From Thermosipho africanus Ob7 (GTDB taxonomy: Bacteria > Thermotogota > Thermotogae > Thermotogales > Fervidobacteriaceae), in contig NZ_NKRG01000002.1 of assembly GCF_003351105.1 (NCBI RefSeq), forward strand, positions 1-64,000: DNA of 64,000 nt. The letters are read 5' to 3'. The notes beneath the pieces are model-generated. The model saw only the letters and a list, made by a program, of their open reading frames with translations, was not told the DNA's origin and did not search any database. This document shows, one piece after another, positions 1 through 64,000 of the stretch (position 1 is the first letter of the stretch; each line of letters begins with the position of its first letter). The position numbers and the translations under genes were made by a program.

Positions 1-32
1 AAATATTAATTTTTTCCTTAACATTTAACTAT

Positions 33-1007
33 TCAATTTATTAAAGCATCTACTTTAATTTTATTTCCATTAGATTTTAGTGCTGCTTCAAAAAAAGCTA
101 AATCTTTTATTGCTTCTTCGCAATTTCCAAGATCATTTTCTTTATTATTTAATATAACCTCATAGAAATCTTCAAATTCTTCTTTATAGCCCATATTTTC
201 TTCAAAATCTATTTCTTTCTCGTTATAAAAAATTTTATTTTTTAAAACTTTTAGTGTATTCTCTTTTCCATAAATCTCAAATTGTTCTTCTTCATTGAAA
301 CTGTAAGATGCTACATAGTTTCCAATTACTCCGTTTTTAAATTCTACAATTGTACTTATAAAATCAGGTCCTGAAAGGTAGTCCGAAAAATCTTTTGTAT
401 AGGCAGTTACCCAATCAATATCACCAAAAATTAATCTCATTGCTGCAACATGGTGAACCCCTGCATCAGATAAAAATCCTCCAATATGTTGTGGCTTCTT
501 TCTCCAATCCGTTTTTGCATATTTGTTATCTTTTTTCATACCTACGAAAATTCTCCAATTAAAATATAATACTTCCTTAAAATTTTTTAAAAGATTTTTA
601 ATCAAACGGAACTTTTTTATATGCCTCCAATTTTCTGCAATATAAATCACCTTGTTGGTTTCTTTTGATACATTTAAAAGCTGTTTTGCAGATTCTACAT
701 CAGTAGAAATAGGTTTTTCGCATATTACATGTTTTCCTTTTTCTACTGCTTTTATAGCAAAGGGAACATTTAGGTGTATTGGAAGGGTTAAATCTACTGC
801 ATCTATGTAATCAGCCTCTAAAAGTTCTTCATAGGTGTCAAATACTTCTGGATTCCCAACTAATTTGGCAAATTCTTCAGCATGTTTTTTGGTACGACTA
901 GTTACCGCAACAATCTCAAACTTATCATTTAATGCTTTTAATGCGGGATAATGTAAATCTCTTGCTGCAATACCACAACCGACAATTGCTAAACGTATTT
1001 TTTTCAT
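33..1007 (-). CDS. Gfo/Idh/MocA-family NAD(P)-dependent oxidoreductase
   Basis: The 324-residue protein starts with a Rossmann fold: GCGIAA lies at residues 10-15 in a nucleotide-binding strand-loop-helix. EKP at 97-99 is the family's conserved motif, with the Lys expected near the nicotinamide. A C-terminal alpha/beta domain contains the GGFLSDAGVHH segment near 176-186, where the family places catalytic Asp/His residues. The family oxidises or reduces sugars, inositols and related polyols in the cytoplasm. The substrate cannot be read from the sequence. It is divergent from the exporter operon, and what lies downstream is outside the window. Length is normal for the family. Confidence 0.9.
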   Translation of the reverse strand: MKKIRLAIVGCGIAARDLHYPALKALNDKFEIVAVTSRTKKHAEEFAKLVGNPEVFDTYEELLEADYIDAVDLTLPIHLNVPFAIKAVEKGKHVICEKPISTDVESAKQLLNVSKETNKVIYIAENWRHIKKFRLIKNLLKNFKEVLYFNWRIFVGMKKDNKYAKTDWRKKPQHIGGFLSDAGVHHVAAMRLIFGDIDWVTAYTKDFSDYLSGPDFISTIVEFKNGVIGNYVASYSFNEEEQFEIYGKENTLKVLKNKIFYNEKEIDFEENMGYKEEFEDFYEVILNNKENDLGNCEEAIKDLAFFEAALKSNGNKIKVDALIN

Positions 1008-1068
1008 TCCCTCACCCCCCTTTTGTCAATTACAATATAATTGTACCATATAACTATTTTAATTTTAT

Positions 1069-1097
1069 TTGACATAATTTATTAAACATGATAAAAT
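1069..1097 (+). promoter_or_regulatory. Sigma-70-type promoter for the ABC exporter operon
   Basis: A perfect -35 TTGACA (1069-1074), a 17-base spacer and -10 TAAAAT (1092-1097) lie upstream of the exporter genes. The transcript would have a leader of about 110 bases. It contains a G-rich patch (about 1129-1142) and a short A/T palindrome near 1165, but no convincing riboswitch or peptide ORF. The divergent oxidoreductase gene may use TGGTACAAT on the other strand (1040-1048), which is weaker. Confidence 0.7.
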
Positions 1098-1213
1098 AAA
1101 CTTTGATTTTTTTTTCACAAAATTACGAGGGGGTGGATGGAGTGATTATCAATTAAATTATCTAGAAAAATATTTTCTTATAACTTACATTATTTACAAA
1201 TAGGAGGATTCAT

Positions 1214-2164
1214 ATGAAGCAGTTTTATAAATATTTTTTCACATACCACAAATTACTTTCTAAAAAACTAATGTTTAAAAAATTATTTATTGATATTTGT
1301 TACATTTTATCATCGATTTTGTCTATTATACTCCCAATTTTTCTTGGAAAGATTGTAGACAGTTTTTTAAACTTAAATTTTTCGTATCCTTTTTTTGTTT
1401 TTATTCTTTTGTATGTTCTGTATTTTATATTTTCTGAAATTAGTTCTTTTTTTAGAATCACTTTTTATCTTGTTGATGGTCCAAAATATCTTTTTGAAAA
1501 AGCAATATTTACTGTTTTGAAAAAATCAGATTTAGAAGTAAATCCTAAAAAGGAAATGGATAGAATTTTTAGTTTTGAGCATGTCTTTGAATTTTTTTAT
1601 GGAAGTTTTGCTATTTTCGTTTTTATCCTACCATTCTTAGTTTTATTTTCATCTCTAATGATATTTATAAACAGCTGGAAAGTAGGATTATTAATGATTT
1701 TTAATTTCTTTCTTTTGCTATTTTCTTCAAATAAAAAAGTAGATGCAGAAAGTAAGATTTCAGAAAAGATGAATGAATCAGAATATAATGTTACAAATAC
1801 ACTTTCTGATCTTTATTCAGGTTACGAAGAAATTAGAAATTATAACTCTCTTTTTTTTAGTTTGAAATGGTTAAAAGATGGATATAATTCTTTGGTGAAA
1901 GCTTACGATCTCTTCGGTAAATCTGAATTAAAGTTTGGATTATCTTATGAACTATTTTCAGCAGTTATAATCCCAATAGTAATAATATTTATAAGCTTTG
2001 AAGTTTTTAAAGGCAATTTGACTCCAGGAATTGCCATTATGATCTTAAGGTACGTTGAAAATGTTAAAAATTATTCAGAAGTTTATATTAATGACAGCGA
2101 TTATATTGCGTGGGCTGCTTCTAGAGCTAAAGATGCTTATGATAATTATTTAAGAGAGGTGTAA
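1214..2164 (+). CDS. ABC exporter membrane domain only (split type), TMD 1
   Basis: A 316-residue hydrophobic protein with about six predicted membrane segments (near 27-50, 57-80, 130-155, 155-175, 243-265 and later), in the type IV ABC exporter style. It stops where a nucleotide-binding domain would normally follow. The ATPase is the next gene, two bases downstream and in a different frame, so this is a true split rather than one point mutation. A GGAGG site precedes the ATG. It probably forms one half of an exporter with the product of 2907-3839. The substrate is unknown and no peptide precursor gene is visible nearby. Confidence 0.8.
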   Translation: MKQFYKYFFTYHKLLSKKLMFKKLFIDICYILSSILSIILPIFLGKIVDSFLNLNFSYPFFVFILLYVLYFIFSEISSFFRITFYLVDGPKYLFEKAIFTVLKKSDLEVNPKKEMDRIFSFEHVFEFFYGSFAIFVFILPFLVLFSSLMIFINSWKVGLLMIFNFFLLLFSSNKKVDAESKISEKMNESEYNVTNTLSDLYSGYEEIRNYNSLFFSLKWLKDGYNSLVKAYDLFGKSELKFGLSYELFSAVIIPIVIIFISFEVFKGNLTPGIAIMILRYVENVKNYSEVYINDSDYIAWAASRAKDAYDNYLREV

Positions 2165-2166
2165 AA

Positions 2167-2910
2167 ATGTTTGAAAAATTAGAATTTATTAACGTAAATT
2201 TTTCATATGAAGGTAGAAAAATAATTAATAATCTAAATTTTGAAATTAAAAACGGCGAAAAAATATCAATAGTAGGTTCAAGTGGTGAAGGAAAATCCAC
2301 TTTAATAAAGCTAATTTTAAGATATATTAATCCTGATTCAGGACACATACTTGTAAATGGAAAACCATTAAATAGCATTGAAAATTGGTATGAAATAGTT
2401 GGAGTTTTAAGTCAAAGAACCCATATTTTTAACAGAAGTATAAGGGACAATCTGTTGATAGCAAAGCATGATGCAACTGACAAAGAATTATACAATGCTT
2501 TAGAGTTTGCAGGTTTAAGCGATTTTTTAAAAACAAGAACTTTAGATACTATCCTTGGAGAAGAAGCTAGAAATATATCTGGCGGAGAAAGGGCAAGAAT
2601 TTCTCTTGCAAGGTTAATTTTAAGAAATCCTGAATTTGTTATTCTTGATGAACCTTTAGAAGGAGTAGACAAACTTGTAGAAAAAGAAGTAATAAATAAT
2701 ATTAAGGACTTTGTAGAAGATAAGACACTAATACTGATTTCACATCGATTTTCAATATTGTCTCTTACCGATGAATTTGCAGTCTTGGAGAATGGAGAGA
2801 TAAAAGAAAAAGGAAAATTTAGTGAACACTCCGATAAAAGTCTTTTAAAAAAGTTTTTCAAAGCAGAACAAGAATTGACAGAAAAATTTAGAAGGGATGA
2901 AAAAAAGTGA
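2167..2910 (+). CDS. ABC exporter ATPase (stand-alone nucleotide-binding domain)
   Basis: A 247-residue ATPase with every catalytic motif intact. Walker A GSSGEGKS is at 37-44, the Q-loop Gln at 83, the signature ISGGE at 137-141, Walker B with catalytic Glu in ILDEP at 159-163, and the switch His at 193. The sequence resembles NBDs normally fused to exporter membrane domains (MdlB/MsbA-like) rather than importer ATPases. It lies between two membrane-domain genes and overlaps the second by 4 bases. Because only one NBD is encoded, a homodimer of it probably serves both membrane halves. Confidence 0.9.
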   Translation: MFEKLEFINVNFSYEGRKIINNLNFEIKNGEKISIVGSSGEGKSTLIKLILRYINPDSGHILVNGKPLNSIENWYEIVGVLSQRTHIFNRSIRDNLLIAKHDATDKELYNALEFAGLSDFLKTRTLDTILGEEARNISGGERARISLARLILRNPEFVILDEPLEGVDKLVEKEVINNIKDFVEDKTLILISHRFSILSLTDEFAVLENGEIKEKGKFSEHSDKSLLKKFFKAEQELTEKFRRDEKK

Positions 2911-3839
2911 AGATATTTGTAAAATGGATATTTAAGATGCCAAAAAAATATCTTTGTTCACTATTTGGATTAAGCTTTTTAAGTGTACTGTCAACTATAT
3001 TTATTTCGTATTCATCAATTTTGAGTAGAGATTTAATAAATAAAGCAGCTTTAAAAAATGAAAACTATGTCTACTATGCAATTTTATTTTTTCTTGCAGT
3101 ATTGGTAAGTCATATTTTTTTACTTTTTCAAAGATGCCTTTCATATTATTTTATTGGAAGATATTTGAATTTTTATGGTACCTATTGTTATAAAAAAATT
3201 ATGTCTAAAGATTATTTAAATTTTTCAAAAAAAACATCATCATTTTATTCACAAATTTCTTTTAGAACAGTTAAAGATATGATCAATTTTGTAAGTAACA
3301 ACGAAAGCACAGATGGGGTAGTATTTGCACTAAAAATATTTACATATATTTCAGCAATGTATTATATTGATAAGCTTTCAGGAATATATATGATAATATT
3401 TTCAATTTTAATTTTGATTACTCTTGCAATTTCAAACTCATTTTATTATAAAAATTTGAAACAATTAAATGATGAGTTTTTAGAAATAAAATCTTATGTT
3501 GCAGATACATTTTCTGGTATCCAAGAAATTAAATTATTTAATGCTAAAAAGGCAGAATTTGAAAATTATAAAAAAAGGACAAATTATTATTGGAAAAAAA
3601 CTAAATCAGTTTATATTATTGATCAAATCTTATCTAATTTTTCAAGAAACTTGTTCTCCATGATATTCTATTTTTTAGTAATTAAGCAAGGAATAAATTT
3701 AAAAGATCCCGGAAGTTTTTTTGCATTGACAAACCTGTTTCTTCTACTCAGGTACCAATTATTTACTTCACTCGGTGTTTGGGATAATATTAGAACTGCT
3801 GTTATTTCTGCAAAACAATTAGAAGAAAATGTTGGCTAA
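2907..3839 (+). CDS. ABC exporter membrane domain only (split type), TMD 2
   Basis: A 310-residue exporter-type transmembrane protein that starts within the ATPase stop codon (GTGA overlap). Hydrophobic segments lie near 15-38, 55-75, 140-175 and 245-275. It ends at SAKQLEENVG, exactly where exporters pass from TM6 to the NBD, and a strong terminator follows at once, so no NBD has been cut off recently. It is distinct in sequence from the first membrane gene, which suggests a heterodimeric membrane unit. Confidence 0.8.
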   Translation: MKIFVKWIFKMPKKYLCSLFGLSFLSVLSTIFISYSSILSRDLINKAALKNENYVYYAILFFLAVLVSHIFLLFQRCLSYYFIGRYLNFYGTYCYKKIMSKDYLNFSKKTSSFYSQISFRTVKDMINFVSNNESTDGVVFALKIFTYISAMYYIDKLSGIYMIIFSILILITLAISNSFYYKNLKQLNDEFLEIKSYVADTFSGIQEIKLFNAKKAEFENYKKRTNYYWKKTKSVYIIDQILSNFSRNLFSMIFYFLVIKQGINLKDPGSFFALTNLFLLLRYQLFTSLGVWDNIRTAVISAKQLEENVG

Positions 3840-3876
3840 AAAATCTCTGCCCCCAGGGGCAGAGATTTCATTTTAA
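3837..3876. terminator. Bidirectional intrinsic terminator between convergent genes
   Basis: A 13-bp perfect stem (AAATCTCTGCCCC against GGGGCAGAGATTT, 3841-3868) with a two-base apical loop lies immediately after the exporter stop codon. It overlaps the stop codon (3868-3870) of the convergent coiled-coil gene. There is a T-rich flank in both directions: six T on the minus strand, and TTTCATTTT on the plus strand. Confidence 0.85.
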
Positions 3877-4191
3877 TATTTCAAAAATTAAAAAGACTAT
3901 AAAAACGATTATAATTGAGTATTCAAAAATATTATCTTTTAAAAATCTCTTAGCTTTAAAAAAATCATCATTCATTTTTTCCAATTTTAAATTTAGCTGT
4001 TTTATTTGAGCTTCTAAATCGTTGTTTATTTTAATGTATTCATCTAATTTGGAAAGCGTTCTTTTGTAACTATTTAGTATTTCACTGAGACTTTTTTCAA
4101 TTACTTCAATTGAATCATTGTATGTTTTTAATTTTTTTACTTCAGAGTTGATCTTTTTAAGAGTTTCTTCAACTTCAAACATTTCTTCCAA
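3868..4191 (-). CDS. Small coiled-coil protein with C-terminal membrane anchor
   Basis: A 107-residue protein of unknown function. Residues about 5-80 are strongly charged with Leu/Ile heptad spacing, as in a coiled coil. Residues about 88-106 form one hydrophobic segment, so it is probably tail-anchored with the coiled coil in the cytoplasm. The start is TTG: GGAGGG lies six bases upstream, better placed than for the in-frame ATG at 4182. It follows the helicase gene by two bases, so the two are co-transcribed, although no shared function can be read from it. Confidence 0.65.
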   Translation of the reverse strand: MEEMFEVEETLKKINSEVKKLKTYNDSIEVIEKSLSEILNSYKRTLSKLDEYIKINNDLEAQIKQLNLKLEKMNDDFFKAKRFLKDNIFEYSIIIVFIVFLIFEILK

Positions 4192-4193
4192 AA

Positions 4194-6773
4194 TTATCCC
4201 TCCAATTCTAAAGTTAATTTTTTTAGCTCTTTGTACAAAGAATTTAAAATAATTTTAGCTGATAATGATTTGTCTATATAATAATATTTTTTGACTATAC
4301 TCTTGTCATAATTATACTTTAGAAAAACTCTATAAAATTCCTCAAAATGATCAAATTTTTCTAGAAATATAAAGATTTTTTCAATGAAATTACTAGAAAA
4401 GTAATTAGAATTTTTGCAAAAAAATTCCCATTCTGGAATAATTTTTTTGATATTTTGATTTAAAATTAATTTCAAAAAAACACTAATAAGGTTCATAGAA
4501 ATATTTTTATTGTATTTACTAAGACTTTTATATATAATTTTGATCTCGTAATCTTCAAGCTGATTTAATATATCTAAAAACTTTAAAATTTTTTCTTCCT
4601 TAATTTCTTTGTTTAATTCATCTAACATATCACTATATGAATGTTTTGAAAAGTAGTTAGTTATAAAATTTTTTATGTCATTGTTGTTTGAATAATTTCT
4701 AGACATTTCTACTAAATAATACAAAGATTTTCTTTTCCTTTTTTCAATTTCATCATATATAAAATTAATTAGAAACACTATATAATCTTCAATATCTTTA
4801 TCTTTTAATAATTTGTAAGTTTCTTCAACATAATTTTTAAATTTATACCGAGAAACAAATTTTAATAAGTTCAACAATACTACCTCTTTGGTAAATTTCT
4901 TTAATACTATCTCGTAGATTATATTTTTATTATCATACCGAATTGTATAGTCATCTATAATTCCTAAAATTGATAACCTATAGAGAATCTTTTCAACATA
5001 CTTATCCTTTGTTTGAAGCTTTACAATATTTTTTTTGAAATTATTTGAATTTTCCCTTAACTTATTAAAAAAATGAATAATTTCAATTATTTCATATTTT
5101 TTACCTGGAAATGATTTCAAATGAAAATACAACTGAATTGATACATCGTCTTTTATTTGAGAAGTTTTAAAAATTTCTTTAATAACAGAAACATCATTAT
5201 CTGTATTTAAGAGATAATCAGTTAATGTGCGAGAATGTTCCGTAAATATTAAATAACATATAGCTTTATTTTTGTCTCTTCCAGCCCTTCCTGCCTCTTG
5301 GTAAAATGATTCTATCGATGAAGGTAAATTATAATGTATTGTATATCTTATATTATCTTTATCAATTCCCATTCCAAAGGCTTTGGTTGCAACTAGAACT
5401 GGAAATTTGTTCTCTTTAAATTGTGTTTGTATAATTTTCTTTTGTATTTCATAATTTGAAATTTTTATTTTTTTAGGAACTTTTCCAGAATAAAATTTTG
5501 AATTTATTCCAAATTCATTCAAATATTTATGTATGTATATAATACCATCTTTTCCATTTATTTTACTTGAAAATATTATTCCTGAAAGTTTTTCTAGGCT
5601 AACTTTAAATCTGCTTGGTAAATCATATTCTAATATCCACTTTAAAATTTTTCTTTTATCTTTTCCTCTAAAAATATTAAACTCAAGTTCATTTCTTTCA
5701 TAAGATTTAGGAAAAATTACAGATTCAAATGAAAGAATATTAAGCTCTTTTTGTATATCTATTAAAACAACATTTGAAGCAGTCCCTGTTAAAGCTAGAA
5801 TTATAGGTTCACATTCTATTGTTTTTATTATATTATCATAAAGTTTTAGATAAGAAGTTCTAAAATCATGCCCCCATTCAGAAATACAATGGGCTTCGTC
5901 TATTACAAAAAAAGGAATTGAGTAATTCTCTAAAAACTGTATTAAAATTTTTCTAAAACTTTTCATCTGTAATCTCTCTGGAGAAATAAATAAGTATTTT
6001 ATTTCACAATCTAATATCTTTTTATATAATTCAGTTTTTTCAATACTACCTATGTTACTGTTTATATATGCATTAGATTTAATTCCTAAATTGCTAAGAT
6101 TATTGCATTGGTCGATCATAAGAGAATTTAATGGGTCAACAATAACAATCATTCCTGGTTGAAATAAAGCACTAAACTGATAACATAGAGATTTACCAGA
6201 ACCTGTCGGAAGAAGACCTATAGTTGATTTTAGCGAAAGAATATTTTTTATTATTTCAATTTGGCCTTCTCTAAATTCTTCTTTTCTAAAAATATTTTTC
6301 AAAAAATATTTTAAAACTTCTTCTTTACCTTCTAAATTGTATTTGATAGGTAGAAATTTATAAAAATCATATTTAACTTTTGATTCTAGAGTGTTTGGGA
6401 ATACATACATGTAATTATTAGAATTAATTTTTGTTTTTTCAGTATTTGTATAACCTATGTTAATCACTAAGTCATACGAATTATACTCAACTTTGCAATT
6501 TAACATATTTTGATTTTTTACATCAAATGCAATATCCGGGAAATTTAAGTCATTTAGCTGGGCTATTTTTCGAATATTGTTTATAAAATCAATCATTGCG
6601 ATTTTCGCAAACTCAAAATCTCGTTCAATAATTAAAATTTTCCATTTTTCTTTGTTAAAAAACAGTCCATCAATAATGGATTCAATCAATGCTTTATGAA
6701 GCCATGCAGATAATATTCCTATTTCCTTTCTCCCCAAAGAAAGAATTTCTCTTTCTAAAAAAATGGAAGGCAA
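4194..6773 (-). CDS. RecQ-family superfamily 2 DNA helicase (N-terminus unresolved)
   Basis: As drawn from a TTG start the protein has 859 residues. Walker A (PTGSGKS, 189-195) is preceded by the FREGQ motif at 167-171, typical of RecQ motif 0. DEAH is at 292-295 followed by CISEWGHDFR, and LTGTA and QEAGRAGRD complete the helicase core. Residues 1-150 form an extra N-terminal domain. The C-terminal about 300 residues are long for RecQ and show no recognisable HRDC. AGAGGA lies nine bases before the TTG, so this start is possible. However, the frame stays open and protein-like for another 71 codons upstream and joins the ComF frame (see 6774-6986). Role: 3'-5' unwinding in repair or recombination. 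Confidence 0.85.
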   Translation of the reverse strand: MPSIFLEREILSLGRKEIGILSAWLHKALIESIIDGLFFNKEKWKILIIERDFEFAKIAMIDFINNIRKIAQLNDLNFPDIAFDVKNQNMLNCKVEYNSYDLVINIGYTNTEKTKINSNNYMYVFPNTLESKVKYDFYKFLPIKYNLEGKEEVLKYFLKNIFRKEEFREGQIEIIKNILSLKSTIGLLPTGSGKSLCYQFSALFQPGMIVIVDPLNSLMIDQCNNLSNLGIKSNAYINSNIGSIEKTELYKKILDCEIKYLFISPERLQMKSFRKILIQFLENYSIPFFVIDEAHCISEWGHDFRTSYLKLYDNIIKTIECEPIILALTGTASNVVLIDIQKELNILSFESVIFPKSYERNELEFNIFRGKDKRKILKWILEYDLPSRFKVSLEKLSGIIFSSKINGKDGIIYIHKYLNEFGINSKFYSGKVPKKIKISNYEIQKKIIQTQFKENKFPVLVATKAFGMGIDKDNIRYTIHYNLPSSIESFYQEAGRAGRDKNKAICYLIFTEHSRTLTDYLLNTDNDVSVIKEIFKTSQIKDDVSIQLYFHLKSFPGKKYEIIEIIHFFNKLRENSNNFKKNIVKLQTKDKYVEKILYRLSILGIIDDYTIRYDNKNIIYEIVLKKFTKEVVLLNLLKFVSRYKFKNYVEETYKLLKDKDIEDYIVFLINFIYDEIEKRKRKSLYYLVEMSRNYSNNNDIKNFITNYFSKHSYSDMLDELNKEIKEEKILKFLDILNQLEDYEIKIIYKSLSKYNKNISMNLISVFLKLILNQNIKKIIPEWEFFCKNSNYFSSNFIEKIFIFLEKFDHFEEFYRVFLKYNYDKSIVKKYYYIDKSLSAKIILNSLYKELKKLTLELEG

Positions 6774-6986
6774 TGTAGGAATTCCTCTAAGTATAATATT
6801 GTTATATATCTTTGCAATAATCGAGATCTTTGAATCATTTTTATGTTTTTTTTCATAATGTTTTTCAATGTTAAATGCTAGTTCATTATTTTTTATATTA
6901 TTTAGTAACTTTTTTGGAATGAAACCTGCAAAAAATAAATTACTATCATTACTTTTATTTGAAACAGTTTTTGCTAAAAAAAATTC
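6774..6986 (-). other. Open, protein-like upstream extension of the RecQ frame without ATG/GTG/TTG
   Basis: Reading the helicase frame upstream of its TTG gives 71 further codons without a stop, back to TAG at 6987-6989. The stretch contains no ATG, GTG or TTG, yet encodes plausible protein (…FFAGFIPKKLLNN… then …IYNNIILRGIPTLPSIF…). It overlaps the 3' end of the ComF gene at a run of eight T on the minus strand (6976-6983 as A on plus). Removing one T would turn the ComF C-terminus from GIFFSKNCFK-stop into GIFLAKTVSNKS…. That is closer to the Leu-Ala-rich end I expect for ComF proteins, and it runs directly into RecQ. Confidence 0.6.
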
Positions 6987-7554
6987 CTATTATTTTTTTA
7001 ACTTTTAATTGTTTTAGCCGATTAGCAATTTCTAAGAATGTTTTTCCAGAAGATATAATATCATCAAAGAGAATAACATTTTTGTTCTTTATTCTTTCCT
7101 CATCAATCTCAATGTAATCTAAAAAATTTACTTTTCTTCCTGAAAGATGTTTTTCTTCTTTTTCAATTTTGTTTGATATTATACCATATCCATCTTCTAT
7201 GTTCAGTAATTTAGAAAATTTCTTAGAAAAATATTTATATCTTTTTTCTGTTTCAGCTTTCTTAGATGCTGGTATTGTTAAAAATATAAAATCTTCACTT
7301 ATAATATTCAATTTTTTAATAGAGGGTACCAATTTTTTTATAATCTTTTTTTGTGCTTGTTTGTTTCCATTTTTAAATTTAAAAACTAAATTTCTAAAAT
7401 CTAATTCGCTCTCATCCAAAACAAAATCAGAAAAAGAATTTTTTGGATAATAATGCTCCAAACAATAAATTTGATAATTTTCTATTTGTTCAATTATTTT
7501 AAATTTTTCCTTTTGATTATCAAATTTTTCTAATTCATTTATAAATTCATACAT
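6955..7554 (-). CDS. ComF-like phosphoribosyltransferase-fold protein
   Basis: About 200 residues with the type I PRTase motif FDDIISSGKT near residue 165, which is the PRPP-binding loop. Upstream is the LSGRKVNF-like segment seen in ComF proteins. The N-terminal zinc ribbon of classical ComF is absent. The ATG at 7554 is chosen; a TTG four codons upstream would overlap the preceding gene by 11 bases and has no ribosome binding site. ComF proteins act in DNA uptake, and here the gene sits directly ahead of a helicase. The last ten residues probably come from a wrong frame after the T8 tract, and the real product may be a ComF-RecQ fusion of about 1,120 residues. Confidence 0.75.
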   Translation of the reverse strand: MYEFINELEKFDNQKEKFKIIEQIENYQIYCLEHYYPKNSFSDFVLDESELDFRNLVFKFKNGNKQAQKKIIKKLVPSIKKLNIISEDFIFLTIPASKKAETEKRYKYFSKKFSKLLNIEDGYGIISNKIEKEEKHLSGRKVNFLDYIEIDEERIKNKNVILFDDIISSGKTFLEIANRLKQLKVKKIIGIFFSKNCFK

Positions 7555-7555
7555 C

Positions 7556-8620
7556 TTAATCTTCAACTAATGTAATTTTTAAAATTACTGGGTTATGATC
7601 TGTAAATTCAAAATTCAAGTCAATATTTTTCACATAGTCTATTTCAATATTTGGCGAAACATAAAAACCATCAATAACAGTAACAAAACTTTGCCCAGGA
7701 ATATATTTTGTTTTAAGAGATCTATTTGTTGGAACAGTATTATCAATAGCCCATTTCCATCCCTCAAGTTTGAAAAAATCCGGAAGTTTAATATAAGATT
7801 CAGGTTTTTCTTCTGTATATTTAAAGTCTAAATTATCAAAAAATTCACTATTCCAATCTCCACCTATAATTACATAATTCCCAAGTTCGAATTCTTTTTT
7901 AGCTGTTTCCATTATAAATTTTAATTGTTGTTCTCTAAGCTTTCCACCTGGATCATAAGCACTTGGATGTATATTCAAAATAACCAAATCTTTTCCGTTT
8001 TTTACTTTCATCCTTGTTAATATAAGACATCTATCAAGCTGAAAAAGTCTAGTGGGCCACTCATATTCACCTGGTAGAGCCATTCTCAAAGCTTCATCAA
8101 TTTTATACTTCGAAAATGTTGCAAGCCCTGCTTCAATTTTTCCAGTAGGATTTAGATAAGGAACCGGAACAAATAATACTTTGTAATTGTAAGCAAATGC
8201 AATATTATAATTTTTAAAAACATTTTCTTTTAAATAATCTAGCTCATCAACATACCCCGATCTTCTACTATTTCTGTCAATTTCTTGTATAAGATAAATA
8301 TCCGCTTCATTTTTTATAAGTATTTCTTTTATCCCTTCAAGATTTTTTAAAACATCATTTTTGTCAGTTATAGCCTTTTTACCTCCATCCATGAAAAAGT
8401 CCATATCTTTTCCTAAACCACCGTAACCTATATTCCAATCAAATATAGTCAACCTACTACTATCAATTGTTAATGTTGAAACATTCTCTACTTCAATTTT
8501 CTCTATTTTTTCAGGTTTATAATCAGTAAGTGTACCAATTAATATTAATATTCCAAAATATCCTGCAATAACTAATGCAATAGATATCAACAATATAAGA
8601 GTTAATTTTATATATTTCAT
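7556..8620 (-). CDS. Membrane-anchored endonuclease/exonuclease/phosphatase family protein
   Basis: A 354-residue protein with one N-terminal membrane segment or uncleaved signal (about 7-28), followed by an EEP fold. The metal and catalytic motifs are visible: WNIGYGG (first Asn), LIQEIDRN (Glu), NIHPSAYD, GGDWNSEF (Asp/Asn) and the final TDHNPVI (Asp-His pair). The active domain should therefore lie outside the cytoplasmic membrane. The family includes DNases, phosphodiesterases and lipid phosphatases, and the substrate cannot be deduced. AAAGGGG precedes the ATG. It overlaps or abuts the ComF gene, so one transcript is likely. Confidence 0.8.
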   Translation of the reverse strand: MKYIKLTLILLISIALVIAGYFGILILIGTLTDYKPEKIEKIEVENVSTLTIDSSRLTIFDWNIGYGGLGKDMDFFMDGGKKAITDKNDVLKNLEGIKEILIKNEADIYLIQEIDRNSRRSGYVDELDYLKENVFKNYNIAFAYNYKVLFVPVPYLNPTGKIEAGLATFSKYKIDEALRMALPGEYEWPTRLFQLDRCLILTRMKVKNGKDLVILNIHPSAYDPGGKLREQQLKFIMETAKKEFELGNYVIIGGDWNSEFFDNLDFKYTEEKPESYIKLPDFFKLEGWKWAIDNTVPTNRSLKTKYIPGQSFVTVIDGFYVSPNIEIDYVKNIDLNFEFTDHNPVILKITLVED

Positions 8621-8637
8621 ACCCCTACCCCTTTCTT

Positions 8638-10029
8638 TTAAACTATATATTTATTTTCCATTAAATTATAATTTTCAAAATAATACCTATCTTTTCCATC
8701 TTTTTTAGCTTTATAAAGGAGTTTATCTGCAGAGTCAATAAAATCAGTAATAGTTTGATTCATTTTATAAGATGAAACTCCACAACTTATTGTAATTTTT
8801 CTTTTATCATTTAAAATATCCCCCCAATCCGTTTTATGAATTGTATCAAATATTTTTTCAATAGTAGTAAATGCAACATCAGGAGAATTGAATAAAATTA
8901 TAAACTCTTCGCCACCATACCTTCCAGCAATGGCATTTTTATCAATACTATTTTTAATAATCTCCGCAAGTTTTTTTAAAACCTTATCTCCAACAACATG
9001 CCCATATTTGTCATTCACACTTTTAAAGTTGTCAATATCAATAATTGCAATAGTTGAATCTGTAGAATATTTTTTAACAAATTCTTCAATTTTTATAATC
9101 AAGTTCTTTTTGTTGTACAACTCTGTAAGCCCATCAAAAATTGAGGCATTTATATATTCTTTAAAATTGTTTAAAGTGTTAAAAACGACTCCCAAACTAG
9201 TGGATATCAAGTCGGTCATACTTTTGAAATTGCTTAACCTAGGTTCCACAAGGATTATCCCTTCTTCTTTGTTTTCAAATTTTATAAGAAATTTTTTGTG
9301 TTCTTTTATTTTCTTACTCGAATTATCATTAAAATCGCCAATGAAAGTCCAGGTTGTAGGAATAGTAGGTTTTTCAAAATAAGATAATAAAAGTGCTTTT
9401 GCATGATTTTTGCTCACATTTCCATTGAATGAATAAATTCTACCTTCTGATTCGGAAAGTAATAAAGCAAAGAATGCTTCAACATCAAATAAATCTTTAA
9501 AGAAGCTATATAATCTAAAAACTAGATGCTTTTCATCTCTGACATATTTTAATAAATTTAGAATTTCTTTTTGGAAAATCTCACTTTTTAATTTCTGCTC
9601 TATAATTTCATATATTTTCTCTCTAGAAATTTTATGATTATTTGTCTTAATTGAATAAAAATCCTTCATTTTCAAGGTTATAAGAAAATCATCTAACTTG
9701 TCTTTTTCTTTAAAAATTGATTTTGAAAAGAATTTATTTGCACCGCTCTTTTTTACCCAAAAATCGTTTAATTTATCGTCAGAACTTGTAAGTATAAATA
9801 TTCCAGAATTTTTGAACTCATCATAATTTCTTAGCACAATGGATAAAAATATACCCGATATATCGGGCATATTGTAGTCAGTTAAGATGATATCAGGATA
9901 ATATTCAAAAGCTTTTTTAATACCATCAAATCCAGAATCAGCAATATAAACTTCATAATTACTTTTTAATAAATCATACAATAGCAATCTCCAGAACTTG
10001 CTATCATCAACTAATAATATTTTTTTCAT
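8638..10029 (-). CDS. Response regulator with GGDEF domain (diguanylate cyclase)
   Basis: A 463-residue protein. The receiver domain (1-120) has the acidic pair Asp8-Asp9, phospho-acceptor Asp51 and Lys103. A middle region (about 135-290) resembles a divergent sensor domain. A GGDEF domain follows with GGEEF at 372-376, so active cyclic-di-GMP synthesis is likely. The product-inhibition I-site RxxD expected five residues upstream reads DKNA, so allosteric feedback is probably missing. HD-GYP proteins elsewhere in the window (18168-19586) could degrade the same messenger. No histidine kinase gene is adjacent. Confidence 0.9.
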   Translation of the reverse strand: MKKILLVDDSKFWRLLLYDLLKSNYEVYIADSGFDGIKKAFEYYPDIILTDYNMPDISGIFLSIVLRNYDEFKNSGIFILTSSDDKLNDFWVKKSGANKFFSKSIFKEKDKLDDFLITLKMKDFYSIKTNNHKISREKIYEIIEQKLKSEIFQKEILNLLKYVRDEKHLVFRLYSFFKDLFDVEAFFALLLSESEGRIYSFNGNVSKNHAKALLLSYFEKPTIPTTWTFIGDFNDNSSKKIKEHKKFLIKFENKEEGIILVEPRLSNFKSMTDLISTSLGVVFNTLNNFKEYINASIFDGLTELYNKKNLIIKIEEFVKKYSTDSTIAIIDIDNFKSVNDKYGHVVGDKVLKKLAEIIKNSIDKNAIAGRYGGEEFIILFNSPDVAFTTIEKIFDTIHKTDWGDILNDKRKITISCGVSSYKMNQTITDFIDSADKLLYKAKKDGKDRYYFENYNLMENKYIV

Positions 10030-10069
10030 ATTATTCCCTAACCCCCACTTATTTTTTTATCATTATTAA

Positions 10070-10097
10070 ATTATAACAAAAACATCTTATTTTACAA
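10070..10097 (-). promoter_or_regulatory. Promoter for the REC-GGDEF gene and the genes downstream
   Basis: On the minus strand TTGTAA (10092-10097), a 16-base spacer and a consensus TATAAT (10070-10075) lie 40 bases upstream of the start codon. It lies between the glnA terminator and the gene, so it probably drives the minus-strand set REC-GGDEF, EEP, ComF and RecQ. Confidence 0.6.
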
Positions 10098-10105
10098 AAT
10101 GTTTA

Positions 10106-10139
10106 AATAAAAATCCCGGGATATTTAAATCCCGGGATT
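10106..10139 (-). terminator. Intrinsic terminator of glnA
   Basis: AATCCCGGG (10112-10120) and CCCGGGATT (10131-10139) form a GC-rich nine-pair stem around a ten-base loop. On the minus strand it is followed by TTTTATTT. It lies just past the glutamine synthetase stop codon and insulates it from the next gene. Confidence 0.85.
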
Positions 10140-10155
10140 CATTAATATTTGAATC

Positions 10156-11526
10156 TCATACGTCAAAATAATTTTCAAATTCTTTTGGATGAGGAATTGA
10201 CATTATTTCTCTCGACTCACTCAATTTGATTCTTATCCAGTGATTAATTAATTCTTTTGGAAATACTGTCAAATATTCATTATCTTTTCTTAACTCATTA
10301 CAAGCGGCATCAAGCGACGTTGGAAGTGGTTTAATGTTTTCGTTATACGCATCACCTTCAAACGGTCCAAATCCCTCTTGAGTTGGGTCTAAGGATTTTC
10401 TAATGCCATCAATACCCGCAAGAATCATTGCAGCAAAAGCAAGATATGGATTACATGATGCATCTATTGTTCTAAACTCAATTCTTCTTTTCTTATCATC
10501 TTTGACATATGCAGGAATTCTTATTGCTGCTGTTCTGTTTGCCAAAGCAAAAACTGCGTTTGTTGGTGCTTCAAAACCTGGAACTAACCTTCTATATGAG
10601 TTAGTTGAAGGATTTGAAAACGCCATTACGGAGCCAGCATGTTTTAAAAGACCTGCAATATATGATAATGCAATTTCTGAAAGGCCATATAACTTATTAC
10701 CAGCAAATATGTTCTTTTCATTCTTTACCATGAATTGATGTACATGCATTCCATTTCCTGCCTCATTGTACAGTGGTTTTGGCATAAAAGTCACTATCAA
10801 ACCATATTCTTTCGCAACTTTTCTAGCAATATATTTTACTAAAAGCGTATAATCAGCTGCTTTTAAAGCATCTACAAAACTAAGCTCAATTTCTACTTGG
10901 CATGTTCCAACTTCATGGTGATGATATTTCACTGGAACACCGTATTTTAATAATTCATTTACTATTTTATTTCTTACTTCCATCAAAGTGTCAAAAGGCG
11001 GAATTCTATGATATCCTTTCTTCCTCCCAATAAAATATTCACCTTTATCGAACGAATTCCAAAAACCTTCATCACTATCAATGTAAACACTAATATCATT
11101 ACTCTCAACTGTATATCTAACATCTTTAAAAATATGAAATTCATATTCTGGACCAAAATATACTTTATCAGCAATATCATTAATTGATTCAAGAGTCTTT
11201 TTTAATAAGCTTCTTGGATCATGAAGTGAAGGCTCGCCTGTTTCTACATCATAAACATCACAGATCATTGAAAGAACCTTATCATCACCTATATACTCAA
11301 TCATTGCAGTGGATGGATCTGGGATCATAATCATATCACTATTAGTAACCTTTGCATATCCCAAATTTGATGCATCAAAACCTACACCATCATAAAAAGT
11401 TTTTTCAGAAAAGTTTGTCCTTGCAAGTGTTACATGTCTCCACTTTCCTAAAATATCAACAACTTTTAAGTCTATCAAGTTTATTTTTTCACGTTCAACT
11501 AATTCTAAAATTTCTTTTATTTCCAT
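10156..11526 (-). CDS. glnA: Type I glutamine synthetase
   Basis: A 456-residue enzyme joining ammonia to glutamate with ATP. The start at 11526 is chosen because GGAGG lies eight bases upstream; an earlier in-frame ATG (11574) has no such site. Visible family motifs are the N-terminal DxxGKWRHV region, the FGPEYEFHIF metal-binding strand, EAGNGMHVHQ, SNPSTNSYRRLVPG, NRTAAIRIP and the C-terminal HPKEFENYFDV. The NLY adenylylation box found in GSI-beta enzymes is absent, so it is GSI-alpha type and should be controlled by feedback or transcription rather than adenylylation. It is a single-gene unit with its own terminator. Confidence 0.97.
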   Translation of the reverse strand: MEIKEILELVEREKINLIDLKVVDILGKWRHVTLARTNFSEKTFYDGVGFDASNLGYAKVTNSDMIMIPDPSTAMIEYIGDDKVLSMICDVYDVETGEPSLHDPRSLLKKTLESINDIADKVYFGPEYEFHIFKDVRYTVESNDISVYIDSDEGFWNSFDKGEYFIGRKKGYHRIPPFDTLMEVRNKIVNELLKYGVPVKYHHHEVGTCQVEIELSFVDALKAADYTLLVKYIARKVAKEYGLIVTFMPKPLYNEAGNGMHVHQFMVKNEKNIFAGNKLYGLSEIALSYIAGLLKHAGSVMAFSNPSTNSYRRLVPGFEAPTNAVFALANRTAAIRIPAYVKDDKKRRIEFRTIDASCNPYLAFAAMILAGIDGIRKSLDPTQEGFGPFEGDAYNENIKPLPTSLDAACNELRKDNEYLTVFPKELINHWIRIKLSESREIMSIPHPKEFENYFDV

Positions 11527-11671
11527 CTTATACCTCCATTCATATTTGTTTTTATTGCATGTATAGTTTAACATCTTACAAAATTTTCAACAATGATAGC
11601 TATTAATGTTTAGTCATTAATAAGAATAATTCTGTTTAATTTTTTTACTGTTTCTTATTTTAACTCTTTTA

Positions 11672-11680
11672 TGCTATTAT
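11672..11680 (+). promoter_or_regulatory. Extended -10 promoter placed for a leaderless transcript
   Basis: TG-C-TATTAT (11672-11680) is an extended -10 element whose end is only eight bases before the ATG at 11688. Transcription would start at or within one or two bases of the start codon. There is no Shine-Dalgarno-like sequence between the -10 and the ATG, and no good -35 at the usual distance. Confidence 0.5.
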
Positions 11681-11687
11681 ATTTGAT

Positions 11688-14108
11688 ATGAAAAGATATG
11701 TAATTTTTTTGGTTATTATAATCTTTTTGAAAATTTTTGGATTTAATTTTAATCTTTTTGGTCACCAAGGAGCAATATGGCAGGTAAAAGTTTTTGATAA
11801 TCTATTATATACATCAGCTTCTGATGGAAAAGTTATTATATGGGATTATAAAAAACTTACTATTATAAAAACAATTTATTCACACAATTCTTGGGCAAGA
11901 GCTTTACATATAGACGATAGTAATATATACGTAGGAGGTTATAAGCCAGACAATAAACTAAAAATATATGATAGACGTAATGGAACATTGATAAAAGAAA
12001 TAGAGTATGAAAATGGTTCAATATTTACTGTAACCTCCAATGAAAATTTTATTGCATTCTCAGGTTCAGCTAATAGGGTATATTTAGTTGACAAAGAAAA
12101 ATTTAATATAGTTTTTAATTATAAACATGACGCATGGGTTAGAGACATATTTTTTGATGGAAATTTAGTTTATAGTTGTGATGAAAAAGGAGTAGTTATT
12201 GTTTATGATACATCTTCTTTTAGGCTTGTTAAAACTTTAAATTTTGAATATAAATTAATAAAGATTGTAAAATTTAAAAACAAAATATACTTTGTATCAT
12301 CAAATGGTTATTTATTAAATGAGAACTCCATTATTAAATTAACCAATTCTTTTACAGCTGCATACTCAGATAGTAATAAATTGATTTTTGGAGATAAGGA
12401 TGGATATATATATTTTTTTGATGGTAAATTAAAAAACAAGCTTCGAGTGGTTAACGACGGAATTTTGAGTATATGTAAATACCAAAACTCTTTATTTATT
12501 AGTACCAGTTCTGGTAAGTTATTAAAATTAGATAACGACGGAACTTATAGAGTAACATATTTTCCAAACAATTTTTCAATAATAAAGAAAACTAAAATTG
12601 TTGAAAATAATCTTTATGTATTAAAGTTTGATGGGACATTATTAAAATATGATCTTGTAACTGGTAAAATTATACAAAAGTATTATAAAATTTCAAATTT
12701 TGAAATTTCTGGCTCAAAGTTTTATATAGTTAATTTAAAAAACCAATTATTACTAGATTCAAATGTTTTGTTCGAATCTCTGAATGAAATAACACTAATT
12801 TTAGAGTTCAAAGATCTTTTATTTATTGGTACATATGAAGAGCTTTTTATTTTTAAAGATTTTCAACTTTTTAATTATATTTCCATACCAAATCATTGGT
12901 TCATATCTTACGAAACTAATAATAACAAGGTACTGTTTGGAACAAGTAAAGGCAAAGTAATTACTTACAATATAATTGATAATAATTTTAACATAGAAGA
13001 CTTTTCAGATTCTCCAATTGTTAAAATTTTGAATGGTATACCAATAACATTTGATGGAGAAATAGGTAAAAAATATAAGTTAGATACAAATATTTACGAT
13101 GCTGTAGTTTTTAATTCAAGAATATATTTATCTACTTCAAAAGGAGTATTCTCATTTTCAGGCAATTCAATCAATAATGTTTTAGAGAAAAAAGGACTTG
13201 TTTTTCTTGAATCGTATAACAAAAAATTTTATGCAATAGATTATAATGGTTCTATTATTATTTTTGATGAAAATTTTAACGAGTATGGGACTTTATCTGA
13301 AAAACATTTTATTATATCAAAAATTGATTCATATAGCGACATCCTTGTGACTACAGGAGGTAGTAAAATAAATATATGGAAAATTAATGGTGAGAAATTA
13401 GTTCTTTTAAAAACATTTGAAGGACATTTTGATGTTATAAGAGATATAAAAATTATTGACAAAAATAGATTTGTAACAGCATCAAGTGATAGAACTATAA
13501 AAATATGGGATTTTTCTGGAAGACTCATTAAAACACTTTCTTTACACAGCGGTTATGTTTGGACTCTTGATTTTCAAAATGGATTACTTTTTTCTGGTGG
13601 TTGGGATGGATTTATATACGGATATGATTTAAATAGTGGAAATGTTATCTTTGAAAAACGATTTTCTTCAAAAATTACTAAGATAAGAGTAGAAAATAAT
13701 TATTTGTTTTTATCGTTTATTAATGGAAAAATAATAAGGTATGATTTTTTGAAAGACAAACAAATCACGTTAATTAATACTGAAAGTACTATATGGGACT
13801 TTGATATCTATAAAAATTATCTTGTTTTTGGTGATGAAAATGGAATTTGTTATATTTATAATCTAAACAATGAGGAAATTAAAAAGATACATATTCATAA
13901 CGCAACAATATTTAGTATAAAAGTTTTTAATGATAAGATAGTAACCGGAGCAAACGATAATTCTATAAAAATAATTGATTTTTCTGGAAATGTACTGTAT
14001 TCATATAGTAATTTTAAAATTTCTGTCTTGTCTATAGCAATAGATGAAAAGAAAAATCAGATTTTCTTATCCGAAGGTGAAAAACCTATAGTTTTGCAAA
14101 TTCCTTAA
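11688..14108 (+). CDS. Exported WD40/beta-propeller repeat protein
   Basis: An 806-residue protein with an N-terminal signal or anchor (about 4-20) and then many four-stranded repeats. Several end in WD40-like dipeptides: IIWDYKK near 48-54, IKIWDFSG near 604-611, SGGWDGFIYGYD near 632 and IWDFDIY near 703. The repeats could form two propellers. WD40 proteins act as interaction scaffolds, and export suggests a surface or periplasmic role. It is a single gene converging on the potassium-channel gene, and the two coding ends overlap by 23 bases. The first and last blocks are closest to WD40 consensus and the middle is degenerate. Confidence 0.8.
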   Translation: MKRYVIFLVIIIFLKIFGFNFNLFGHQGAIWQVKVFDNLLYTSASDGKVIIWDYKKLTIIKTIYSHNSWARALHIDDSNIYVGGYKPDNKLKIYDRRNGTLIKEIEYENGSIFTVTSNENFIAFSGSANRVYLVDKEKFNIVFNYKHDAWVRDIFFDGNLVYSCDEKGVVIVYDTSSFRLVKTLNFEYKLIKIVKFKNKIYFVSSNGYLLNENSIIKLTNSFTAAYSDSNKLIFGDKDGYIYFFDGKLKNKLRVVNDGILSICKYQNSLFISTSSGKLLKLDNDGTYRVTYFPNNFSIIKKTKIVENNLYVLKFDGTLLKYDLVTGKIIQKYYKISNFEISGSKFYIVNLKNQLLLDSNVLFESLNEITLILEFKDLLFIGTYEELFIFKDFQLFNYISIPNHWFISYETNNNKVLFGTSKGKVITYNIIDNNFNIEDFSDSPIVKILNGIPITFDGEIGKKYKLDTNIYDAVVFNSRIYLSTSKGVFSFSGNSINNVLEKKGLVFLESYNKKFYAIDYNGSIIIFDENFNEYGTLSEKHFIISKIDSYSDILVTTGGSKINIWKINGEKLVLLKTFEGHFDVIRDIKIIDKNRFVTASSDRTIKIWDFSGRLIKTLSLHSGYVWTLDFQNGLLFSGGWDGFIYGYDLNSGNVIFEKRFSSKITKIRVENNYLFLSFINGKIIRYDFLKDKQITLINTESTIWDFDIYKNYLVFGDENGICYIYNLNNEEIKKIHIHNATIFSIKVFNDKIVTGANDNSIKIIDFSGNVLYSYSNFKISVLSIAIDEKKNQIFLSEGEKPIVLQIP

Positions 14109-15108
14109 ATTCTTCAATATCCTCTTTTCTACCCAAAATCATTAATGAATCATCTTCTAAGATTTCAAAATCGCCATCAGGTCCAAATATATTTTCTCCT
14201 TTTCTTAAAGCTGCTACTACCATTATTCTAAACTTTTTAGATAGTTGTAATTCTGAAAGTTTTTTATTAATTATAGAGCTCTTTGGAGGTATTTTAACTT
14301 CTTCTATTCTGTAAGACTCATTTCCAAATGCAAAAAGATCTAAAAAGTTAACACTGTCTGGGCGAGTTGTAAGACGTGCCATTCTAGTGCCCGCAATCTC
14401 AGCAGCAGCAACAACAGTCGTAGCTCCAGCATAAATAAGTTTTCTAATTGATGCTACATCACTAACTTTTGAAATTATAGTCATTGTTGGATTTAAAGTT
14501 CTTGCACTTAAGACAACAAAAACATTAACATGATCTTCAGGAAGTGTAGTTATTAATGCTTTTGCTTTTGTTACACCTGCCTCAAGTAATATATCTTCTT
14601 CTGCAGCATCGCCAACTATATATGGAATTGATATGTTATAACCTTCAACCACTTTATTTATGTTTTCTTCATTCAAATCGATTATAACAAAATTTTCTTT
14701 TTCTCGAATTAATTCCCCAATTACATATTGGCCAGTTTTACCCGCCCCAACCACTATAATGTGGTCCTTTAGTTTACTAATCATTTTTCTGTTTCTCCTT
14801 TCTTTCATATAATTACTTAACTTTCCTTCAACAATTATTGCAGTAACAGTTGAAACACCATATAATACAACACTTATACCTAAAAAAATTAAAAACGATG
14901 TAAATAGTCTACCAGCTTCGGATAAATTTTCTGGCATAGTATAACCAACTGTAGAAATTGTTATTGCAGTAAAGAAAAATGCATCAACAAAAGGGAGTCC
15001 TTCAACAAAGTGATAATAAAGGACCCCTAAAAGTAAAACTATTAATATTAATATTGAAAAGAAAGCAATTTGTTTTAAAAGTGTCTTTTCTATATTTTCT
15101 CTATTCAT
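14086..15108 (-). CDS. Potassium channel protein with TrkA-N/TrkA-C (RCK) domains
   Basis: About 340 residues. Two membrane helices flank a pore loop with the K+ selectivity filter TVGYT (residues 53-57 from this start). A Rossmann-type RCK domain follows with VVGAGKTGQYVIGEL, then a TrkA-C domain at the end. This is the architecture of MthK-like ligand-gated K+ channels in the cytoplasmic membrane. The ATG at 15108 overlaps the cupin stop by eight bases (ATGAATAG), which implies translational coupling. A TTG three codons earlier is the alternative start. Its 3' end overlaps the convergent WD40 gene. Confidence 0.9.
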   Translation of the reverse strand: MNRENIEKTLLKQIAFFSILILIVLLLGVLYYHFVEGLPFVDAFFFTAITISTVGYTMPENLSEAGRLFTSFLIFLGISVVLYGVSTVTAIIVEGKLSNYMKERRNRKMISKLKDHIIVVGAGKTGQYVIGELIREKENFVIIDLNEENINKVVEGYNISIPYIVGDAAEEDILLEAGVTKAKALITTLPEDHVNVFVVLSARTLNPTMTIISKVSDVASIRKLIYAGATTVVAAAEIAGTRMARLTTRPDSVNFLDLFAFGNESYRIEEVKIPPKSSIINKKLSELQLSKKFRIMVVAALRKGENIFGPDGDFEILEDDSLMILGRKEDIEEFKEFAKL

Positions 15109-15442
15109 TTCCCTCAATGTAAGGTATTACACAAATAAATTCAGCATCTTCATTCCCTACATTGACAAATTGATGTTCTTCATTTGGTTTGACAAAAATA
15201 AATGTTCCTGCAGTAACATCAGTTTTGTTATCTTTAGAAACAACTTGTATTTTCCCTTTTAAAACAAATATCTCATGTTCCCAATCATGAGTATGATAAG
15301 GTGTATTAGCTCCGGGTTTTAATTTAAACAGCCTCATTACAAAGTTTTTTGCTCCATCCTTTGAACCTATCAATATCCTTTTCTCGATTTTTCCATCATC
15401 TATTATTATAGGTTCTACTTTTTCTGGTTTGGATATTATCAT
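15101..15442 (-). CDS. Small single-domain cupin protein
   Basis: A 113-residue protein with cupin motif 1 (TPYHTHDWEHEIFVLKG) containing the His/His/Glu metal ligands, and motif 2 (KPNEEHQFVN). It is probably a metal-binding beta-barrel with an enzymatic or ligand-binding role, but the substrate is unknown. An excellent AGGAGG site seven bases before the ATG fixes the start, even though this makes a 47-base overlap with jag. It is coupled to the downstream K+ channel gene by the ATGAATAG overlap, so a sensory link is possible but unproven. Confidence 0.8.
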   Translation of the reverse strand: MIISKPEKVEPIIIDDGKIEKRILIGSKDGAKNFVMRLFKLKPGANTPYHTHDWEHEIFVLKGKIQVVSKDNKTDVTAGTFIFVKPNEEHQFVNVGNEDAEFICVIPYIEGNE

Positions 15443-16076
15443 GATTTCTCCTCCTTTCTATGACTACATATCGATAAGGTTCAACTCCCTCGGAAAAAGA
15501 ATGAACATGTGGATATTTCTTTAAAAATTCGTGAACTAGCCTTCTTTCAAAAGAGAACATTGGATCAAGCTCAACTCTTTCTACTCCAGCGGATATCTTT
15601 TCTACTGCGTTTTCTACAATTTTTTTAATTAATTCTTTTCTTTTTTCCCTGTAGTCCCCTGCATCAATTATAACAGTAATTTTTATATCTGAAAGTCTGT
15701 TTAAAAATATTGTTGCAATATGCTGAAGCGCACCTAAACCTTTACCATGTTTTCCAATAATTTTTCCTATTCCTTCACCGTCAATTCTAGCTATAAAAAG
15801 CCTAGGGTTTTTAGAAAAAACACTTACTTTAATATCTGAGTCAAAATAGGAAACAATGTTTTTTAAAAATTCTTCAAGCTTTCTTTCATAAAATTCCTTT
15901 TTTATTGTTATTTCCACTACAGCATCTCTTGCAAGAAAACCAAAAAAACCACTTGAACCTTTATCTATTACTAAATATTCATATTCATTTTTGTTTATTT
16001 TCATTTCTTCTTCAAATATTGCAAGAACTTCTTCTACACTTTTACCAGTAATTGTCAATTTTTTCAAGTCTTTCAC
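15396..16076 (-). CDS. jag: Jag (SpoIIIJ-associated) RNA-binding protein, KH-R3H
   Basis: A 226-residue protein in the standard order. A Jag N-terminal domain (1-50) has the KSVEEVL motif. A KH domain around 75-150 carries IIGKHGKGLGALQHI. A C-terminal R3H-like segment includes RRLVHEFLKKYP. It binds RNA and in other bacteria affects cell-envelope growth. The start is GTG overlapping the yidC stop (GTGA); TTG at 16067 has better spacing from AAGGGG and is the alternative. The C-terminus runs 47 bases into the cupin gene. Neighbours yidC, yidD, rnpA and rpmH are the classical set. Confidence 0.93.
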   Translation of the reverse strand: MKDLKKLTITGKSVEEVLAIFEEEMKINKNEYEYLVIDKGSSGFFGFLARDAVVEITIKKEFYERKLEEFLKNIVSYFDSDIKVSVFSKNPRLFIARIDGEGIGKIIGKHGKGLGALQHIATIFLNRLSDIKITVIIDAGDYREKRKELIKKIVENAVEKISAGVERVELDPMFSFERRLVHEFLKKYPHVHSFSEGVEPYRYVVIERRRNHDNIQTRKSRTYNNR

Positions 16077-17377
16077 CCCTTATTAGGTAATCCCCAAAGT
16101 TCTCTTTGTGTAATTCCCTTGATTTTATATCTTTTATAGATATAATAGGTTATACCTAATTGTATCAAAGTATTTGCCGTATAATAGAGGAACACTCCGC
16201 TTGGCAAACCAATGAATAAAAATGGGAAAATAAAACTCATTATTATGCTTTGCCATGCTGTCCTTGAATCTTGACTAGTAATAAGTGCTAGATAATACCC
16301 TGCTACTATCTGAATTACCAAAAAAATCCAATTTGCACTAAATCCACCTGCTGTTAAGTCATTCCAGAAAAGAAATCTTCCACTAAAAGCAAATTCTTCT
16401 TGATAGTATCTAATAACTTGATAAAGAATTATGAATATAGGAAGCTGCACAAAAGCCATTAAACATCCACTTGCAGGATTGATTTTATTTTCTCTATATG
16501 CCTTAAGTAATTCTTGTTGTTGTTTTTGTGGATCTTTATATTTTTTCTTAATCTGTTCCACTATTGGCTGTAACTTTCTCATTTTAATCATTGACTTTGT
16601 TTGTGAGTGATAAAGAGGATATAAGACAAACCTTACAATAATTGTAAATACGATAATTGTAAGACCAAAATTTCTGGTAAAATCATTAATCCAACCAAAG
16701 AAATAAACTAAAGGATAAAGTATAAAGTCAAACCAGCCACCTACACCTGATACTGTTTTAAGCATTTCTGAAATTAAATCATAGTCATCTAAAAATGCAC
16801 TTTTAATAAGAGTTTTTTTATAAGGGCCAATATACACTAAGAATCTTAAATTTGATCCCTTAACACTATTCCCACCTAGAGTATTACCATTAAATTTTAT
16901 AATTGAAATTATGTCACCCTTACTATAAAATGATAAAAAGATGTTATTCCTAAACCTATCATCATTTTCGAAACCTACTCTTGGCACATGGACAACAACT
17001 TCTTTCGAAGATAAAACTGATACATCAAATGTATAATTTGGACCCTCTTTGAAATTATATATTTTTTCAATTTCATCAGAATAGTTAAATTTCAATGTAA
17101 CTTCAGTATATTTATCTCCATCCTTTAATCCTTGCCAACTAAAAGTTGGTGTTGAACTAATACCTTCAATATCAAAACCATCGTTTGAATATAAAAACAT
17201 TCTTGTTCTTCTCTCAATAGTTCTATATACTTCACTTAAATTTCCATTATAGTCAAATTTATATTCCATAAATTTTGTAAAAACATATATTCCATCAGTT
17301 CTTTCTTCCACAGAAATTGTACCAGCAATCATTATAAGTGTAGCAAACAAAAAAATGACGGCAATTATTCTTTTCAA
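16073..17377 (-). CDS. yidC: Membrane protein insertase YidC/OxaA
   Basis: A 434-residue protein with an N-terminal signal-like TM (4-20) and a periplasmic domain (about 25-205). The conserved 60KD_IMP core follows with five hydrophobic segments, including [20 protein letters not shown] and the charged loop [13 protein letters not shown]. The periplasmic domain is shorter than in enterobacteria. It inserts membrane proteins alone or with Sec. The TTG start overlaps the yidD stop (TTGA) and has GGAGG eight bases upstream. Confidence 0.96.
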
Positions 17378-17619
17378 CCAGACCGCCTCCCCTTAAAAAT
17401 ATAAAACTTTTCTGGAACTGGATCATATCCGCCTTCATGCAATGGATTACATCTTAAAATACGCTTGAAGCCCAGGAAAAGCCCTTTAAAAATTCCAAAC
17501 TTCTGGACCGCTTGATAAGTATATTCAGAACATGTAGGTGTATAAATACATGTTGGTGGTTTTAAAGGAGATATAAATTTCTGATAAAATCTAATCAGCT
17601 TTAATATTATTTTCCTCAT
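17374..17619 (-). CDS. yidD: Membrane protein insertion efficiency factor YidD
   Basis: An 81-residue protein with the full family signature: [48 protein letters not shown], including three conserved Cys. The N-terminal amphipathic helix is expected to associate with the inner membrane. It lies between rnpA and yidC, overlapping the first by 29 bases and the second by 4, as is usual for this helper of YidC-dependent insertion. Confidence 0.96.
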
Positions 17620-17986
17620 TGCCTATCCTTTCGAATAACTCTAAAAATGCTTCTTTAAATTGACTAAATTGAATATATTCAAAATCCTTTGATAACAATT
17701 TTCTAACAATAATTAAATAATCGTATCCTTTTGGAATTTTCATTTTATTTGTTCTTACAATTTCACGCATCCATCTTTTTACTTTATTCCTTTTTACTGC
17801 TTTACCAAACTTCTTTTTTACCGAAAAGGCGAACTTGCTGTAATCTAGTCCATTTTTACAATACAAAATTACAAAATAACTACTTTGAATACTTTTTCCA
17901 TTCTTGTATACTTTTAAAATGTCTTTCCTGAGCTTCAAGCGTTCTTCTTTTTTAAAACCAAACCTTTTTATACTGCTAGTCTCCAT
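17591..17986 (-). CDS. rnpA: Ribonuclease P protein component
   Basis: A 131-residue basic protein with the RNR motif region [21 protein letters not shown] (about 59-79) and the N-terminal [16 protein letters not shown] segment. It binds the RNase P RNA and helps trim the 5' leaders of tRNA precursors. Its first 19 bases overlap the end of rpmH, and its last 29 bases overlap yidD. Confidence 0.95.
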
Positions 17987-18102
17987 CTTCCTTTTCTTCT
18001 TCTGTTCTTTAATACTTTTCTACCACCTGCTGTCTTCTTTCTTGCAAGAAAGCCATGCGTTCTTTTTCTTTTGATTCTTGAAGGTTGGTACGTTCTTTTC
18101 AT
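17968..18102 (-). CDS. rpmH: 50S ribosomal protein L34
   Basis: A 44-codon gene reading [20 protein letters not shown], then [20 protein letters not shown] and a RLAV end. This is the canonical L34 sequence. GGAGG lies seven bases before the ATG. The stop TAA (17968-17970) is inside rnpA, giving a 19-base overlap. This placement upstream of rnpA is the usual bacterial order. There is no dnaA or oriC sequence beside it in this window. Confidence 0.97.
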
Positions 18103-18138
18103 ATCCTTTCCTCCTTTTCCAAAATTTAGTCTGCTATT

Positions 18139-18167
18139 ATGTTATCATAAATTTTTATTTAAATCAA
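18139..18167 (-). promoter_or_regulatory. Possible promoter upstream of rpmH
   Basis: The 65-base gap before rpmH holds, on the minus strand, TTGATT (18162-18167), 17 bases, then TAACAT (18139-18144) running into AATAG. This is an imperfect but sensibly placed promoter. It is the largest gap within the long minus-strand gene run. Confidence 0.35.
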
Positions 18168-19586
18168 CTAATTTATTAAGCCGCGTTTTTTTAGAACCAT
18201 AATGAATTTTTCAAAAAGTTCAGGTGAAAATTTGCTTCCAACCATTTCTTTCATAATTTCAATAGCTTTTTCCACGGATAACCCATTTCTATATGGTCTA
18301 TCCTCAGTTAATGCTACAAAAACATCTACTATTGCAACTATTTGTGCTCTTAAGCTTATTTCTCCATCTTTCAAACCATCTGGATATCCACTACCATCCC
18401 AATTTTCGTGGTGATGCCTTATTACATCTGCCACTAAGTCCCAACCAGGTATAGTTTTTATTATTTTTTCACCAAATATAGTATGTTTTTTCATAATTTC
18501 AAATTCTTTATCATCCAATTTTCCAGGTTTATTTAAAATATGTTCTGGAATTCCTATTTTCCCAATATCGTGCAAAATTGCACCGTATTTTATTGCTTCA
18601 AGTTCTGCTGGATCACTTACATCAAGCTCTTTAGCAAGCTCTATAGATAAATTCATAACATTTTTTGAATGATTCCCTGTTACTGAATCTTTAATTTCAA
18701 CAGCTTCAGCAAGAGCTGAGATAATTTGTAAATTTTTTTCCATTAATTCTGCATTAGTCTCCTCGAGTTCTGCCATTGTTTCTTCAAGTATTTCATTAGT
18801 TTTTTCATGTTCATTCAATATTTTTTTAAATTCATTAAACATACTAATAAATATTTCCTGAAGAGTATTTATTCTTTCGTTATTTGTTATCTGCTTATTA
18901 AAACTTAAAACTCTTTTAGTCTTAAATTCTTCAAAAGTTTTTTTCAATTCTATGGTTAGATTTTTTAAAGTTATATCCAACCCTACAGCATCTTTTCTTA
19001 AATTATAAAGAACATAATAGAATATCAACAACAAAACCAAAATTGGTAGAACAATTAACAAATATGATCCAATAAAAAATGAGGTTTTATAACCTACTAC
19101 TATTTCAAATCCATATTTTGATAAATACTTTGAATCAAGAATATTGCTATGGTATTCACTACCAATTTTTGATATTTCATTTGAGTACACAATTTTATTA
19201 TTTACCAATATATCATAATGTTTAAGTGAAGACTGGTTAAAATTAAACAAAGTTAATGGAATTTCATACAAAAGATAGTTATCTCTAGATTTTTCAACGT
19301 ATTTTATAGAATTCGATGAATAGTAAATTCCCTTAATGTAATCATTTGGCCCCTCAACCAAAATTTTTGAAAGATCAATTTTCATTTGAGGATCAAAAAA
19401 ATTCCTGTCAAGTTTTGATTTTAAAAATACACGACTTGAGATCAAATTATCAAAATAGTTAGCTAAAAATCTACTAGAATCTCTAATATTTAACTTTAGT
19501 AGAAAACCGTGAATTAATATTGTTATTATAATAATTAGAGTTGTAAAAAATGCTAAGTTAAATCTAATAACATTATTTTTTCTCAA
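18168..19586 (-). CDS. Membrane HD-GYP phosphodiesterase with extracytoplasmic sensor
   Basis: A 472-residue protein. TM1 is at about 9-30, an extracytoplasmic sensor at about 31-172, and TM2 at about 173-197. A coiled-coil linker (about 250-290, MAELEETNAELMEKN) leads to an HD-GYP domain with LHDIGKIGIPE, HHHENWDGSGYPDG and EDRPYR. The family hydrolyses cyclic-di-GMP or related dinucleotides. The TTG start has AAGGGG seven bases upstream. It overlaps the preceding binding-protein-like gene by 14 bases, so the two are likely a sensor pair. Confidence 0.9.
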   Translation of the reverse strand: MRKNNVIRFNLAFFTTLIIIITILIHGFLLKLNIRDSSRFLANYFDNLISSRVFLKSKLDRNFFDPQMKIDLSKILVEGPNDYIKGIYYSSNSIKYVEKSRDNYLLYEIPLTLFNFNQSSLKHYDILVNNKIVYSNEISKIGSEYHSNILDSKYLSKYGFEIVVGYKTSFFIGSYLLIVLPILVLLLIFYYVLYNLRKDAVGLDITLKNLTIELKKTFEEFKTKRVLSFNKQITNNERINTLQEIFISMFNEFKKILNEHEKTNEILEETMAELEETNAELMEKNLQIISALAEAVEIKDSVTGNHSKNVMNLSIELAKELDVSDPAELEAIKYGAILHDIGKIGIPEHILNKPGKLDDKEFEIMKKHTIFGEKIIKTIPGWDLVADVIRHHHENWDGSGYPDGLKDGEISLRAQIVAIVDVFVALTEDRPYRNGLSVEKAIEIMKEMVGSKFSPELFEKFIMVLKKRGLIN

Positions 19587-20502
19587 TTGAAAACCCCTTT
19601 CTTAATATATCAAATTTTTCTATGTGTATATCCCTTATTAAATATCCTTCCGGTGTAAAAGCTTGATTATTTACAACAGTATGACTTGTAAAATAACTTA
19701 CAAATTGCTCGGAAGAAATAAATTTATGCTTTGATAAAAGATTAATTATCTCATTAATTGTTATTAAAGACCAATCAACCTGTTTAAACCCAAAATCCAC
19801 AAGATATAGATTATTGTAAGAGGGTAATATTCTCAAAGAACTGTCTATTGCTGAGTCGGATAGTAAAACTATTCCTCTAAAATCACTTAGTATGTTAAAA
19901 AAATCTAGCGCTAAGTTAGGAGATAGTGTTATTACAATTGCATCAAAATTATCTAAAACAATATTTGAAAGTCTTGAGGAATAGAAATACACGGCCTTTC
20001 CATTGAAAGTTTTAAGAATATCTAGAAAGTCTTTAGAATAAATCTTATTAAAAGGATCAAGTACTATAAGAACATTTTTAACATTTTTTTCTTTCAAAAA
20101 AGAGACAATTACATCAACTTGTATTTTGTTTATTGGAACAAAAGAAAAAATATTTTTATTATTCAATAAATCATTTGAAGTAATACTTGGAGATAATGCT
20201 ATCAAACCGTATTTTTCTAATCCTTTTTCTATAATGGCAATACTACTACTAAAGTTTGGTCCAATTATAATATTTACACCTTTAGACTTTAAAAATCTTA
20301 AATCACTTTTTTTAAAACCATCTTCGTTGAATGAAATAAATTTTAATTTCCCATCATAACTTGAAACAACATTATGTGATGAATTTTTTAACGAATATAA
20401 AAATCCATAAGTGTTACTTTGAACAAAATACCAATATATAATTTGCAAAAAAATAATTGCAATGATAATTAAGATATAAAGGTTATAATTCAATTTTTTC
20501 AT
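19573..20502 (-). CDS. Membrane-anchored periplasmic-binding-protein-like sensor component
   Basis: A 309-residue protein with one N-terminal membrane segment (about 8-26) and no lipobox Cys. The remaining alternating alpha/beta pattern resembles the type I periplasmic binding fold: GVNIIIGPNFSSSIAIIEKG near 70-90, ALSPSITSNDLL near 98-109, and a second lobe DAIVITLSPNLALDF. There are no ABC permease or ATPase genes beside it, but it overlaps the HD-GYP gene. I infer a ligand-binding partner for that phosphodiesterase rather than a transporter. This is by fold resemblance only. Confidence 0.65.
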   Translation of the reverse strand: MKKLNYNLYILIIIAIIFLQIIYWYFVQSNTYGFLYSLKNSSHNVVSSYDGKLKFISFNEDGFKKSDLRFLKSKGVNIIIGPNFSSSIAIIEKGLEKYGLIALSPSITSNDLLNNKNIFSFVPINKIQVDVIVSFLKEKNVKNVLIVLDPFNKIYSKDFLDILKTFNGKAVYFYSSRLSNIVLDNFDAIVITLSPNLALDFFNILSDFRGIVLLSDSAIDSSLRILPSYNNLYLVDFGFKQVDWSLITINEIINLLSKHKFISSEQFVSYFTSHTVVNNQAFTPEGYLIRDIHIEKFDILRKGFSIEKK

Positions 20503-20531
20503 TTTACCGCTTCCTTTTTTGATAAATATCT

Positions 20532-21593
20532 TTAAAACTGAATTTTAACTCTTAGGGCATTTAATTCATCCTCAGTCTCTGGAATTTTAAATTCTCCACG
20601 TTTTACAAGACTGATCAAATATTCAAGCTCGTAAATTAAATCATTAGGTACCAATCCTTTTGTAAATGGCATTCTGCTTATTCCTTCTCCGTCTTCTTTT
20701 AACCCCAATTCTATATTTCCAGGCTGCCAATCACCTGTAAATGCCTTAACAACACCCATATAACTTGCAGTGTCAACTCTTTTAATGGCACTTGCAAGAA
20801 TATGACCAGGAGCTTGCCATTCTTGCTCTACATCTCCACCAAGCATATAATATCCGCCATTTAAATACATGTAATCGATAAGTTCTTTAAGTTCTTTACT
20901 AGTAACATTTTTTAAATTTTCCTCTTTTATAGCTTCTATTATTCCAAGAGCTGTACCACCACAAGCTTGTTGTATAATATCAACACCTTCGCCAATCAGT
21001 GCTTGGGTTAATTCTTTTCCTTTTTTTGGATCCGTAAAGCTATTTGCATATACAACTTTTACTTCAACATTAGTGTTATGAATACTATTATAGACCTTAA
21101 CTCCTGTTCTAAAACCTATTTCATATCTTTTAACAGGTGGAATTGGAATACCTCCGATAATAGCAACCTTTCCAGTTTTAGTCATTCCAGCAGCCAAATA
21201 CCCCGTTAAAAAACTACCTTCCTGTTCTTTAAATGTAAATGTCATTACATTTTGTAAATCTTTTTCTTGGTGAAAATCTATTCCAACAAAATAGGTTTCA
21301 GGATATTGTTCCGCAACTTTATAGAATGCATCAGACATCAAAAAACCAACTGCAAAGACTACATCAGCTGATTCAGCTGCTTTGCTCAAATTGCTAATGT
21401 AATCACTTTGTTCTTTTGATTGAATCACTTCATATTCAATACCATATTCTTGACAAGCCCTAACTATTCCAGACCATGTCCCATCCATAAATGATCCGTC
21501 CCCTAACCCCCCAACATCTGTAACCATAATAACTTTAAAAGCAAAAAGACTTGAAAAAATTAAAATAAAAACTAAAAAAAGTAATTTTTTCAT
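20532..21593 (-). CDS. BMP/PnrA-family substrate-binding protein
   Basis: A 353-residue exported protein with a signal peptide (about 1-18, ending LFAFK) and no lipobox. VTDVGGLGDGSFMDG (about 25-39) and GIPIPPVKRYEIGFRTG are hallmarks of the basic membrane protein family, which binds nucleosides for ABC uptake. AQ and FxxG spacing in YSNLSKAAESADVVFAVGF-like segments fits the type I binding fold. No permease or ATPase genes are adjacent, so the partners must be elsewhere. It follows der by 24 bases and has a strong GGAGG site. Confidence 0.88.
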   Translation of the reverse strand: MKKLLFLVFILIFSSLFAFKVIMVTDVGGLGDGSFMDGTWSGIVRACQEYGIEYEVIQSKEQSDYISNLSKAAESADVVFAVGFLMSDAFYKVAEQYPETYFVGIDFHQEKDLQNVMTFTFKEQEGSFLTGYLAAGMTKTGKVAIIGGIPIPPVKRYEIGFRTGVKVYNSIHNTNVEVKVVYANSFTDPKKGKELTQALIGEGVDIIQQACGGTALGIIEAIKEENLKNVTSKELKELIDYMYLNGGYYMLGGDVEQEWQAPGHILASAIKRVDTASYMGVVKAFTGDWQPGNIELGLKEDGEGISRMPFTKGLVPNDLIYELEYLISLVKRGEFKIPETEDELNALRVKIQF

Positions 21594-21617
21594 GTAATCC
21601 CCCTCCTCCCAAAATTT

Positions 21618-22937
21618 TTAATGCCTCGATTTAAATTTTAAGAATATTGGAGCCCCAACAAATGGATAAATATTTTCTCTAATAGTTTTTCTTATATGGT
21701 TTTGATAAAATTCCGGCACTTTTTTACCATTAGTGAAAAACAAAAAGGTTGGTGGACGTATATCAACTTGGGTTCCATACAAAATCTTAAGACCTTTTGG
21801 CGGTGGTGTAAACGCCATCATTCTTTGTATTGCTGAATTAACTGCACTTGTTTGAACCCTGTAATGAAGAGACTTGTATGCTTCATCAATTACATTTATA
21901 AGATTATCAATTCCTTGCTTATTAATTGCACTTAAAAAAATTAATGGGCTATAATTAATGAAATAAAGTTTTTCATTAAATTGTTCTATAAATTCTTCTT
22001 TCTTATATTTGAAGTTTTTTATCAAGTCAATCTTATTAAAGGCTACTATAGTTGCCTTGCCTCTGTTTTCTGCAATTCCAGCAATTCTTTGATCCTGATG
22101 CGTAATACCTTCTATAGCATCAATTAAAATTACTACAACATCAGAATTTTCTATACTTTTTATTGAACGCACATTACTATACATGTCTAAGCTTTTATAA
22201 TCAACTTTACTTTTTCTTCTTAAACCTGCAGTATCAACAAATAAGTATTTTCTTCCATTAATGGTTACTAGTTCATCAACCGAATCTCTTGTGGTTCCAG
22301 GTATAGGTGTTACCAAAACTCTTTCTTTATTCAATATGGAATTAAATAGTGTTGATTTCCCAGCATTTGGTCTACCAATAAATGTAACCCGGATAATGGG
22401 TTGGCTTTCTTCTTTAAGATTTTCTTCTAGTGATAGTCCTTTGCTTTCAAGTACATTTACTATTCTTTCAATTAACGTGTCAATGTTCTTTCCCTGCTCT
22501 GCTGAAACAAAAATTGGATCACCAAATCCTAACTTATAAATATCAGGTAAATTATTTTGAACACGTCTTACACTTTCAGATTTATTAGATACTAAAATTA
22601 CATCATTATTAGACTTTCTTATTATTTCAGCAAGATAATAATCTTCAGATGTTATACCATTCCTTGCATCAATAACAAAAAGAATTAAATCTGCTTCATT
22701 TAACATTTTCAGTGTTAAATCTTTTGATTTGTTTATTATATCATCTTCAGGGTTTTCAAATATTCCACCAGTATCCACTATATTAAATGTTTTGCTATAA
22801 TACGAGACGCGGCCACTTACCGCATCTCGTGTAACACCTTCTTTATCATCTACTATTGACTTTTTATAACCTATGAGTTTATTAAAAAGAGTGGACTTTC
22901 CAACATTACTCTTGCCCACTATCAATACTGTTGGCAT
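21618..22937 (-). CDS. der: Ribosome-associated double GTPase Der (EngA)
   Basis: A 439-residue protein with two tandem G domains and a C-terminal KH-like domain. G1 loops are GKSNVGKST (8-16) and GRPNAGKST (about 188-196). DTGG and DTAG are the two G3 motifs, and NKSE and NKID the G4 motifs. Der assembles the 50S subunit. It overlaps the end of ispH-S1 by 32 bases and has GGAAGG upstream of its ATG. Confidence 0.97.
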   Translation of the reverse strand: MPTVLIVGKSNVGKSTLFNKLIGYKKSIVDDKEGVTRDAVSGRVSYYSKTFNIVDTGGIFENPEDDIINKSKDLTLKMLNEADLILFVIDARNGITSEDYYLAEIIRKSNNDVILVSNKSESVRRVQNNLPDIYKLGFGDPIFVSAEQGKNIDTLIERIVNVLESKGLSLEENLKEESQPIIRVTFIGRPNAGKSTLFNSILNKERVLVTPIPGTTRDSVDELVTINGRKYLFVDTAGLRRKSKVDYKSLDMYSNVRSIKSIENSDVVVILIDAIEGITHQDQRIAGIAENRGKATIVAFNKIDLIKNFKYKKEEFIEQFNEKLYFINYSPLIFLSAINKQGIDNLINVIDEAYKSLHYRVQTSAVNSAIQRMMAFTPPPKGLKILYGTQVDIRPPTFLFFTNGKKVPEFYQNHIRKTIRENIYPFVGAPIFLKFKSRH

Positions 22938-25341
22938 TGTCTACCTTCCTTTCAATTGTTGTGTATCTTTCATTCTCAAATTCTTCTTTTAGACTATCAA
23001 TAACTTTCTCATTTTCAAGTTCTTTTTCACTTGCAGTAATTCTCAATATTTCACCGTCTTCTTTAATTTGTATAATCTTTACCTTTAATTCATCACCTAA
23101 AGTTATTTCTTTCAAAACATGAGATTTTGGTAAATAAATTTCAACATTTTCACACGCGCCAACATAACCTGATTTTAATTCCTTTATAACTTTTACTGCA
23201 ACTATATCACCAATTTTATGATTGACTTTAAATTTTTTCCAAGGATTTTCTTGTACTCTTTTGATGCTCAACCTCATTTTTCTGTTTTCTTTATCAAGTT
23301 CTGTAATAACAGCCTTGACTTTTTGGCCTTCATTTAAAACATCCTTTACAGAAGAGATATAATTCCATGAAATTTCTGAGATTGGGCAAAAACCACTAAT
23401 TCCTCTTTCAATTTCAACGATCACTCCTTTATCAAGTATGAAACTTACAGTTCCTGTTATAGTATTTCCTACTGGATACTTTTCTTCAATATTTTCCCAT
23501 GGATCTCCTTCAACTTCCTTGTAACTTAATCTCATCTTTTTATTGTTTGGATCTATTTCTTTAATCATTACCTTAACTATATCTCCAACTGAGACTATAT
23601 CACTAATTTTTCCCCTTCTGCCCCAAAAAATATCATCAATATGTACAAGTCCATCAACTCCTGGCTCTAAATTGACATAAAAACCATACGAAAGTATATT
23701 TTTTACTTTCCCACTTACAATATCTCCAACTTTGTATTTTTTCGTTACATTTTGCCATGGATCAGGCATTAATTCTTTTAAGCTCAATAGAATTTTTCTA
23801 TTTTCTTTATCTATTTTTTTAATATATAATTTTACTGATTGTCCTTCGCTTAGCACGTCTTCTACTTTCAAAGATGTATCATATGAAACCTCAGAATTTG
23901 GAAGCAATCCATCTATCCCTTCAAAAATTCTAACAAAAGCCCCAAACTTTTCAATTTTTTTGACAATTCCTTCTATTATGTCTCCTTCTTTTCTTTCATT
24001 AAAGAATTTTTCTTTTTGCTCGTTTATAAATGCCTTTCTAGAAAGAATAATATTTAATCTTTTGCCTCTTTCTTCAAATTTTATAATTTTAAATTCCAAA
24101 GGACTTTTTGGAATGTTTCCATCAAATATCATTGATTCACTTTTTGGAAGAAAAGCTTGAATTGTATTTTCTATTAGTACTTTATAACCACCTTTTATTT
24201 CAGAATTAACTTTACCAATTATTTTTTCTCCTTTTTCAAATTTTTCTTTTAATATTTCTTTCAATTTTTTCGAATATACAATTTTTTCTGATAAATATGC
24301 AATACCTTCATCATCGTTTTTTCTTAAAAGTATTAGAGAAAGTTTTTCACCAATCTTATAATCTTTTACATCTTTAACTAATTCGTCCGAAGTTACTACT
24401 CCTTCACTTTTCCATCCAAAATCTACAAATATTTCTGATTCTCCTTTTCTTAAAACTACTGCTTCAACTATCTCTCCTTTTCTTACATTATCAAATAAAT
24501 AAGAATCTAATAATTTTTCAAAATTGTTTTCCATTTGCAGCATCCCTCCTAGCTTTTTTAATCCAGCAGCAATTTCTTCAACTATTTCTTTTGGTGTAGA
24601 AGTTCCACTTATAATACCAACACTATCGACCCCCTTGGGTATTTCCTTTATTTCATCAATAGTTTCAATATGTATAGCTTTTGTATGTTGTGATGCAATA
24701 TTGAATAATTTTCTAGTATTTGAACTATGTTTTCCACCAACTACTATCATCAGGTCTACTTCTTTTGAAAGTTTCTCCACTTCTATCTCTCTGTTGTGAG
24801 TGATATTACAAATGCTATTAAACACTTTAAATTCATTATAAATCGAGATATCTTTTAATTTATTATAAAAATTTTCAAAATCCTTGTATGACATTGTGGT
24901 TTGGCTAGCTACAAAAATCTTATCACTTTTTACAACAAGAGGTTCCATAGTAATAATTGCATTTTTCGAATAGCTTTTTAGGGCAATCATCTCTGGATGA
25001 GTAATTTTTCCATACACAACAACTTGATATCCTTTATTTTCATATTCTTCAACAGTTTTAAATAAATTATAAACTATATTACAAGTTAAATCTACCACTC
25101 TATGTTCTTTTTTTATTTTTTCAATTTTCTCTTTTGGAAGGCCGTGTGCTCTAATAAGATATATATCGCCATTATCATATGATAAGCCTAATCTTTCAAG
25201 TTCTTCCATTACTTGTTTATTATGAACTATATCGTCATCTGTAAAAACGTTTTTACCGGATTTCAACAATTCTTTTGTAACATTTACAGCTTTTTCTACT
25301 CCAAAACAAAAACCTATTCCTTTTGCAATTTTAATTTGCAT
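22906..25341 (-). CDS. ispH: IspH–S1 fusion: HMBPP reductase joined to six S1 RNA-binding domains
   Basis: An 811-residue bifunctional protein. Residues 1-275 are IspH, the [4Fe-4S] enzyme that makes IPP and DMAPP in the last step of the MEP pathway. The three cluster Cys are visible in GFCFGV (residue 12), DLTCNI and NSICNITHNR. Residues 290-790 contain six S1 repeats, recognisable by KGEIVEAVV, KGEKIIGKV, EGDIIEGIV, VGDIVSGKV, VGNTITGTV and IGDIVAVKV starts. The C-terminal part may act as ribosomal protein S1. Such fusions are known from Clostridia and Thermotogae. It overlaps cmk by 28 bases, and cmk with S1 is a common pair. Confidence 0.95.
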   Translation of the reverse strand: MQIKIAKGIGFCFGVEKAVNVTKELLKSGKNVFTDDDIVHNKQVMEELERLGLSYDNGDIYLIRAHGLPKEKIEKIKKEHRVVDLTCNIVYNLFKTVEEYENKGYQVVVYGKITHPEMIALKSYSKNAIITMEPLVVKSDKIFVASQTTMSYKDFENFYNKLKDISIYNEFKVFNSICNITHNREIEVEKLSKEVDLMIVVGGKHSSNTRKLFNIASQHTKAIHIETIDEIKEIPKGVDSVGIISGTSTPKEIVEEIAAGLKKLGGMLQMENNFEKLLDSYLFDNVRKGEIVEAVVLRKGESEIFVDFGWKSEGVVTSDELVKDVKDYKIGEKLSLILLRKNDDEGIAYLSEKIVYSKKLKEILKEKFEKGEKIIGKVNSEIKGGYKVLIENTIQAFLPKSESMIFDGNIPKSPLEFKIIKFEERGKRLNIILSRKAFINEQKEKFFNERKEGDIIEGIVKKIEKFGAFVRIFEGIDGLLPNSEVSYDTSLKVEDVLSEGQSVKLYIKKIDKENRKILLSLKELMPDPWQNVTKKYKVGDIVSGKVKNILSYGFYVNLEPGVDGLVHIDDIFWGRRGKISDIVSVGDIVKVMIKEIDPNNKKMRLSYKEVEGDPWENIEEKYPVGNTITGTVSFILDKGVIVEIERGISGFCPISEISWNYISSVKDVLNEGQKVKAVITELDKENRKMRLSIKRVQENPWKKFKVNHKIGDIVAVKVIKELKSGYVGACENVEIYLPKSHVLKEITLGDELKVKIIQIKEDGEILRITASEKELENEKVIDSLKEEFENERYTTIERKVDNANSIDSGQE

Positions 25342-25982
25342 TTTTCTAGTACCACCTCTAAAATTTTATTAATAACTTCCTCTATCGTATATTTAGTTGA
25401 ATCTATTAAAACAGCATCATCTGGCTGTCTTAAAGGGGCAATTTCTCTCTCAGTGTCCTGTTTATCTCTTAAAATGATCTCATTCAAAACTTCTTCATAT
25501 GAAACTTTAACACCTTTATCTAATAGTTCTTTATATCTTCTTTTTGCACGCTCCTCTGCAGAAGCTACTAGAAAAATCTTAACTTCAGCATCAGGAATTA
25601 CTACCGTTCCAATATCACGGCCTTCTACTACAATATTTTCATTTTTAGATATTTTTTGTTGTATCCTAGTTAGAAATTCACGAACAATAGCCTTTTTTGC
25701 ATATTTTGAAGCACAAATTCCAGCGTAAGGGGTCCTTATTTCATCTCCAACTCTTTTACCATTAATATAAAAATCTCCATTTATAAATTCTAATTTTATT
25801 GTCGATAGTTCTCTTTCAATATCTGAATCATTTTCAACTCCTTTTTTATCAAGATAAAGCCCAATTATTCTATACATCGCACCTGTATCAAGATAATAGA
25901 TTCCCAACTTATCGGCAAGAATTTTTGCAACAGTAGTTTTACCAGAACCCGCAGGTCCATCTATTGCTATTCTACAAGGCAT
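25314..25982 (-). CDS. cmk: Cytidylate kinase
   Basis: A 222-residue P-loop kinase. GPAGSGKTTVAK (9-20) binds ATP. DTGAMYRI and the GRDIGTVV motif form the CMP site, and DKQDTEREIAPL is the lid. It converts CMP and dCMP to diphosphates. Length is normal. GGTGAT precedes the ATG at 25982. Confidence 0.96.
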   Translation of the reverse strand: MPCRIAIDGPAGSGKTTVAKILADKLGIYYLDTGAMYRIIGLYLDKKGVENDSDIERELSTIKLEFINGDFYINGKRVGDEIRTPYAGICASKYAKKAIVREFLTRIQQKISKNENIVVEGRDIGTVVIPDAEVKIFLVASAEERAKRRYKELLDKGVKVSYEEVLNEIILRDKQDTEREIAPLRQPDDAVLIDSTKYTIEEVINKILEVVLEKCKLKLQKE

Positions 25983-25992
25983 AATCTATCAC

Positions 25993-26325
25993 CTATAACT
26001 CTTCTAATGATGAAATAATATGAAATACTTTATCTAACCTAGTCATTTCAAATACTCTCATAACTGATTGTTTTGGAGACAATAAAGCTAATTCTTTATT
26101 GTTTAATCTAGCATCTTTTAATATTGCAACTAAACTTCCAAGACCTGCACTGTCTATATAATTTACTTCTGAAAGATCAATTACAAATTTACCTTTTTCA
26201 GTTGCTAACATTTTTTCCCTAATATCTTTTTTTACATCTGCTGAATGATATGCATCAATATCACCTGTAACTTTTGCAATTGTGTATTGGTCTTTTTCAA
26301 TGAATTCTACTTTAGTGTTATTCAT
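25993..26325 (-). CDS. STAS-domain anti-sigma-factor antagonist
   Basis: A 110-residue single STAS domain. [15 protein letters not shown] contains the conserved Ser that an anti-sigma kinase phosphorylates in SpoIIAA-like proteins. The start at 26325 is chosen because GGAGGGG lies seven bases upstream; earlier in-frame starts overlap that site. It overlaps the aspS stop by eight bases (ATGAATAA). No partner kinase or sigma factor is adjacent, so the target is unknown. Confidence 0.88.
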
Positions 26326-28063
26326 TTTCATCCCCTCCTTCTTTAATATCAAATAATTTTATTGATAACTCTTCTAGTTGACTTTTATCTACACTTGATG
26401 GCGCACCTGTTAGCTGACAAGTTCCACTCGTAGTTTTTGGAAAAGCTATTACATCTCTAATAGAAGAGGTTCTTAAAGCAATTGAAACCATTCTATCAAA
26501 ACCAAATGCTATTCCTCCATGAGGAGGCGCACCATACTTTAGAGCTTCTAATAGGAAACCAAATTTTTCTTCTGCTTCTTTATTAGTTAGCCCAATTATT
26601 TCAAAAACTTTTCTTTGAATTTCAGAGCTGTGTATTCTTATACTACCTCCACCAATTTCATTTCCATTTAATATCATATCATATGCATATGCCTTTATGT
26701 CTTCAGGTTTTGAATCAATGTTTTTAGGCATTGTAAATGGATGATGGCGAGCTACATATCTTTTTTCTTCTTCATTCCATTCAAGAAATGGAAAATCAAC
26801 TACCCATAATGCATCAAAACCTTCTTCCAAATTCTTAAAATATTCTTTTGCAATTCTTAATCTCAACGCTCCAAGTGCGGTATTTAACTGCTCTCTATTT
26901 GTATGAGCTGCTAAAAGAACCACATCTCCATCTTTGAGATTATAATCCTTTGAAATATTCTCATATGATCCGCCAAGGAATTTATTAGTTGGCGAAGAAA
27001 TTTCTCCATTTTCAAGCTTGAACCATAGCAAACCACCAAGTCCGAATTCTTTAACGTAGCTTTCTAATTCAGAAGCAATCTTTCTACTAATAGGAATTTG
27101 GGTAATAAAACCTTTTATTGAACCCCCATTGTTTATAACATTTTTAATAATCTTAAAATCAGTGTCTTTAAAGTAATTTGTTAAATCTTTCAATTCCATA
27201 CCAAACCTTCTATCTGGCTTGTCACTACCATATATTTCCATTGCTTCATCATAGGTAATTCTATCAAATTTTTCAGGAAGTTTAATTCCAACAGAGCTGT
27301 AAACATACCTAACAAAGTTTTCCATTAAATTTATAACATCTTCCATTTCCACAAAAGACATTTCAATATCTATTTGAGTAAATTCAGGTTGCCTATCGGC
27401 ACGCAAATCCTCGTCTCTAAAACACCTTGCAAATTGATAATACTTGTCAAATCCAGAAACCATTAAAAGCTGTTTAAATAGTTGAGGTGATTGTGGAAGA
27501 GCATAAAATTTTCCTTTTTGTAACCTTGAAGGAACAAGAAAATCTCTTGCACCTTCAGGAGTACTCTTTGTTAGATAAGGCGTTTCAATTTCCAAAAATC
27601 CATGTTTATTCAAAAATTCTCTAGCAGCTTGTGCCATTTTATGCCTAATAATAAGATTTTTATTCATGTTTTTATCTCTTAAATCTAGATATCTATACTT
27701 CAACCTTAAATCTTCTGACACCTTATCTCCTGGATAGAATGGTGGTAATTCTGCTTTTGATAAAACATTTATTTTCTCTACAATTACTTCAATTTCACCA
27801 GTTTGAGTTTCTGTTTTTGTACTTTCAGGCCTTTCAGAAACTGTTCCTTCAATTTGTATTACCCATTCTCTTCCTATTTTCTGTGAAATTTCATAAGCTG
27901 GCGATTCCGGATTTACAACTATCTGAGTTACACCATATCTATCTCTCAAAATTATAAATTTTATCCCTCCTAAATCTCGTATTCTATCAACCCAGCCTGA
28001 TAAAACAACTTTTTTTCCAACATCTTTAATGTTTAATTCCCCACAAGTATGAGTTCTGTACAA
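26318..28063 (-). CDS. aspS: Aspartyl-tRNA synthetase
   Basis: About 581 residues of bacterial type: an N-terminal OB-fold ([10 protein letters not shown], then [12 protein letters not shown]), class II motif 2 ([16 protein letters not shown]), a GAD insertion (about 280-410) and motif 3 ([10 protein letters not shown]). It charges tRNA-Asp. TTG at 28063 is preferred: it gives the usual MYRTH start and correct spacing from GGGAAGGTGAG. A GTG three codons upstream (28072) would overlap the preceding gene's stop and leave no spacing. Confidence 0.95.
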
Positions 28064-28068
28064 AATAC

Positions 28069-28719
28069 TCACCTTCCCGTTTTATATTTTTCCCAATCTT
28101 TTAAAAATCTTTCTATACCGATATCAGTCATTGGATGTTTAAACATTTTTTCTAGAACATTAAATGGGACTGTTGCAATATCAGCACCAATAAGTGCTGC
28201 TTCTAATACATGCATTGGATGTCTAACACTTGCTACTATAACCTCAGTCTCAAAACCGTAATTTTCATATATTTGCATTATTTCTTCTACAATTTTGAGT
28301 CCATCATTTGCTAGATCATCAACTCTCCCTACAAAAGGGCTAACATACGTTGCACCAGCCTTTGCTGCAAGTAAAGCCTGGTTGGGACTAAATATTAACG
28401 TAACATTAGTTTTAATTCCTTCTTTTGAAAGCACTTTTACAGCTTTTATTCCATCAGGAGTCATAGGAATTTTAATTACAATGTTTTCATCAATTTTTGC
28501 AAGATTTCTTGCTTCATCTATCATTCCTTCAAAGTTTAAGGAAATAACTTCAGCTGAGACGGGGCCTTGTACAATATTACAAATTTCTTTAATTGTTTCT
28601 TCAAAAGGTTTTCCTTCTTTAGAGATTAATGTTGGATTTGTAGTTACTCCATCTACTACTCCCCATTCAACACCACGCCTTATTTCATCCAAATTAGCGG
28701 TATCAAGAAATATTTTCAT
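28069..28719 (-). CDS. Small transaldolase-family enzyme (fructose-6-phosphate aldolase/TalC type)
   Basis: A 216-residue TIM-barrel enzyme. [14 protein letters not shown] and [10 protein letters not shown] are N-terminal signatures. [12 protein letters not shown] near 79-90 contains the Schiff-base Lys. Length matches the compact decameric subfamily containing both fructose-6-phosphate aldolases and true transaldolases. It acts in pentose/hexose phosphate metabolism. Activity within the subfamily cannot be decided here. GGAGGGG precedes the ATG. Confidence 0.9.
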
Positions 28720-28735
28720 ATGACCCCCTCCTTGA

Positions 28736-30892
28736 TTACTTTAAACCAGTTCTTGCAATTCCTTTAATGAAATATTTTTGTGTGAATAAAAATAGTATGA
28801 TCACTGGAAGTACTGAAAATGTCGCAGCTGCCATTAACTGGTTATATAATGTCCCAACATCTGAACTAAAGTTTTGAAGACCTACGGGTAATGTTCTATA
28901 TTTGTCAGAATTTGTTACAATTAAAACCCACAAGAAACTATTCCAACTTCCCACAAATTTCAAAAGTGCTCCAGTTATTATTACTGGTTTACTCAATGGT
29001 ACAACTATTTGCCATAAAAATCTCCAGTGTGAACAACCATCTATTTTCGAAGCATCAAATAGTTCTTTTGGAATTGATAAAAAGTGTTGTCTCATTAAGA
29101 ATATAGCAAAAACACTAACAATCCAAGGAATAATTAACGAATAGTATGTATCAATCCAACCAAATTTTGAAATTGTTATAAAGTTTGGCACTAATAAAAC
29201 CTCACCAGGTACCATCATTGTTGCTAAGAACAAACCAAACAAAGCATTTTTCCCAGGAAAATTCATCCAAGAAAATGCATAAGCAGCCATAGATGCTAAT
29301 ATTACTTCTAATACTGTTGTTGCCGTCGCAACAAAAACTGTATTAATATAATACTGACCAAAAGGCGCAGCTTTCCATGCATCAACATAATTTTGGAATA
29401 TATTCTTTATTATTTCACCAAATGTAAATGAAAGATTTATTGTTGATAAATTGTCATCGCTTAGATAAATAGGTGCAATTCCATTCAACTCAATTTCTAT
29501 AACTTCACCATTTCTTACTCTAACTGCTTTAACAAATTCTGGAGCATCAATAATCATCCATGAATTCATTGAATTATTATAAACCTTTCTTACTAAGTCA
29601 AGCTGATCAGTAAGCAGAATTAACTCTTTCAAAAATCTTTTATAATTTTCTAACTCACCAGAAATACTTCCAATTTTTGCTTTTAATATTTTATATGAAC
29701 TACTATCACTTAATATTTTATCAGAAATATCTAGCAAATCATCAAAACTTCCATTCTTTAAAATTTGTTCATAATCGATTCCTTCTTCAATTAAAAGATT
29801 TTTATATGTAACAATTAAACTTTTTAAATTATTCAAAAATGATGTCTCAATCTTATATTCATTTAAAAAATAGTCGTCAATCTTTTTAGAAAACTTTTCA
29901 GGTAGATTATCAAAATCTTCTGAGGCAATTAGATTGTTTAAAATTTCTGACTCAGGTAATCTCTTTAAATTTTCTTTTAATAATGCTATTCGTTCATTTT
30001 TTGTCATAACTTTTGCAATAATTGGCTTATCAACTCTTTTAATTTGTAATTGCTTAAAGTATCTATATACCTCTAAATAAAATTTAATGTAATCCTTTTC
30101 TTGTAAAATGACATTTACAACCTTTGTGTTGAAAATATTTGTTAATTCATTTTTACCACTATAGACTAGATTTATAGAATCTAATAGTTTATAAAGCTCG
30201 TTAATTTCATCATTAGTTAATACTAAAGATTTACCTGCTTTGTATTTTAATATATCTTCTCTTAAAGTAATAAGACTTTCTTTAGCTTTATTTAGAAAAT
30301 CTTTAAATCTTGTTTGTTCGCTCTTATCTGATACTCTTCTTTCCACAAATTTACTTACTAATTCTATTCCAGATATTGCATTGTTAATTTTTGTTTCAAG
30401 ATTTGAAATGTAGTTTAATCTTTTAAAATAAGGAGAATTTCCGCTATTGTAAAAGAGAAAAACTTCTTCAAAGAACTTTTCTGGAGACTCAGTTGAAAAT
30501 TGCTGTGGAAATTTCAAAGATTTGAGCCACTTACTAAAATTATCCATAGAAGCCTTTTCAATATAATCATATCCAGTTATATCTAATATCATTTTACCTC
30601 TATAAAAAGGATCATCTTCAACTGATATATTTAGAACATTTTGATCATCATCTTTTGATGATGTAAAACTTAGAGCCTCACTTAAGCTTATGCCTTTCAA
30701 TGTTCTTAAAGCTCCAATTTTTGTTTCAACTTTTACTTGTCTTGTAGAAAAGAAATTTTTTGAAAACCATTTAGGGGGCCATTGTTGAACTTCACTTGGG
30801 AGTTTAAAAGAAGTAACAATCATCCATGCAAAAGGCATAATCATAACAACAAAACCAATTGATAGTAATAGGTAGATAATCAATTTCTTCAT
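28736..30892 (-). CDS. MalG-like sugar ABC permease with about 440-residue extracytoplasmic insertion
   Basis: About 718 residues, against the usual 270-300. TM1 (about 5-25) ends at [12 protein letters not shown]. Residues about 45-485 are an inserted, mostly helical, charged segment with no membrane helices. The normal MalG core (five helices) then resumes at [16 protein letters not shown]. The EAA loop [13 protein letters not shown] is intact. The insertion sits in the periplasmic loop after TM1. ATG at 30892 is used because GAGGTG lies six bases upstream. The MalF-like partner is the next gene upstream. No binding protein or ATPase gene is adjacent. Confidence 0.88.
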
Positions 30893-30902
30893 CACTTTCA
30901 CC

Positions 30903-32192
30903 TCACGATACGTATTCTACGACTTTATTTCCAACTTTATATTGAATAGCTGTGAATATTAAAATTATGCCAAACAAAAGATATGCAGCGGCACTTGCAA
31001 TTCCCATTCTTTGTTGCCTGTAGAAAAGGTCAAAAACATAATATACCATTGTCATACCGCTGTTATTATATGGGCCTGGTAAACCATCATAAAGAACATA
31101 AACTTGTGCAAAAACTTTAAATGCTCCAATCATCGAAACTATTAATAAGAAAAACGTTGTTGGTGAAAGTAGAGGCCAAGTAATTTTTGAAAATTTATGC
31201 CATGAATTTGCGCCATCAACTTCTGCAGCTTCATAATAAAATTGATCAATATTTTGTAGACCCGCAAGAAAAATAATTGCATCGTATCCAATTTGTTTCC
31301 ATATAGAAACAATGGCAATTGTTGGAATTGTCCACTTTTCATCTTTAAGCCACCTTATTGGCTCTATACCAAACCATGATAGGAAATAATTTAAAAGACC
31401 AAATTCATCATTAAAAATCCATTTCCACACTAGTGATACAGCAACAACAGAAGTAACAAAAGGAATAAAATAACTTGTTCTGAAAAACACTTTAAATCTT
31501 ATATTAGAGTTTAAAAGAACCGCAAGGAAAAGTGATATTGCAAGAGTAATAGGAACGGTTAAAATTACATAATAAAAAGTATTAACTAACGCTTTAACAA
31601 ATAAATTTTTGTCTTTAGCGTCCATAAAGAAGTTTAATAAACCATTTTCGTTAAACTTACTTGCTTCTATCATAACATAAGTAAAAATAATAGCAGCCAC
31701 ATTTAACCACGTATAGTTTCTGTAAAGTCTCATTTGTTCTCTGTTTTTAAAGTTGTAAAATACCAAAATAAAAATTACAATGTCAAAGAAAATCATGAGA
31801 TAAAAATTCATATTTTTAAAAAATGGAATTAATATAATCGGAATGACATTTAGTAAAAGTAAAAGAATGTTCTTTTTTTTACTAAATACTGTTATTAATG
31901 TGTAAAAGGTAACGACAATCAATATAGCAATAAAGATGTAACCAATTGAAAAAATAAAGCACTCAAAAAATGAATATTTTGGAGGATAGTCAAACTCAAA
32001 AATGCTTAAATAGTTATCAAGACCATTAAAGTAAGGGGCATTCATATTTCTAAAGTCCCATTTAAAAAAGCTCAAAACAAAGGAAAAACCGACTGGCCAG
32101 AAAACGAATATTCCTAGAACTATAAGAGATGGTAATAAAAACAAATAAGCAAGTAAAGATTCTTTAAGCTTTTTCTTTGTAGCAGTTTTCAC
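30903..32192 (-). CDS. MalF-like sugar ABC permease with extra membrane segments
   Basis: A 429-residue permease. TM1 (about 15-38) carries the usual FLLPSLIVLGIFVFWPV. Three to four additional hydrophobic segments (about 70-165) follow, then the standard binding-protein-dependent core (about 200-429) with the EAA loop YYEAAEVDGANSWHKF. It should pair with the large MalG-like protein. The GTG start has GGAGGGG seven bases upstream. It is the first gene of the pair, 13 bases after hslU. Confidence 0.9.
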   Translation of the reverse strand: MKTATKKKLKESLLAYLFLLPSLIVLGIFVFWPVGFSFVLSFFKWDFRNMNAPYFNGLDNYLSIFEFDYPPKYSFFECFIFSIGYIFIAILIVVTFYTLITVFSKKKNILLLLLNVIPIILIPFFKNMNFYLMIFFDIVIFILVFYNFKNREQMRLYRNYTWLNVAAIIFTYVMIEASKFNENGLLNFFMDAKDKNLFVKALVNTFYYVILTVPITLAISLFLAVLLNSNIRFKVFFRTSYFIPFVTSVVAVSLVWKWIFNDEFGLLNYFLSWFGIEPIRWLKDEKWTIPTIAIVSIWKQIGYDAIIFLAGLQNIDQFYYEAAEVDGANSWHKFSKITWPLLSPTTFFLLIVSMIGAFKVFAQVYVLYDGLPGPYNNSGMTMVYYVFDLFYRQQRMGIASAAAYLLFGIILIFTAIQYKVGNKVVEYVS

Positions 32193-32205
32193 TTAATTTC
32201 CCCTC

Positions 32206-33585
32206 CTACAGAATATATGAAGTTAAATCTTCATCTTCAATTATTCCCTTTAATTTCTTTGTTACATAATAAGCATCTACAATAACTTTTTCTTCTATTT
32301 CTGGTGCTTCAAACAATACATCTTCTAAGACTTTTTCAAGCACTGTATAAAGTCTTCTGGCTCCAATATTTTCAAGTTTTTGATTTAATTTGTAAGAAAC
32401 TCTTGCAAGCTCTTTTATTCCATCATCTGTAAATTCTAATTGTACGTTTTCAGTATATAATAGCGCTTGATATTGTTTCGTAAGAGCATTTTCAGGTTCA
32501 ACTAGTATTCTTACAAAATCTTCTTCTTTAAGAGGCTCAAGTTCGACTCTTATTGGGAATCTACCTTGAAGTTCTGGAATAAGATCTGAAGGTTTTGAGA
32601 CGTGAAATGCCCCAGCTGCTATAAATAATATATAATCTGTTTTTACTGGACCGTATTTAGTTGTTATTGTAGTTCCTTCAACAATTGGTAATAAATCTCT
32701 TTGAACTCCCTGCCTTGAAACGTCTTGCCCACTACTCCCTGTTTTTGCTGCTATTTTATCCATCTCATCTATAAATATAATTCCTCTATTCTGTGCAAGT
32801 TCAAGAGCTGTTTGGATTGTTTCGTCCATATCAATTAATTTTTCTTCTTCTATAGGAAGCAAAACTTTTTTTGCTTCAGAAATTTTCATTCTCCTTCTCT
32901 TTTTTTGTTTTGGGAAAATATTTCCAATGACATTGGATAAATCCATACCAATGTCTTCCATTTCTGGAAGTCCAATAAAACCAATTGGCGAATTTGAGGT
33001 TTCAATCTCAATTTCAATTTCTTCATTATCAAGTTCTCCAGAACGTAATCTTCTTCTTAACTCTTCTCTTTTCCTTAAATTTTCTGAATAATCATCAGTT
33101 TGTTGTGGCTTTTCCATCTGCATTCCAAAAATATTTGCAAACGGAATTTGTGTTTTCTTTTTCAAAGGAACCAATGCATCTAAAATTCTCTCTTCAACAT
33201 TTAACTTTGCTTTTTCTTCAACTTCTTTCATTTTTTGTTGCTTAACCATATTAACAGCTATCTCAACCAGCTCTCTTATCATTGAATCAACATTCTTTCC
33301 GACATATCCAACTTCAGTAAATCTTGTTGCCTCTACCTTCAAAAATGGAGAGCCAGACAGTTGTGCAAGTCTTCTGGCAATTTCAGTTTTACCAACACCA
33401 GTTGGCCCTATCATCAATATGTTTTTTGGAGTAATTTCTTTTTTCCATTCGTCTGATAATTTTTGTCTTCTAATTCTGTTTCTAATAGCGATAGCTACAG
33501 CTTTTTTAGCTTTGCTTTGTCCAACAATATATTTATCTAGTTCTTCAACAATTTGTTTAGGTGTTAATTTGTCAAAATCACTCAT
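32206..33585 (-). CDS. hslU: ATP-dependent protease ATPase subunit HslU
   Basis: A 459-residue AAA+ unfoldase. DKYIVGQSKAKKAVAIA and GPTGVGKTE (Walker A, about 56-64) are near the N-terminus. An intermediate I-domain covers about 110-240, IIFIDEMDKI is Walker B, and the C-terminal tail ends DLTSYIL, the segment that docks into HslV. It unfolds substrates for the HslV peptidase. The usual partner hslV is not the neighbour here: upstream is an HD-domain gene. AGGAGG precedes the ATG. Confidence 0.96.
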   Translation of the reverse strand: MSDFDKLTPKQIVEELDKYIVGQSKAKKAVAIAIRNRIRRQKLSDEWKKEITPKNILMIGPTGVGKTEIARRLAQLSGSPFLKVEATRFTEVGYVGKNVDSMIRELVEIAVNMVKQQKMKEVEEKAKLNVEERILDALVPLKKKTQIPFANIFGMQMEKPQQTDDYSENLRKREELRRRLRSGELDNEEIEIEIETSNSPIGFIGLPEMEDIGMDLSNVIGNIFPKQKKRRRMKISEAKKVLLPIEEEKLIDMDETIQTALELAQNRGIIFIDEMDKIAAKTGSSGQDVSRQGVQRDLLPIVEGTTITTKYGPVKTDYILFIAAGAFHVSKPSDLIPELQGRFPIRVELEPLKEEDFVRILVEPENALTKQYQALLYTENVQLEFTDDGIKELARVSYKLNQKLENIGARRLYTVLEKVLEDVLFEAPEIEEKVIVDAYYVTKKLKGIIEDEDLTSYIL

Positions 33586-33596
33586 ATTTGTTCCTC

Positions 33597-34592
33597 CTAT
33601 TCTTTTAATATTCTTTTTATTGATATTTTTTCTTTTTTTATGTCAATTTCCCTATTTTCTACCTTTACAATGGGAAACACACCATTAGATACTTTAAGAA
33701 CAACACCCTTTCTACCATCACTAAGTTCAACAATTGTACCAGTTGGATAAATTCCAACATAATGGACAAATTTTGAAACAATTTGAGGGTCAAAGTATTT
33801 TCCAGAATTAATAATTATAAATTTCAAAGCTTCGTAAGGAGTTAAAGCATCGCCTGGAAAATCTTTACTAATCAAAGTGTCATAAGCATCTGCTACAGCA
33901 ATAATTCTAGAGAAAATTGGTATCGAACTTTCCTTTAAACCTCTTGGAAATCCTTTTCCATCGTATCTTTCATGATGATGTAAAACGCCAAGAAGTATAT
34001 CATTATTTGTTTCAAAGTAATTCTTTATTAACGCTGCTGATTTTATTGGGTGAGTATCATAGTAGTTTATCACATCACGAATCGGTTTGTCATGTGATAA
34101 GTCATGCAAAAATGAAGAAATAACTAGCTTTGTTAGTAATTCGCGGTCAAAACCTAAATTTATCCCAATTATTGAGGAAATTACAGCTACATTTATACAG
34201 TGCCTTATAAGAGGTTTTGAGTCATTGTTTAACAAATTTAATATTTTTTCATCAATTTTTTTCAATACCTCATTCAAAATATTTTCAGATTGTTCTACCA
34301 TAGCACTTATGTTCATTTGACCATTTTTAATTTCATTTAATGCATTTTCTAATTCCTCAGAGAGGGCTCGATAGTTTTCGTAATCAATTGTTGGCTCTAC
34401 TTCGCTACTAATAAATATTTCTTCTTCATAAATAGGAAGAGAATTTACTCCTCTGCTTTTTAGAAGGACAATATCCCCTTCTTTTAATATTGAACCTTTT
34501 TTTAGTAAGATAATAAAACCGGAAGGATCATAAACATCCTCGCCAAGTTTTTCACCTGGCTTTACTTTATTAACGTTTTTCCAAATAATCAA
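33597..34592 (-). CDS. Cytoplasmic HD-GYP-type phosphodiesterase
   Basis: A 331-residue soluble protein. The N-terminal about 100 residues contain DVYDPSGFIILLKKGS, a domain often ahead of HD-GYP. The HD domain has SFLHDLSHD and LHHHERYDGKGFPRG, so the third motif reads GFP instead of GYP. A small C-terminal domain (PTGTIVELSDGRKGVVLKV) follows, as in other soluble members. It may degrade cyclic dinucleotides. The TTG start has GGAGGGG six bases upstream. It overlaps the M16 peptidase gene by 23 bases. Confidence 0.85.
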   Translation of the reverse strand: MIIWKNVNKVKPGEKLGEDVYDPSGFIILLKKGSILKEGDIVLLKSRGVNSLPIYEEEIFISSEVEPTIDYENYRALSEELENALNEIKNGQMNISAMVEQSENILNEVLKKIDEKILNLLNNDSKPLIRHCINVAVISSIIGINLGFDRELLTKLVISSFLHDLSHDKPIRDVINYYDTHPIKSAALIKNYFETNNDILLGVLHHHERYDGKGFPRGLKESSIPIFSRIIAVADAYDTLISKDFPGDALTPYEALKFIIINSGKYFDPQIVSKFVHYVGIYPTGTIVELSDGRKGVVLKVSNGVFPIVKVENREIDIKKEKISIKRILKE

Positions 34593-35832
34593 ATTTCACC
34601 CCTCCAAGTTTGTCAAAATAATCAATATTTTCATTTGCTACATAAAACAATGACCATTTAGAGCTAAATAATTTTTCAAAAACGCTATTTACGTTGTCTT
34701 TTGTAATATTTTTTATCTTAGAAACAATATCGTTGGGTAATTCTGGTTCTACTTCATTTGATATATATTCAATTATAAGCGTCGTCAAAGTTGAAGTATT
34801 TTCAGTGGAAAGTTCAAGTTTTCCAATTAATCTTTTAATACCGTACTCAAATAATTCATCAGTTAAATTAAAATTATTAATTGAATTTAACATCTTTTCA
34901 TGAAATTTTTGAACCTTTTCTATTGAAGTCGCCGCATAAATATTAAAAATTCCCCAATTTTTATGCGCAAGATTTGAAGTATAAATATCATAAACAAGGC
35001 CTTCTTTTTCCCTTATTTCTTCAAAAAAATATGAGCTCATTCCACTACTTAAAATAGTATTCAAGACAATTGCTGCATATCTATCCGTTTCTTGTAATGA
35101 AAAACCATCAGTTACATATAAGATATGTACTTGATTTGCATTTTTCATTATCTTTCTTCGTATAATTCCATGCTTAATAATGCTCTTATGTTTTATTGTT
35201 CTTTCACCAGGCCTTTTAATTTTCTCCAATTCTTCTAAAATTTTACCAAAAATTTCTTCAGGTAAATGACCAACTATTATCACTTTTACATTATATGGAT
35301 TATAAAATTCTCCATGAAATTCTTTTATATCGTCCAATCCTATTGATTTTATAGTTTCTTCAAAGCCAATTACAGGTTTTGAGTGAGGCCCATTTATTCC
35401 TTCTTGAAACATTAATTCATACAAATTATTTAAAGGTTCTTCTTTATTTGATAGGTATTCATGGTAAATAATTTCTCTTTCAAGCTCCAAATCTTCTTTT
35501 TTGAAAACCGGATGAAAAACTATTTCTTTTAACACGTCAAAAGTTTCGTAAGCCATTGATGAAGGTACCTTGGCGTAGTATACAGTATTTTCCTTATCCG
35601 TCCATGCGTTAAGTAACCCTCCAACCGATTCAACAGTTAATTTTAGTTCTTTCATAGAATATTTTTCTGTTCCCCTAAAAGAAAGGTGTTCTATAAAGTG
35701 AGAAATACCAAGAAGATTGGTTGGTTCATATACAGAACCAACTCCTACATTGAAAGCTATTGTTACTGACCTAATTCCATCAATTTTGTAATAATATACT
35801 TCTAATCCATTACTTAATACAACCTTTTTCAT
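34570..35832 (-). CDS. M16-family zinc metallopeptidase
   Basis: About 420 residues. The inverted zinc motif HFIEH (about 46-50, followed by LSFRGT) and the downstream ELEREIIYHEY with the third ligand mark an active M16 peptidase of the PqqL/mitochondrial-processing-peptidase group. A second, inactive-like half follows. MKKVVLSNGLEV at 35832 has GGGTG five bases upstream; ATG codons at 35835 and 35844 are alternatives. M16 next to pnp is a frequent bacterial arrangement. Confidence 0.92.
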   Translation of the reverse strand: MKKVVLSNGLEVYYYKIDGIRSVTIAFNVGVGSVYEPTNLLGISHFIEHLSFRGTEKYSMKELKLTVESVGGLLNAWTDKENTVYYAKVPSSMAYETFDVLKEIVFHPVFKKEDLELEREIIYHEYLSNKEEPLNNLYELMFQEGINGPHSKPVIGFEETIKSIGLDDIKEFHGEFYNPYNVKVIIVGHLPEEIFGKILEELEKIKRPGERTIKHKSIIKHGIIRRKIMKNANQVHILYVTDGFSLQETDRYAAIVLNTILSSGMSSYFFEEIREKEGLVYDIYTSNLAHKNWGIFNIYAATSIEKVQKFHEKMLNSINNFNLTDELFEYGIKRLIGKLELSTENTSTLTTLIIEYISNEVEPELPNDIVSKIKNITKDNVNSVFEKLFSSKWSLFYVANENIDYFDKLGGVKFDYLEKR

Positions 35833-35850
35833 CATATCACCCATTAACTA

Positions 35851-37944
35851 TTAATTAGTTTTCCCAAGTTGTATTCTTCCATTTTCATCTATATTAACAA
35901 CAATAACTTTTATAGTATCACCAATTTTATATTTTTCCTTAAAGTTTTTAGAATCTTCACCAAGTTTACTTGAATGCGCAAGCCCAATTTTTCCAGGCAT
36001 TAATTCAACAAAAATACCATAAGGTTCAATTCTTGTAATTTTTCCTTCAAACACATCTCCTACTTCAATATCTTTAGTAATCGTCTTAATATATTCTATC
36101 GCTTCATTAACCTTTTTTTGATCTTTTCCATAAATTGAAACCTTACCAGTAGTATCATCAATTGAAATTTCTACGTCATATTCTTTAATGATAGATTTAA
36201 TAACTTTACCTCCAGGACCTATCAATTCTCCTACTTTCATTGGATCTATTTCAATTGTTACAATTAATGGAGCATAAGGTGATAGTGATTCTCTAGGCTT
36301 TTCTATAGTATTGAACATGATATCTAGAATTTTCATACGTGCTTCTTTTGCTTGTTGCAAAGCCCTTTTAAGTAATTCCTCACCAACACCTGCAACTTTA
36401 CAATCCATTTGAAAAGCTGTTATTCCATTCCTCGTGCCAGCAACTTTGAAGTCCATATCTCCCCAATGATCTTCCAATCCTTGAATATCTGTAAGAACAA
36501 CTTCCTTCCCATCTTCTATTATAAGGCCCATAGCTACACCAGCTACATGAGTTCTTATAGGAACACCAGCATCCATTAATGCTAGTGAGCCAGAACACAC
36601 CGTAGCCATTGATGATGAACCATTTGATTCGAGAATTTCTGAGACAACCCGTACAACATACGGAAACTCTTCTTCACTTGGTACTACAGCTTTTAAAGCT
36701 CTTTCTGCTAGATGCCCGTGGCCTATTTCCCTTCTTCCTGGACCTCTTAATGGTTTTACTTCTCCAACAGAAAATGGGGGAAAATTATAATGTAAAATAA
36801 ATCTTTTCGTACCCTCTTCCATTATTGTGTCCACTATCTGTTCTTCCATAGGTGCACCTAAGGTTACAATTCCTAAACTCTGAGTTTCACCTCTAGTAAA
36901 CAATGCCGAACCATGTGTTCTTGGAAGTACTCCAACTTCACAAGTAATAGGTCTAATCTCATCAACTTTTCTACCATCTGCTCTAATTCCCTCTTCAATA
37001 ATTATTTTTCTCATTAATTTTTTTGTCCTCTCATCAAAATACTCTTTCAATAAAGATTCTTGTAAAATTTTTTCATCATCTTCCATCTCAATATCCTCAA
37101 ATATCTTCTCAAGTATTTGATCTCTATATTCCTTTAATTTTGCAGATCTTTCTAGCTTTTCTTTAATTAAGAGTTTATCTCTTAATTCTTCTTCTGAGAT
37201 CATTTCTTCAAATTTACTTATTAATGTTTCATTCGGTTTTGGCTCTTCAATTTCCATTTTTTGCACATCAAATTGACTTAAAATTTCTTCTTCGAATTCA
37301 ATTATCTGCTTGATAGCATCGTGTGCTACCATTAATGCATTTACCATCTCTTCTTCCGTTACTTCTTTTGCTTCACCTTCTACCATTGTAATTGCATCTT
37401 TACTTCCAGCAACAACAATATCTAGCCTACTTTTTTCAAGCTGTTCTTCAGTTGGGAAAACAACAAATTTACCATCTACATATCCCAATCTTACACCTGC
37501 AACAATACCTTCAAAAGGAATCTTTGAAACATTTAGTGCAAGTGAAGCAGCTATTATTCCAGTTACATCTGGTGGAGTATTACCATCAACAGATAATACA
37601 GTAACAATTAACTGAACATCATTTCTTAAATATTTTGGAAATAGAGGCCTTATTGGTCTATCAATTAACCTTGCAGAAAGTATTGCAGATTCAGAAGGTT
37701 TCCCCTCTCTCTTAATAAATCCTCCAGGAATTTTCCCCGCAGCATAAAATTTTTCTTGATATTCAACTGTTAAAGGAACAAAATCTACTCCTTCTATAGT
37801 TCTATCAGAAATATTTGCTGTAGCAAGTACCACACTATCCCCAAATTGCACCCAGACGGAACCAGCTGATTGTTTAGCTACTTTTCCATGTTGAACTATC
37901 ATTTTTCGCCCAAATAATTCTTTGGTCCATTCTCTAAATTGCAT
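35851..37944 (-). CDS. pnp: Polynucleotide phosphorylase
   Basis: A 697-residue enzyme: two RNase PH domains (1-220 and about 315-540), a helical linker, a KH domain (about 555-615, [16 protein letters not shown]) and an S1 domain (about 620-695, [21 protein letters not shown]). FFRGET-type [12 protein letters not shown], and LMDAGVPI with the catalytic Asp region, are visible. It degrades RNA 3' to 5' using phosphate. A GGAGGTG site precedes the ATG. Confidence 0.97.
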
Positions 37945-37955
37945 AATTACACCTC

Positions 37956-40064
37956 CTAAAATTCTTTATTTATCTTCTCTATACTGGTCTTTGTAAATAT
38001 TTCAAAAGAAAAATTGCGCTTTTTGTGTTTATATCCTTCACGTATTTTCTTCATTTTAATTTCACCGTGCTCATAAATAAACTTGTATAAGTTATACATT
38101 CCTTTTTTATAATTATTTGTTTTTCCATCATCTTCATAAAAATAACCTATTGCTTTACCACTATAAGCAAATACTTTTCCAAAAATTTCATCGTCATATG
38201 AATTTTCTAAATATTGTTTTGATTCTTGCGTTAAAATAATTGAACCATCTAACGCAAAATGCGGTATCTCTTCTAATGTTGCATTTACCTCATGCCATCC
38301 TTTGTTTAAGAATTTATTATTGTTCAAATCATAAGATCTCTTTGGAAGATAAACTAAACGGCTTTTTGCTCCAGGTTTATAGATTGGGGCAACTATAATA
38401 CTTCTTCCAACCATAAATTGATCATCAATCTGATAAGTTTTTTTATCTTTTTCAAAATGCAAAAATAAAGGCGCTATTAATGGAATATCCTTTAAAATAC
38501 CTATCATATATTCACTATACAAATAAGGAATAAGTCTATATCTATATTCAATTATCTTCTTTAGTATTTTTTCATACTTTTTGTCAAAAGTCCAAGGTTC
38601 TTGCCTTCTCGTTCCAATAGCAGAATGATTTCTAAATAGTGGCATAAAAGAGCCTAATTGCATAAACCTTACCATTAGTTCTGCAGATGTGTTTCCACCA
38701 AATCCTCCTACGTCAAAACCTGTATTAAAAACTCCAACTAAACTCAAAGACATAATTCTTTGGATTTCAAGCAATATATGTTCCCACCAGCTATGGTTGT
38801 CACCAGTCCAGACACCGCCAAACCTTTGCACACCTGAATATGCAGCTCTTGTTATATTTATATTTCTGTAATTTTTTGGAAATCCTTCCTGAGTAGCACG
38901 AATCATGTTGAAACCATATACATTTCTTAGTTTATAATGTTTTTTACCATTTAAATGTACAATTTCATTTCCTCTATCTTTCCTCGGTATGGAACCAATT
39001 TCTCCAAATGCCCCAGCAACACCTATTCCATCTTCTAACTTTAAATTTTCCAATTTTTCTTTTGCATGTGCTATATCTTCATCGGTTCCAAAAATTGCAA
39101 TTTCATTCATATCATTCCATATTCCATCAATACCATCTTTTACAAATTCTCTAACTTTTTGCGACCACCATTTTCTGACATTTTTGCTCGTAAAATCAGG
39201 AAATCTAACTCTACCGGGCCAGACTGCACCTTCAAAATCTTTTCCCATATTGTCTTTTAAAAAATATCTATCTTTTGCTTCTTCAAATACTCTATAACCT
39301 TCTTCAACCTTAACTCCCGGATCTAGTATTGCAGATACTTTAAATCCCATTTTATGCAATTCTTCTAGCATCTCTTTATGATCAGAGAACTTTTCTTTAT
39401 TCCATGTAAATAATTTAAAACTATCCATATAATCAATATCTAACCATATAACATCACAGGGGATTTGTTTTTCTCTAAAAGTCTTTGCCAAATTTAACAC
39501 TTCTTCTTTTGAAAAATAACTCCATCTGCTTTGCTGATATCCAAGGCTCCAAAAGGGAAAAGCTACATTTTTACCAGTTAAATACAGATAACTTTTTAAT
39601 AATTTGTCTATTTTTTCTTCTAAAATAACATACTGAGTAAATCCTTCCCCTCTAATTTTAAATGTTATTATGTTTCTTCCTTCACTATCCAAATCAATTT
39701 CCATATATCCCGGATAATCTGTAAATATTCCATATTTTTTATTTTCATTTACAAAAATAAAAAACGGGAAACTTTTATATAAAGGTTCAGAACCTGGATG
39801 GTGAGTAAAATTATCGGTATTCCAGAATATATATTGCTTTCCTCTTCTATTAAATTGTCCTACTTTATCGCCAAATCCAAAAATCATTCCTTCTTCTATT
39901 TTCTTTTCTAATACTAAAAATTCTCCTTCTTTTTTTAAAGAAATATCTTCGAAAATATTTTCAATTTTATATTTTTCGCTTTTTGGAAGTATTTTAACTC
40001 TTTTTTCTTTTATTACGGCTTCACTATCTACATCAGGATTTCCGTAAATAAGCTTATAAATCAA
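37956..40064 (-). CDS. GH31 family alpha-glucosidase-like enzyme
   Basis: A 702-residue glycoside hydrolase. [19 protein letters not shown] is the substrate-pocket strand. [13 protein letters not shown] contains the nucleophile Asp, and [14 protein letters not shown] the acid/base Asp. [15 protein letters not shown] completes the barrel signature. There is no signal peptide, so it acts inside the cell, likely on alpha-linked oligosaccharides. The TTG start has AAGGAG nine bases upstream. The exact linkage cannot be predicted. Confidence 0.92.
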
Positions 40065-40086
40065 TTGTACCAGCTCCTTGTCTTAT

Positions 40087-40923
40087 TTATATTATCATAT
40101 TATCAATTAATCTTGCTCTTCCAACAAATACTGCAATTGCAATTATAACTCTTCGATCTATTTTTTCTACAGGCTCCAAATTTTCTTCATCTACTATTTC
40201 AATATAATCTATTCTTAACAACGGATGTGTTAAAATCTTTTTCATTTCATTTTTAATAATTTCAACATCTTTTTCTCCCGATTCTATTAATTCTTTAGCT
40301 TTCAATAATGATTTATAAAGTCTAACAGCTTCTTTTCTTTCTTCGTCATTTAAATAAGTATTTCTTGATGATAATGCAAGTCCATCAGGTTCTCTTACAA
40401 TAGGCATTTCAACAAGCTCTACATCCATGTTTAAATCCCTTACCATTCTTCTTAAAACTCTAAATTGCTGTGCATCTTTTTGACCAAAGTAGGCTCTTGT
40501 AGGCTTTACAATATTAAATAACTTAGTAACAACAGTACAAACTCCTCTAAAGTGGCCAGGTCTTGAAGCACCACACAAAAATCTCGAAAGTTTTATTTCT
40601 TCAACATATGTTGAAAAAGAATCTGGATACATTTCTTCAACTGATGGCACAAAAACATAATCAACTTCCATATCTTTTAACATTGAGAGATCTCTTTCAA
40701 GATCTCTGGGATAATTGTTATAATCCTCATTCGGGCCAAACTGGGTTGGGTTAACAAAAATACTTACTATTGTTATATCATTTTCACTTTTTGCAGCTTT
40801 TACGAGCGATAGATGACCTTCGTGTAAAAAACCCATTGTTGGAACAAAACCTATAGTTTTTTTTGATTCGAGAATTTCCTTCGATATTTTCTTCATATCT
40901 TCAATTTTTTCTATTACTTTCAT
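40087..40923 (-). CDS. panC: Pantothenate synthetase
   Basis: A 278-residue ligase joining pantoate and beta-alanine with [18 protein letters not shown] (about 26-40) includes the HxGH nucleotide motif. [26 protein letters not shown] and [10 protein letters not shown] are also diagnostic. It overlaps the dprA gene by 23 bases. panB and panD are not seen in this window. Confidence 0.97.
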
Positions 40924-41743
40924 TTATAACACCTCTCATCATATAGAAATCTAATATTTCATCAGGATCTGTAACAGGATACGCACCATTTTTTATTAAA
41001 AAATTTGGTCCTTCAGAATTTAAGGAAAATATGTTACCCGGAACAGTAAAAAGGTCTTTACCAAAATCAATTGCATAATTAGCTGTAATCATAGTCCCAC
41101 TTTTTTTCTTGCACTCAACTATTAAAACTCCTTCAGAAATCCCAGCTATGATCCTATTTCTAAGAGGGAAATAATGTTTTTTTGGATTTTCCCAAGGCAA
41201 ATATTCACTAATTAGACATCCCTCTTTAGATATTTTATCGTATATATATTTATTTTGCTTTGGATAGCAAATATCAACTCCACATCCTAGCACAGCAATT
41301 GTCTGTTTCGAATTTTTATGAGCCTCGGCATCAATCCCAATTGCCATTCCGCTTACTATAACGAAAAATTCACTTAGTTTTTTCACAAACTTTTCAGTAA
41401 TACTTTTTCCATATGCTGTCATGCTTCTAGTCCCAACTACAGAAAAACAAATTTTTTTTAGCAGATGAATGTTTCCTTTATAAAAAAGTACAACTGGTGG
41501 CTTCCAAATGTTTTTTAAATACTCAGGATATTCATCATCAAAAAATGTAAGAATACCATTTCCTGAAAATTCCAGCCATCTTGTTAGTTTGCTTTCTATA
41601 AACTTTTTTCTTTGAATATCTTGGCTTTTTATGTAGCCATTTTTTATTTCATTAATTGTGTATCCAAGACTACTTAAACTTGCTATTTCAACTTTAGTCA
41701 TATTTTTATTTATTTTGTTCCAAAATTTCTTTAATTCTTTCAA
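40901..41743 (-). CDS. dprA: DNA-processing protein DprA (Smf)
   Basis: About 280 residues. The Rossmann-like core carries [41 protein letters not shown] and [16 protein letters not shown]. DprA loads RecA on incoming single-stranded DNA during transformation. The long-form TTG start (41743) has GGGAG three bases upstream but overlaps the previous gene by 38 bases. ATG at 41701 gives a more typical N-terminus but no ribosome binding site. There is no C-terminal winged helix. The ComF-like gene at 7 kb suggests a competence system. Confidence 0.92.
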
Positions 41744-41987
41744 TTACTCCCATTTTTTTACCAGGCAGACATTTATCAATTGCATCACCTTTTTTTACAA
41801 TAGCGGAAGCATAACCTTCGCAGCCAGGATATCCACAAGCACCACAGTTAATCCCTGGAAGAACTTTTGTTATTTCTTCAATTCTTGGATCAACTTCGAC
41901 CTTAAACTTTTCATTGCTAAATGCAAGAAATAACCCAAATCCTAATCCCAAGGCGCCCATAACAAGTGCTGAATAAAGAATAACCAC
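41706..41987 (-). CDS. RnfB-like [4Fe-4S] (Fes/ASKHA-type) mini-protein
   Basis: A 93-residue protein. An N-terminal membrane helix (about 1-22) is followed by PGINCGACGYPGCEGYA… with a further Cys at DKCLPG, the four-Cys [4Fe-4S] motif found at the N-terminus of RnfB. The ferredoxin domains of RnfB are missing, and no rnf genes are adjacent. It is therefore either a stand-alone membrane electron carrier or a cut-down RnfB. GTG start with GGAGG eight bases upstream. Confidence 0.8.
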   Translation of the reverse strand: MVILYSALVMGALGLGFGLFLAFSNEKFKVEVDPRIEEITKVLPGINCGACGYPGCEGYASAIVKKGDAIDKCLPGKKMGVIERIKEILEQNK

Positions 41988-42034
41988 CTAAAACACCTCC
42001 TGCAACTTATTTTTCAATGATATTTTACCACAAA

Positions 42035-42063
42035 TAGACCATTTTTAATAGAAGTGCTATAAT
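42035..42063 (+). promoter_or_regulatory. Extended -10 promoter for the murJ operon
   Basis: TG-C-TATAAT (42055-42063) is a consensus extended -10. A weak TAGACC sits 17 bases before it (42035-42040). It lies 33 bases upstream of the murJ start, in the divergent gap with the RnfB-like gene. The minus strand there shows TGGTAAAAT for the opposite operon. Confidence 0.65.
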
Positions 42064-42096
42064 ACTTTTTTGAAAGGAAACGTTGGGAGGAAAAAT

Positions 42097-43524
42097 ATGT
42101 CAATACTTTTTAGTAGCCTTCTTTTTTCTATTGCAACATTTTTCTCTAGAATTTTAGGACTATTCAGAGATGTTTTATTTGCAAAATATTTCGGTGTTTC
42201 ATATGAACTTGATGCATACTTTATAGCCATCATGTTTCCCTTTTTTCTTAGAAAAGTTTTTGGTGAAGGAGCTATGTCTTCTGCATTCGTACCACTTTAT
42301 TCAGAAAAAAGTGGAGAGGAAAAAGATAAATTTCTATCATCTGTTATTAATGGCTTTTCTTTAATAATTTTGGCATTAGTTATATTATCTTATTTTTTCC
42401 CAGATCTAATAATCAACCTATTTGGAGCAGGCAGCTCACACGAAACAAAGATATTGGCTAAAAAGCTTTTATTAATTACGTCACCTTCAATATACTTTAT
42501 ATTCTTGTGGGCAATTTCTTATTCAATTTTAAACACGAATAACAAATTTTTTTGGCCAGCATTGACTCCAAGTATATCTAACATAACAATAATAATAGGG
42601 ACATTTTTATCAACAAAATATGGAATAATTTCACCTACGGTAGGTTTCTTAATTGGGTCAATATTAATGTTTTTTAGTATTATAAAATCAATCATAAAAC
42701 ATAAATATTATTTTACGATAAAGCATTTTCCACATTTTTTGAAATTATTTTTTCCTACATTTATGACTATGGTAGTTTCACAAATAAACACTGTTGTTGA
42801 TATGAATGTTGTATCCTTTTACGACAAAGGAAGTATTTCATACCTGCAGTACGCTTCTAGATTTTATTTACTTCCATATGGCCTTTTTGCTGTATCAGTC
42901 TCTACGGTTGTCTTATCAAAGATATCGAATGACAGAAAAAATTTTAATTACCATTTAAATGATGCATTAAAATCAACCTTATTTTTTACAATACCATCTA
43001 TGGTAGGATTAATCTTTTTATCAACTCCAATAATTAGATTTTTTTATGAACATGGAGCATTTACTTCTAAAGACACAATGATTACATCTAAAATTTTAAT
43101 CGCATATACATTAGGATTACCTTTTTATGGAATTTATTCAACTATTTCTAGAAGTTATCATGCTATAAAAAACACAAAAACACCTTTTATTGCAGCTACT
43201 ATAGTATCTTTGTCAAATATTATTTTAGATATAATTTTTGGTCTAAAATATGGACCAAATGGAGTTGCTTTAGCTACAAGTATTGCAGGTATTATAGGAG
43301 TTTTATATTTATTATTTTCTGTAAAGACTTTTCCGATAAAAGACTTTTTAAAGATATCATTAAATAGTCTTATAATGTTATTTGTAATATATCTGACTGA
43401 TTTTACAGATAATAAGTTTTGGTTCTTGATACAAATTTTGATTGGAATTTTAGTTTATTTAATTTTTAGCAGTATATTCTATCGAGATTTAATACGGAGG
43501 TTTTTGTATGCTAGAAAGAAGTAA
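42097..43524 (+). CDS. murJ: Lipid II flippase MurJ (MviN)
   Basis: A 475-residue protein with about 13-14 membrane helices. N-terminal SRILGLFRDVLFAKYFGVSYELDAYFIAIM and FGEGAMSSAFVPLYSE are the family signature. It moves lipid II outward for peptidoglycan synthesis. ATG at 42097 is chosen (GGGAGG six bases upstream); an earlier in-frame start lacks a site. It overlaps birA by 17 bases. Confidence 0.95.
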   Translation: MSILFSSLLFSIATFFSRILGLFRDVLFAKYFGVSYELDAYFIAIMFPFFLRKVFGEGAMSSAFVPLYSEKSGEEKDKFLSSVINGFSLIILALVILSYFFPDLIINLFGAGSSHETKILAKKLLLITSPSIYFIFLWAISYSILNTNNKFFWPALTPSISNITIIIGTFLSTKYGIISPTVGFLIGSILMFFSIIKSIIKHKYYFTIKHFPHFLKLFFPTFMTMVVSQINTVVDMNVVSFYDKGSISYLQYASRFYLLPYGLFAVSVSTVVLSKISNDRKNFNYHLNDALKSTLFFTIPSMVGLIFLSTPIIRFFYEHGAFTSKDTMITSKILIAYTLGLPFYGIYSTISRSYHAIKNTKTPFIAATIVSLSNIILDIIFGLKYGPNGVALATSIAGIIGVLYLLFSVKTFPIKDFLKISLNSLIMLFVIYLTDFTDNKFWFLIQILIGILVYLIFSSIFYRDLIRRFLYARKK

Positions 43525-44188
43525 GTTAATTTGTTTTGAAAAAATAAATAGTACAAACACATATGTGAAAGAGAATTATAAAAATCTCGACAATGGAACA
43601 ATAGTATTAGCAAAAGTTCAAACTCAAGGCAGGGGAAGACTTGGAAGAGTATGGATTTCACAAGAGGGCGGATTATGGTTTTCTATACTTTTTAAGAAAA
43701 ACTTAAAATATCCTAATTTTTACACTAAGCTTTCAGCAATTACACTATTGTCAATTTTGAAAAATTTGAAAATATCTGCTAAAATTAAGTGGCCAAATGA
43801 TATATTTTTTAAAGAAAAAAAACTTTCGGGTATACTTACAGAAATAATAAGCAAAAATGGAAAAGTACAGGCAATTGTAGTTGGTATCGGATTGAATGTA
43901 AATAATGAAACTCCACCTGAAGGCACTTCTGTTTCAAAAGTTACTGAAAAAAAATTTGAAATTAATTTAATTTTAAATTTATTTATAAACAAATTTAATA
44001 TTTATTATAAATTTTTTAGGTTATTTCCTTTTCTGCTTACCATAGCATGGAAGAAAAACTTAATTTTTAAAAGAAATGACATAATAAATGGTTATAAAAT
44101 AAAAAAGATTACTTCTGAATACTTGATTGTAGAAAAGAATGGTTTAAATAAGAAAATTAAGAGTATACACGAACTTGAAGGAGGATAA
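43508..44188 (+). CDS. birA: Biotin–[acetyl-CoA-carboxylase] ligase, catalytic domain only
   Basis: A 226-residue group I biotin protein ligase. NSTNTYVKEN opens it, QGRGRLGRVWISQEGGLWFS binds biotinyl-AMP, and KIKWPNDIFFKEKKLSGILTE carries the catalytic Lys. No N-terminal helix-turn-helix is present, so it cannot act as the BirA repressor. ACGGAGG precedes the ATG inside the murJ end. A bioY transporter is found at 60.0-60.5 kb. Confidence 0.94.
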   Translation: MLERSKLICFEKINSTNTYVKENYKNLDNGTIVLAKVQTQGRGRLGRVWISQEGGLWFSILFKKNLKYPNFYTKLSAITLLSILKNLKISAKIKWPNDIFFKEKKLSGILTEIISKNGKVQAIVVGIGLNVNNETPPEGTSVSKVTEKKFEINLILNLFINKFNIYYKFFRLFPFLLTIAWKKNLIFKRNDIINGYKIKKITSEYLIVEKNGLNKKIKSIHELEGG

Positions 44189-44190
44189 AA

Positions 44191-45219
44191 ATGAGCACAG
44201 AAAAATTAGTGGAAAATATAAAAAATGAAATTAAAGAAGTTGTCAAAGAATATGGTAATAAAAATGTTGTAATTGCATTTTCTGGAGGATTAGATAGTAC
44301 AGTGGCAGCTCTTCTTACTAAAGAAGCACTTGGACCAGAAAATGTTGAACTAGCCAACGTTGTTTATGGACCTTTTACATATAAAAGGAGTATTGAAATT
44401 GTTAAAAAGTCTGCTGAAAAAATGGGATTAAAGATTACATTTCTTGAATCATTATATCAAAAAGAAATATGGAAAAATGGACCTTCATGTAACATGTGTA
44501 CCAAAACTGTAAAAATGAATACTGTAAAAAAATATGCAAAAGATAGATTAGTTATAACTGGTTCAAATCAAAGTGATAGCTGGGGAAAAACAGGATTAAA
44601 AGTTTTCAATGGTTTATATGCGCCATTAGGTGATTTAAATAAATCTGAAATCCAAAATATTTTGGATTTTTATTCATTTAAATTGGAGAGAATAGGTGAA
44701 AATTCAAAAAGGGAAGGTTGTAAATTAAAACATCTTTTAAAGATCATGACAAATTTGGATTATCATGGAAAAGCAGTTGATTTTGCTAATGAAATATTAC
44801 TTGAAAATGTCCCCAAAAATCTTGAACTTGCAAATGTAAAAATTATAGGACCACTTTCTAAAAATATTGCAATCATTAATGTTAAACCTATGGTTGATAA
44901 CATTAATGAAATAAAGAAAAAAATTGAAAATATTGACGTTATAGATGAAGTAATAGTAGCTAAAAAACCACTAATATTACATGTAATTGCAAACCCTTCA
45001 ATTTATAGAGTCAAAAACTCTAGGTATTGGATAGAAGTAGGGAAATTACAACCAGAATTTGCCGTTCCAATCAAGGTTATATGGAAGGAATCTAAAAATA
45101 ACAAATTAAGGACAATACAAGTAGTTGGGGTGGAAGAATGGAAAGATTACGACCCGAGGAACTTGAAAATAAACTTGGGTACAGATTTAGAAATGAAGAA
45201 CTCTTGCTCACTGCTTTAA
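44191..45219 (+). CDS. PP-loop (ATP pyrophosphatase) family protein of unknown substrate
   Basis: A 342-residue protein. IAFSGGLDSTVAALL (about 28-42) is the SGGxDS PP-loop that adenylates a substrate. A CxxC (CNMC, about 99-102) and GSNQSDSWG follow, then a C-terminal domain. This resembles the QueC/LarE/TtuA superfamily without clear membership. It follows birA by two bases with a GGAGG site. The last 27 codons overlap the RNase III gene by 82 bases, unusually long here. The C-terminal EWKDYDPRNLK… may therefore be non-conserved. Confidence 0.75.
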   Translation: MSTEKLVENIKNEIKEVVKEYGNKNVVIAFSGGLDSTVAALLTKEALGPENVELANVVYGPFTYKRSIEIVKKSAEKMGLKITFLESLYQKEIWKNGPSCNMCTKTVKMNTVKKYAKDRLVITGSNQSDSWGKTGLKVFNGLYAPLGDLNKSEIQNILDFYSFKLERIGENSKREGCKLKHLLKIMTNLDYHGKAVDFANEILLENVPKNLELANVKIIGPLSKNIAIINVKPMVDNINEIKKKIENIDVIDEVIVAKKPLILHVIANPSIYRVKNSRYWIEVGKLQPEFAVPIKVIWKESKNNKLRTIQVVGVEEWKDYDPRNLKINLGTDLEMKNSCSLL

Positions 45220-45830
45220 CACATACATCATTCGCACATGAGAATAAAGTTAAATCTTACGAACGTTTGGAATTCCTTGGAGACGCAGTTATTGATTTAT
45301 TGCTTAGTACAATTCTTTACCAAGAGTTTATCAATTTAAACGAAGGTACAATGGCACAAATCAAAGCAGCAGTAGCAAGTGAAGATATATTATATGAAAT
45401 TGGAATAGGTATTGGAATACAAAATTATATCTTTCTTGGAAAAGGTGAGTTAAAAAGTGGCGGAAAATACAAAAAATCTATAATTGCAGATGTTGTTGAA
45501 GCATTAGTTGCGGCAATTTATGTTGATTGCAAAAAAGATTTAAATGTTTTAGAAAATGTATTCCATGATACTTTTAAAAGGTATATAGAAATTTTTCTTA
45601 GTGGAAAGAGAATTTTTGATTATAAAACAAAACTCCAAGAAATTACCCAAGACCGTTTTAAACAATTACCAGTATATGATACTGTATCACAAAAAAATAA
45701 ATTTATAACAACACTTTATATAGATGGTAAAATTTATTCAAAAGCTGAGGGCTTTTCAAAAAAAGAGTCAGAAAAATTGGCAGCAAAAATTGCTTATGAA
45801 AAATTAAAGGAGGAGGAATTTCATGAGTGA
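45138..45830 (+). CDS. rnc: Ribonuclease III
   Basis: A 230-residue enzyme that cuts double-stranded RNA, including rRNA precursors. The N-terminus has the signature ERLEFLGDAVIDLLL (about 41-55). Metal-binding acidic residues lie there and in SIIADVVEALVAAIY. The C-terminal dsRNA-binding domain (about 155-225) ends in EGFSKKESEKLAAKIAYEKL. Start ATG 45138 follows GGGGTGG inside the previous gene. Confidence 0.96.
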   Translation: MERLRPEELENKLGYRFRNEELLLTALTHTSFAHENKVKSYERLEFLGDAVIDLLLSTILYQEFINLNEGTMAQIKAAVASEDILYEIGIGIGIQNYIFLGKGELKSGGKYKKSIIADVVEALVAAIYVDCKKDLNVLENVFHDTFKRYIEIFLSGKRIFDYKTKLQEITQDRFKQLPVYDTVSQKNKFITTLYIDGKIYSKAEGFSKKESEKLAAKIAYEKLKEEEFHE

Positions 45831-46092
45831 AAAGGATATAAAAAAATCTAATTTTAGTGAAAATAATTATGAAATGAATTGGGAAAGATATGAAAAGGCT
45901 TTATCAAAAGTTTTGCAGAACTTTGCAAACAAAGGATATGAGAAAGTCACAATCGAAGAACTTTGGGTTGAAACATCACTACCAAAAGATTTGTTATTAG
46001 AACTAATTAAGGAAAGAAATATAGTATTTCCAGAAGAAATTAAAGAAATAAAATACAAAAATGATACAATTTGGAGCTCAAACAAAGAATGA
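45823..46092 (+). CDS. Small acidic protein of unknown function
   Basis: An 89-residue protein not recognised. It overlaps the rnc stop by eight bases and has an exceptionally strong AAGGAGGAGG site, so it is real. Residues about 22-75 are predicted helical (KALSKVLQNFANKGYEKVTI-like) and could form a small helix-turn-helix: a turn at PKDLLLELIKERN. It has no Cys or membrane segment. It also overlaps the following permease gene by four bases (ATGA). Confidence 0.7.
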   Translation: MSEKDIKKSNFSENNYEMNWERYEKALSKVLQNFANKGYEKVTIEELWVETSLPKDLLLELIKERNIVFPEEIKEIKYKNDTIWSSNKE

Positions 46093-46970
46093 TCAATGCA
46101 TTTTTAACAATTTTACCACCATTTTTGATTATAATAGTGGGGTATATTTTTGGTAGAATTTTTCCTTACGATATAAAGATTATATCTAAAATTTCTTTAT
46201 GGATAATGGCAAGTGTTTTGTCATTTACATTTATAAATGATTATCCTCCGAAATTATCATATCTTAAATCTTACGGATTAGGAATACTATTCCTATTTAT
46301 TTTGTTTTATATTTTATCATTTGCTTTTAAAAAGGATAGATTTTTAATTTTGACAAATAGTATATACATTAACACGGGATACCTTGGGTATCCCATTTTG
46401 TATTCTATTTGGGGAGAAAAAGCTATGTCATATGGTGTTATTTATTCTGTAATTAATATGCTTGTTGCCTCAATTGTTTTACCTTCTTTTATTGGAGAAA
46501 AAATTAATTTAAAAAACATACTTAAGTTACCATACCTTTATGTGATAACTTTTGCTTATCTTTTGTCTATTTTTGGTATTAGCTATAAACAACTTCCTGT
46601 CCCCTTCATTGAAACAATAAATATGCTTAAAAATTCTGCAATCCCATTTCTTTTAATATTTACTGGTCTTTCACTATCGAAAATTAAGATTAAAAGTGTA
46701 AATTTTTATACAGTTATATTTTCAACTATAATTAGATTGGTTTTATATCCAGCTTTTGCCTTAATTTTCGTTTTTCTTTCAAAAATGGATAATGAATTTG
46801 CAAGAGTGTTCGTATTAGAAAGCGCTATGCCCACAGCTATTAACAGTGTTATATTAATTGATGCAATTACTGGTGATGCTTCTAAAATAAGTCTTACTGT
46901 TGCCATTACAACTCTTCTTTCTGCATTTACTATTCCTGTTTGGATTATTGTTTTAGAAAGAATTTTATAA
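46089..46970 (+). CDS. AEC (auxin efflux carrier) family permease
   Basis: About 293 residues and about ten membrane helices, arranged as two five-helix bundles: PPFLIIIVGYIFGRIFP, ILTNSIYINTGYLGYPIL, VINMLVASIVLPSF, PFLLIFTGLSL and AMPTAINSVILIDAITGD. The AEC family exports small organic acids. ATG at 46089 (ATGA overlap with the previous stop) is chosen over a TTG at 46071. The substrate is unknown. It is the last gene of the murJ transcription unit. Confidence 0.85.
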   Translation: MINAFLTILPPFLIIIVGYIFGRIFPYDIKIISKISLWIMASVLSFTFINDYPPKLSYLKSYGLGILFLFILFYILSFAFKKDRFLILTNSIYINTGYLGYPILYSIWGEKAMSYGVIYSVINMLVASIVLPSFIGEKINLKNILKLPYLYVITFAYLLSIFGISYKQLPVPFIETINMLKNSAIPFLLIFTGLSLSKIKIKSVNFYTVIFSTIIRLVLYPAFALIFVFLSKMDNEFARVFVLESAMPTAINSVILIDAITGDASKISLTVAITTLLSAFTIPVWIIVLERIL

Positions 46971-47018
46971 TATTCTTTTATTTCTAATTTTGTTTAATTA
47001 ATTTCAAAAAAATAAATT

Positions 47019-47071
47019 TATCACAAAAATTCACAAGTTTGATACTTTTCAAATGGTAATACTTTGTGATA
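47019..47071. promoter_or_regulatory. Inverted half-sites near the hydrogenase promoter (candidate Rex operator)
   Basis: TATCACAAA (47019-47027) and TTTGTGATA (47063-47071) form a perfect nine-base inverted repeat. A third TCACAA copy lies at 47031-47036. Half-sites TTGTGA/TCACAA match those of the redox repressor Rex, known to control hydrogenase genes in this phylum. The second arm overlaps the -10. The wide spacing is not the compact Rex palindrome, so this is tentative. Confidence 0.4.
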
Positions 47072-47075
47072 TAAT
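47046..47075 (+). promoter_or_regulatory. Promoter for the [FeFe]-hydrogenase gene
   Basis: TTTTCA (47046-47051), an 18-base spacer and consensus TATAAT (47070-47075). It lies about 97 bases upstream of the ATG at 47172, giving a leader of about 90 bases. The -10 overlaps the inverted half-site. Confidence 0.55.
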
Positions 47076-47171
47076 TTACTTGAGAAAGAAAAAAACATAA
47101 AGGATATGATAGCTCGTTTATGGGGATAGAATGTGAAAAAAATCGTTAATACAGATCTAAGGAGGGATATG

Positions 47172-48923
47172 ATGGCAAAAATTTTTTTGAATGGAAAGGA
47201 GTATGAAGTTCCAGATAATTTGACCGTATTAGAGGCAGCCCAGAAACTTGGTATGGAAATCCCAACTTTGTGTCATCATCCAGAGCTAGAGCCAATAGGA
47301 GCTTGTAGAGTTTGTGTCGTAGAAATCGAGGGTGCTAGAACACTTCAACCTGCATGTACAACCAAAGTATATGACGGAATTAAAATAAATACGAATTCTG
47401 AAAGAGTAGAAAATGCTGTAAAGTTTAATTTATCACTTATAATGGCAAATCACCCAAACGATTGTATGTATTGTGAAGCGGATCAAAGATGTGAACTAAA
47501 AAGGCTTGTTCAAAAATATAATATTAGACCTGTATTTAAAGTCTCGGACCTTCCAGATGTATTTGATGATAGCAGTCCTTCAATCCAAAGAGATCTTTCT
47601 AGATGTATAAAATGCCAAAGATGTGTAAGAGTTTGTAGTGAAATTCAAGGAATGAATATCTACTCCATGATCGAAAGAGGTTATAAAACCATTCCTCAAA
47701 CTGCATTTGATATGCCTGTCTATGAAACTAACTGTATTTCATGCGGACAATGTGCATACCTTTGTCCAGTTGGCGCAATTTATGAAACTCCCGATTGGAG
47801 AAAAGTACTTAAAATATTAGATAAAAAGGATAACAAAATTTTAGTCGCCCAAACAGCTCCTTCAGTAAGAGTTGCAATAGGTGAAGAATTTGGTATGGAA
47901 CCAGGTTCAGTAAGTACAGGTAAGATGGTTGCTGCAATTCGAAGATTGGGATTTGATTATGTTTTCGATACAAACTTTGCTGCTGACTTGACAATTATGG
48001 AAGAAGGCACAGAACTTATTGGAAGAATAAAAGATGGTGGGCCATTTCCAATGTTTACAAGTTGTTGTCCAGGTTGGATCAATTTGTTAGAAAAAGAATA
48101 TCCTGAATTTATCAACAATGCTTCAAGTGCGAAATCTCCTCAACAAATGATGAGTCCTATTGTTAAAACATACTTTGCTAAAAAGATTGGGGTAGATCCA
48201 GAAGATATAATTATGGTATCTATTATGCCATGTACTGCAAAGAAAGATGAAATTACAAGGCCACAACAAAAGATAAAATTAGAAGATGGAAGAGAAATTA
48301 AAACAACAGATTATGTTATTACAACAAGAGAACTTGCAAAACTTATAAAGATGAAACAAATTAACTTTATTGGGCTTGATGATGAAGACTTTGATAATCC
48401 ACTTGGAACTTCTACTGGTGCCGGTGCAATTTTTGGCGTTACTGGTGGGGTTATGGAAGCTGCTCTTAGAACCGCTTATGAACTTATTACAAACAAAAAA
48501 TTACCAAAACTTGAATTCAATGCAGTAAGAGGATTAGATGGTATTAGAGAAACCGAAATTGATATAGAAGGTAAAAAATTAAAAGTTGCAATTGCACATG
48601 GAACTGCAAACGTAAAAAAACTTCTAGACGATATAAGAGACGGAGTAAGATATTATGACTTTATTGAAATAATGGCATGTCCTGGTGGATGTATAGGTGG
48701 TGGTGGACAACCAAAGAGCCTAGATCCAGATATTCTCAAAAAGCGTGCTTCGGCAATCTACTCAATTGACGAACTTAGTACACTTAGAAGATCACATGAA
48801 AATCCAGATATTCAAAAGCTTTATGAAGAATTTCTTGAAAAACCAAATAGCCATATTGCTCACGAATTACTACACACTTACTATACAGATAGATCAGTTA
48901 AAAATAAAGTAGTTACAGAATAA
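47172..48923 (+). CDS. [FeFe]-hydrogenase catalytic subunit, monomeric modular type
   Basis: A 583-residue protein. An N-terminal [2Fe-2S] ferredoxin domain has PTLCHHPELEPIGACRVC. A His-ligated [4Fe-4S] motif (HPNDCMYCEADQRC) follows, then two [4Fe-4S] motifs (CIKCQRCVRVC, CISCGQCAYLCPVG). The H-cluster domain has complete L1 TSCCPGW, L2 MPCTAKKDE and L3 MACPGGCIGGGGQP. All H-cluster Cys and the proton-relay Cys are present, so it should be an active H2-producing or H2-consuming enzyme. ATG at 47172 has GGAGG six bases upstream. No HydB/HydC subunit genes are adjacent. Confidence 0.94.
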   Translation: MAKIFLNGKEYEVPDNLTVLEAAQKLGMEIPTLCHHPELEPIGACRVCVVEIEGARTLQPACTTKVYDGIKINTNSERVENAVKFNLSLIMANHPNDCMYCEADQRCELKRLVQKYNIRPVFKVSDLPDVFDDSSPSIQRDLSRCIKCQRCVRVCSEIQGMNIYSMIERGYKTIPQTAFDMPVYETNCISCGQCAYLCPVGAIYETPDWRKVLKILDKKDNKILVAQTAPSVRVAIGEEFGMEPGSVSTGKMVAAIRRLGFDYVFDTNFAADLTIMEEGTELIGRIKDGGPFPMFTSCCPGWINLLEKEYPEFINNASSAKSPQQMMSPIVKTYFAKKIGVDPEDIIMVSIMPCTAKKDEITRPQQKIKLEDGREIKTTDYVITTRELAKLIKMKQINFIGLDDEDFDNPLGTSTGAGAIFGVTGGVMEAALRTAYELITNKKLPKLEFNAVRGLDGIRETEIDIEGKKLKVAIAHGTANVKKLLDDIRDGVRYYDFIEIMACPGGCIGGGGQPKSLDPDILKKRASAIYSIDELSTLRRSHENPDIQKLYEEFLEKPNSHIAHELLHTYYTDRSVKNKVVTE

Positions 48924-48960
48924 GGTCCTTTAAAAGCTTTTAAAAATTAAATAAAATATT

Positions 48961-49081
48961 CCTTTCTGAGGTTGAGGGAAGTTTATCCTGACACCAAGGA
49001 AAGGGGAAAAAGCTAGAAAATGCTAATAATGCATTAATTTTCCCCTTTCCTTGGAAAATAAAAAGGAAAGGGGATTTTTAT
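48961..49081 (+). ncRNA. Structured leader RNA with mutually exclusive pairings ahead of the hyd maturation genes
   Basis: CCAAGGAAAGGGGAAAA (48994-49010) and TTTTCCCCTTTCCTTGG (49038-49054) form a perfect 17-pair stem. Within its 27-base loop, ATGC/GCAT (49020-49023 with 49031-49034) can pair. The 3' arm (CCCCTTTCC, 49042-49050) can instead pair over 10 bp with GGAAAGGGGA at 49065-49074, which is the ribosome binding site of the gene at 49082. CCTTTC at 48961-48966 could pair with the 5' arm. There is no U-run after either stem, so this is not a simple terminator. It matches no riboswitch class I recognise. Confidence 0.6.
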
Positions 49082-49330
49082 ATGGAAAGGTTTTATACAG
49101 TAGACATTATTGTTACAAATAGAGACGATGCATATGAAAAAGTGAATCAAATTTTACATGATTTTTCAAGGTATATTAAACTTAGAGTTGGATATCCAAT
49201 AGAAAGCGAAAATATGGCAGTAATCTTTGTCCTCTTTAAAGCTACAAACGACATATTGGGAAGTTTTACTGGAAAATTAGGACAAATAAAAAATGTGAAA
49301 GTAAAAAGTATTCCAATTACAAAGGGGTGA
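49082..49330 (+). CDS. TM1266-family protein, putative hydrogenase-system regulator
   Basis: An 82-residue protein with an ACT-like alternating beta/alpha pattern (RFYTVDIIVTNRDDAYEKVN… then IFVLFKATNDILGSFTGKLG). Homologues are named after Thermotoga TM1266 and lie beside [FeFe]-hydrogenase maturation genes. Function is unproven. Its ribosome binding site, GGAAAGGGG eight bases before the ATG, is the alternative-pairing element of the leader RNA. It is followed by hydG after four bases. Confidence 0.85.
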   Translation: MERFYTVDIIVTNRDDAYEKVNQILHDFSRYIKLRVGYPIESENMAVIFVLFKATNDILGSFTGKLGQIKNVKVKSIPITKG

Positions 49331-49334
49331 AAGT

Positions 49335-50750
49335 ATGTATGTGTTTATTAAAGAAAAAGATACACAAAAAACTTTTATCGATGAAAAAAAGATAAAAGAA
49401 AATCTATCCTCAAATCTTAATCCAGATAGTGAAAAAATACGCAATATATTACAAAAATCTCTCAATAAACAAAGACTTGATCCAGATGAAGTTGCTACTC
49501 TTTTGAATGCAAAAGATGAAAAGCAATGGGAGGAAATATTTGAGGCAGCAAGAACTTTAAAGGAAAAAGTATATGGTAACAGAATAGTTTTGTTTGCACC
49601 ACTATACATTGGAAATGATTGTATCAATGATTGTGAATATTGTGGTTTTAGAATATCAAATAAAGAGGTTGTAAGGAAAACACTTTCCTTTGAAAAATTG
49701 AAAGAAGAAGTAAAAGCACTAGTTTCAAAAGGCCACAAACGCTTAATTGTAGTATATGGAGAACATCCAAAATATTCCCCTGAATTTATAGCTAAAACAA
49801 TTGATATTATTTATAATACCAAACATGGTAACGGCGAAATTAGAAGAGTAAATGTTAATGCTGCTCCTCAAACTGTTGAAGGATATAAAATCATAAAAGA
49901 GGTGGGAATAGGTACATACCAGATCTTTCAAGAAACCTATCACTATCCAACATACAAAAAGCTCCACCCTCGCGGCCCAAAATCCAATTTTGCATGGAGG
50001 CTATATGGGCTTGACAGGGCAATGCTTGCTGGAATAGATGATGTTGGAATAGGTGCTTTATTTGGACTATATGATTGGAAATTTGAAGTAATGGGATTAA
50101 TATATCACACCTTACATCTTGAAGAACGCTTTGGAGTAGGACCACACACAATTTCATTCCCAAGAATAGAGCCAGCAGTTGGAACACCTATAGCCGAAAG
50201 ACCTCCTTATCAAGTTAGTGATGAAGATTTTAAAAAATTAGTTGCCGTTCTAAGACTTGCTGTTCCATATACTGGTTTAATTTTAACAGCAAGAGAACCG
50301 GCAGATCTCAGAAGGGAAGTTTTAAAACTTGGTGTATCTCAAATTGATGCAGGATCTAGCATAGGTGTTGGTTCATATTCTGAAACTGATCCAGAGGTGA
50401 TAAGAAAGAGTCAGTTTATCTTAGGAGATACACGAACACTTGATGAGGTGATTTACGAACTTCTAAAAGAAGAGTATATACCTTCTTTCTGTACTGCTTG
50501 TTATAGAGCAGGAAGAACAGGAGAACACTTTATGGAATTTGCAATTCCCGGATTTGTCAAAAGATTTTGTACCCCCAACGCTCTTTTTACATTGAATGAG
50601 TACTTAAATGATTACGCTTCTGAAAAGACTTATAAGGAAGGAAAAAAAGTTTTGGAGAAAGAAATTAAAAAAATAGATGAAAAGCAGAAAAAGATTGTTT
50701 TAGATGGTTTAGAAAGAATAAACAAGGGGGACCGAGATGTCAGATTGTAA
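49335..50750 (+). CDS. hydG: [FeFe]-hydrogenase maturase HydG, tyrosine lyase
   Basis: A 471-residue radical-SAM enzyme. It cleaves tyrosine to supply CO and CN- for the H-cluster diiron site. CINDCEYC (CX3CX2C) binds the SAM cluster. FCTACYRAGRTGEHF and GFVKRFCTP supply the C-terminal Cys for the dangler-iron cluster. AAAGGGG precedes the ATG. It overlaps the next small gene by 14 bases. It is divergent from ThiH by its C-terminal Cys motif. Confidence 0.95.
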   Translation: MYVFIKEKDTQKTFIDEKKIKENLSSNLNPDSEKIRNILQKSLNKQRLDPDEVATLLNAKDEKQWEEIFEAARTLKEKVYGNRIVLFAPLYIGNDCINDCEYCGFRISNKEVVRKTLSFEKLKEEVKALVSKGHKRLIVVYGEHPKYSPEFIAKTIDIIYNTKHGNGEIRRVNVNAAPQTVEGYKIIKEVGIGTYQIFQETYHYPTYKKLHPRGPKSNFAWRLYGLDRAMLAGIDDVGIGALFGLYDWKFEVMGLIYHTLHLEERFGVGPHTISFPRIEPAVGTPIAERPPYQVSDEDFKKLVAVLRLAVPYTGLILTAREPADLRREVLKLGVSQIDAGSSIGVGSYSETDPEVIRKSQFILGDTRTLDEVIYELLKEEYIPSFCTACYRAGRTGEHFMEFAIPGFVKRFCTPNALFTLNEYLNDYASEKTYKEGKKVLEKEIKKIDEKQKKIVLDGLERINKGDRDVRL

Positions 50751-50985
50751 TTTAAAGAGCATCTTAGAAAAAATTGCAAGAAAGTATAATTGCAAAATTT
50801 GGATCAACAAAAAAATAGGCCGTAGAATATCTTTTATAGAAAAGGCAGGGAATGAATATTATTTACCACCAATGGTGGTATATGAAGATGATAAATTTAT
50901 AATTTTTGTCGAGAATTTAAAAAGAAGTGATGAAGAATTTAAAAAGCTTATTCAAGAGGTGGTTGATTGTGCACGAAATAATTAA
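50737..50985 (+). CDS. Small protein of unknown function between hydG and hydE
   Basis: An 82-residue protein not recognised. It has a mixed alpha/beta pattern (LEKIARKYNCKIWINKKIG, then VVYEDDKFIIFVENLKR) and two well separated Cys near 4 and 18 plus one near the end. A good GGGGG site precedes its ATG. It overlaps hydG by 14 bases and hydE by 17, so it is translated within the maturation operon. A chaperone-like or regulatory role in H-cluster maturation is only a guess from position. Confidence 0.75.
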   Translation: MSDCNLKSILEKIARKYNCKIWINKKIGRRISFIEKAGNEYYLPPMVVYEDDKFIIFVENLKRSDEEFKKLIQEVVDCARNN

Positions 50986-51994
50986 GAAATTAAGAAAAGA
51001 CTCTCTTACCATTGAAGAACTTGCGCATATAATTGAAAATGAGAAATATGATGAAGAGATATTAAATTATGCAAATGAAATTAGAGAAAAATATGTTGGA
51101 AATGAAGTTCATGTCAGGGCAATTATTGAATTTTCAAATTATTGCCGTATGGATTGTTTATATTGCGGTCTGAGGGCTCCAAATAAAAATATTAAAAGAT
51201 ATAGAATGAAAATTGATGAAATAATTGACAGGGCAAAATTAATTGCTGAAAGAGGCATAAAAACTGTTGTATTGCAATCCGGTGAGGATACATATTATAC
51301 AAAGGAAATTATGTCTAATTTAATAAAAGAAATAAAAAAGTTCGATGTTGCAATAACTTTAAGTATCGGTGAAAGAGAGTTTGATGAATATAAGGCATGG
51401 AAAGAAGCAGGAGCAGATAGATACTTAATGAGACACGAAACTGCAGATGAAGCGTTATACAATAAACTCCATCCAAGTGATACTTTTGAAAATAGAAAAA
51501 GACACTTGTTTAAATTAAAAGAATTAGGTTACGAAGTAGGAGCAGGATGTATGGTTGGGCTTCCCGGGCAGGGGCCCATTGAACTTGCAAAAGATCTTAT
51601 TTTTTTAAGAGATCTAGATTCAGATATGATAGGAATTGGTCCTTTTATACCAAATCCAGATACACCATTGAAAGACGAAAAAGGCGGTGATCTAAAGACA
51701 ACGTTAAAAATCATAGCTCTTGCACGAATTTTAATCCCAACAGCAAATATTCCGGCAACTACTGCAATGGGAAGCTTGCATCCTTTTGGAAGACAATTAG
51801 CATTAAAATATGGGGCTAATGTAATTATGCCAAACTTAACTCCAAATCCATATAGACCAAATTATACATTATATCCAAATAAGATATGCTTATTTGAAGC
51901 AGATACAAGTTGTATTGAATGTACAAGAGCAATGATAAAAAGTTTAAATAGGGAAGTTGGAAAAAGCTATGGATTTAGGGTTAAAGCATCATAG
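50969..51994 (+). CDS. hydE: [FeFe]-hydrogenase maturase HydE
   Basis: A 341-residue radical-SAM enzyme needed to make the bridging dithiolate. NYCRMDCLYCGLR (CX3CX2C) binds the SAM cluster. VLQSGEDTYYT, GCMVGLPGQ and the C-terminal CLFEADTSCIECT are present. The GTG start (50969) has AGAGGTGG about seven bases upstream; a longer open frame from 50927 has no site. hydF is not in the window. The 3' end overlaps the convergent amidohydrolase by 28 bases. Confidence 0.94.
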   Translation: MHEIIKKLRKDSLTIEELAHIIENEKYDEEILNYANEIREKYVGNEVHVRAIIEFSNYCRMDCLYCGLRAPNKNIKRYRMKIDEIIDRAKLIAERGIKTVVLQSGEDTYYTKEIMSNLIKEIKKFDVAITLSIGEREFDEYKAWKEAGADRYLMRHETADEALYNKLHPSDTFENRKRHLFKLKELGYEVGAGCMVGLPGQGPIELAKDLIFLRDLDSDMIGIGPFIPNPDTPLKDEKGGDLKTTLKIIALARILIPTANIPATTAMGSLHPFGRQLALKYGANVIMPNLTPNPYRPNYTLYPNKICLFEADTSCIECTRAMIKSLNREVGKSYGFRVKAS

Positions 51995-53271
51995 ACTTTT
52001 TCTCCATTTATAAATACCATTTCAAGTTTTTCCAAATTTTTGTCTTTGAATACAATAAAATCCGCTTTATAATTGGGCTTTAAAAGCCCAATTTTTTCAT
52101 TAATCATATTTCCAGAATATTCAGTATATAATTTAATACTATCTTCAAATGAAAAGCCTAACTTTAAGGCACTTGAAATAATATATTTAGGATCAATAGG
52201 AGAAACAGGCCCATCACTTGAAAATGAAATTAAATAGCCCTCATCAAACATTCTTTTGAATGGATAGAGCATTAATCCTGATGTGTCGATGTTTTCTAAA
52301 ATTTTTTGATCTTCAAAGTAAAAATGAGGTTGAACCGAAAATTTAAAATTTTTTAATTTTTCAAAATCTTTTTCTTTAATAAGCTGTGCATGAATTATTC
52401 TATGTTTATTGTACCTTCCAAAAAGTTCTATAAGTCTTGATATTGCTTCATCTCCAATTGCATGAACACAAACTTGTACATTATTTTTTTCTGCAAAGTC
52501 TAAAATCAATTTAAAATTTTCTGGTAAAGTATATGTTCCATAATTTTTTGAGTTTTTATATGGTCTTGACAAGAAAGCTGTTTTTCCACCTAATGAACCA
52601 TCTGCAAAAAGTTTTATCCCAAAAATCTTTGAAATACCGTATTCCTTGTTGAATTCGTAATTCCAAGGTGTCTCCGCAAATAACTTTTCATATATTCTCA
52701 GCTTACTATCATTTAAAAGTTTTAATAATGTTTCAAAGTCAATTCCATGTAAATCATCTGAATGTACACTAGTTATTCCTTTAGAAATAAATTCATATTC
52801 TCCAGTCTTAAAAGCCTTAATATAGTATTCTTCGGGAAGTAATCGCCAAATTTTTTCTAAATCATTTTCATAGATAAAATAATCATTAAATCCTAGTATC
52901 TTTTGAGCATATTTATTTAGATATGCAACATGTCCACAAACCCTAATTAAAATCACAGGCTTTGTTATTGAATCAAAAAGGTATTTATCATTAATTTCAG
53001 TCCAGCCACGTCCAAGTATTATTTCTTCGCTAGATGAAAATACTTCATCTTGAAAATTATTACTATTTAAATTAAGCATTAATTTGCTTAACCCTACTCC
53101 TAATACATGAGCATGGGAATCAGAAAAACCTGGAAGGATGTATTTCCCCTCCAGGTCTATTTCTTGGGCACAATTTTTACAATCATCAACAAATATTCCA
53201 TTTTTTACATACAAATCATTCTTTAAAAAACGTCCATTATCCCATACAAATGCATTTTTAATTTTTATCAT
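51967..53271 (-). CDS. Amidohydrolase family 3 (YtcJ-like) metal-dependent hydrolase
   Basis: A 434-residue protein. The N- and C-terminal beta-sandwich parts flank a TIM barrel: [13 protein letters not shown] binds metal (HxH), [11 protein letters not shown] is the second His region, and [12 protein letters not shown] has the metal Asp. This matches long-chain YtcJ-type amidohydrolases. The substrate is unknown. ATG start; the gene overlaps the pfkA stop by four bases. Confidence 0.87.
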
Positions 53272-54227
53272 GATAGTAATGCAGTTAACTCAACCAATTC
53301 CATATTTAGAGATTTTTTCTGTTTAAGAACTTCGTCCAGTTTAACAGGCACAATTTTACCACCTTGTAGCGCAGTCATAACGTAGCTGTTTCCACGTTTT
53401 AAAAATTCCACAGCGGCAACTCCCATTCTTGATGCGAGTAACCTATCAAAAGCTGTAGGTGAACCTCCTCTTTGAATATGCCCCAAAATTGTTATTCTTG
53501 TTTCATATCCAATCCTATGTTCTAAATGCCTTGCAACTGTATAAGCACTTGCAGCACCTTCAGCTACAACAACGATACAATTAATTTTACCCCTTTCCCT
53601 TTCTTTCAAAATTTTATTTCCTAATGCTTCATAATTTACGGGGATTTCTGGAATTACTATTGCCTCAGCACCAGTTACAAGACCAGCAACTGTTGCAATA
53701 TATCCGGACGACCTTCCCATAACTTCAACAATAAATGCTCTCTCGTGAGAAGATGCAGTGTCTTTTAACTTTTGAATTGCATCAACAACTGTATTTAAAC
53801 AAGTATCAACACCAATACTCATGTCAGTCATTGCAATATCATTATCAATTGTGCCTGGAATACCTACTACTGGCACCTTTTGTTCTTCTTCAAGAAACAT
53901 TGCACCATGTAAACTCCCCTCACCGCCAATCACAATTAATCCTTCTACACCATGTTTTGCAAGGATTTTTGCAGCTTCTTGTCTTGTCTCTTTTCTCACA
54001 AATTCTGGACATCTACTACTTCTAAGAATCGTTCCACCTTTTTCCATTATTCCACCAACGGATGCAAAATCCATTTCTATAAAATCTTCATCCAAAAGTC
54101 CAGCGTAGCCTCTTTGAATTCCAAGAACTTGAATGTCATTTCTTACAGCATAACGAACTACAGCACGAATGGCGGCATTCATTCCAGGGGCATCTCCACC
54201 ACTAGTCATAACAGCAATTTTTTTCAT
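53268..54227 (-). CDS. pfkA: ATP-dependent 6-phosphofructokinase
   Basis: A 319-residue enzyme of the bacterial homotetramer size. [14 protein letters not shown] (8-21) binds ATP, with Gly at 11. [14 protein letters not shown] contains the catalytic [16 protein letters not shown] and [15 protein letters not shown] form the sugar-phosphate site. It commits glucose to glycolysis. GGAGG precedes the ATG. Its Gly in GGD (rather than Asp at the PPi-specific site) supports ATP use. Confidence 0.97.
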
Positions 54228-54266
54228 AAAATGCCTCCTTACTCATAAAATTAGTTTACATATAAT

Positions 54267-54294
54267 ATAATACCACAAAATAAGGTATTTTCAA
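54267..54294 (-). promoter_or_regulatory. Promoter for pfkA
   Basis: On the minus strand TTGAAA (54289-54294), a 16-base spacer and TATTAT (54267-54272) preceded by TGG form an extended -10 promoter about 40 bases before the pfkA ATG. The gap between pfkA and the thiamine operon contains nothing else clear. Confidence 0.65.
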
Positions 54295-54321
54295 TAAATA
54301 GTGGTGGATAATTAACAATTT

Positions 54322-55530
54322 TTACGAATTTATGCCAATAATAAGCCTTACTTTTTTTATTACTTCCTGTGGATTTCTTGCAAAAACTCTTATCATTGCT
54401 TCTTTACCCCAAAATCCTTTGTCGTATATTACATCTGGAGGTGTATCTAAATTTTCAATAATACTATTTATTCCCCATTTTAATGATTGTCCCTCTATAT
54501 TTTTAAATTCTTCTGGTTCCTTTTCACGTTTTAACTCGTAAACTTTTAAACCATATCTTTTAGCATTTTCAATATAATCTTCTTCATATCTTACATTGGT
54601 TGTGCATCTCATGTAGGGAAATTTCTTCATCATTTCAATCGTCATTCTGGCAGTATGAGATTTTCCTTCAAAAGTTGCTTTTCCAATAAAATATGGTTTG
54701 TCATTGACTAATCTTATTCTTCCGGGAAATTTTGCGACTTCTTCTTCATTTTTTGCTCCCATAATTGCATATGAAACGTTTTGCCCAACTTCTGGAATTG
54801 TATATCTACCAATTTCCATAATGTCTAACATTATTTTATTAAGTTCATCCAAGGTTTCATATTTTATCCAATCGCTTGAAAGCTTTTCCACTTCAACTCT
54901 TTGTGATGATCTTTTTAAAACTTTTAAAATTATATTCCCGGCTTCTTTTATTGCTTCTTCAGCAGGATATCCTTTTAAAACTAAGCACGAAAAGAGAGTT
55001 GTAAATACACAACCTGTGCCTCTAAAGTTACCATTTAATCTTTCATGGTAAAATTCTTTTCCTTTATAGGTTATTTTTATATACTCGCCTTCTAAATGCC
55101 CACCAGTAATAATCATATTATCAAATTTTCCTATTTTTTCTGCCTCTTCACTATTTACAACAACAAAGTCAGAAAGTTTAATATAGTTTTTAACTATATT
55201 TTCATCTAAAAATTTCAAGCCGTTTGATGATTGTAAAACAGGATTCCAAACAATTATTGTATCTTTATATATATCTCTAAGTTTTTCTATAATCTCAGGA
55301 TTTGCAATTCCAACTTTTATAATTCCAACATCATCAAAGTATTTAATTTCTTCAAGAATCTCATTTGTATCTCTAAATCTTACACTTAATGATTTTGTTA
55401 ATGTCTGAACGGTAAATGCACTTACTGTTGAATATATACTTACTCCCATAGCTGTTGCTACTGATATATCTTGAATCAATCCAGCCCCAGATGATGGGTC
55501 AAGCCCAGAAATGATTAACATTTTTTTCAT
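54322..55530 (-). CDS. thiD: HMP/HMP-P kinase fused to thiamine-phosphate synthase (ThiD–ThiN)
   Basis: A 402-residue fusion. Residues 1-225 are ThiD: GLDPSSGAGLIQDISVA opens it and GTGCVFTTLFSCLVLKGYP is the ribokinase-type catalytic loop. Residues about 235-402 are the ThiN domain (IPEVGQNVSYAIMGA, FPGRIRLVN), which in archaea and Thermotogae replaces ThiE for joining the two moieties. It is the last gene of the TPP-controlled operon and overlaps the preceding gene's stop by one base (TAATG). Confidence 0.93.
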   Translation of the reverse strand: MKKMLIISGLDPSSGAGLIQDISVATAMGVSIYSTVSAFTVQTLTKSLSVRFRDTNEILEEIKYFDDVGIIKVGIANPEIIEKLRDIYKDTIIVWNPVLQSSNGLKFLDENIVKNYIKLSDFVVVNSEEAEKIGKFDNMIITGGHLEGEYIKITYKGKEFYHERLNGNFRGTGCVFTTLFSCLVLKGYPAEEAIKEAGNIILKVLKRSSQRVEVEKLSSDWIKYETLDELNKIMLDIMEIGRYTIPEVGQNVSYAIMGAKNEEEVAKFPGRIRLVNDKPYFIGKATFEGKSHTARMTIEMMKKFPYMRCTTNVRYEEDYIENAKRYGLKVYELKREKEPEEFKNIEGQSLKWGINSIIENLDTPPDVIYDKGFWGKEAMIRVFARNPQEVIKKVRLIIGINS

Positions 55531-56255
55531 TAAATCACCCCCAAAAATTTTAAAAGTTTATCCAAATCTTTATTGCATTGTGGCGTAGATTCAATAACAA
55601 TATCTGCATCTAATTTCATAATTAGTTTTAGTAATTCAATATAGTATTTATTTTCACTCCAAGGTTTGTGATGACATATTTTATAAATCTTTTTATCTGC
55701 ATAGTAAATGTGGAATTCTTCAATATATTCTTCCAAGAATTCAATAAATTTAAAAGGATTTATTCTCTCATCCAAAAGAAGATGTCCAATATCTATACAT
55801 AGTTTTAAATTTAAATCTTGACATAAATTTTTATAGTCTTTTTCACTATAAAAAAATTTATTTCCATAAGTATTTTCAATTCTTATTTTTATAATACTGT
55901 TTAGTTCTTCCAAAAGAAATAAATTTTTATTCCATTCATCATTTTGAAGCGCATCCGGATAATGGACTATTAAATATTCTGACTTTATTTGTTTTGCAAA
56001 ATATGCACTTCTTAAAATTTTAGAAAATGTAAAATGGTAGTCTGAATGTGTTAATTTTGGATGATTTTTCAATTTAAAGATAAATGGTGAATGGACTCCT
56101 ATGGATTTGCCTTTTATAACATTTAAATTGTTAATATACTTTGGATCTATAAATCCAATTTCAAATAGATTTGAAAATTTAAATTTTTCTGTTAAATATT
56201 TGATCATCCTTAAATCACTTTTTACAACACTTGTAGATACTCCCAGCCTTTGCAT
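55530..56255 (-). CDS. TIM-barrel (AP-endonuclease-2/sugar isomerase fold) protein in thiamine operon
   Basis: A 241-residue protein with the xylose-isomerase-like barrel. RLGVSTSVVKSDLRMI begins it, SIGVHSPFIFKLKNH and EYLIVHYPDA are barrel strands, IRIENTYG carries a metal-type Glu, LCIDIGHLLL has the Asp/His pair, and DIVIESTP is the final Glu strand. So a metal-dependent isomerase or epimerase fold is likely and intact. It sits one base from thiD and two from thiC under the TPP riboswitch. I know no thiamine enzyme of this kind, so the function is unknown. Confidence 0.75.
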   Translation of the reverse strand: MQRLGVSTSVVKSDLRMIKYLTEKFKFSNLFEIGFIDPKYINNLNVIKGKSIGVHSPFIFKLKNHPKLTHSDYHFTFSKILRSAYFAKQIKSEYLIVHYPDALQNDEWNKNLFLLEELNSIIKIRIENTYGNKFFYSEKDYKNLCQDLNLKLCIDIGHLLLDERINPFKFIEFLEEYIEEFHIYYADKKIYKICHHKPWSENKYYIELLKLIMKLDADIVIESTPQCNKDLDKLLKFLGVI

Positions 56256-56256
56256 A

Positions 56257-57534
56257 TTATTCTTCTAAATACTCCTCTACAACTTTAAGAGCACAAAATG
56301 GGCCACACATAGAACAACCTTTTCCTGAGTAGGGGCGAGCACTTAAATATCTTTCAACAATTTCTTTATCAAGTGATACTTCTTTTATCCCTTGCCAATC
56401 TAAATTTTTCCTTGAAATTGCTAATTTGTAATTTTCATCAATAAACTTTCCTCTTGAAAAATCTGCAGCCATAGCAGCAATTTTTGCAGCAATAACACCT
56501 TTTTTTACATCTTCAACATTTGGCAAAGATAAATGTTCTGAAGGAGTCACATAACAAATAAAGTCTGCTCCACTTCTTGCAGCAATTGCTGCTCCTATTG
56601 CAGAAGTTATATGATCATAACCAGGAGCAATATCTAATACTATAGGGCCAAGTAAGAATACCGGTGAATTTTTTCCATATTTTTTCATTAAATTTACTGT
56701 TGTTTCTATCTGATCAAGTGGAACATGACCTGGACCTTCTAACATTACTTGAACATTCTTTTTTCTAGCCTTTTCAACCAATTCTTCAAATATAAACCAT
56801 TCTTCTAATTGTAATCTGTCTAAAGAATCAAATAAGTTCCCTGGTCTTAATGAATCACCAAGACTTAAAGTTACATCGTATTCTCTTGCAATATCAAGTA
56901 CTTCATCAAAGTATTTGTAAAACGGATTTTCTAGATTGTTTTTAATTATCCATCCTGCAATAATTGATCCACCTCTACTAACTATTTTCATTATTCTTTT
57001 TGAGCTTTTTAATTTTTTAACGATATCTTTAGTTATACTTATATGTAAGGTCACGAAATCCACACCTTGTTTTGCATGTTTCTCAAATATTTTTAAGAAA
57101 TCTTTTTCACTAAAATCAACAACATTCTTTTTTTTCTGATAAGAAATTACAGCTGCATCATAAATTGGAACAGTTCCAACGGGAATATCTGAATTCTTAA
57201 TTATGAATTCTCTTTGCTCATCTAGATTCCCCCATGTTGAAAGTAACATAACACTATTTGCTCCCACAGCTTTGGCAGTATTAAATTTCTCTTTTTCATA
57301 TTCAAAATCATCATATCCAAATGATGTTCCAATATTTGCGTTTACTTTTACAGTTAAACCTTCACCAATTCCCATAAACTTTTTTAATGACGTATGATTT
57401 TTATTGTGCGGAATTACAATTTTTCCATTCAATAATCCTTCTATAATTTTATTTACACTAACATTTTCATGCTCAGCAATTTTTTCTATTTCACTACATT
57501 TTTCACCATTTTTAACCTTTTCAATTAGCGTCAT
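56257..57534 (-). CDS. thiC: Phosphomethylpyrimidine synthase ThiC
   Basis: A 425-residue radical-SAM enzyme converting AIR to HMP-P. VNANIGTSFGYDD and EGPGHVPLDQIE are core motifs. The C-terminal cluster motif reads CSMCGPFC, a CX2CX3C spacing one residue shorter than the CX2CX4C of E. coli. The protein is the short form, without the N-terminal extension of enterobacterial ThiC. It starts one base inside the thi4 stop (TAATG). Confidence 0.95.
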   Translation of the reverse strand: MTLIEKVKNGEKCSEIEKIAEHENVSVNKIIEGLLNGKIVIPHNKNHTSLKKFMGIGEGLTVKVNANIGTSFGYDDFEYEKEKFNTAKAVGANSVMLLSTWGNLDEQREFIIKNSDIPVGTVPIYDAAVISYQKKKNVVDFSEKDFLKIFEKHAKQGVDFVTLHISITKDIVKKLKSSKRIMKIVSRGGSIIAGWIIKNNLENPFYKYFDEVLDIAREYDVTLSLGDSLRPGNLFDSLDRLQLEEWFIFEELVEKARKKNVQVMLEGPGHVPLDQIETTVNLMKKYGKNSPVFLLGPIVLDIAPGYDHITSAIGAAIAARSGADFICYVTPSEHLSLPNVEDVKKGVIAAKIAAMAADFSRGKFIDENYKLAISRKNLDWQGIKEVSLDKEIVERYLSARPYSGKGCSMCGPFCALKVVEEYLEE

Positions 57535-58307
57535 TATTTCACCTCTATGGATAATTTTTCTAATATTTTATTTGCAACTTTTAAACCTGATTTAATCATC
57601 CCGCCGAAAATTGGTCCCATTCTGGGGCCACCACCTACTGAAACTGCAGCCATTCCCATTACGTAAAGTCCTGGGAAAACTTCTTTAGTATTTTCAACTA
57701 CAAATTTTTCTCCTTCTTTTGCATTCATAGGATACTCCCTAATTTTCCCTATAGGAAGGTCGATATCAATTCCTCTATCAACTAACATATTCACAACATT
57801 TGCAGGATGTCCCGTACCATCAACTACGAACTTTGCCATAATTGTTATAGGATCAACATGGAGTTTTTGCCTTATAACTGGTGCCCAATTTATTACAATT
57901 CCATTCACTTTATTTTCATATAATACAATATCTTCAACTATAACATTATTGAATAAAATTGCACCAGCTTTAGTAGCATTGTATAGCAAAGAAGACGCAA
58001 AATGTACAGAATCAACTGAAATAAAATTGTTTTTAATTAAGTAATTCATTCCTAATTCATCTAAAAAAGATTTAATATCGTTTTCAACAACTAGTTCATT
58101 AAACATCATTCCTCCACCCCATGTACCACCACCAGGTTCGTTTTTTGCTTCAAATATAGCAACTTTCAATCCTTTTTTTGAAAGATAGTAGGAAGCCGAT
58201 AAAGCGCTTGGACCACCTCCGACAATGGCTACATCAACGTTCAAATTATCATTCAATTTTTCAAAAAACCTTTCTACAATAATTTTGGAAACTTCATAAT
58301 CCCACAT
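57534..58307 (-). CDS. thi4: Thi4-type thiazole synthase, sulfide-dependent form
   Basis: A 257-residue FAD-fold protein. VAIVGGGPSALSASYYL (27-43) binds the adenylated NAD substrate, and EAKNEPGGGTWGGGMMFNE follows. In suicidal yeast Thi4 a Cys donates sulfur in the segment that here reads KLHVDP; this protein has His there, as in archaeal enzymes. It should therefore use free sulfide and turn over repeatedly. No thiG, thiS, thiF or thiH genes are present in the operon. AAGGAGG precedes the ATG. Confidence 0.93.
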   Translation of the reverse strand: MWDYEVSKIIVERFFEKLNDNLNVDVAIVGGGPSALSASYYLSKKGLKVAIFEAKNEPGGGTWGGGMMFNELVVENDIKSFLDELGMNYLIKNNFISVDSVHFASSLLYNATKAGAILFNNVIVEDIVLYENKVNGIVINWAPVIRQKLHVDPITIMAKFVVDGTGHPANVVNMLVDRGIDIDLPIGKIREYPMNAKEGEKFVVENTKEVFPGLYVMGMAAVSVGGGPRMGPIFGGMIKSGLKVANKILEKLSIEVK

Positions 58308-58330
58308 TCCGTCTACCTCCTTAATAAAAA

Positions 58331-58355
58331 ATTCCCCTCCGCAAAAGCGGAGGGG
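58331..58355 (-). terminator. Riboswitch-controlled intrinsic terminator
   Basis: CCCCTCCGC (58334-58342) and GCGGAGGGG (58347-58355) form nine GC-rich pairs with a four-base loop. On the minus strand it is followed by AATTTTTTATT. It lies between the TPP aptamer and thi4. Its leading arm can pair with GCGGAGGG in the aptamer (58396-58403 on plus as CCCTCCGC), giving an antiterminator. Confidence 0.9.
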
Positions 58356-58388
58356 TTATTATAAACTTATAGACTCTTATCTTTTCCT

Positions 58389-58483
58389 TCCCAATCCCTC
58401 CGCCGGTATTACCCGGTTCAGGTTCTAAGGGTCGAAGGTTTCCACCTTCCTCTCAGCCCCGGATTATGGAGCTCCCCTTGGGA
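58389..58483 (-). promoter_or_regulatory. TPP (THI-box) riboswitch aptamer
   Basis: Read on the minus strand it contains GGGGAGC, then the near-invariant GGGGCTGAGAGG, and later GACCCTTAGAACCTGAACCGG and GTAATACCGGCGGAGGGA. These are the conserved P2-P5 blocks of the thiamine pyrophosphate aptamer. P1 is TCCCAA (minus strand, 58478-58483) with TTGGGA (58389-58394). Ligand binding should hold the 3' strand and allow the terminator at 58334-58355 to form. Confidence 0.97.
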
Positions 58484-58508
58484 TTTTATTCACTTTTCTT
58501 ACACTAAT

Positions 58509-58537
58509 ATAGTACTACTAAATTTTTAAAATGTCAA
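58509..58537 (-). promoter_or_regulatory. Promoter for the thiamine operon
   Basis: Minus-strand TTGACA (58532-58537), a 17-base spacer and TACTAT (58509-58514) lie just upstream of the riboswitch. The -35 overlaps the stop codon (58534-58536) of the preceding minus-strand gene. Confidence 0.8.
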
Positions 58538-58959
58538 TTTAGTTTTTTAATTTCTTTTATAATGTCATAAAAGAAAAAGTAAGAATATATTCCAAGAGTT
58601 AGTATGGAAAATACAATAAACTTAAAAATTGATTTTTTTGACTTTATTATACTCAATATTACCTTAAGATATAACAAAATAAATAGAAAACTCATAAACT
58701 GCGCAACAAAATACGTAAAATATGATGAGGTTAAATACAAAGGAAGCAGAGAGAAAAGTGCAAGAAATAACGCTATATAAAAAATCCACATAAAGTTTAC
58801 ATTAAATTTCTTTCCAATTTTTCTACCAAATAAGAATAGTAAAAACATTAAAAATAACGATGAAATAGTCAACAATATTTGCGAAATAGGTTCATTAAAG
58901 AAAACAAAAATATTAGCTAAAATTGAAAAAAATGTATAACCCCAAAAAGAAATAATCAT
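58534..58959 (-). CDS. Small integral membrane protein of unknown function
   Basis: A 141-residue protein with four predicted membrane helices (about 7-25, 25-46, 55-78 and 80-100, plus a possible one near 115-132). There are no charged catalytic motifs. It has its own promoter (58999-59027) and a GGAGG site. It ends inside the thi promoter, but there is no evidence that it is part of thiamine metabolism. Not recognised. Confidence 0.7.
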   Translation of the reverse strand: MIISFWGYTFFSILANIFVFFNEPISQILLTISSLFLMFLLFLFGRKIGKKFNVNFMWIFYIALFLALFSLLPLYLTSSYFTYFVAQFMSFLFILLYLKVILSIIKSKKSIFKFIVFSILTLGIYSYFFFYDIIKEIKKLN

Positions 58960-58998
58960 TATTAATATACCTCCATTTTTTTGTTTAATACTATTCTA

Positions 58999-59027
58999 AG
59001 TATAAAAAAATAATCGATTAAAGTCAA
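58999..59027 (-). promoter_or_regulatory. Promoter for the small membrane protein gene
   Basis: Minus-strand TTGACT (59022-59027), a 17-base spacer and TATACT (58999-59004) lie about 40 bases before the ATG. It comes right after the fab operon terminator. Confidence 0.75.
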
Positions 59028-59042
59028 ATATTTTCAACAAAT

Positions 59043-59079
59043 AAAAAACATGGCTTCAAACAAATTGAAGCCATGTTTT
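59043..59079 (-). terminator. Intrinsic terminator of the fab operon
   Basis: AAAACATGGCTTCAA (59045-59059) and TTGAAGCCATGTTTT (59065-59079) form a perfect 15-pair stem with a five-base loop. On the minus strand it runs into TTTTTTATTT. It follows the end of fabD by 37 bases. Confidence 0.9.
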
Positions 59080-59115
59080 CAAGATAAGAAATTTCCAAAT
59101 ATTCAACTTTTATCT

Positions 59116-60009
59116 TCAAACTCTGGAATCTTCTATTTCTTCTATCTCACTAAAATGAATAATATCTATCTTTTCTCTTTTTAACATATTTGATAAAACA
59201 TTTTTAGGACCAACTTCAATAAATTCTTCTACTCCAAGTTCTAACATTCTTCTTATCGATTGCAACCAGTAAACTGGTCCTGCTATTTGTTCAAGTAAAT
59301 AGTATTTTAATTCCTCTGGGTCAGTCGATTCTTTTGCTGTACTATTTAAAACAATCGGAACTTTTGGTTTTTTGAATTTAACATGTTCTATTTCTTTAGA
59401 AAGTTTTTCGCGAGCACTTTCTAAAAAGGGAGTATGGAAAGGTCCAGAAACAACCAATTCTGTTGCTCTAATACCTTTATTTTTACAATCTTCTATAAAT
59501 TTTTGAATAGATGATTTCAAACCACTTATAACTGTTTGTGTTGAAGAATTATAATTTGCAACATAAAGACCTTCATAATTTTTAACAAGCTCTTCTACTT
59601 TCTCAGCAGAGATTTTTAGAACCGCAGCCATACTTCCTTTTCCCGGCTCGATTGCTTGAGAAATATATTCTCCCCTTTTTCTTACCAAATATATTCCAAA
59701 ATCAAAATCGTATACCCCAGCTGCAGCAAAGGCGGTATACTCTCCCAGGCTATGCCCTGCAAATATATCATAGTTTATTCCTAAGCTTTCTAAGTGTTTA
59801 AAAGCCACAAAACTAGCTAAAAATATTGCAGGTTGCGCATTTTCGGTTAACTTTAGAGTTTCTTCATCTCCATTCATGATATTTATTAAATCAATATTAA
59901 GCACCTCTTCTGCTCTTTTACTTAGATCATTCCAAAATGGATATTTAGAAAAATCCTTTGCCATTCCAGAATATTGTGAACCTTGACCTGGAAATAAAAA
60001 AGCTTTCAT
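59116..60009 (-). CDS. fabD: Malonyl-CoA:ACP transacylase
   Basis: A 297-residue enzyme. FPGQGSQYSGMAKDF is at the N-terminus. GHSLGEY carries the nucleophile Ser. VSGPFHTPFL has the catalytic His. It loads malonyl units for chain elongation. ATG at 60009 is chosen: GGTGG lies before it, and a longer open frame from 60057 has no motif. It overlaps the bioY stop by four bases. Confidence 0.97.
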   Translation of the reverse strand: MKAFLFPGQGSQYSGMAKDFSKYPFWNDLSKRAEEVLNIDLINIMNGDEETLKLTENAQPAIFLASFVAFKHLESLGINYDIFAGHSLGEYTAFAAAGVYDFDFGIYLVRKRGEYISQAIEPGKGSMAAVLKISAEKVEELVKNYEGLYVANYNSSTQTVISGLKSSIQKFIEDCKNKGIRATELVVSGPFHTPFLESAREKLSKEIEHVKFKKPKVPIVLNSTAKESTDPEELKYYLLEQIAGPVYWLQSIRRMLELGVEEFIEVGPKNVLSNMLKREKIDIIHFSEIEEIEDSRV

Positions 60010-60509
60010 GCTTCCACCACCTTTAAAACTCTTTTTGAAATTATAACTGCTAAGCACATTTTCAAAAAATCTATTCCAATAAATGGAACAACTCCGATCA
60101 TAAAAGCTTTTTTAAAATCGTGCAAATGATAATTTAAAACCAAAACCCCTAATGTGTAGATGATTGCAATTCCCAATATCCCATGTAAAAACATAGAAAA
60201 ATAATCTTTCTTAGATAGAGAAATTATCCAAGCAGCTAAAGGAAAAGCAATTAAATATCCACCAGTTGGACCAATTATACTTGCAAATCCTCCTGAAAAG
60301 TTAGCAAAAACAGGAAGGCCAATGATACCTAAAAGAAGATAAATAGATTGTGTTAAAAGGGCAAGTGTGGGTTTTAAAAAATAACCAGTTAAAAATACCA
60401 TTAAGACCTGTAAAGTTATAGGTACAGTCCCAATTGGAATTGATATTTGTGCTCCGACTATGGTTAAAGTTACAAATAACGCAACTAATGATATATCTTT
60501 AGTTTTCAT
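60006..60509 (-). CDS. bioY: Biotin transporter BioY (ECF S component)
   Basis: A 167-residue membrane protein with five to six helices. GTVPITLQVLMVFLTGYFL and GPTGGYLIAFPLAAWI are the family signature. It works with a shared ECF energy module whose genes are not here. Its position inside the fatty-acid operon fits the biotin need of acetyl-CoA carboxylase. GGGAGG precedes the ATG. Confidence 0.93.
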   Translation of the reverse strand: MKTKDISLVALFVTLTIVGAQISIPIGTVPITLQVLMVFLTGYFLKPTLALLTQSIYLLLGIIGLPVFANFSGGFASIIGPTGGYLIAFPLAAWIISLSKKDYFSMFLHGILGIAIIYTLGVLVLNYHLHDFKKAFMIGVVPFIGIDFLKMCLAVIISKRVLKVVEA

Positions 60510-61438
60510 AACCTTACCTCCCCTAATTTTCTCACAGTCTCGTTAAATTCTTCCATTATTTCTTCAATAATTTCGTGTACAGGCTTTATATCTTTAATTA
60601 ACCCAACACTCTGTCCTGCCATGAAAGAGCCTTGCTCAATATTTCCTTCCTGAACAGCTTTTCTAAGGCTACCAACCAATATATTTTCGGCATCTTGTGG
60701 ACTTTCAACTTCCAAAGTTTTGACTATTTTTGCAAACTTAGTTTTTATAACTCTTGCTGAATGACCCAAACTTGCTCCAGTAATAATAGTATCTCTTATT
60801 CCTGATTTTATAATTAAATTTTTAAAGTTTTCATGAACTTCTGCTTCTTTACTAGCAATAAATCTTGTTCCCATTTGTATTCCCTCAGCCCCTAACGCAA
60901 AAGCAGCTGCCATTCCTTTTCCATCTGCAATTCCACCTGCAGCAATTACAGGAATTTTTACACTCTTTGATACAGAGTTAACTAAAACAAAAGTTGTAAC
61001 TTCGCCTATATGCCCACCAGATTCCATTCCTTCAGCAATAACTGCATCAGCTCCAGTCCTTTCAACAAGTCGAGCAAGATTTTCCGAAGCAACTACTGGA
61101 ACAACTTTAATCCCTGTACTTTTCAAATCATTTATGTATTTTGTTGGATTTCCCGCCCCAAATGTTACAACTGGAACTTTGTTTTTTAATACAACTTCAA
61201 CTAGTTCATCTGCAAACGGTGACACTAATATTATATTTACTCCAAATGGTTTATCTGTGTGTTTTCTTACCTCATCAATCGCATTTTGTAAGTCTTCACC
61301 TTTCATAGCTCCTGCACCTATTATTCCTAGGCCTCCAGCATTTGATACAGCTGCAGCAAGTCTTGGTGTACCAGCCCAAGACATTCCACCCATCAATATT
61401 GGATATTTAATATTAAAGAGTTTGCAAATTCTATTCAT
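60506..61438 (-). CDS. fabK: Enoyl-ACP reductase II, FMN-dependent (FabK)
   Basis: About 310 residues of the 2-nitropropane dioxygenase fold. YPILMGGMSWAGTPRLAAAV, AGGLGIIGAGAM and AAGGIADGKGMAAAFALGAEGIQMGTRF bind FMN and phosphate. FabK replaces FabI and reduces the enoyl-ACP. ATG at 61438 is chosen since GAGGTG lies seven bases upstream; a GTG at 61447 overlaps that site. It overlaps the bioY start by four bases. Confidence 0.92.
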   Translation of the reverse strand: MNRICKLFNIKYPILMGGMSWAGTPRLAAAVSNAGGLGIIGAGAMKGEDLQNAIDEVRKHTDKPFGVNIILVSPFADELVEVVLKNKVPVVTFGAGNPTKYINDLKSTGIKVVPVVASENLARLVERTGADAVIAEGMESGGHIGEVTTFVLVNSVSKSVKIPVIAAGGIADGKGMAAAFALGAEGIQMGTRFIASKEAEVHENFKNLIIKSGIRDTIITGASLGHSARVIKTKFAKIVKTLEVESPQDAENILVGSLRKAVQEGNIEQGSFMAGQSVGLIKDIKPVHEIIEEIMEEFNETVRKLGEVRL

Positions 61439-61443
61439 AAAAT

Positions 61444-61854
61444 TCACCTCTTTGAACCTAATAATAGAACTGCTTTCGCTACCATTTTACTACTAACATA
61501 TGCTTTTGCATCTACAAACACTACTCCAGCTTTTATTTCTTTTATCTTAACTTCATATCTTAGTGTACAATCGGGCCTTACTTCTCCTTTAAAACGCGCA
61601 TTATCAATCCCTAAAAATAATGGTATTTCATCATTTCCTTTTAAAAGCAGTATTCCTGCAGTTTGTGCAAGACCTTCTAAAATATAAACACCTGGATATA
61701 TATGGTAATTTGGAAAATGACCTTTAAATATAGGATCAGAATCTTTAATTTCTCTTTCAGCAACAATATAATCTTCTCCTTTTTCAACAACTCTGTCAAC
61801 AAGCAAAATAGGATCTCTATGAGGCAAAATTTTCATTATTTCCTCTTTTTTCAT
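61444..61854 (-). CDS. fabZ: 3-hydroxyacyl-ACP dehydratase FabZ
   Basis: A 136-residue hotdog-fold enzyme. LPHRDPILLVDRV opens it. GHFPNYHIYPGVYILEGLAQTAGI contains the catalytic His and Glu. FLGIDNARFKGEVRPD completes the signature. GGGAGG precedes the ATG. It follows fabF by two bases. Confidence 0.97.
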   Translation of the reverse strand: MKKEEIMKILPHRDPILLVDRVVEKGEDYIVAEREIKDSDPIFKGHFPNYHIYPGVYILEGLAQTAGILLLKGNDEIPLFLGIDNARFKGEVRPDCTLRYEVKIKEIKAGVVFVDAKAYVSSKMVAKAVLLLGSKR

Positions 61855-61856
61855 TA

Positions 61857-63083
61857 TTAGTACCTCCCAATAACAACAGAAGCATTATGACCACCAAAAC
61901 CGAACGAATTTTTAAGAAAATTATTAATCTTTGCTTCTCTAGTTTCTTTAACTAAATTTAATTTCGAAGCAATTTCATCAGGTTTCTCAAGATTTGGCAT
62001 TCCATGTACAAAACCTTCATTCATTTCTAATATTGCTGCAATTGTTTCTACAACACCTGCTGCTCCTAATAAATGTCCAGTTAAAGCCTTGGTTGAATTT
62101 ACAAATAAATTATTCCTTTCTCCAAAAACATTCAAAATTGCTTGAGCTTCAAGTTCATCACCAACTGGTGTACTTGTAGCATGACAGCTTACAAGATCAA
62201 TTTCATCCGGAGAAAGGTTTGCATCTTTTAATGATTGAAGCATTACTGATGTAGAACCTTTTGATTGAGGATCAGGAGCACTAAAATGATAAGCATCATC
62301 GTTCATTCCAAAACCCTTAACTTGGGCTAATATATTTGCGTTTCTCTTTTTAGCAAATTCTTCGGATTCTAAAATTAGTATTCCGGCTCCTTCTGCCATT
62401 ACAAAACCATCTCTTTCAACATCAAATGGCCTAGAAGCTTTTTTCGGCTCATCATTCCTTGTAGACAAAGCTTTCATAGCCGCAAAACCTGCAATTGGTA
62501 ATGGAGCAATAGTAGCTTCTGCACCACCTACAACAGCTACATCCACATAGCCGTGCCTTATTAAAAGTGCTCCCAAAGCAATAGCATGAACTGAACTTGC
62601 ACAAGCACTAACAACTGAAAAATTAGGTCCTTTTAGCTTATAATTCATTGCAACAACACCACTTGCCATATTTGAAAGTATCATTGGGATCATAAATGGA
62701 CTAACTCTATTTGCACCACGTTCTTTGAAAACATCATTTTGTTTGTCGAGAGTTATAAATCCTCCCATACCACTTGCTACTATTACCGCAACTCTTTCTT
62801 CTATTCCTTCAAAATTGATCTTTGAGTTTTCAATAGCCTCTTTTGCAGCAACAAGTGCAAATTGAGTGTACCTATCAATACGTTTAGATAATTTTTTATC
62901 AATGTATTCTTCTGGCACAAAACCTGTTACTTCTCCAGCAATTTTTACAGGTAAATTTTCAGCATTGAAGCTTGAAATTTTATCTATTCCTATATGCATT
63001 TTTTTCAGATTTTCAGAAAACTCGGAAATATTTTTTCCAATTGGATTTATGGTCCCCATTCCAGTTATAACAACTCTTTTCAC
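61857..63083 (-). CDS. fabF: 3-oxoacyl-ACP synthase II (FabF)
   Basis: A 408-residue condensing enzyme. VVSACASSVHAIALG holds the active-site Cys. CHATSTPVGDELE and TKALTGHLLGAAGVVE hold the two catalytic His. SFGFGGHNASVVI is the C-terminal loop. It is the first gene of the fatty-acid operon. The GTG start has GGAGG seven bases upstream. Confidence 0.97.
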   Translation of the reverse strand: MKRVVITGMGTINPIGKNISEFSENLKKMHIGIDKISSFNAENLPVKIAGEVTGFVPEEYIDKKLSKRIDRYTQFALVAAKEAIENSKINFEGIEERVAVIVASGMGGFITLDKQNDVFKERGANRVSPFMIPMILSNMASGVVAMNYKLKGPNFSVVSACASSVHAIALGALLIRHGYVDVAVVGGAEATIAPLPIAGFAAMKALSTRNDEPKKASRPFDVERDGFVMAEGAGILILESEEFAKKRNANILAQVKGFGMNDDAYHFSAPDPQSKGSTSVMLQSLKDANLSPDEIDLVSCHATSTPVGDELEAQAILNVFGERNNLFVNSTKALTGHLLGAAGVVETIAAILEMNEGFVHGMPNLEKPDEIASKLNLVKETREAKINNFLKNSFGFGGHNASVVIGRY

Positions 63084-63117
63084 ATTTACACCTCCTATTA
63101 ATATTTTTACAAGTAAA

Positions 63118-63146
63118 ATTATATCAGTTTAACTTTTTTAAGTCAA
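63118..63146 (-). promoter_or_regulatory. Promoter of the fab operon with an overlapping inverted repeat
   Basis: Minus-strand TTGACT (63141-63146), a 17-base spacer and TATAAT (63118-63123) lie 35 bases before fabF. TTGACTT-AAAA-AAGTTAA (63129-63146) is an inverted repeat with one mismatch, placed on the -35 and spacer as a repressor site would be. Which regulator binds cannot be told from sequence. Confidence 0.75.
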
Positions 63147-63256
63147 GCAAACTTATCATGCTTTTATTTATCATCATCCGCGAAATTAGTTACATTAATC
63201 TTAACACAATAACGGAATTTAAAAATATTGAAAAGCTATTTATATAATAACATTCG

Positions 63257-63265
63257 TGGTATAAT
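63257..63265 (+). promoter_or_regulatory. Extended -10 promoter for the PSP1/RicT-like gene
   Basis: TGGTATAAT (63257-63265) is a consensus extended -10. It lies 34 bases before the ATG at 63299. A clear -35 is not visible. An AGGAGG site follows seven bases before the ATG. Confidence 0.65.
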
Positions 63266-63298
63266 TTTATAAGAAAAAAATTTTAGGAGGAAAAAAAG

Positions 63299-64000
63299 AT
63301 GGAATTAACAGCTGAGGTATACGGTGTAGAATTGATACCTATGGGACCGATTATTTATTATACTGAAAATGGCGAAGATATAAAAGTAAATGATACAGTT
63401 ATTGTTATTAGTGAGTTTGGTTTAGACTATGGAGTTGTAAGAATTGGTAAAAGGCAAATGAGCATAGATGATATAGGGTACGATTTAAAACCAATAATTA
63501 GAAAAGCTACTGAAGAAGATTTAGAAACAATTGAGAAAAATAAAGAAATTGCAAAAAGAGCATTTGAAGTTACAAAACAACTTGTAAAAAAACATGGTCT
63601 AAACATGAAGGTTTTATATTCAAAAATGATGGTTGATGGTTCAAGACTAGTAATTTATTTTAGTTCTAAAAACAGAGTAGACTTTAGAGAACTTGTTAAA
63701 GATATTGCTAAAGAATTTAAAACAAGAATAGAACTTAGACAAGTCGGTGCCAGAGATGAAATGAAATTTATAAAAGGTTTGGGACTTTGTGGAAAAAAGT
63801 CATGCTGTTCTTACTGGCTTAGAAGTTTTGACAGTATTACTCTAAAACATGCAAAAAGGCAACAGATGATGATAAATACCGCAAAAATTACTGGTCCATG
63901 TGGTAGATTACTTTGCTGCTTAAAATTTGAGTATGATTTCTACATAGACGCATTGAAAAACATTCCAGATGAAGGAAGTATGATTAAATATAATGGTAAA
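63299..64000 (+). CDS. PSP1-domain protein, RicT/YaaT-like (partial, cut by window end)
   Basis: The first 234 codons are present, with no stop before the window edge. It opens MELTAEVYGVELIPMGPIIY after AGGAGG. An Arg-rich ELRQVGARDE segment (about 145-154) is followed by LCGKKSCCSYWL and GPCGRLLCCLKFEYD, the Cys cluster typical of PSP1 proteins. In Bacillus, RicT works with RicA and RicF on RNA maturation and binds Fe-S clusters. The C-terminus is missing. Confidence 0.85.
   Translation, partial: MELTAEVYGVELIPMGPIIYYTENGEDIKVNDTVIVISEFGLDYGVVRIGKRQMSIDDIGYDLKPIIRKATEEDLETIEKNKEIAKRAFEVTKQLVKKHGLNMKVLYSKMMVDGSRLVIYFSSKNRVDFRELVKDIAKEFKTRIELRQVGARDEMKFIKGLGLCGKKSCCSYWLRSFDSITLKHAKRQQMMINTAKITGPCGRLLCCLKFEYDFYIDALKNIPDEGSMIKYNGK

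Follow-up and report, generated by a model that had tools for sequence, protein, structure and literature searches.

A conserved leader RNA element upstream of [FeFe]-hydrogenase maturation genes in Thermotogota, and its proposed link to the TM1266-like protein

Genes and leader of the maturation operon

The window, by which we mean the whole 64,000-nucleotide stretch of Thermosipho africanus Ob7 DNA that was analysed, carries a hydrogenase subunit gene followed by genes for H-cluster maturation. The protein-coding features and the profiles or comparisons that identify them are as follows:

47133..48923, + strand, HydA-type [FeFe] hydrogenase subunit, upstream of the element (NF040763/TIGR02512)
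49082..49330, + strand, TM1266-like protein, 82 aa, a candidate regulator with the NikR-C/ACT fold (TIGR03959, PF21699, 2NZC)
49335..50750, + strand, HydG, H-cluster radical SAM maturase (TIGR03955)
50737..50985, + strand, conserved 82-aa ORF between hydG and hydE, without a family match (profile searches, locus comparison)
50972..51994, + strand, HydE, H-cluster radical SAM maturase (TIGR03956)

The TM1266-like protein of the window exceeds the curated cut-offs of both of its families (102.3 versus 60.8 bits for TIGR03959 and 92.6 versus 27 for PF21699). The fold of TM1266 is that of the NikR C-terminal/ACT sensor domain (AlphaFold pLDDT 97, the best matches including 2NZC and NikR, with a TM-score to NikR of ~0.82); the sequence match to NikR_C (PF08753) is marginal (E 0.08). 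Domains of this kind form dimers or tetramers that detect metals or small metabolites. Since the protein consists of the NikR-C/ACT fold only, it has no DNA-binding domain, unlike NikR, in which the same fold is accompanied by a ribbon-helix-helix DNA-binding domain. To our knowledge, no target has been identified for the TM1266 family, which is entered in databases as a ‘putative regulator’ and for which a structure has been solved (2NZC, the Thermotoga maritima protein); likewise, little is known of the means by which bacteria adjust the making of the H-cluster to demand. The ORF in the hydG-hydE interval (~80-95 aa) overlaps both genes, has no Pfam or NCBIfam match, and follows the maturases through the phylum, in Coprothermobacter, and in the genomes G221 and G228 outside the phylum.

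The leader preceding the TM1266-like gene contains the following features:

48958..49009, + strand, sensor element, an imperfect hairpin and putative anti-antiterminator (covariance model match E 3.9e-13, covariation, fold)
48961..48966, + strand, 5' strand CCUUUC of the sensor closing stem, partner 48999-49004 (sequence; columns 5-50 and 6-49 covary)
48966..48977, + strand, half-motif 1, CUGA-GGUU-GAGG (alignments)
48988..48999, + strand, half-motif 2, CUGA-CACC-AAGG (alignments)
48994..49010, + strand, 5' arm of the 17-bp antiterminator, overlapping the sensor 3' strand (sequence, folding, null models; same pairing in 51/55 attenuators)
49038..49054, + strand, 3' arm of the antiterminator, overlapping the terminator 5' arm (sequence, folding, null models)
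49041..49074, + strand, terminator-like and Shine-Dalgarno-sequestering hairpin, 12 bp with a 10-nt loop (stem scan, folding)
49064..49073, + strand, Shine-Dalgarno region AGGAAAGGGG, within the terminator 3' arm (sequence)
49075..49081, + strand, U-run UUUUUAU after the terminator stem, ending at the start codon (sequence)

Within positions 48924-49100 we confirmed the perfect 17-bp inverted repeat described in the initial annotation (arms 48994-49010 and 49038-49054). It is the longest repeat of its kind in the window, and repeats of at least 17 bp did not appear in any of 60 trials with first-order Markov null sequences. The alternative pairing of its 3' arm with the Shine-Dalgarno sequence, which had been put at 10 bp, also exists, but it spans 12 bp: 49041-49052 pairs with 49063-49074, and the 5' arm of this stem is shared with the antiterminator. 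The same annotation stated that neither stem has a U-run, which proved wrong, as AUUUUUAU (49074-49081) directly follows the second stem, giving it the appearance of an intrinsic terminator. A strict terminator scan (loops of up to 8 nt) missed this stem, the loop of which is 10 nt.

The leader folds with a z-score of -3.2 relative to dinucleotide shuffles. In the lowest-energy fold, CCUUUC at 48961-48966, proposed earlier as a third element that could release the repeat arm, pairs with GAAAGG at 48999-49004 and closes an imperfect hairpin (48959-49005) that had not been described; the 5' arm of the repeat is therefore the 3' strand of this upstream hairpin. The two competing end states differ little in energy (-43.4 and -42.2 kcal/mol, ~1 kcal/mol apart); folding energies were computed at 37 °C, not at the growth temperature. 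Folding of truncated leaders gave the sensor hairpin, then the antiterminator at 49054, and then the sensor together with the terminator at 49075. The best explanation of these observations is a three-state attenuator composed of a sensor hairpin, a 17-bp antiterminator and a 12-bp terminator; the order in which these form and the direction in which they control expression are inferences.

The conserved sensor element and its expression platforms

Comparison with the leaders of relatives, which the initial annotation had suggested as a check by covariation, revealed a conserved covarying stem, but the conserved part is the upstream hairpin, glimpsed previously only as CCTTTC, with the consensus CUUUC-UGA-GGUG-RAGG-(variable loop)-CUGA-CACC-RAG-GAAAG. 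The same stem was returned by RNAalifold from a structure-blind MAFFT sequence alignment of 25 leaders, in which both-sided changes occur at 8 of 14 pairs and the covariation score was matched by none of 500 shuffles. With 67 members, both-sided changes were found at 10 of 14 pairs, 91.5% of the cells were paired, and 144 double-change cells were counted versus 56 expected; the covariation was 0.403, compared with 0.209 in shuffled and at most 0.147 in slid controls. The inner four pairs vary (GGUG/CACC, GAUG/CAUC, GGCU/GGCC, GGUC/GACC, and the palindrome GAUC/GAUC in locus L089). We read the alignment as two facing copies of CUGA-NNNN-RAGG with complementary NNNN; the element would then be an RNA duplex of pseudo-two-fold symmetry, interrupted by two UGA/RAG internal loops and capped by a variable terminal loop. 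A conserved sensor domain with covarying structure, a general criterion for riboswitches, is thus present in the element. Conservation and covariation support the earlier suggestion that the maturation operon is governed by a cis-acting leader RNA of no recognised class whose helices compete.

The element had been assigned to no described class, and the Rfam searches of the window and of the relatives' loci bear this out: in Rfam 15 there was no match at or near a gathering threshold in the element of the window, of 15 relatives' loci or of 12 loci outside the phylum, and permissive E-values yielded only matches at the level of chance. The model of the PyrR binding site (RF00515) is not met by the window (26.2 bits versus a threshold of 54, E 0.19), nor is its criterion of lying in the leader of pyrimidine genes, since the element precedes H-cluster maturation genes. 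In the literature on riboswitches and RNA motifs near HydG, TM1266, hydrogenase maturation and Thermotoga, the element was not found to be reported, within a coverage that was incomplete and left out most subscription papers. Because of the absence of an Rfam 15 match and of any report in that incomplete literature, we regard the element as a new regulatory RNA family that uses a known kind of mechanism.

A terminator-like stem lies 3' of the element in 58 of 70 cases, and T-rich tails follow the same stem in relatives. In 48 of these 58 the pairing between the element and the terminator arm has a z-score below -3 relative to shuffled letters, and when folded without the terminator 3' arm, 51 of the 55 leaders tested form at least 8 antiterminator pairs. 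Most members favour the OFF fold by ~6 kcal/mol, so that switching would have to be kinetic. The leaders therefore have both a platform that is mutually exclusive with the sensor, as in riboswitches, and a sensor hairpin acting as an anti-antiterminator, as in protein-responsive attenuators. Where the terminator is clearly separated from a Shine-Dalgarno sequence further downstream, as at L011, L017, L031 and L033, it must act by attenuating transcription; where the terminator stem also masks the Shine-Dalgarno sequence, as in the window and its near relatives, control at both the transcriptional and the translational level is possible. Purely translational control in this clade is ruled out by the many relatives in which the terminator, with a T-rich tail, is far upstream of the Shine-Dalgarno sequence.

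The inference of translational control in the initial annotation thus does not hold for the common antiterminator/terminator platform, but another family and other phyla do have versions that work by Shine-Dalgarno occlusion alone. In the Thermotogota family f8 the final RAGG of the element is itself the Shine-Dalgarno sequence, the start codon following within a few nucleotides, and it serves likewise in three genomes outside the phylum (G221, G148 and G228); most of these versions have no antiterminator. We conclude that two platforms predominate, one based on an antiterminator and a terminator and the other on direct occlusion of the Shine-Dalgarno sequence, with the common logic that the folded sensor hairpin corresponds to OFF, a direction that is inferred. 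A further arrangement was seen in one family (L085, L087, L095 and L146), where the Shine-Dalgarno sequence of the element serves a short upstream ORF (13-34 codons); at least three of these ORFs enter or cross a terminator-like hairpin before hydG, which suggests translation-coupled attenuation as a third platform. At four other loci of this family (L100, L116, L118 and L127) the first TM1266 codons form a very stable hairpin within the coding sequence.

Distribution, regulon and co-occurrence with TM1266

The covariance model located the element in 61 (first model) or 64 (second model) of 103 Thermotogota genomes, and also in a Coprothermobacter MAG. When 390 relatives were searched genome-wide, it was found in two genomes outside the phylum, a count that depends on the model having been trained almost solely on Thermotogota. 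Most genomes carry one copy and some carry two. Among 70 elements, 69 directly precede TM1266, hydG, hydE, hydF or hydA; second copies precede hydF-aspA, and in L031 and L033 the element stands before hydA with TM1266 further downstream in the same stretch. The RNA family is nearly universal among Thermotogota with [FeFe]-hydrogenase maturases and is absent from Rfam 15. It offers TM1266 a concrete candidate target and regulon, comprising TM1266, hydG, hydE, hydF-aspA and hydA.

The sole exception among the 70 is a copy in L092 (4928-4980) between hydA and an ABC transporter operon, which may be either a relic or an extra target. In L222 (G030:C38:17876-17921) a copy is followed at once by unrelated sequence, perhaps because an insertion separated it from hydF. 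Covariance model matches with E > 0.007 (L223, L225, L226 and L227) sit at unrelated places and represent the noise level.

HydG is encoded in 70 Thermotogota genomes, 65 of which also have TM1266. The second model detected the element in 64 of these 65 (G029, G032 and G101 being confirmed), and all 64 element-bearing Thermotogota genomes have both HydG and TM1266; G023 possesses TM1266 and hydG, yet no element was detected in it. In the five Thermotogota genomes with HydG and without TM1266 (G066-G070) the element was not found even with filters off (0/5), while G071, a congener, has both TM1266 and the element. The five genomes belong to one genus and probably reflect a single loss, and the co-occurrence is partly confounded by shared ancestry. 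At the loci of the TM1266-less genus (L139-L143), a sequence resembling the 3' end of a tRNA or tmRNA occupies the place of the element before hydG.

Outside the phylum, the two genome-wide matches lie 77 and 46 nt upstream of TM1266, and three more with E <=0.005 (G148, G228 and G380) emerged when the regions preceding outgroup TM1266 genes were searched with greater sensitivity. The hydG leaders of control genomes with HydG and without TM1266 gave 0 of 40 (best score 13.9 bits), and the difference between these and the TM1266 leaders outside the phylum was significant (Fisher p 0.006). Every good match outside the phylum sits just upstream of TM1266. The presence of TM1266 wherever the element occurs, as would be required of a protein-responsive attenuator, was thus observed in 64 of 64 Thermotogota genomes and for the good outside matches. 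In eight genomes (G027-G030, G038-G040 and G101) TM1266 is in trans and nevertheless retained. The tie to the TM1266-like protein that had been raised as a possibility is supported by this co-occurrence, with no binding data.

Inspection by eye of further TM1266 leaders outside the phylum (L158, L173, L160, L174, L167 and L168) revealed other hairpins, with CUGA/AGG pieces near apparent promoters; these are possibly diverged forms of the same element. Many outside-phylum genomes were missed by a simple hand-made descriptor of the symmetric motif, which proved too strict (6/23 versus 0/30). Most Thermotogota genomes also encode a second, weak TM1266-like paralogue that falls below the family cut-off (e.g. 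G000:C9:35272-35490).

Proposed mechanism and alternative explanations

The reading that we favour, with a probability of roughly 0.58, is that a new conserved RNA element forms the basis of a cis-acting attenuator in the leader and that the hairpin of this element is bound by TM1266, probably in a ligand-gated manner, with the effect of repressing H-cluster maturation. The computational support covers the element, its covariation, the alternative helices, the regulon and the co-occurrence; binding, factor, ligand and direction are inferred, and there are no binding or expression data. According to this model, the sensor element would fold first on the nascent RNA. In the ON state the downstream arm would take over the 3' strand of the element to form the 17-bp antiterminator, leaving the terminator 3' arm and the Shine-Dalgarno sequence free, whereas in the OFF state a factor would keep the element folded and the downstream arm would form the terminator/Shine-Dalgarno hairpin. 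In the families where the 3' strand of the element is itself the Shine-Dalgarno sequence, holding the element folded would block translation directly. The most likely factor would be TM1266, which would contact the pseudo-symmetric hairpin in oligomeric form and so autoregulate and coordinate the maturation set of TM1266, HydG, HydE, HydF and sometimes HydA. TM1266 binding is the leading hypothesis because of the two-fold RNA site, the normally oligomeric fold, the strict co-occurrence and the autoregulatory gene order. That TM1266 is not strikingly basic counts against this hypothesis.

The proposed layout resembles that of the PyrR-controlled pyr attenuators (RF00515), in which a sensor hairpin serves as an anti-antiterminator and is followed by an antiterminator and a terminator; there, the operon is switched off when the product of one of its own genes keeps the first hairpin folded, as proposed here for TM1266. 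The pathway and the conserved loops differ, however, and PyrR has a phosphoribosyltransferase fold, not the NikR-C/ACT fold. OFF-type transcriptional riboswitches (e.g. purine and SAM-I) are similar in that a conserved sensor precedes mutually exclusive antiterminator and terminator helices, and direct Shine-Dalgarno occlusion is found in other clades. They are dissimilar in having a multi-helix pocket in place of a pseudo-symmetric stem; moreover, the present element is strictly associated with a protein of sensor fold, and no ligand has been shown.

The main rival, which we consider unlikely without dismissing it, is that the element is a true riboswitch that binds a small molecule or ion directly (for example an H-cluster precursor, a product of tyrosine, iron or another metabolite), TM1266 being merely one of the regulated genes. 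The near-invariant UGA/RAG loop nucleotides, the covarying stem and the variable terminal loop are aptamer-like, the two expression platforms are standard ones, and aptamers of about this size exist. An aptamer would, however, need no partner protein, and the element is never found in a genome without TM1266, even when TM1266 is outside the operon, and vanishes together with it in one genus; the pseudo-two-fold symmetry suits an oligomeric protein at least as well. It is also conceivable, albeit rather improbable, that another protein, such as a general RNA-binding regulator, binds the element and that TM1266 is only a modulator or a bystander. That the element is confined to genes of H-cluster maturation, and to genomes in which TM1266 is present, speaks against such a regulator, as does the failure to meet the PyrR family model, although protein-bound anti-antiterminators of the PyrR type with this layout are generally known. 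A GGA-rich strand overlapping the Shine-Dalgarno sequence could suit a CsrA-like protein; CsrA prefers GGA in loops, and as the GGA motifs of the element sit in stems, this candidate is disfavoured.

We give very little credence to the absence of any RNA switch, that is, to an unregulated intrinsic terminator combined with chance inverted repeats, or to a DNA operator. The leader is AT-rich, and promoter-like matches occur in it at chance frequency, so the transcript start is unproven; nevertheless, the null models yield no such repeat, and the mutually exclusive pairing is kept in 51 of 55 leaders. A DNA operator is further disfavoured because the compensatory changes flank conserved loops that are not complementary, which fits a folded single strand and not a DNA palindrome.

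Extending the favoured reading, in which TM1266 binds the hairpin, we put forward a more tentative generalisation that we hold at somewhat less than even odds: TM1266 would found a new class of regulators that bind RNA, consist of the NikR-C/ACT sensor domain alone, recognise a pseudo-two-fold hairpin, are gated by a cofactor-related ligand or metal, and set H-cluster maturation by attenuation or translation block in several phyla. In Thermotoga neapolitana under CO2, a ‘hydrogenase system regulator’, HydG and HydE were up 6.0-, 6.4- and 7.5-fold, respectively, with HydF up only 1.3-fold and the hydrogenase subunits little changed (PMC7039931). The 6.0-7.5-fold rises indicate that the operon is strongly regulated. 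A copy of the element also precedes hydF in all seven genomes of group g13, apparently Thermotoga, and we infer from these apparent genus mates (the genus itself being inferred from closeness to the 2NZC protein) that T. neapolitana carries both copies. The flat HydF response then speaks against a single signal that affects the two copies alike, since a factor with equal action on both would predict co-induction.
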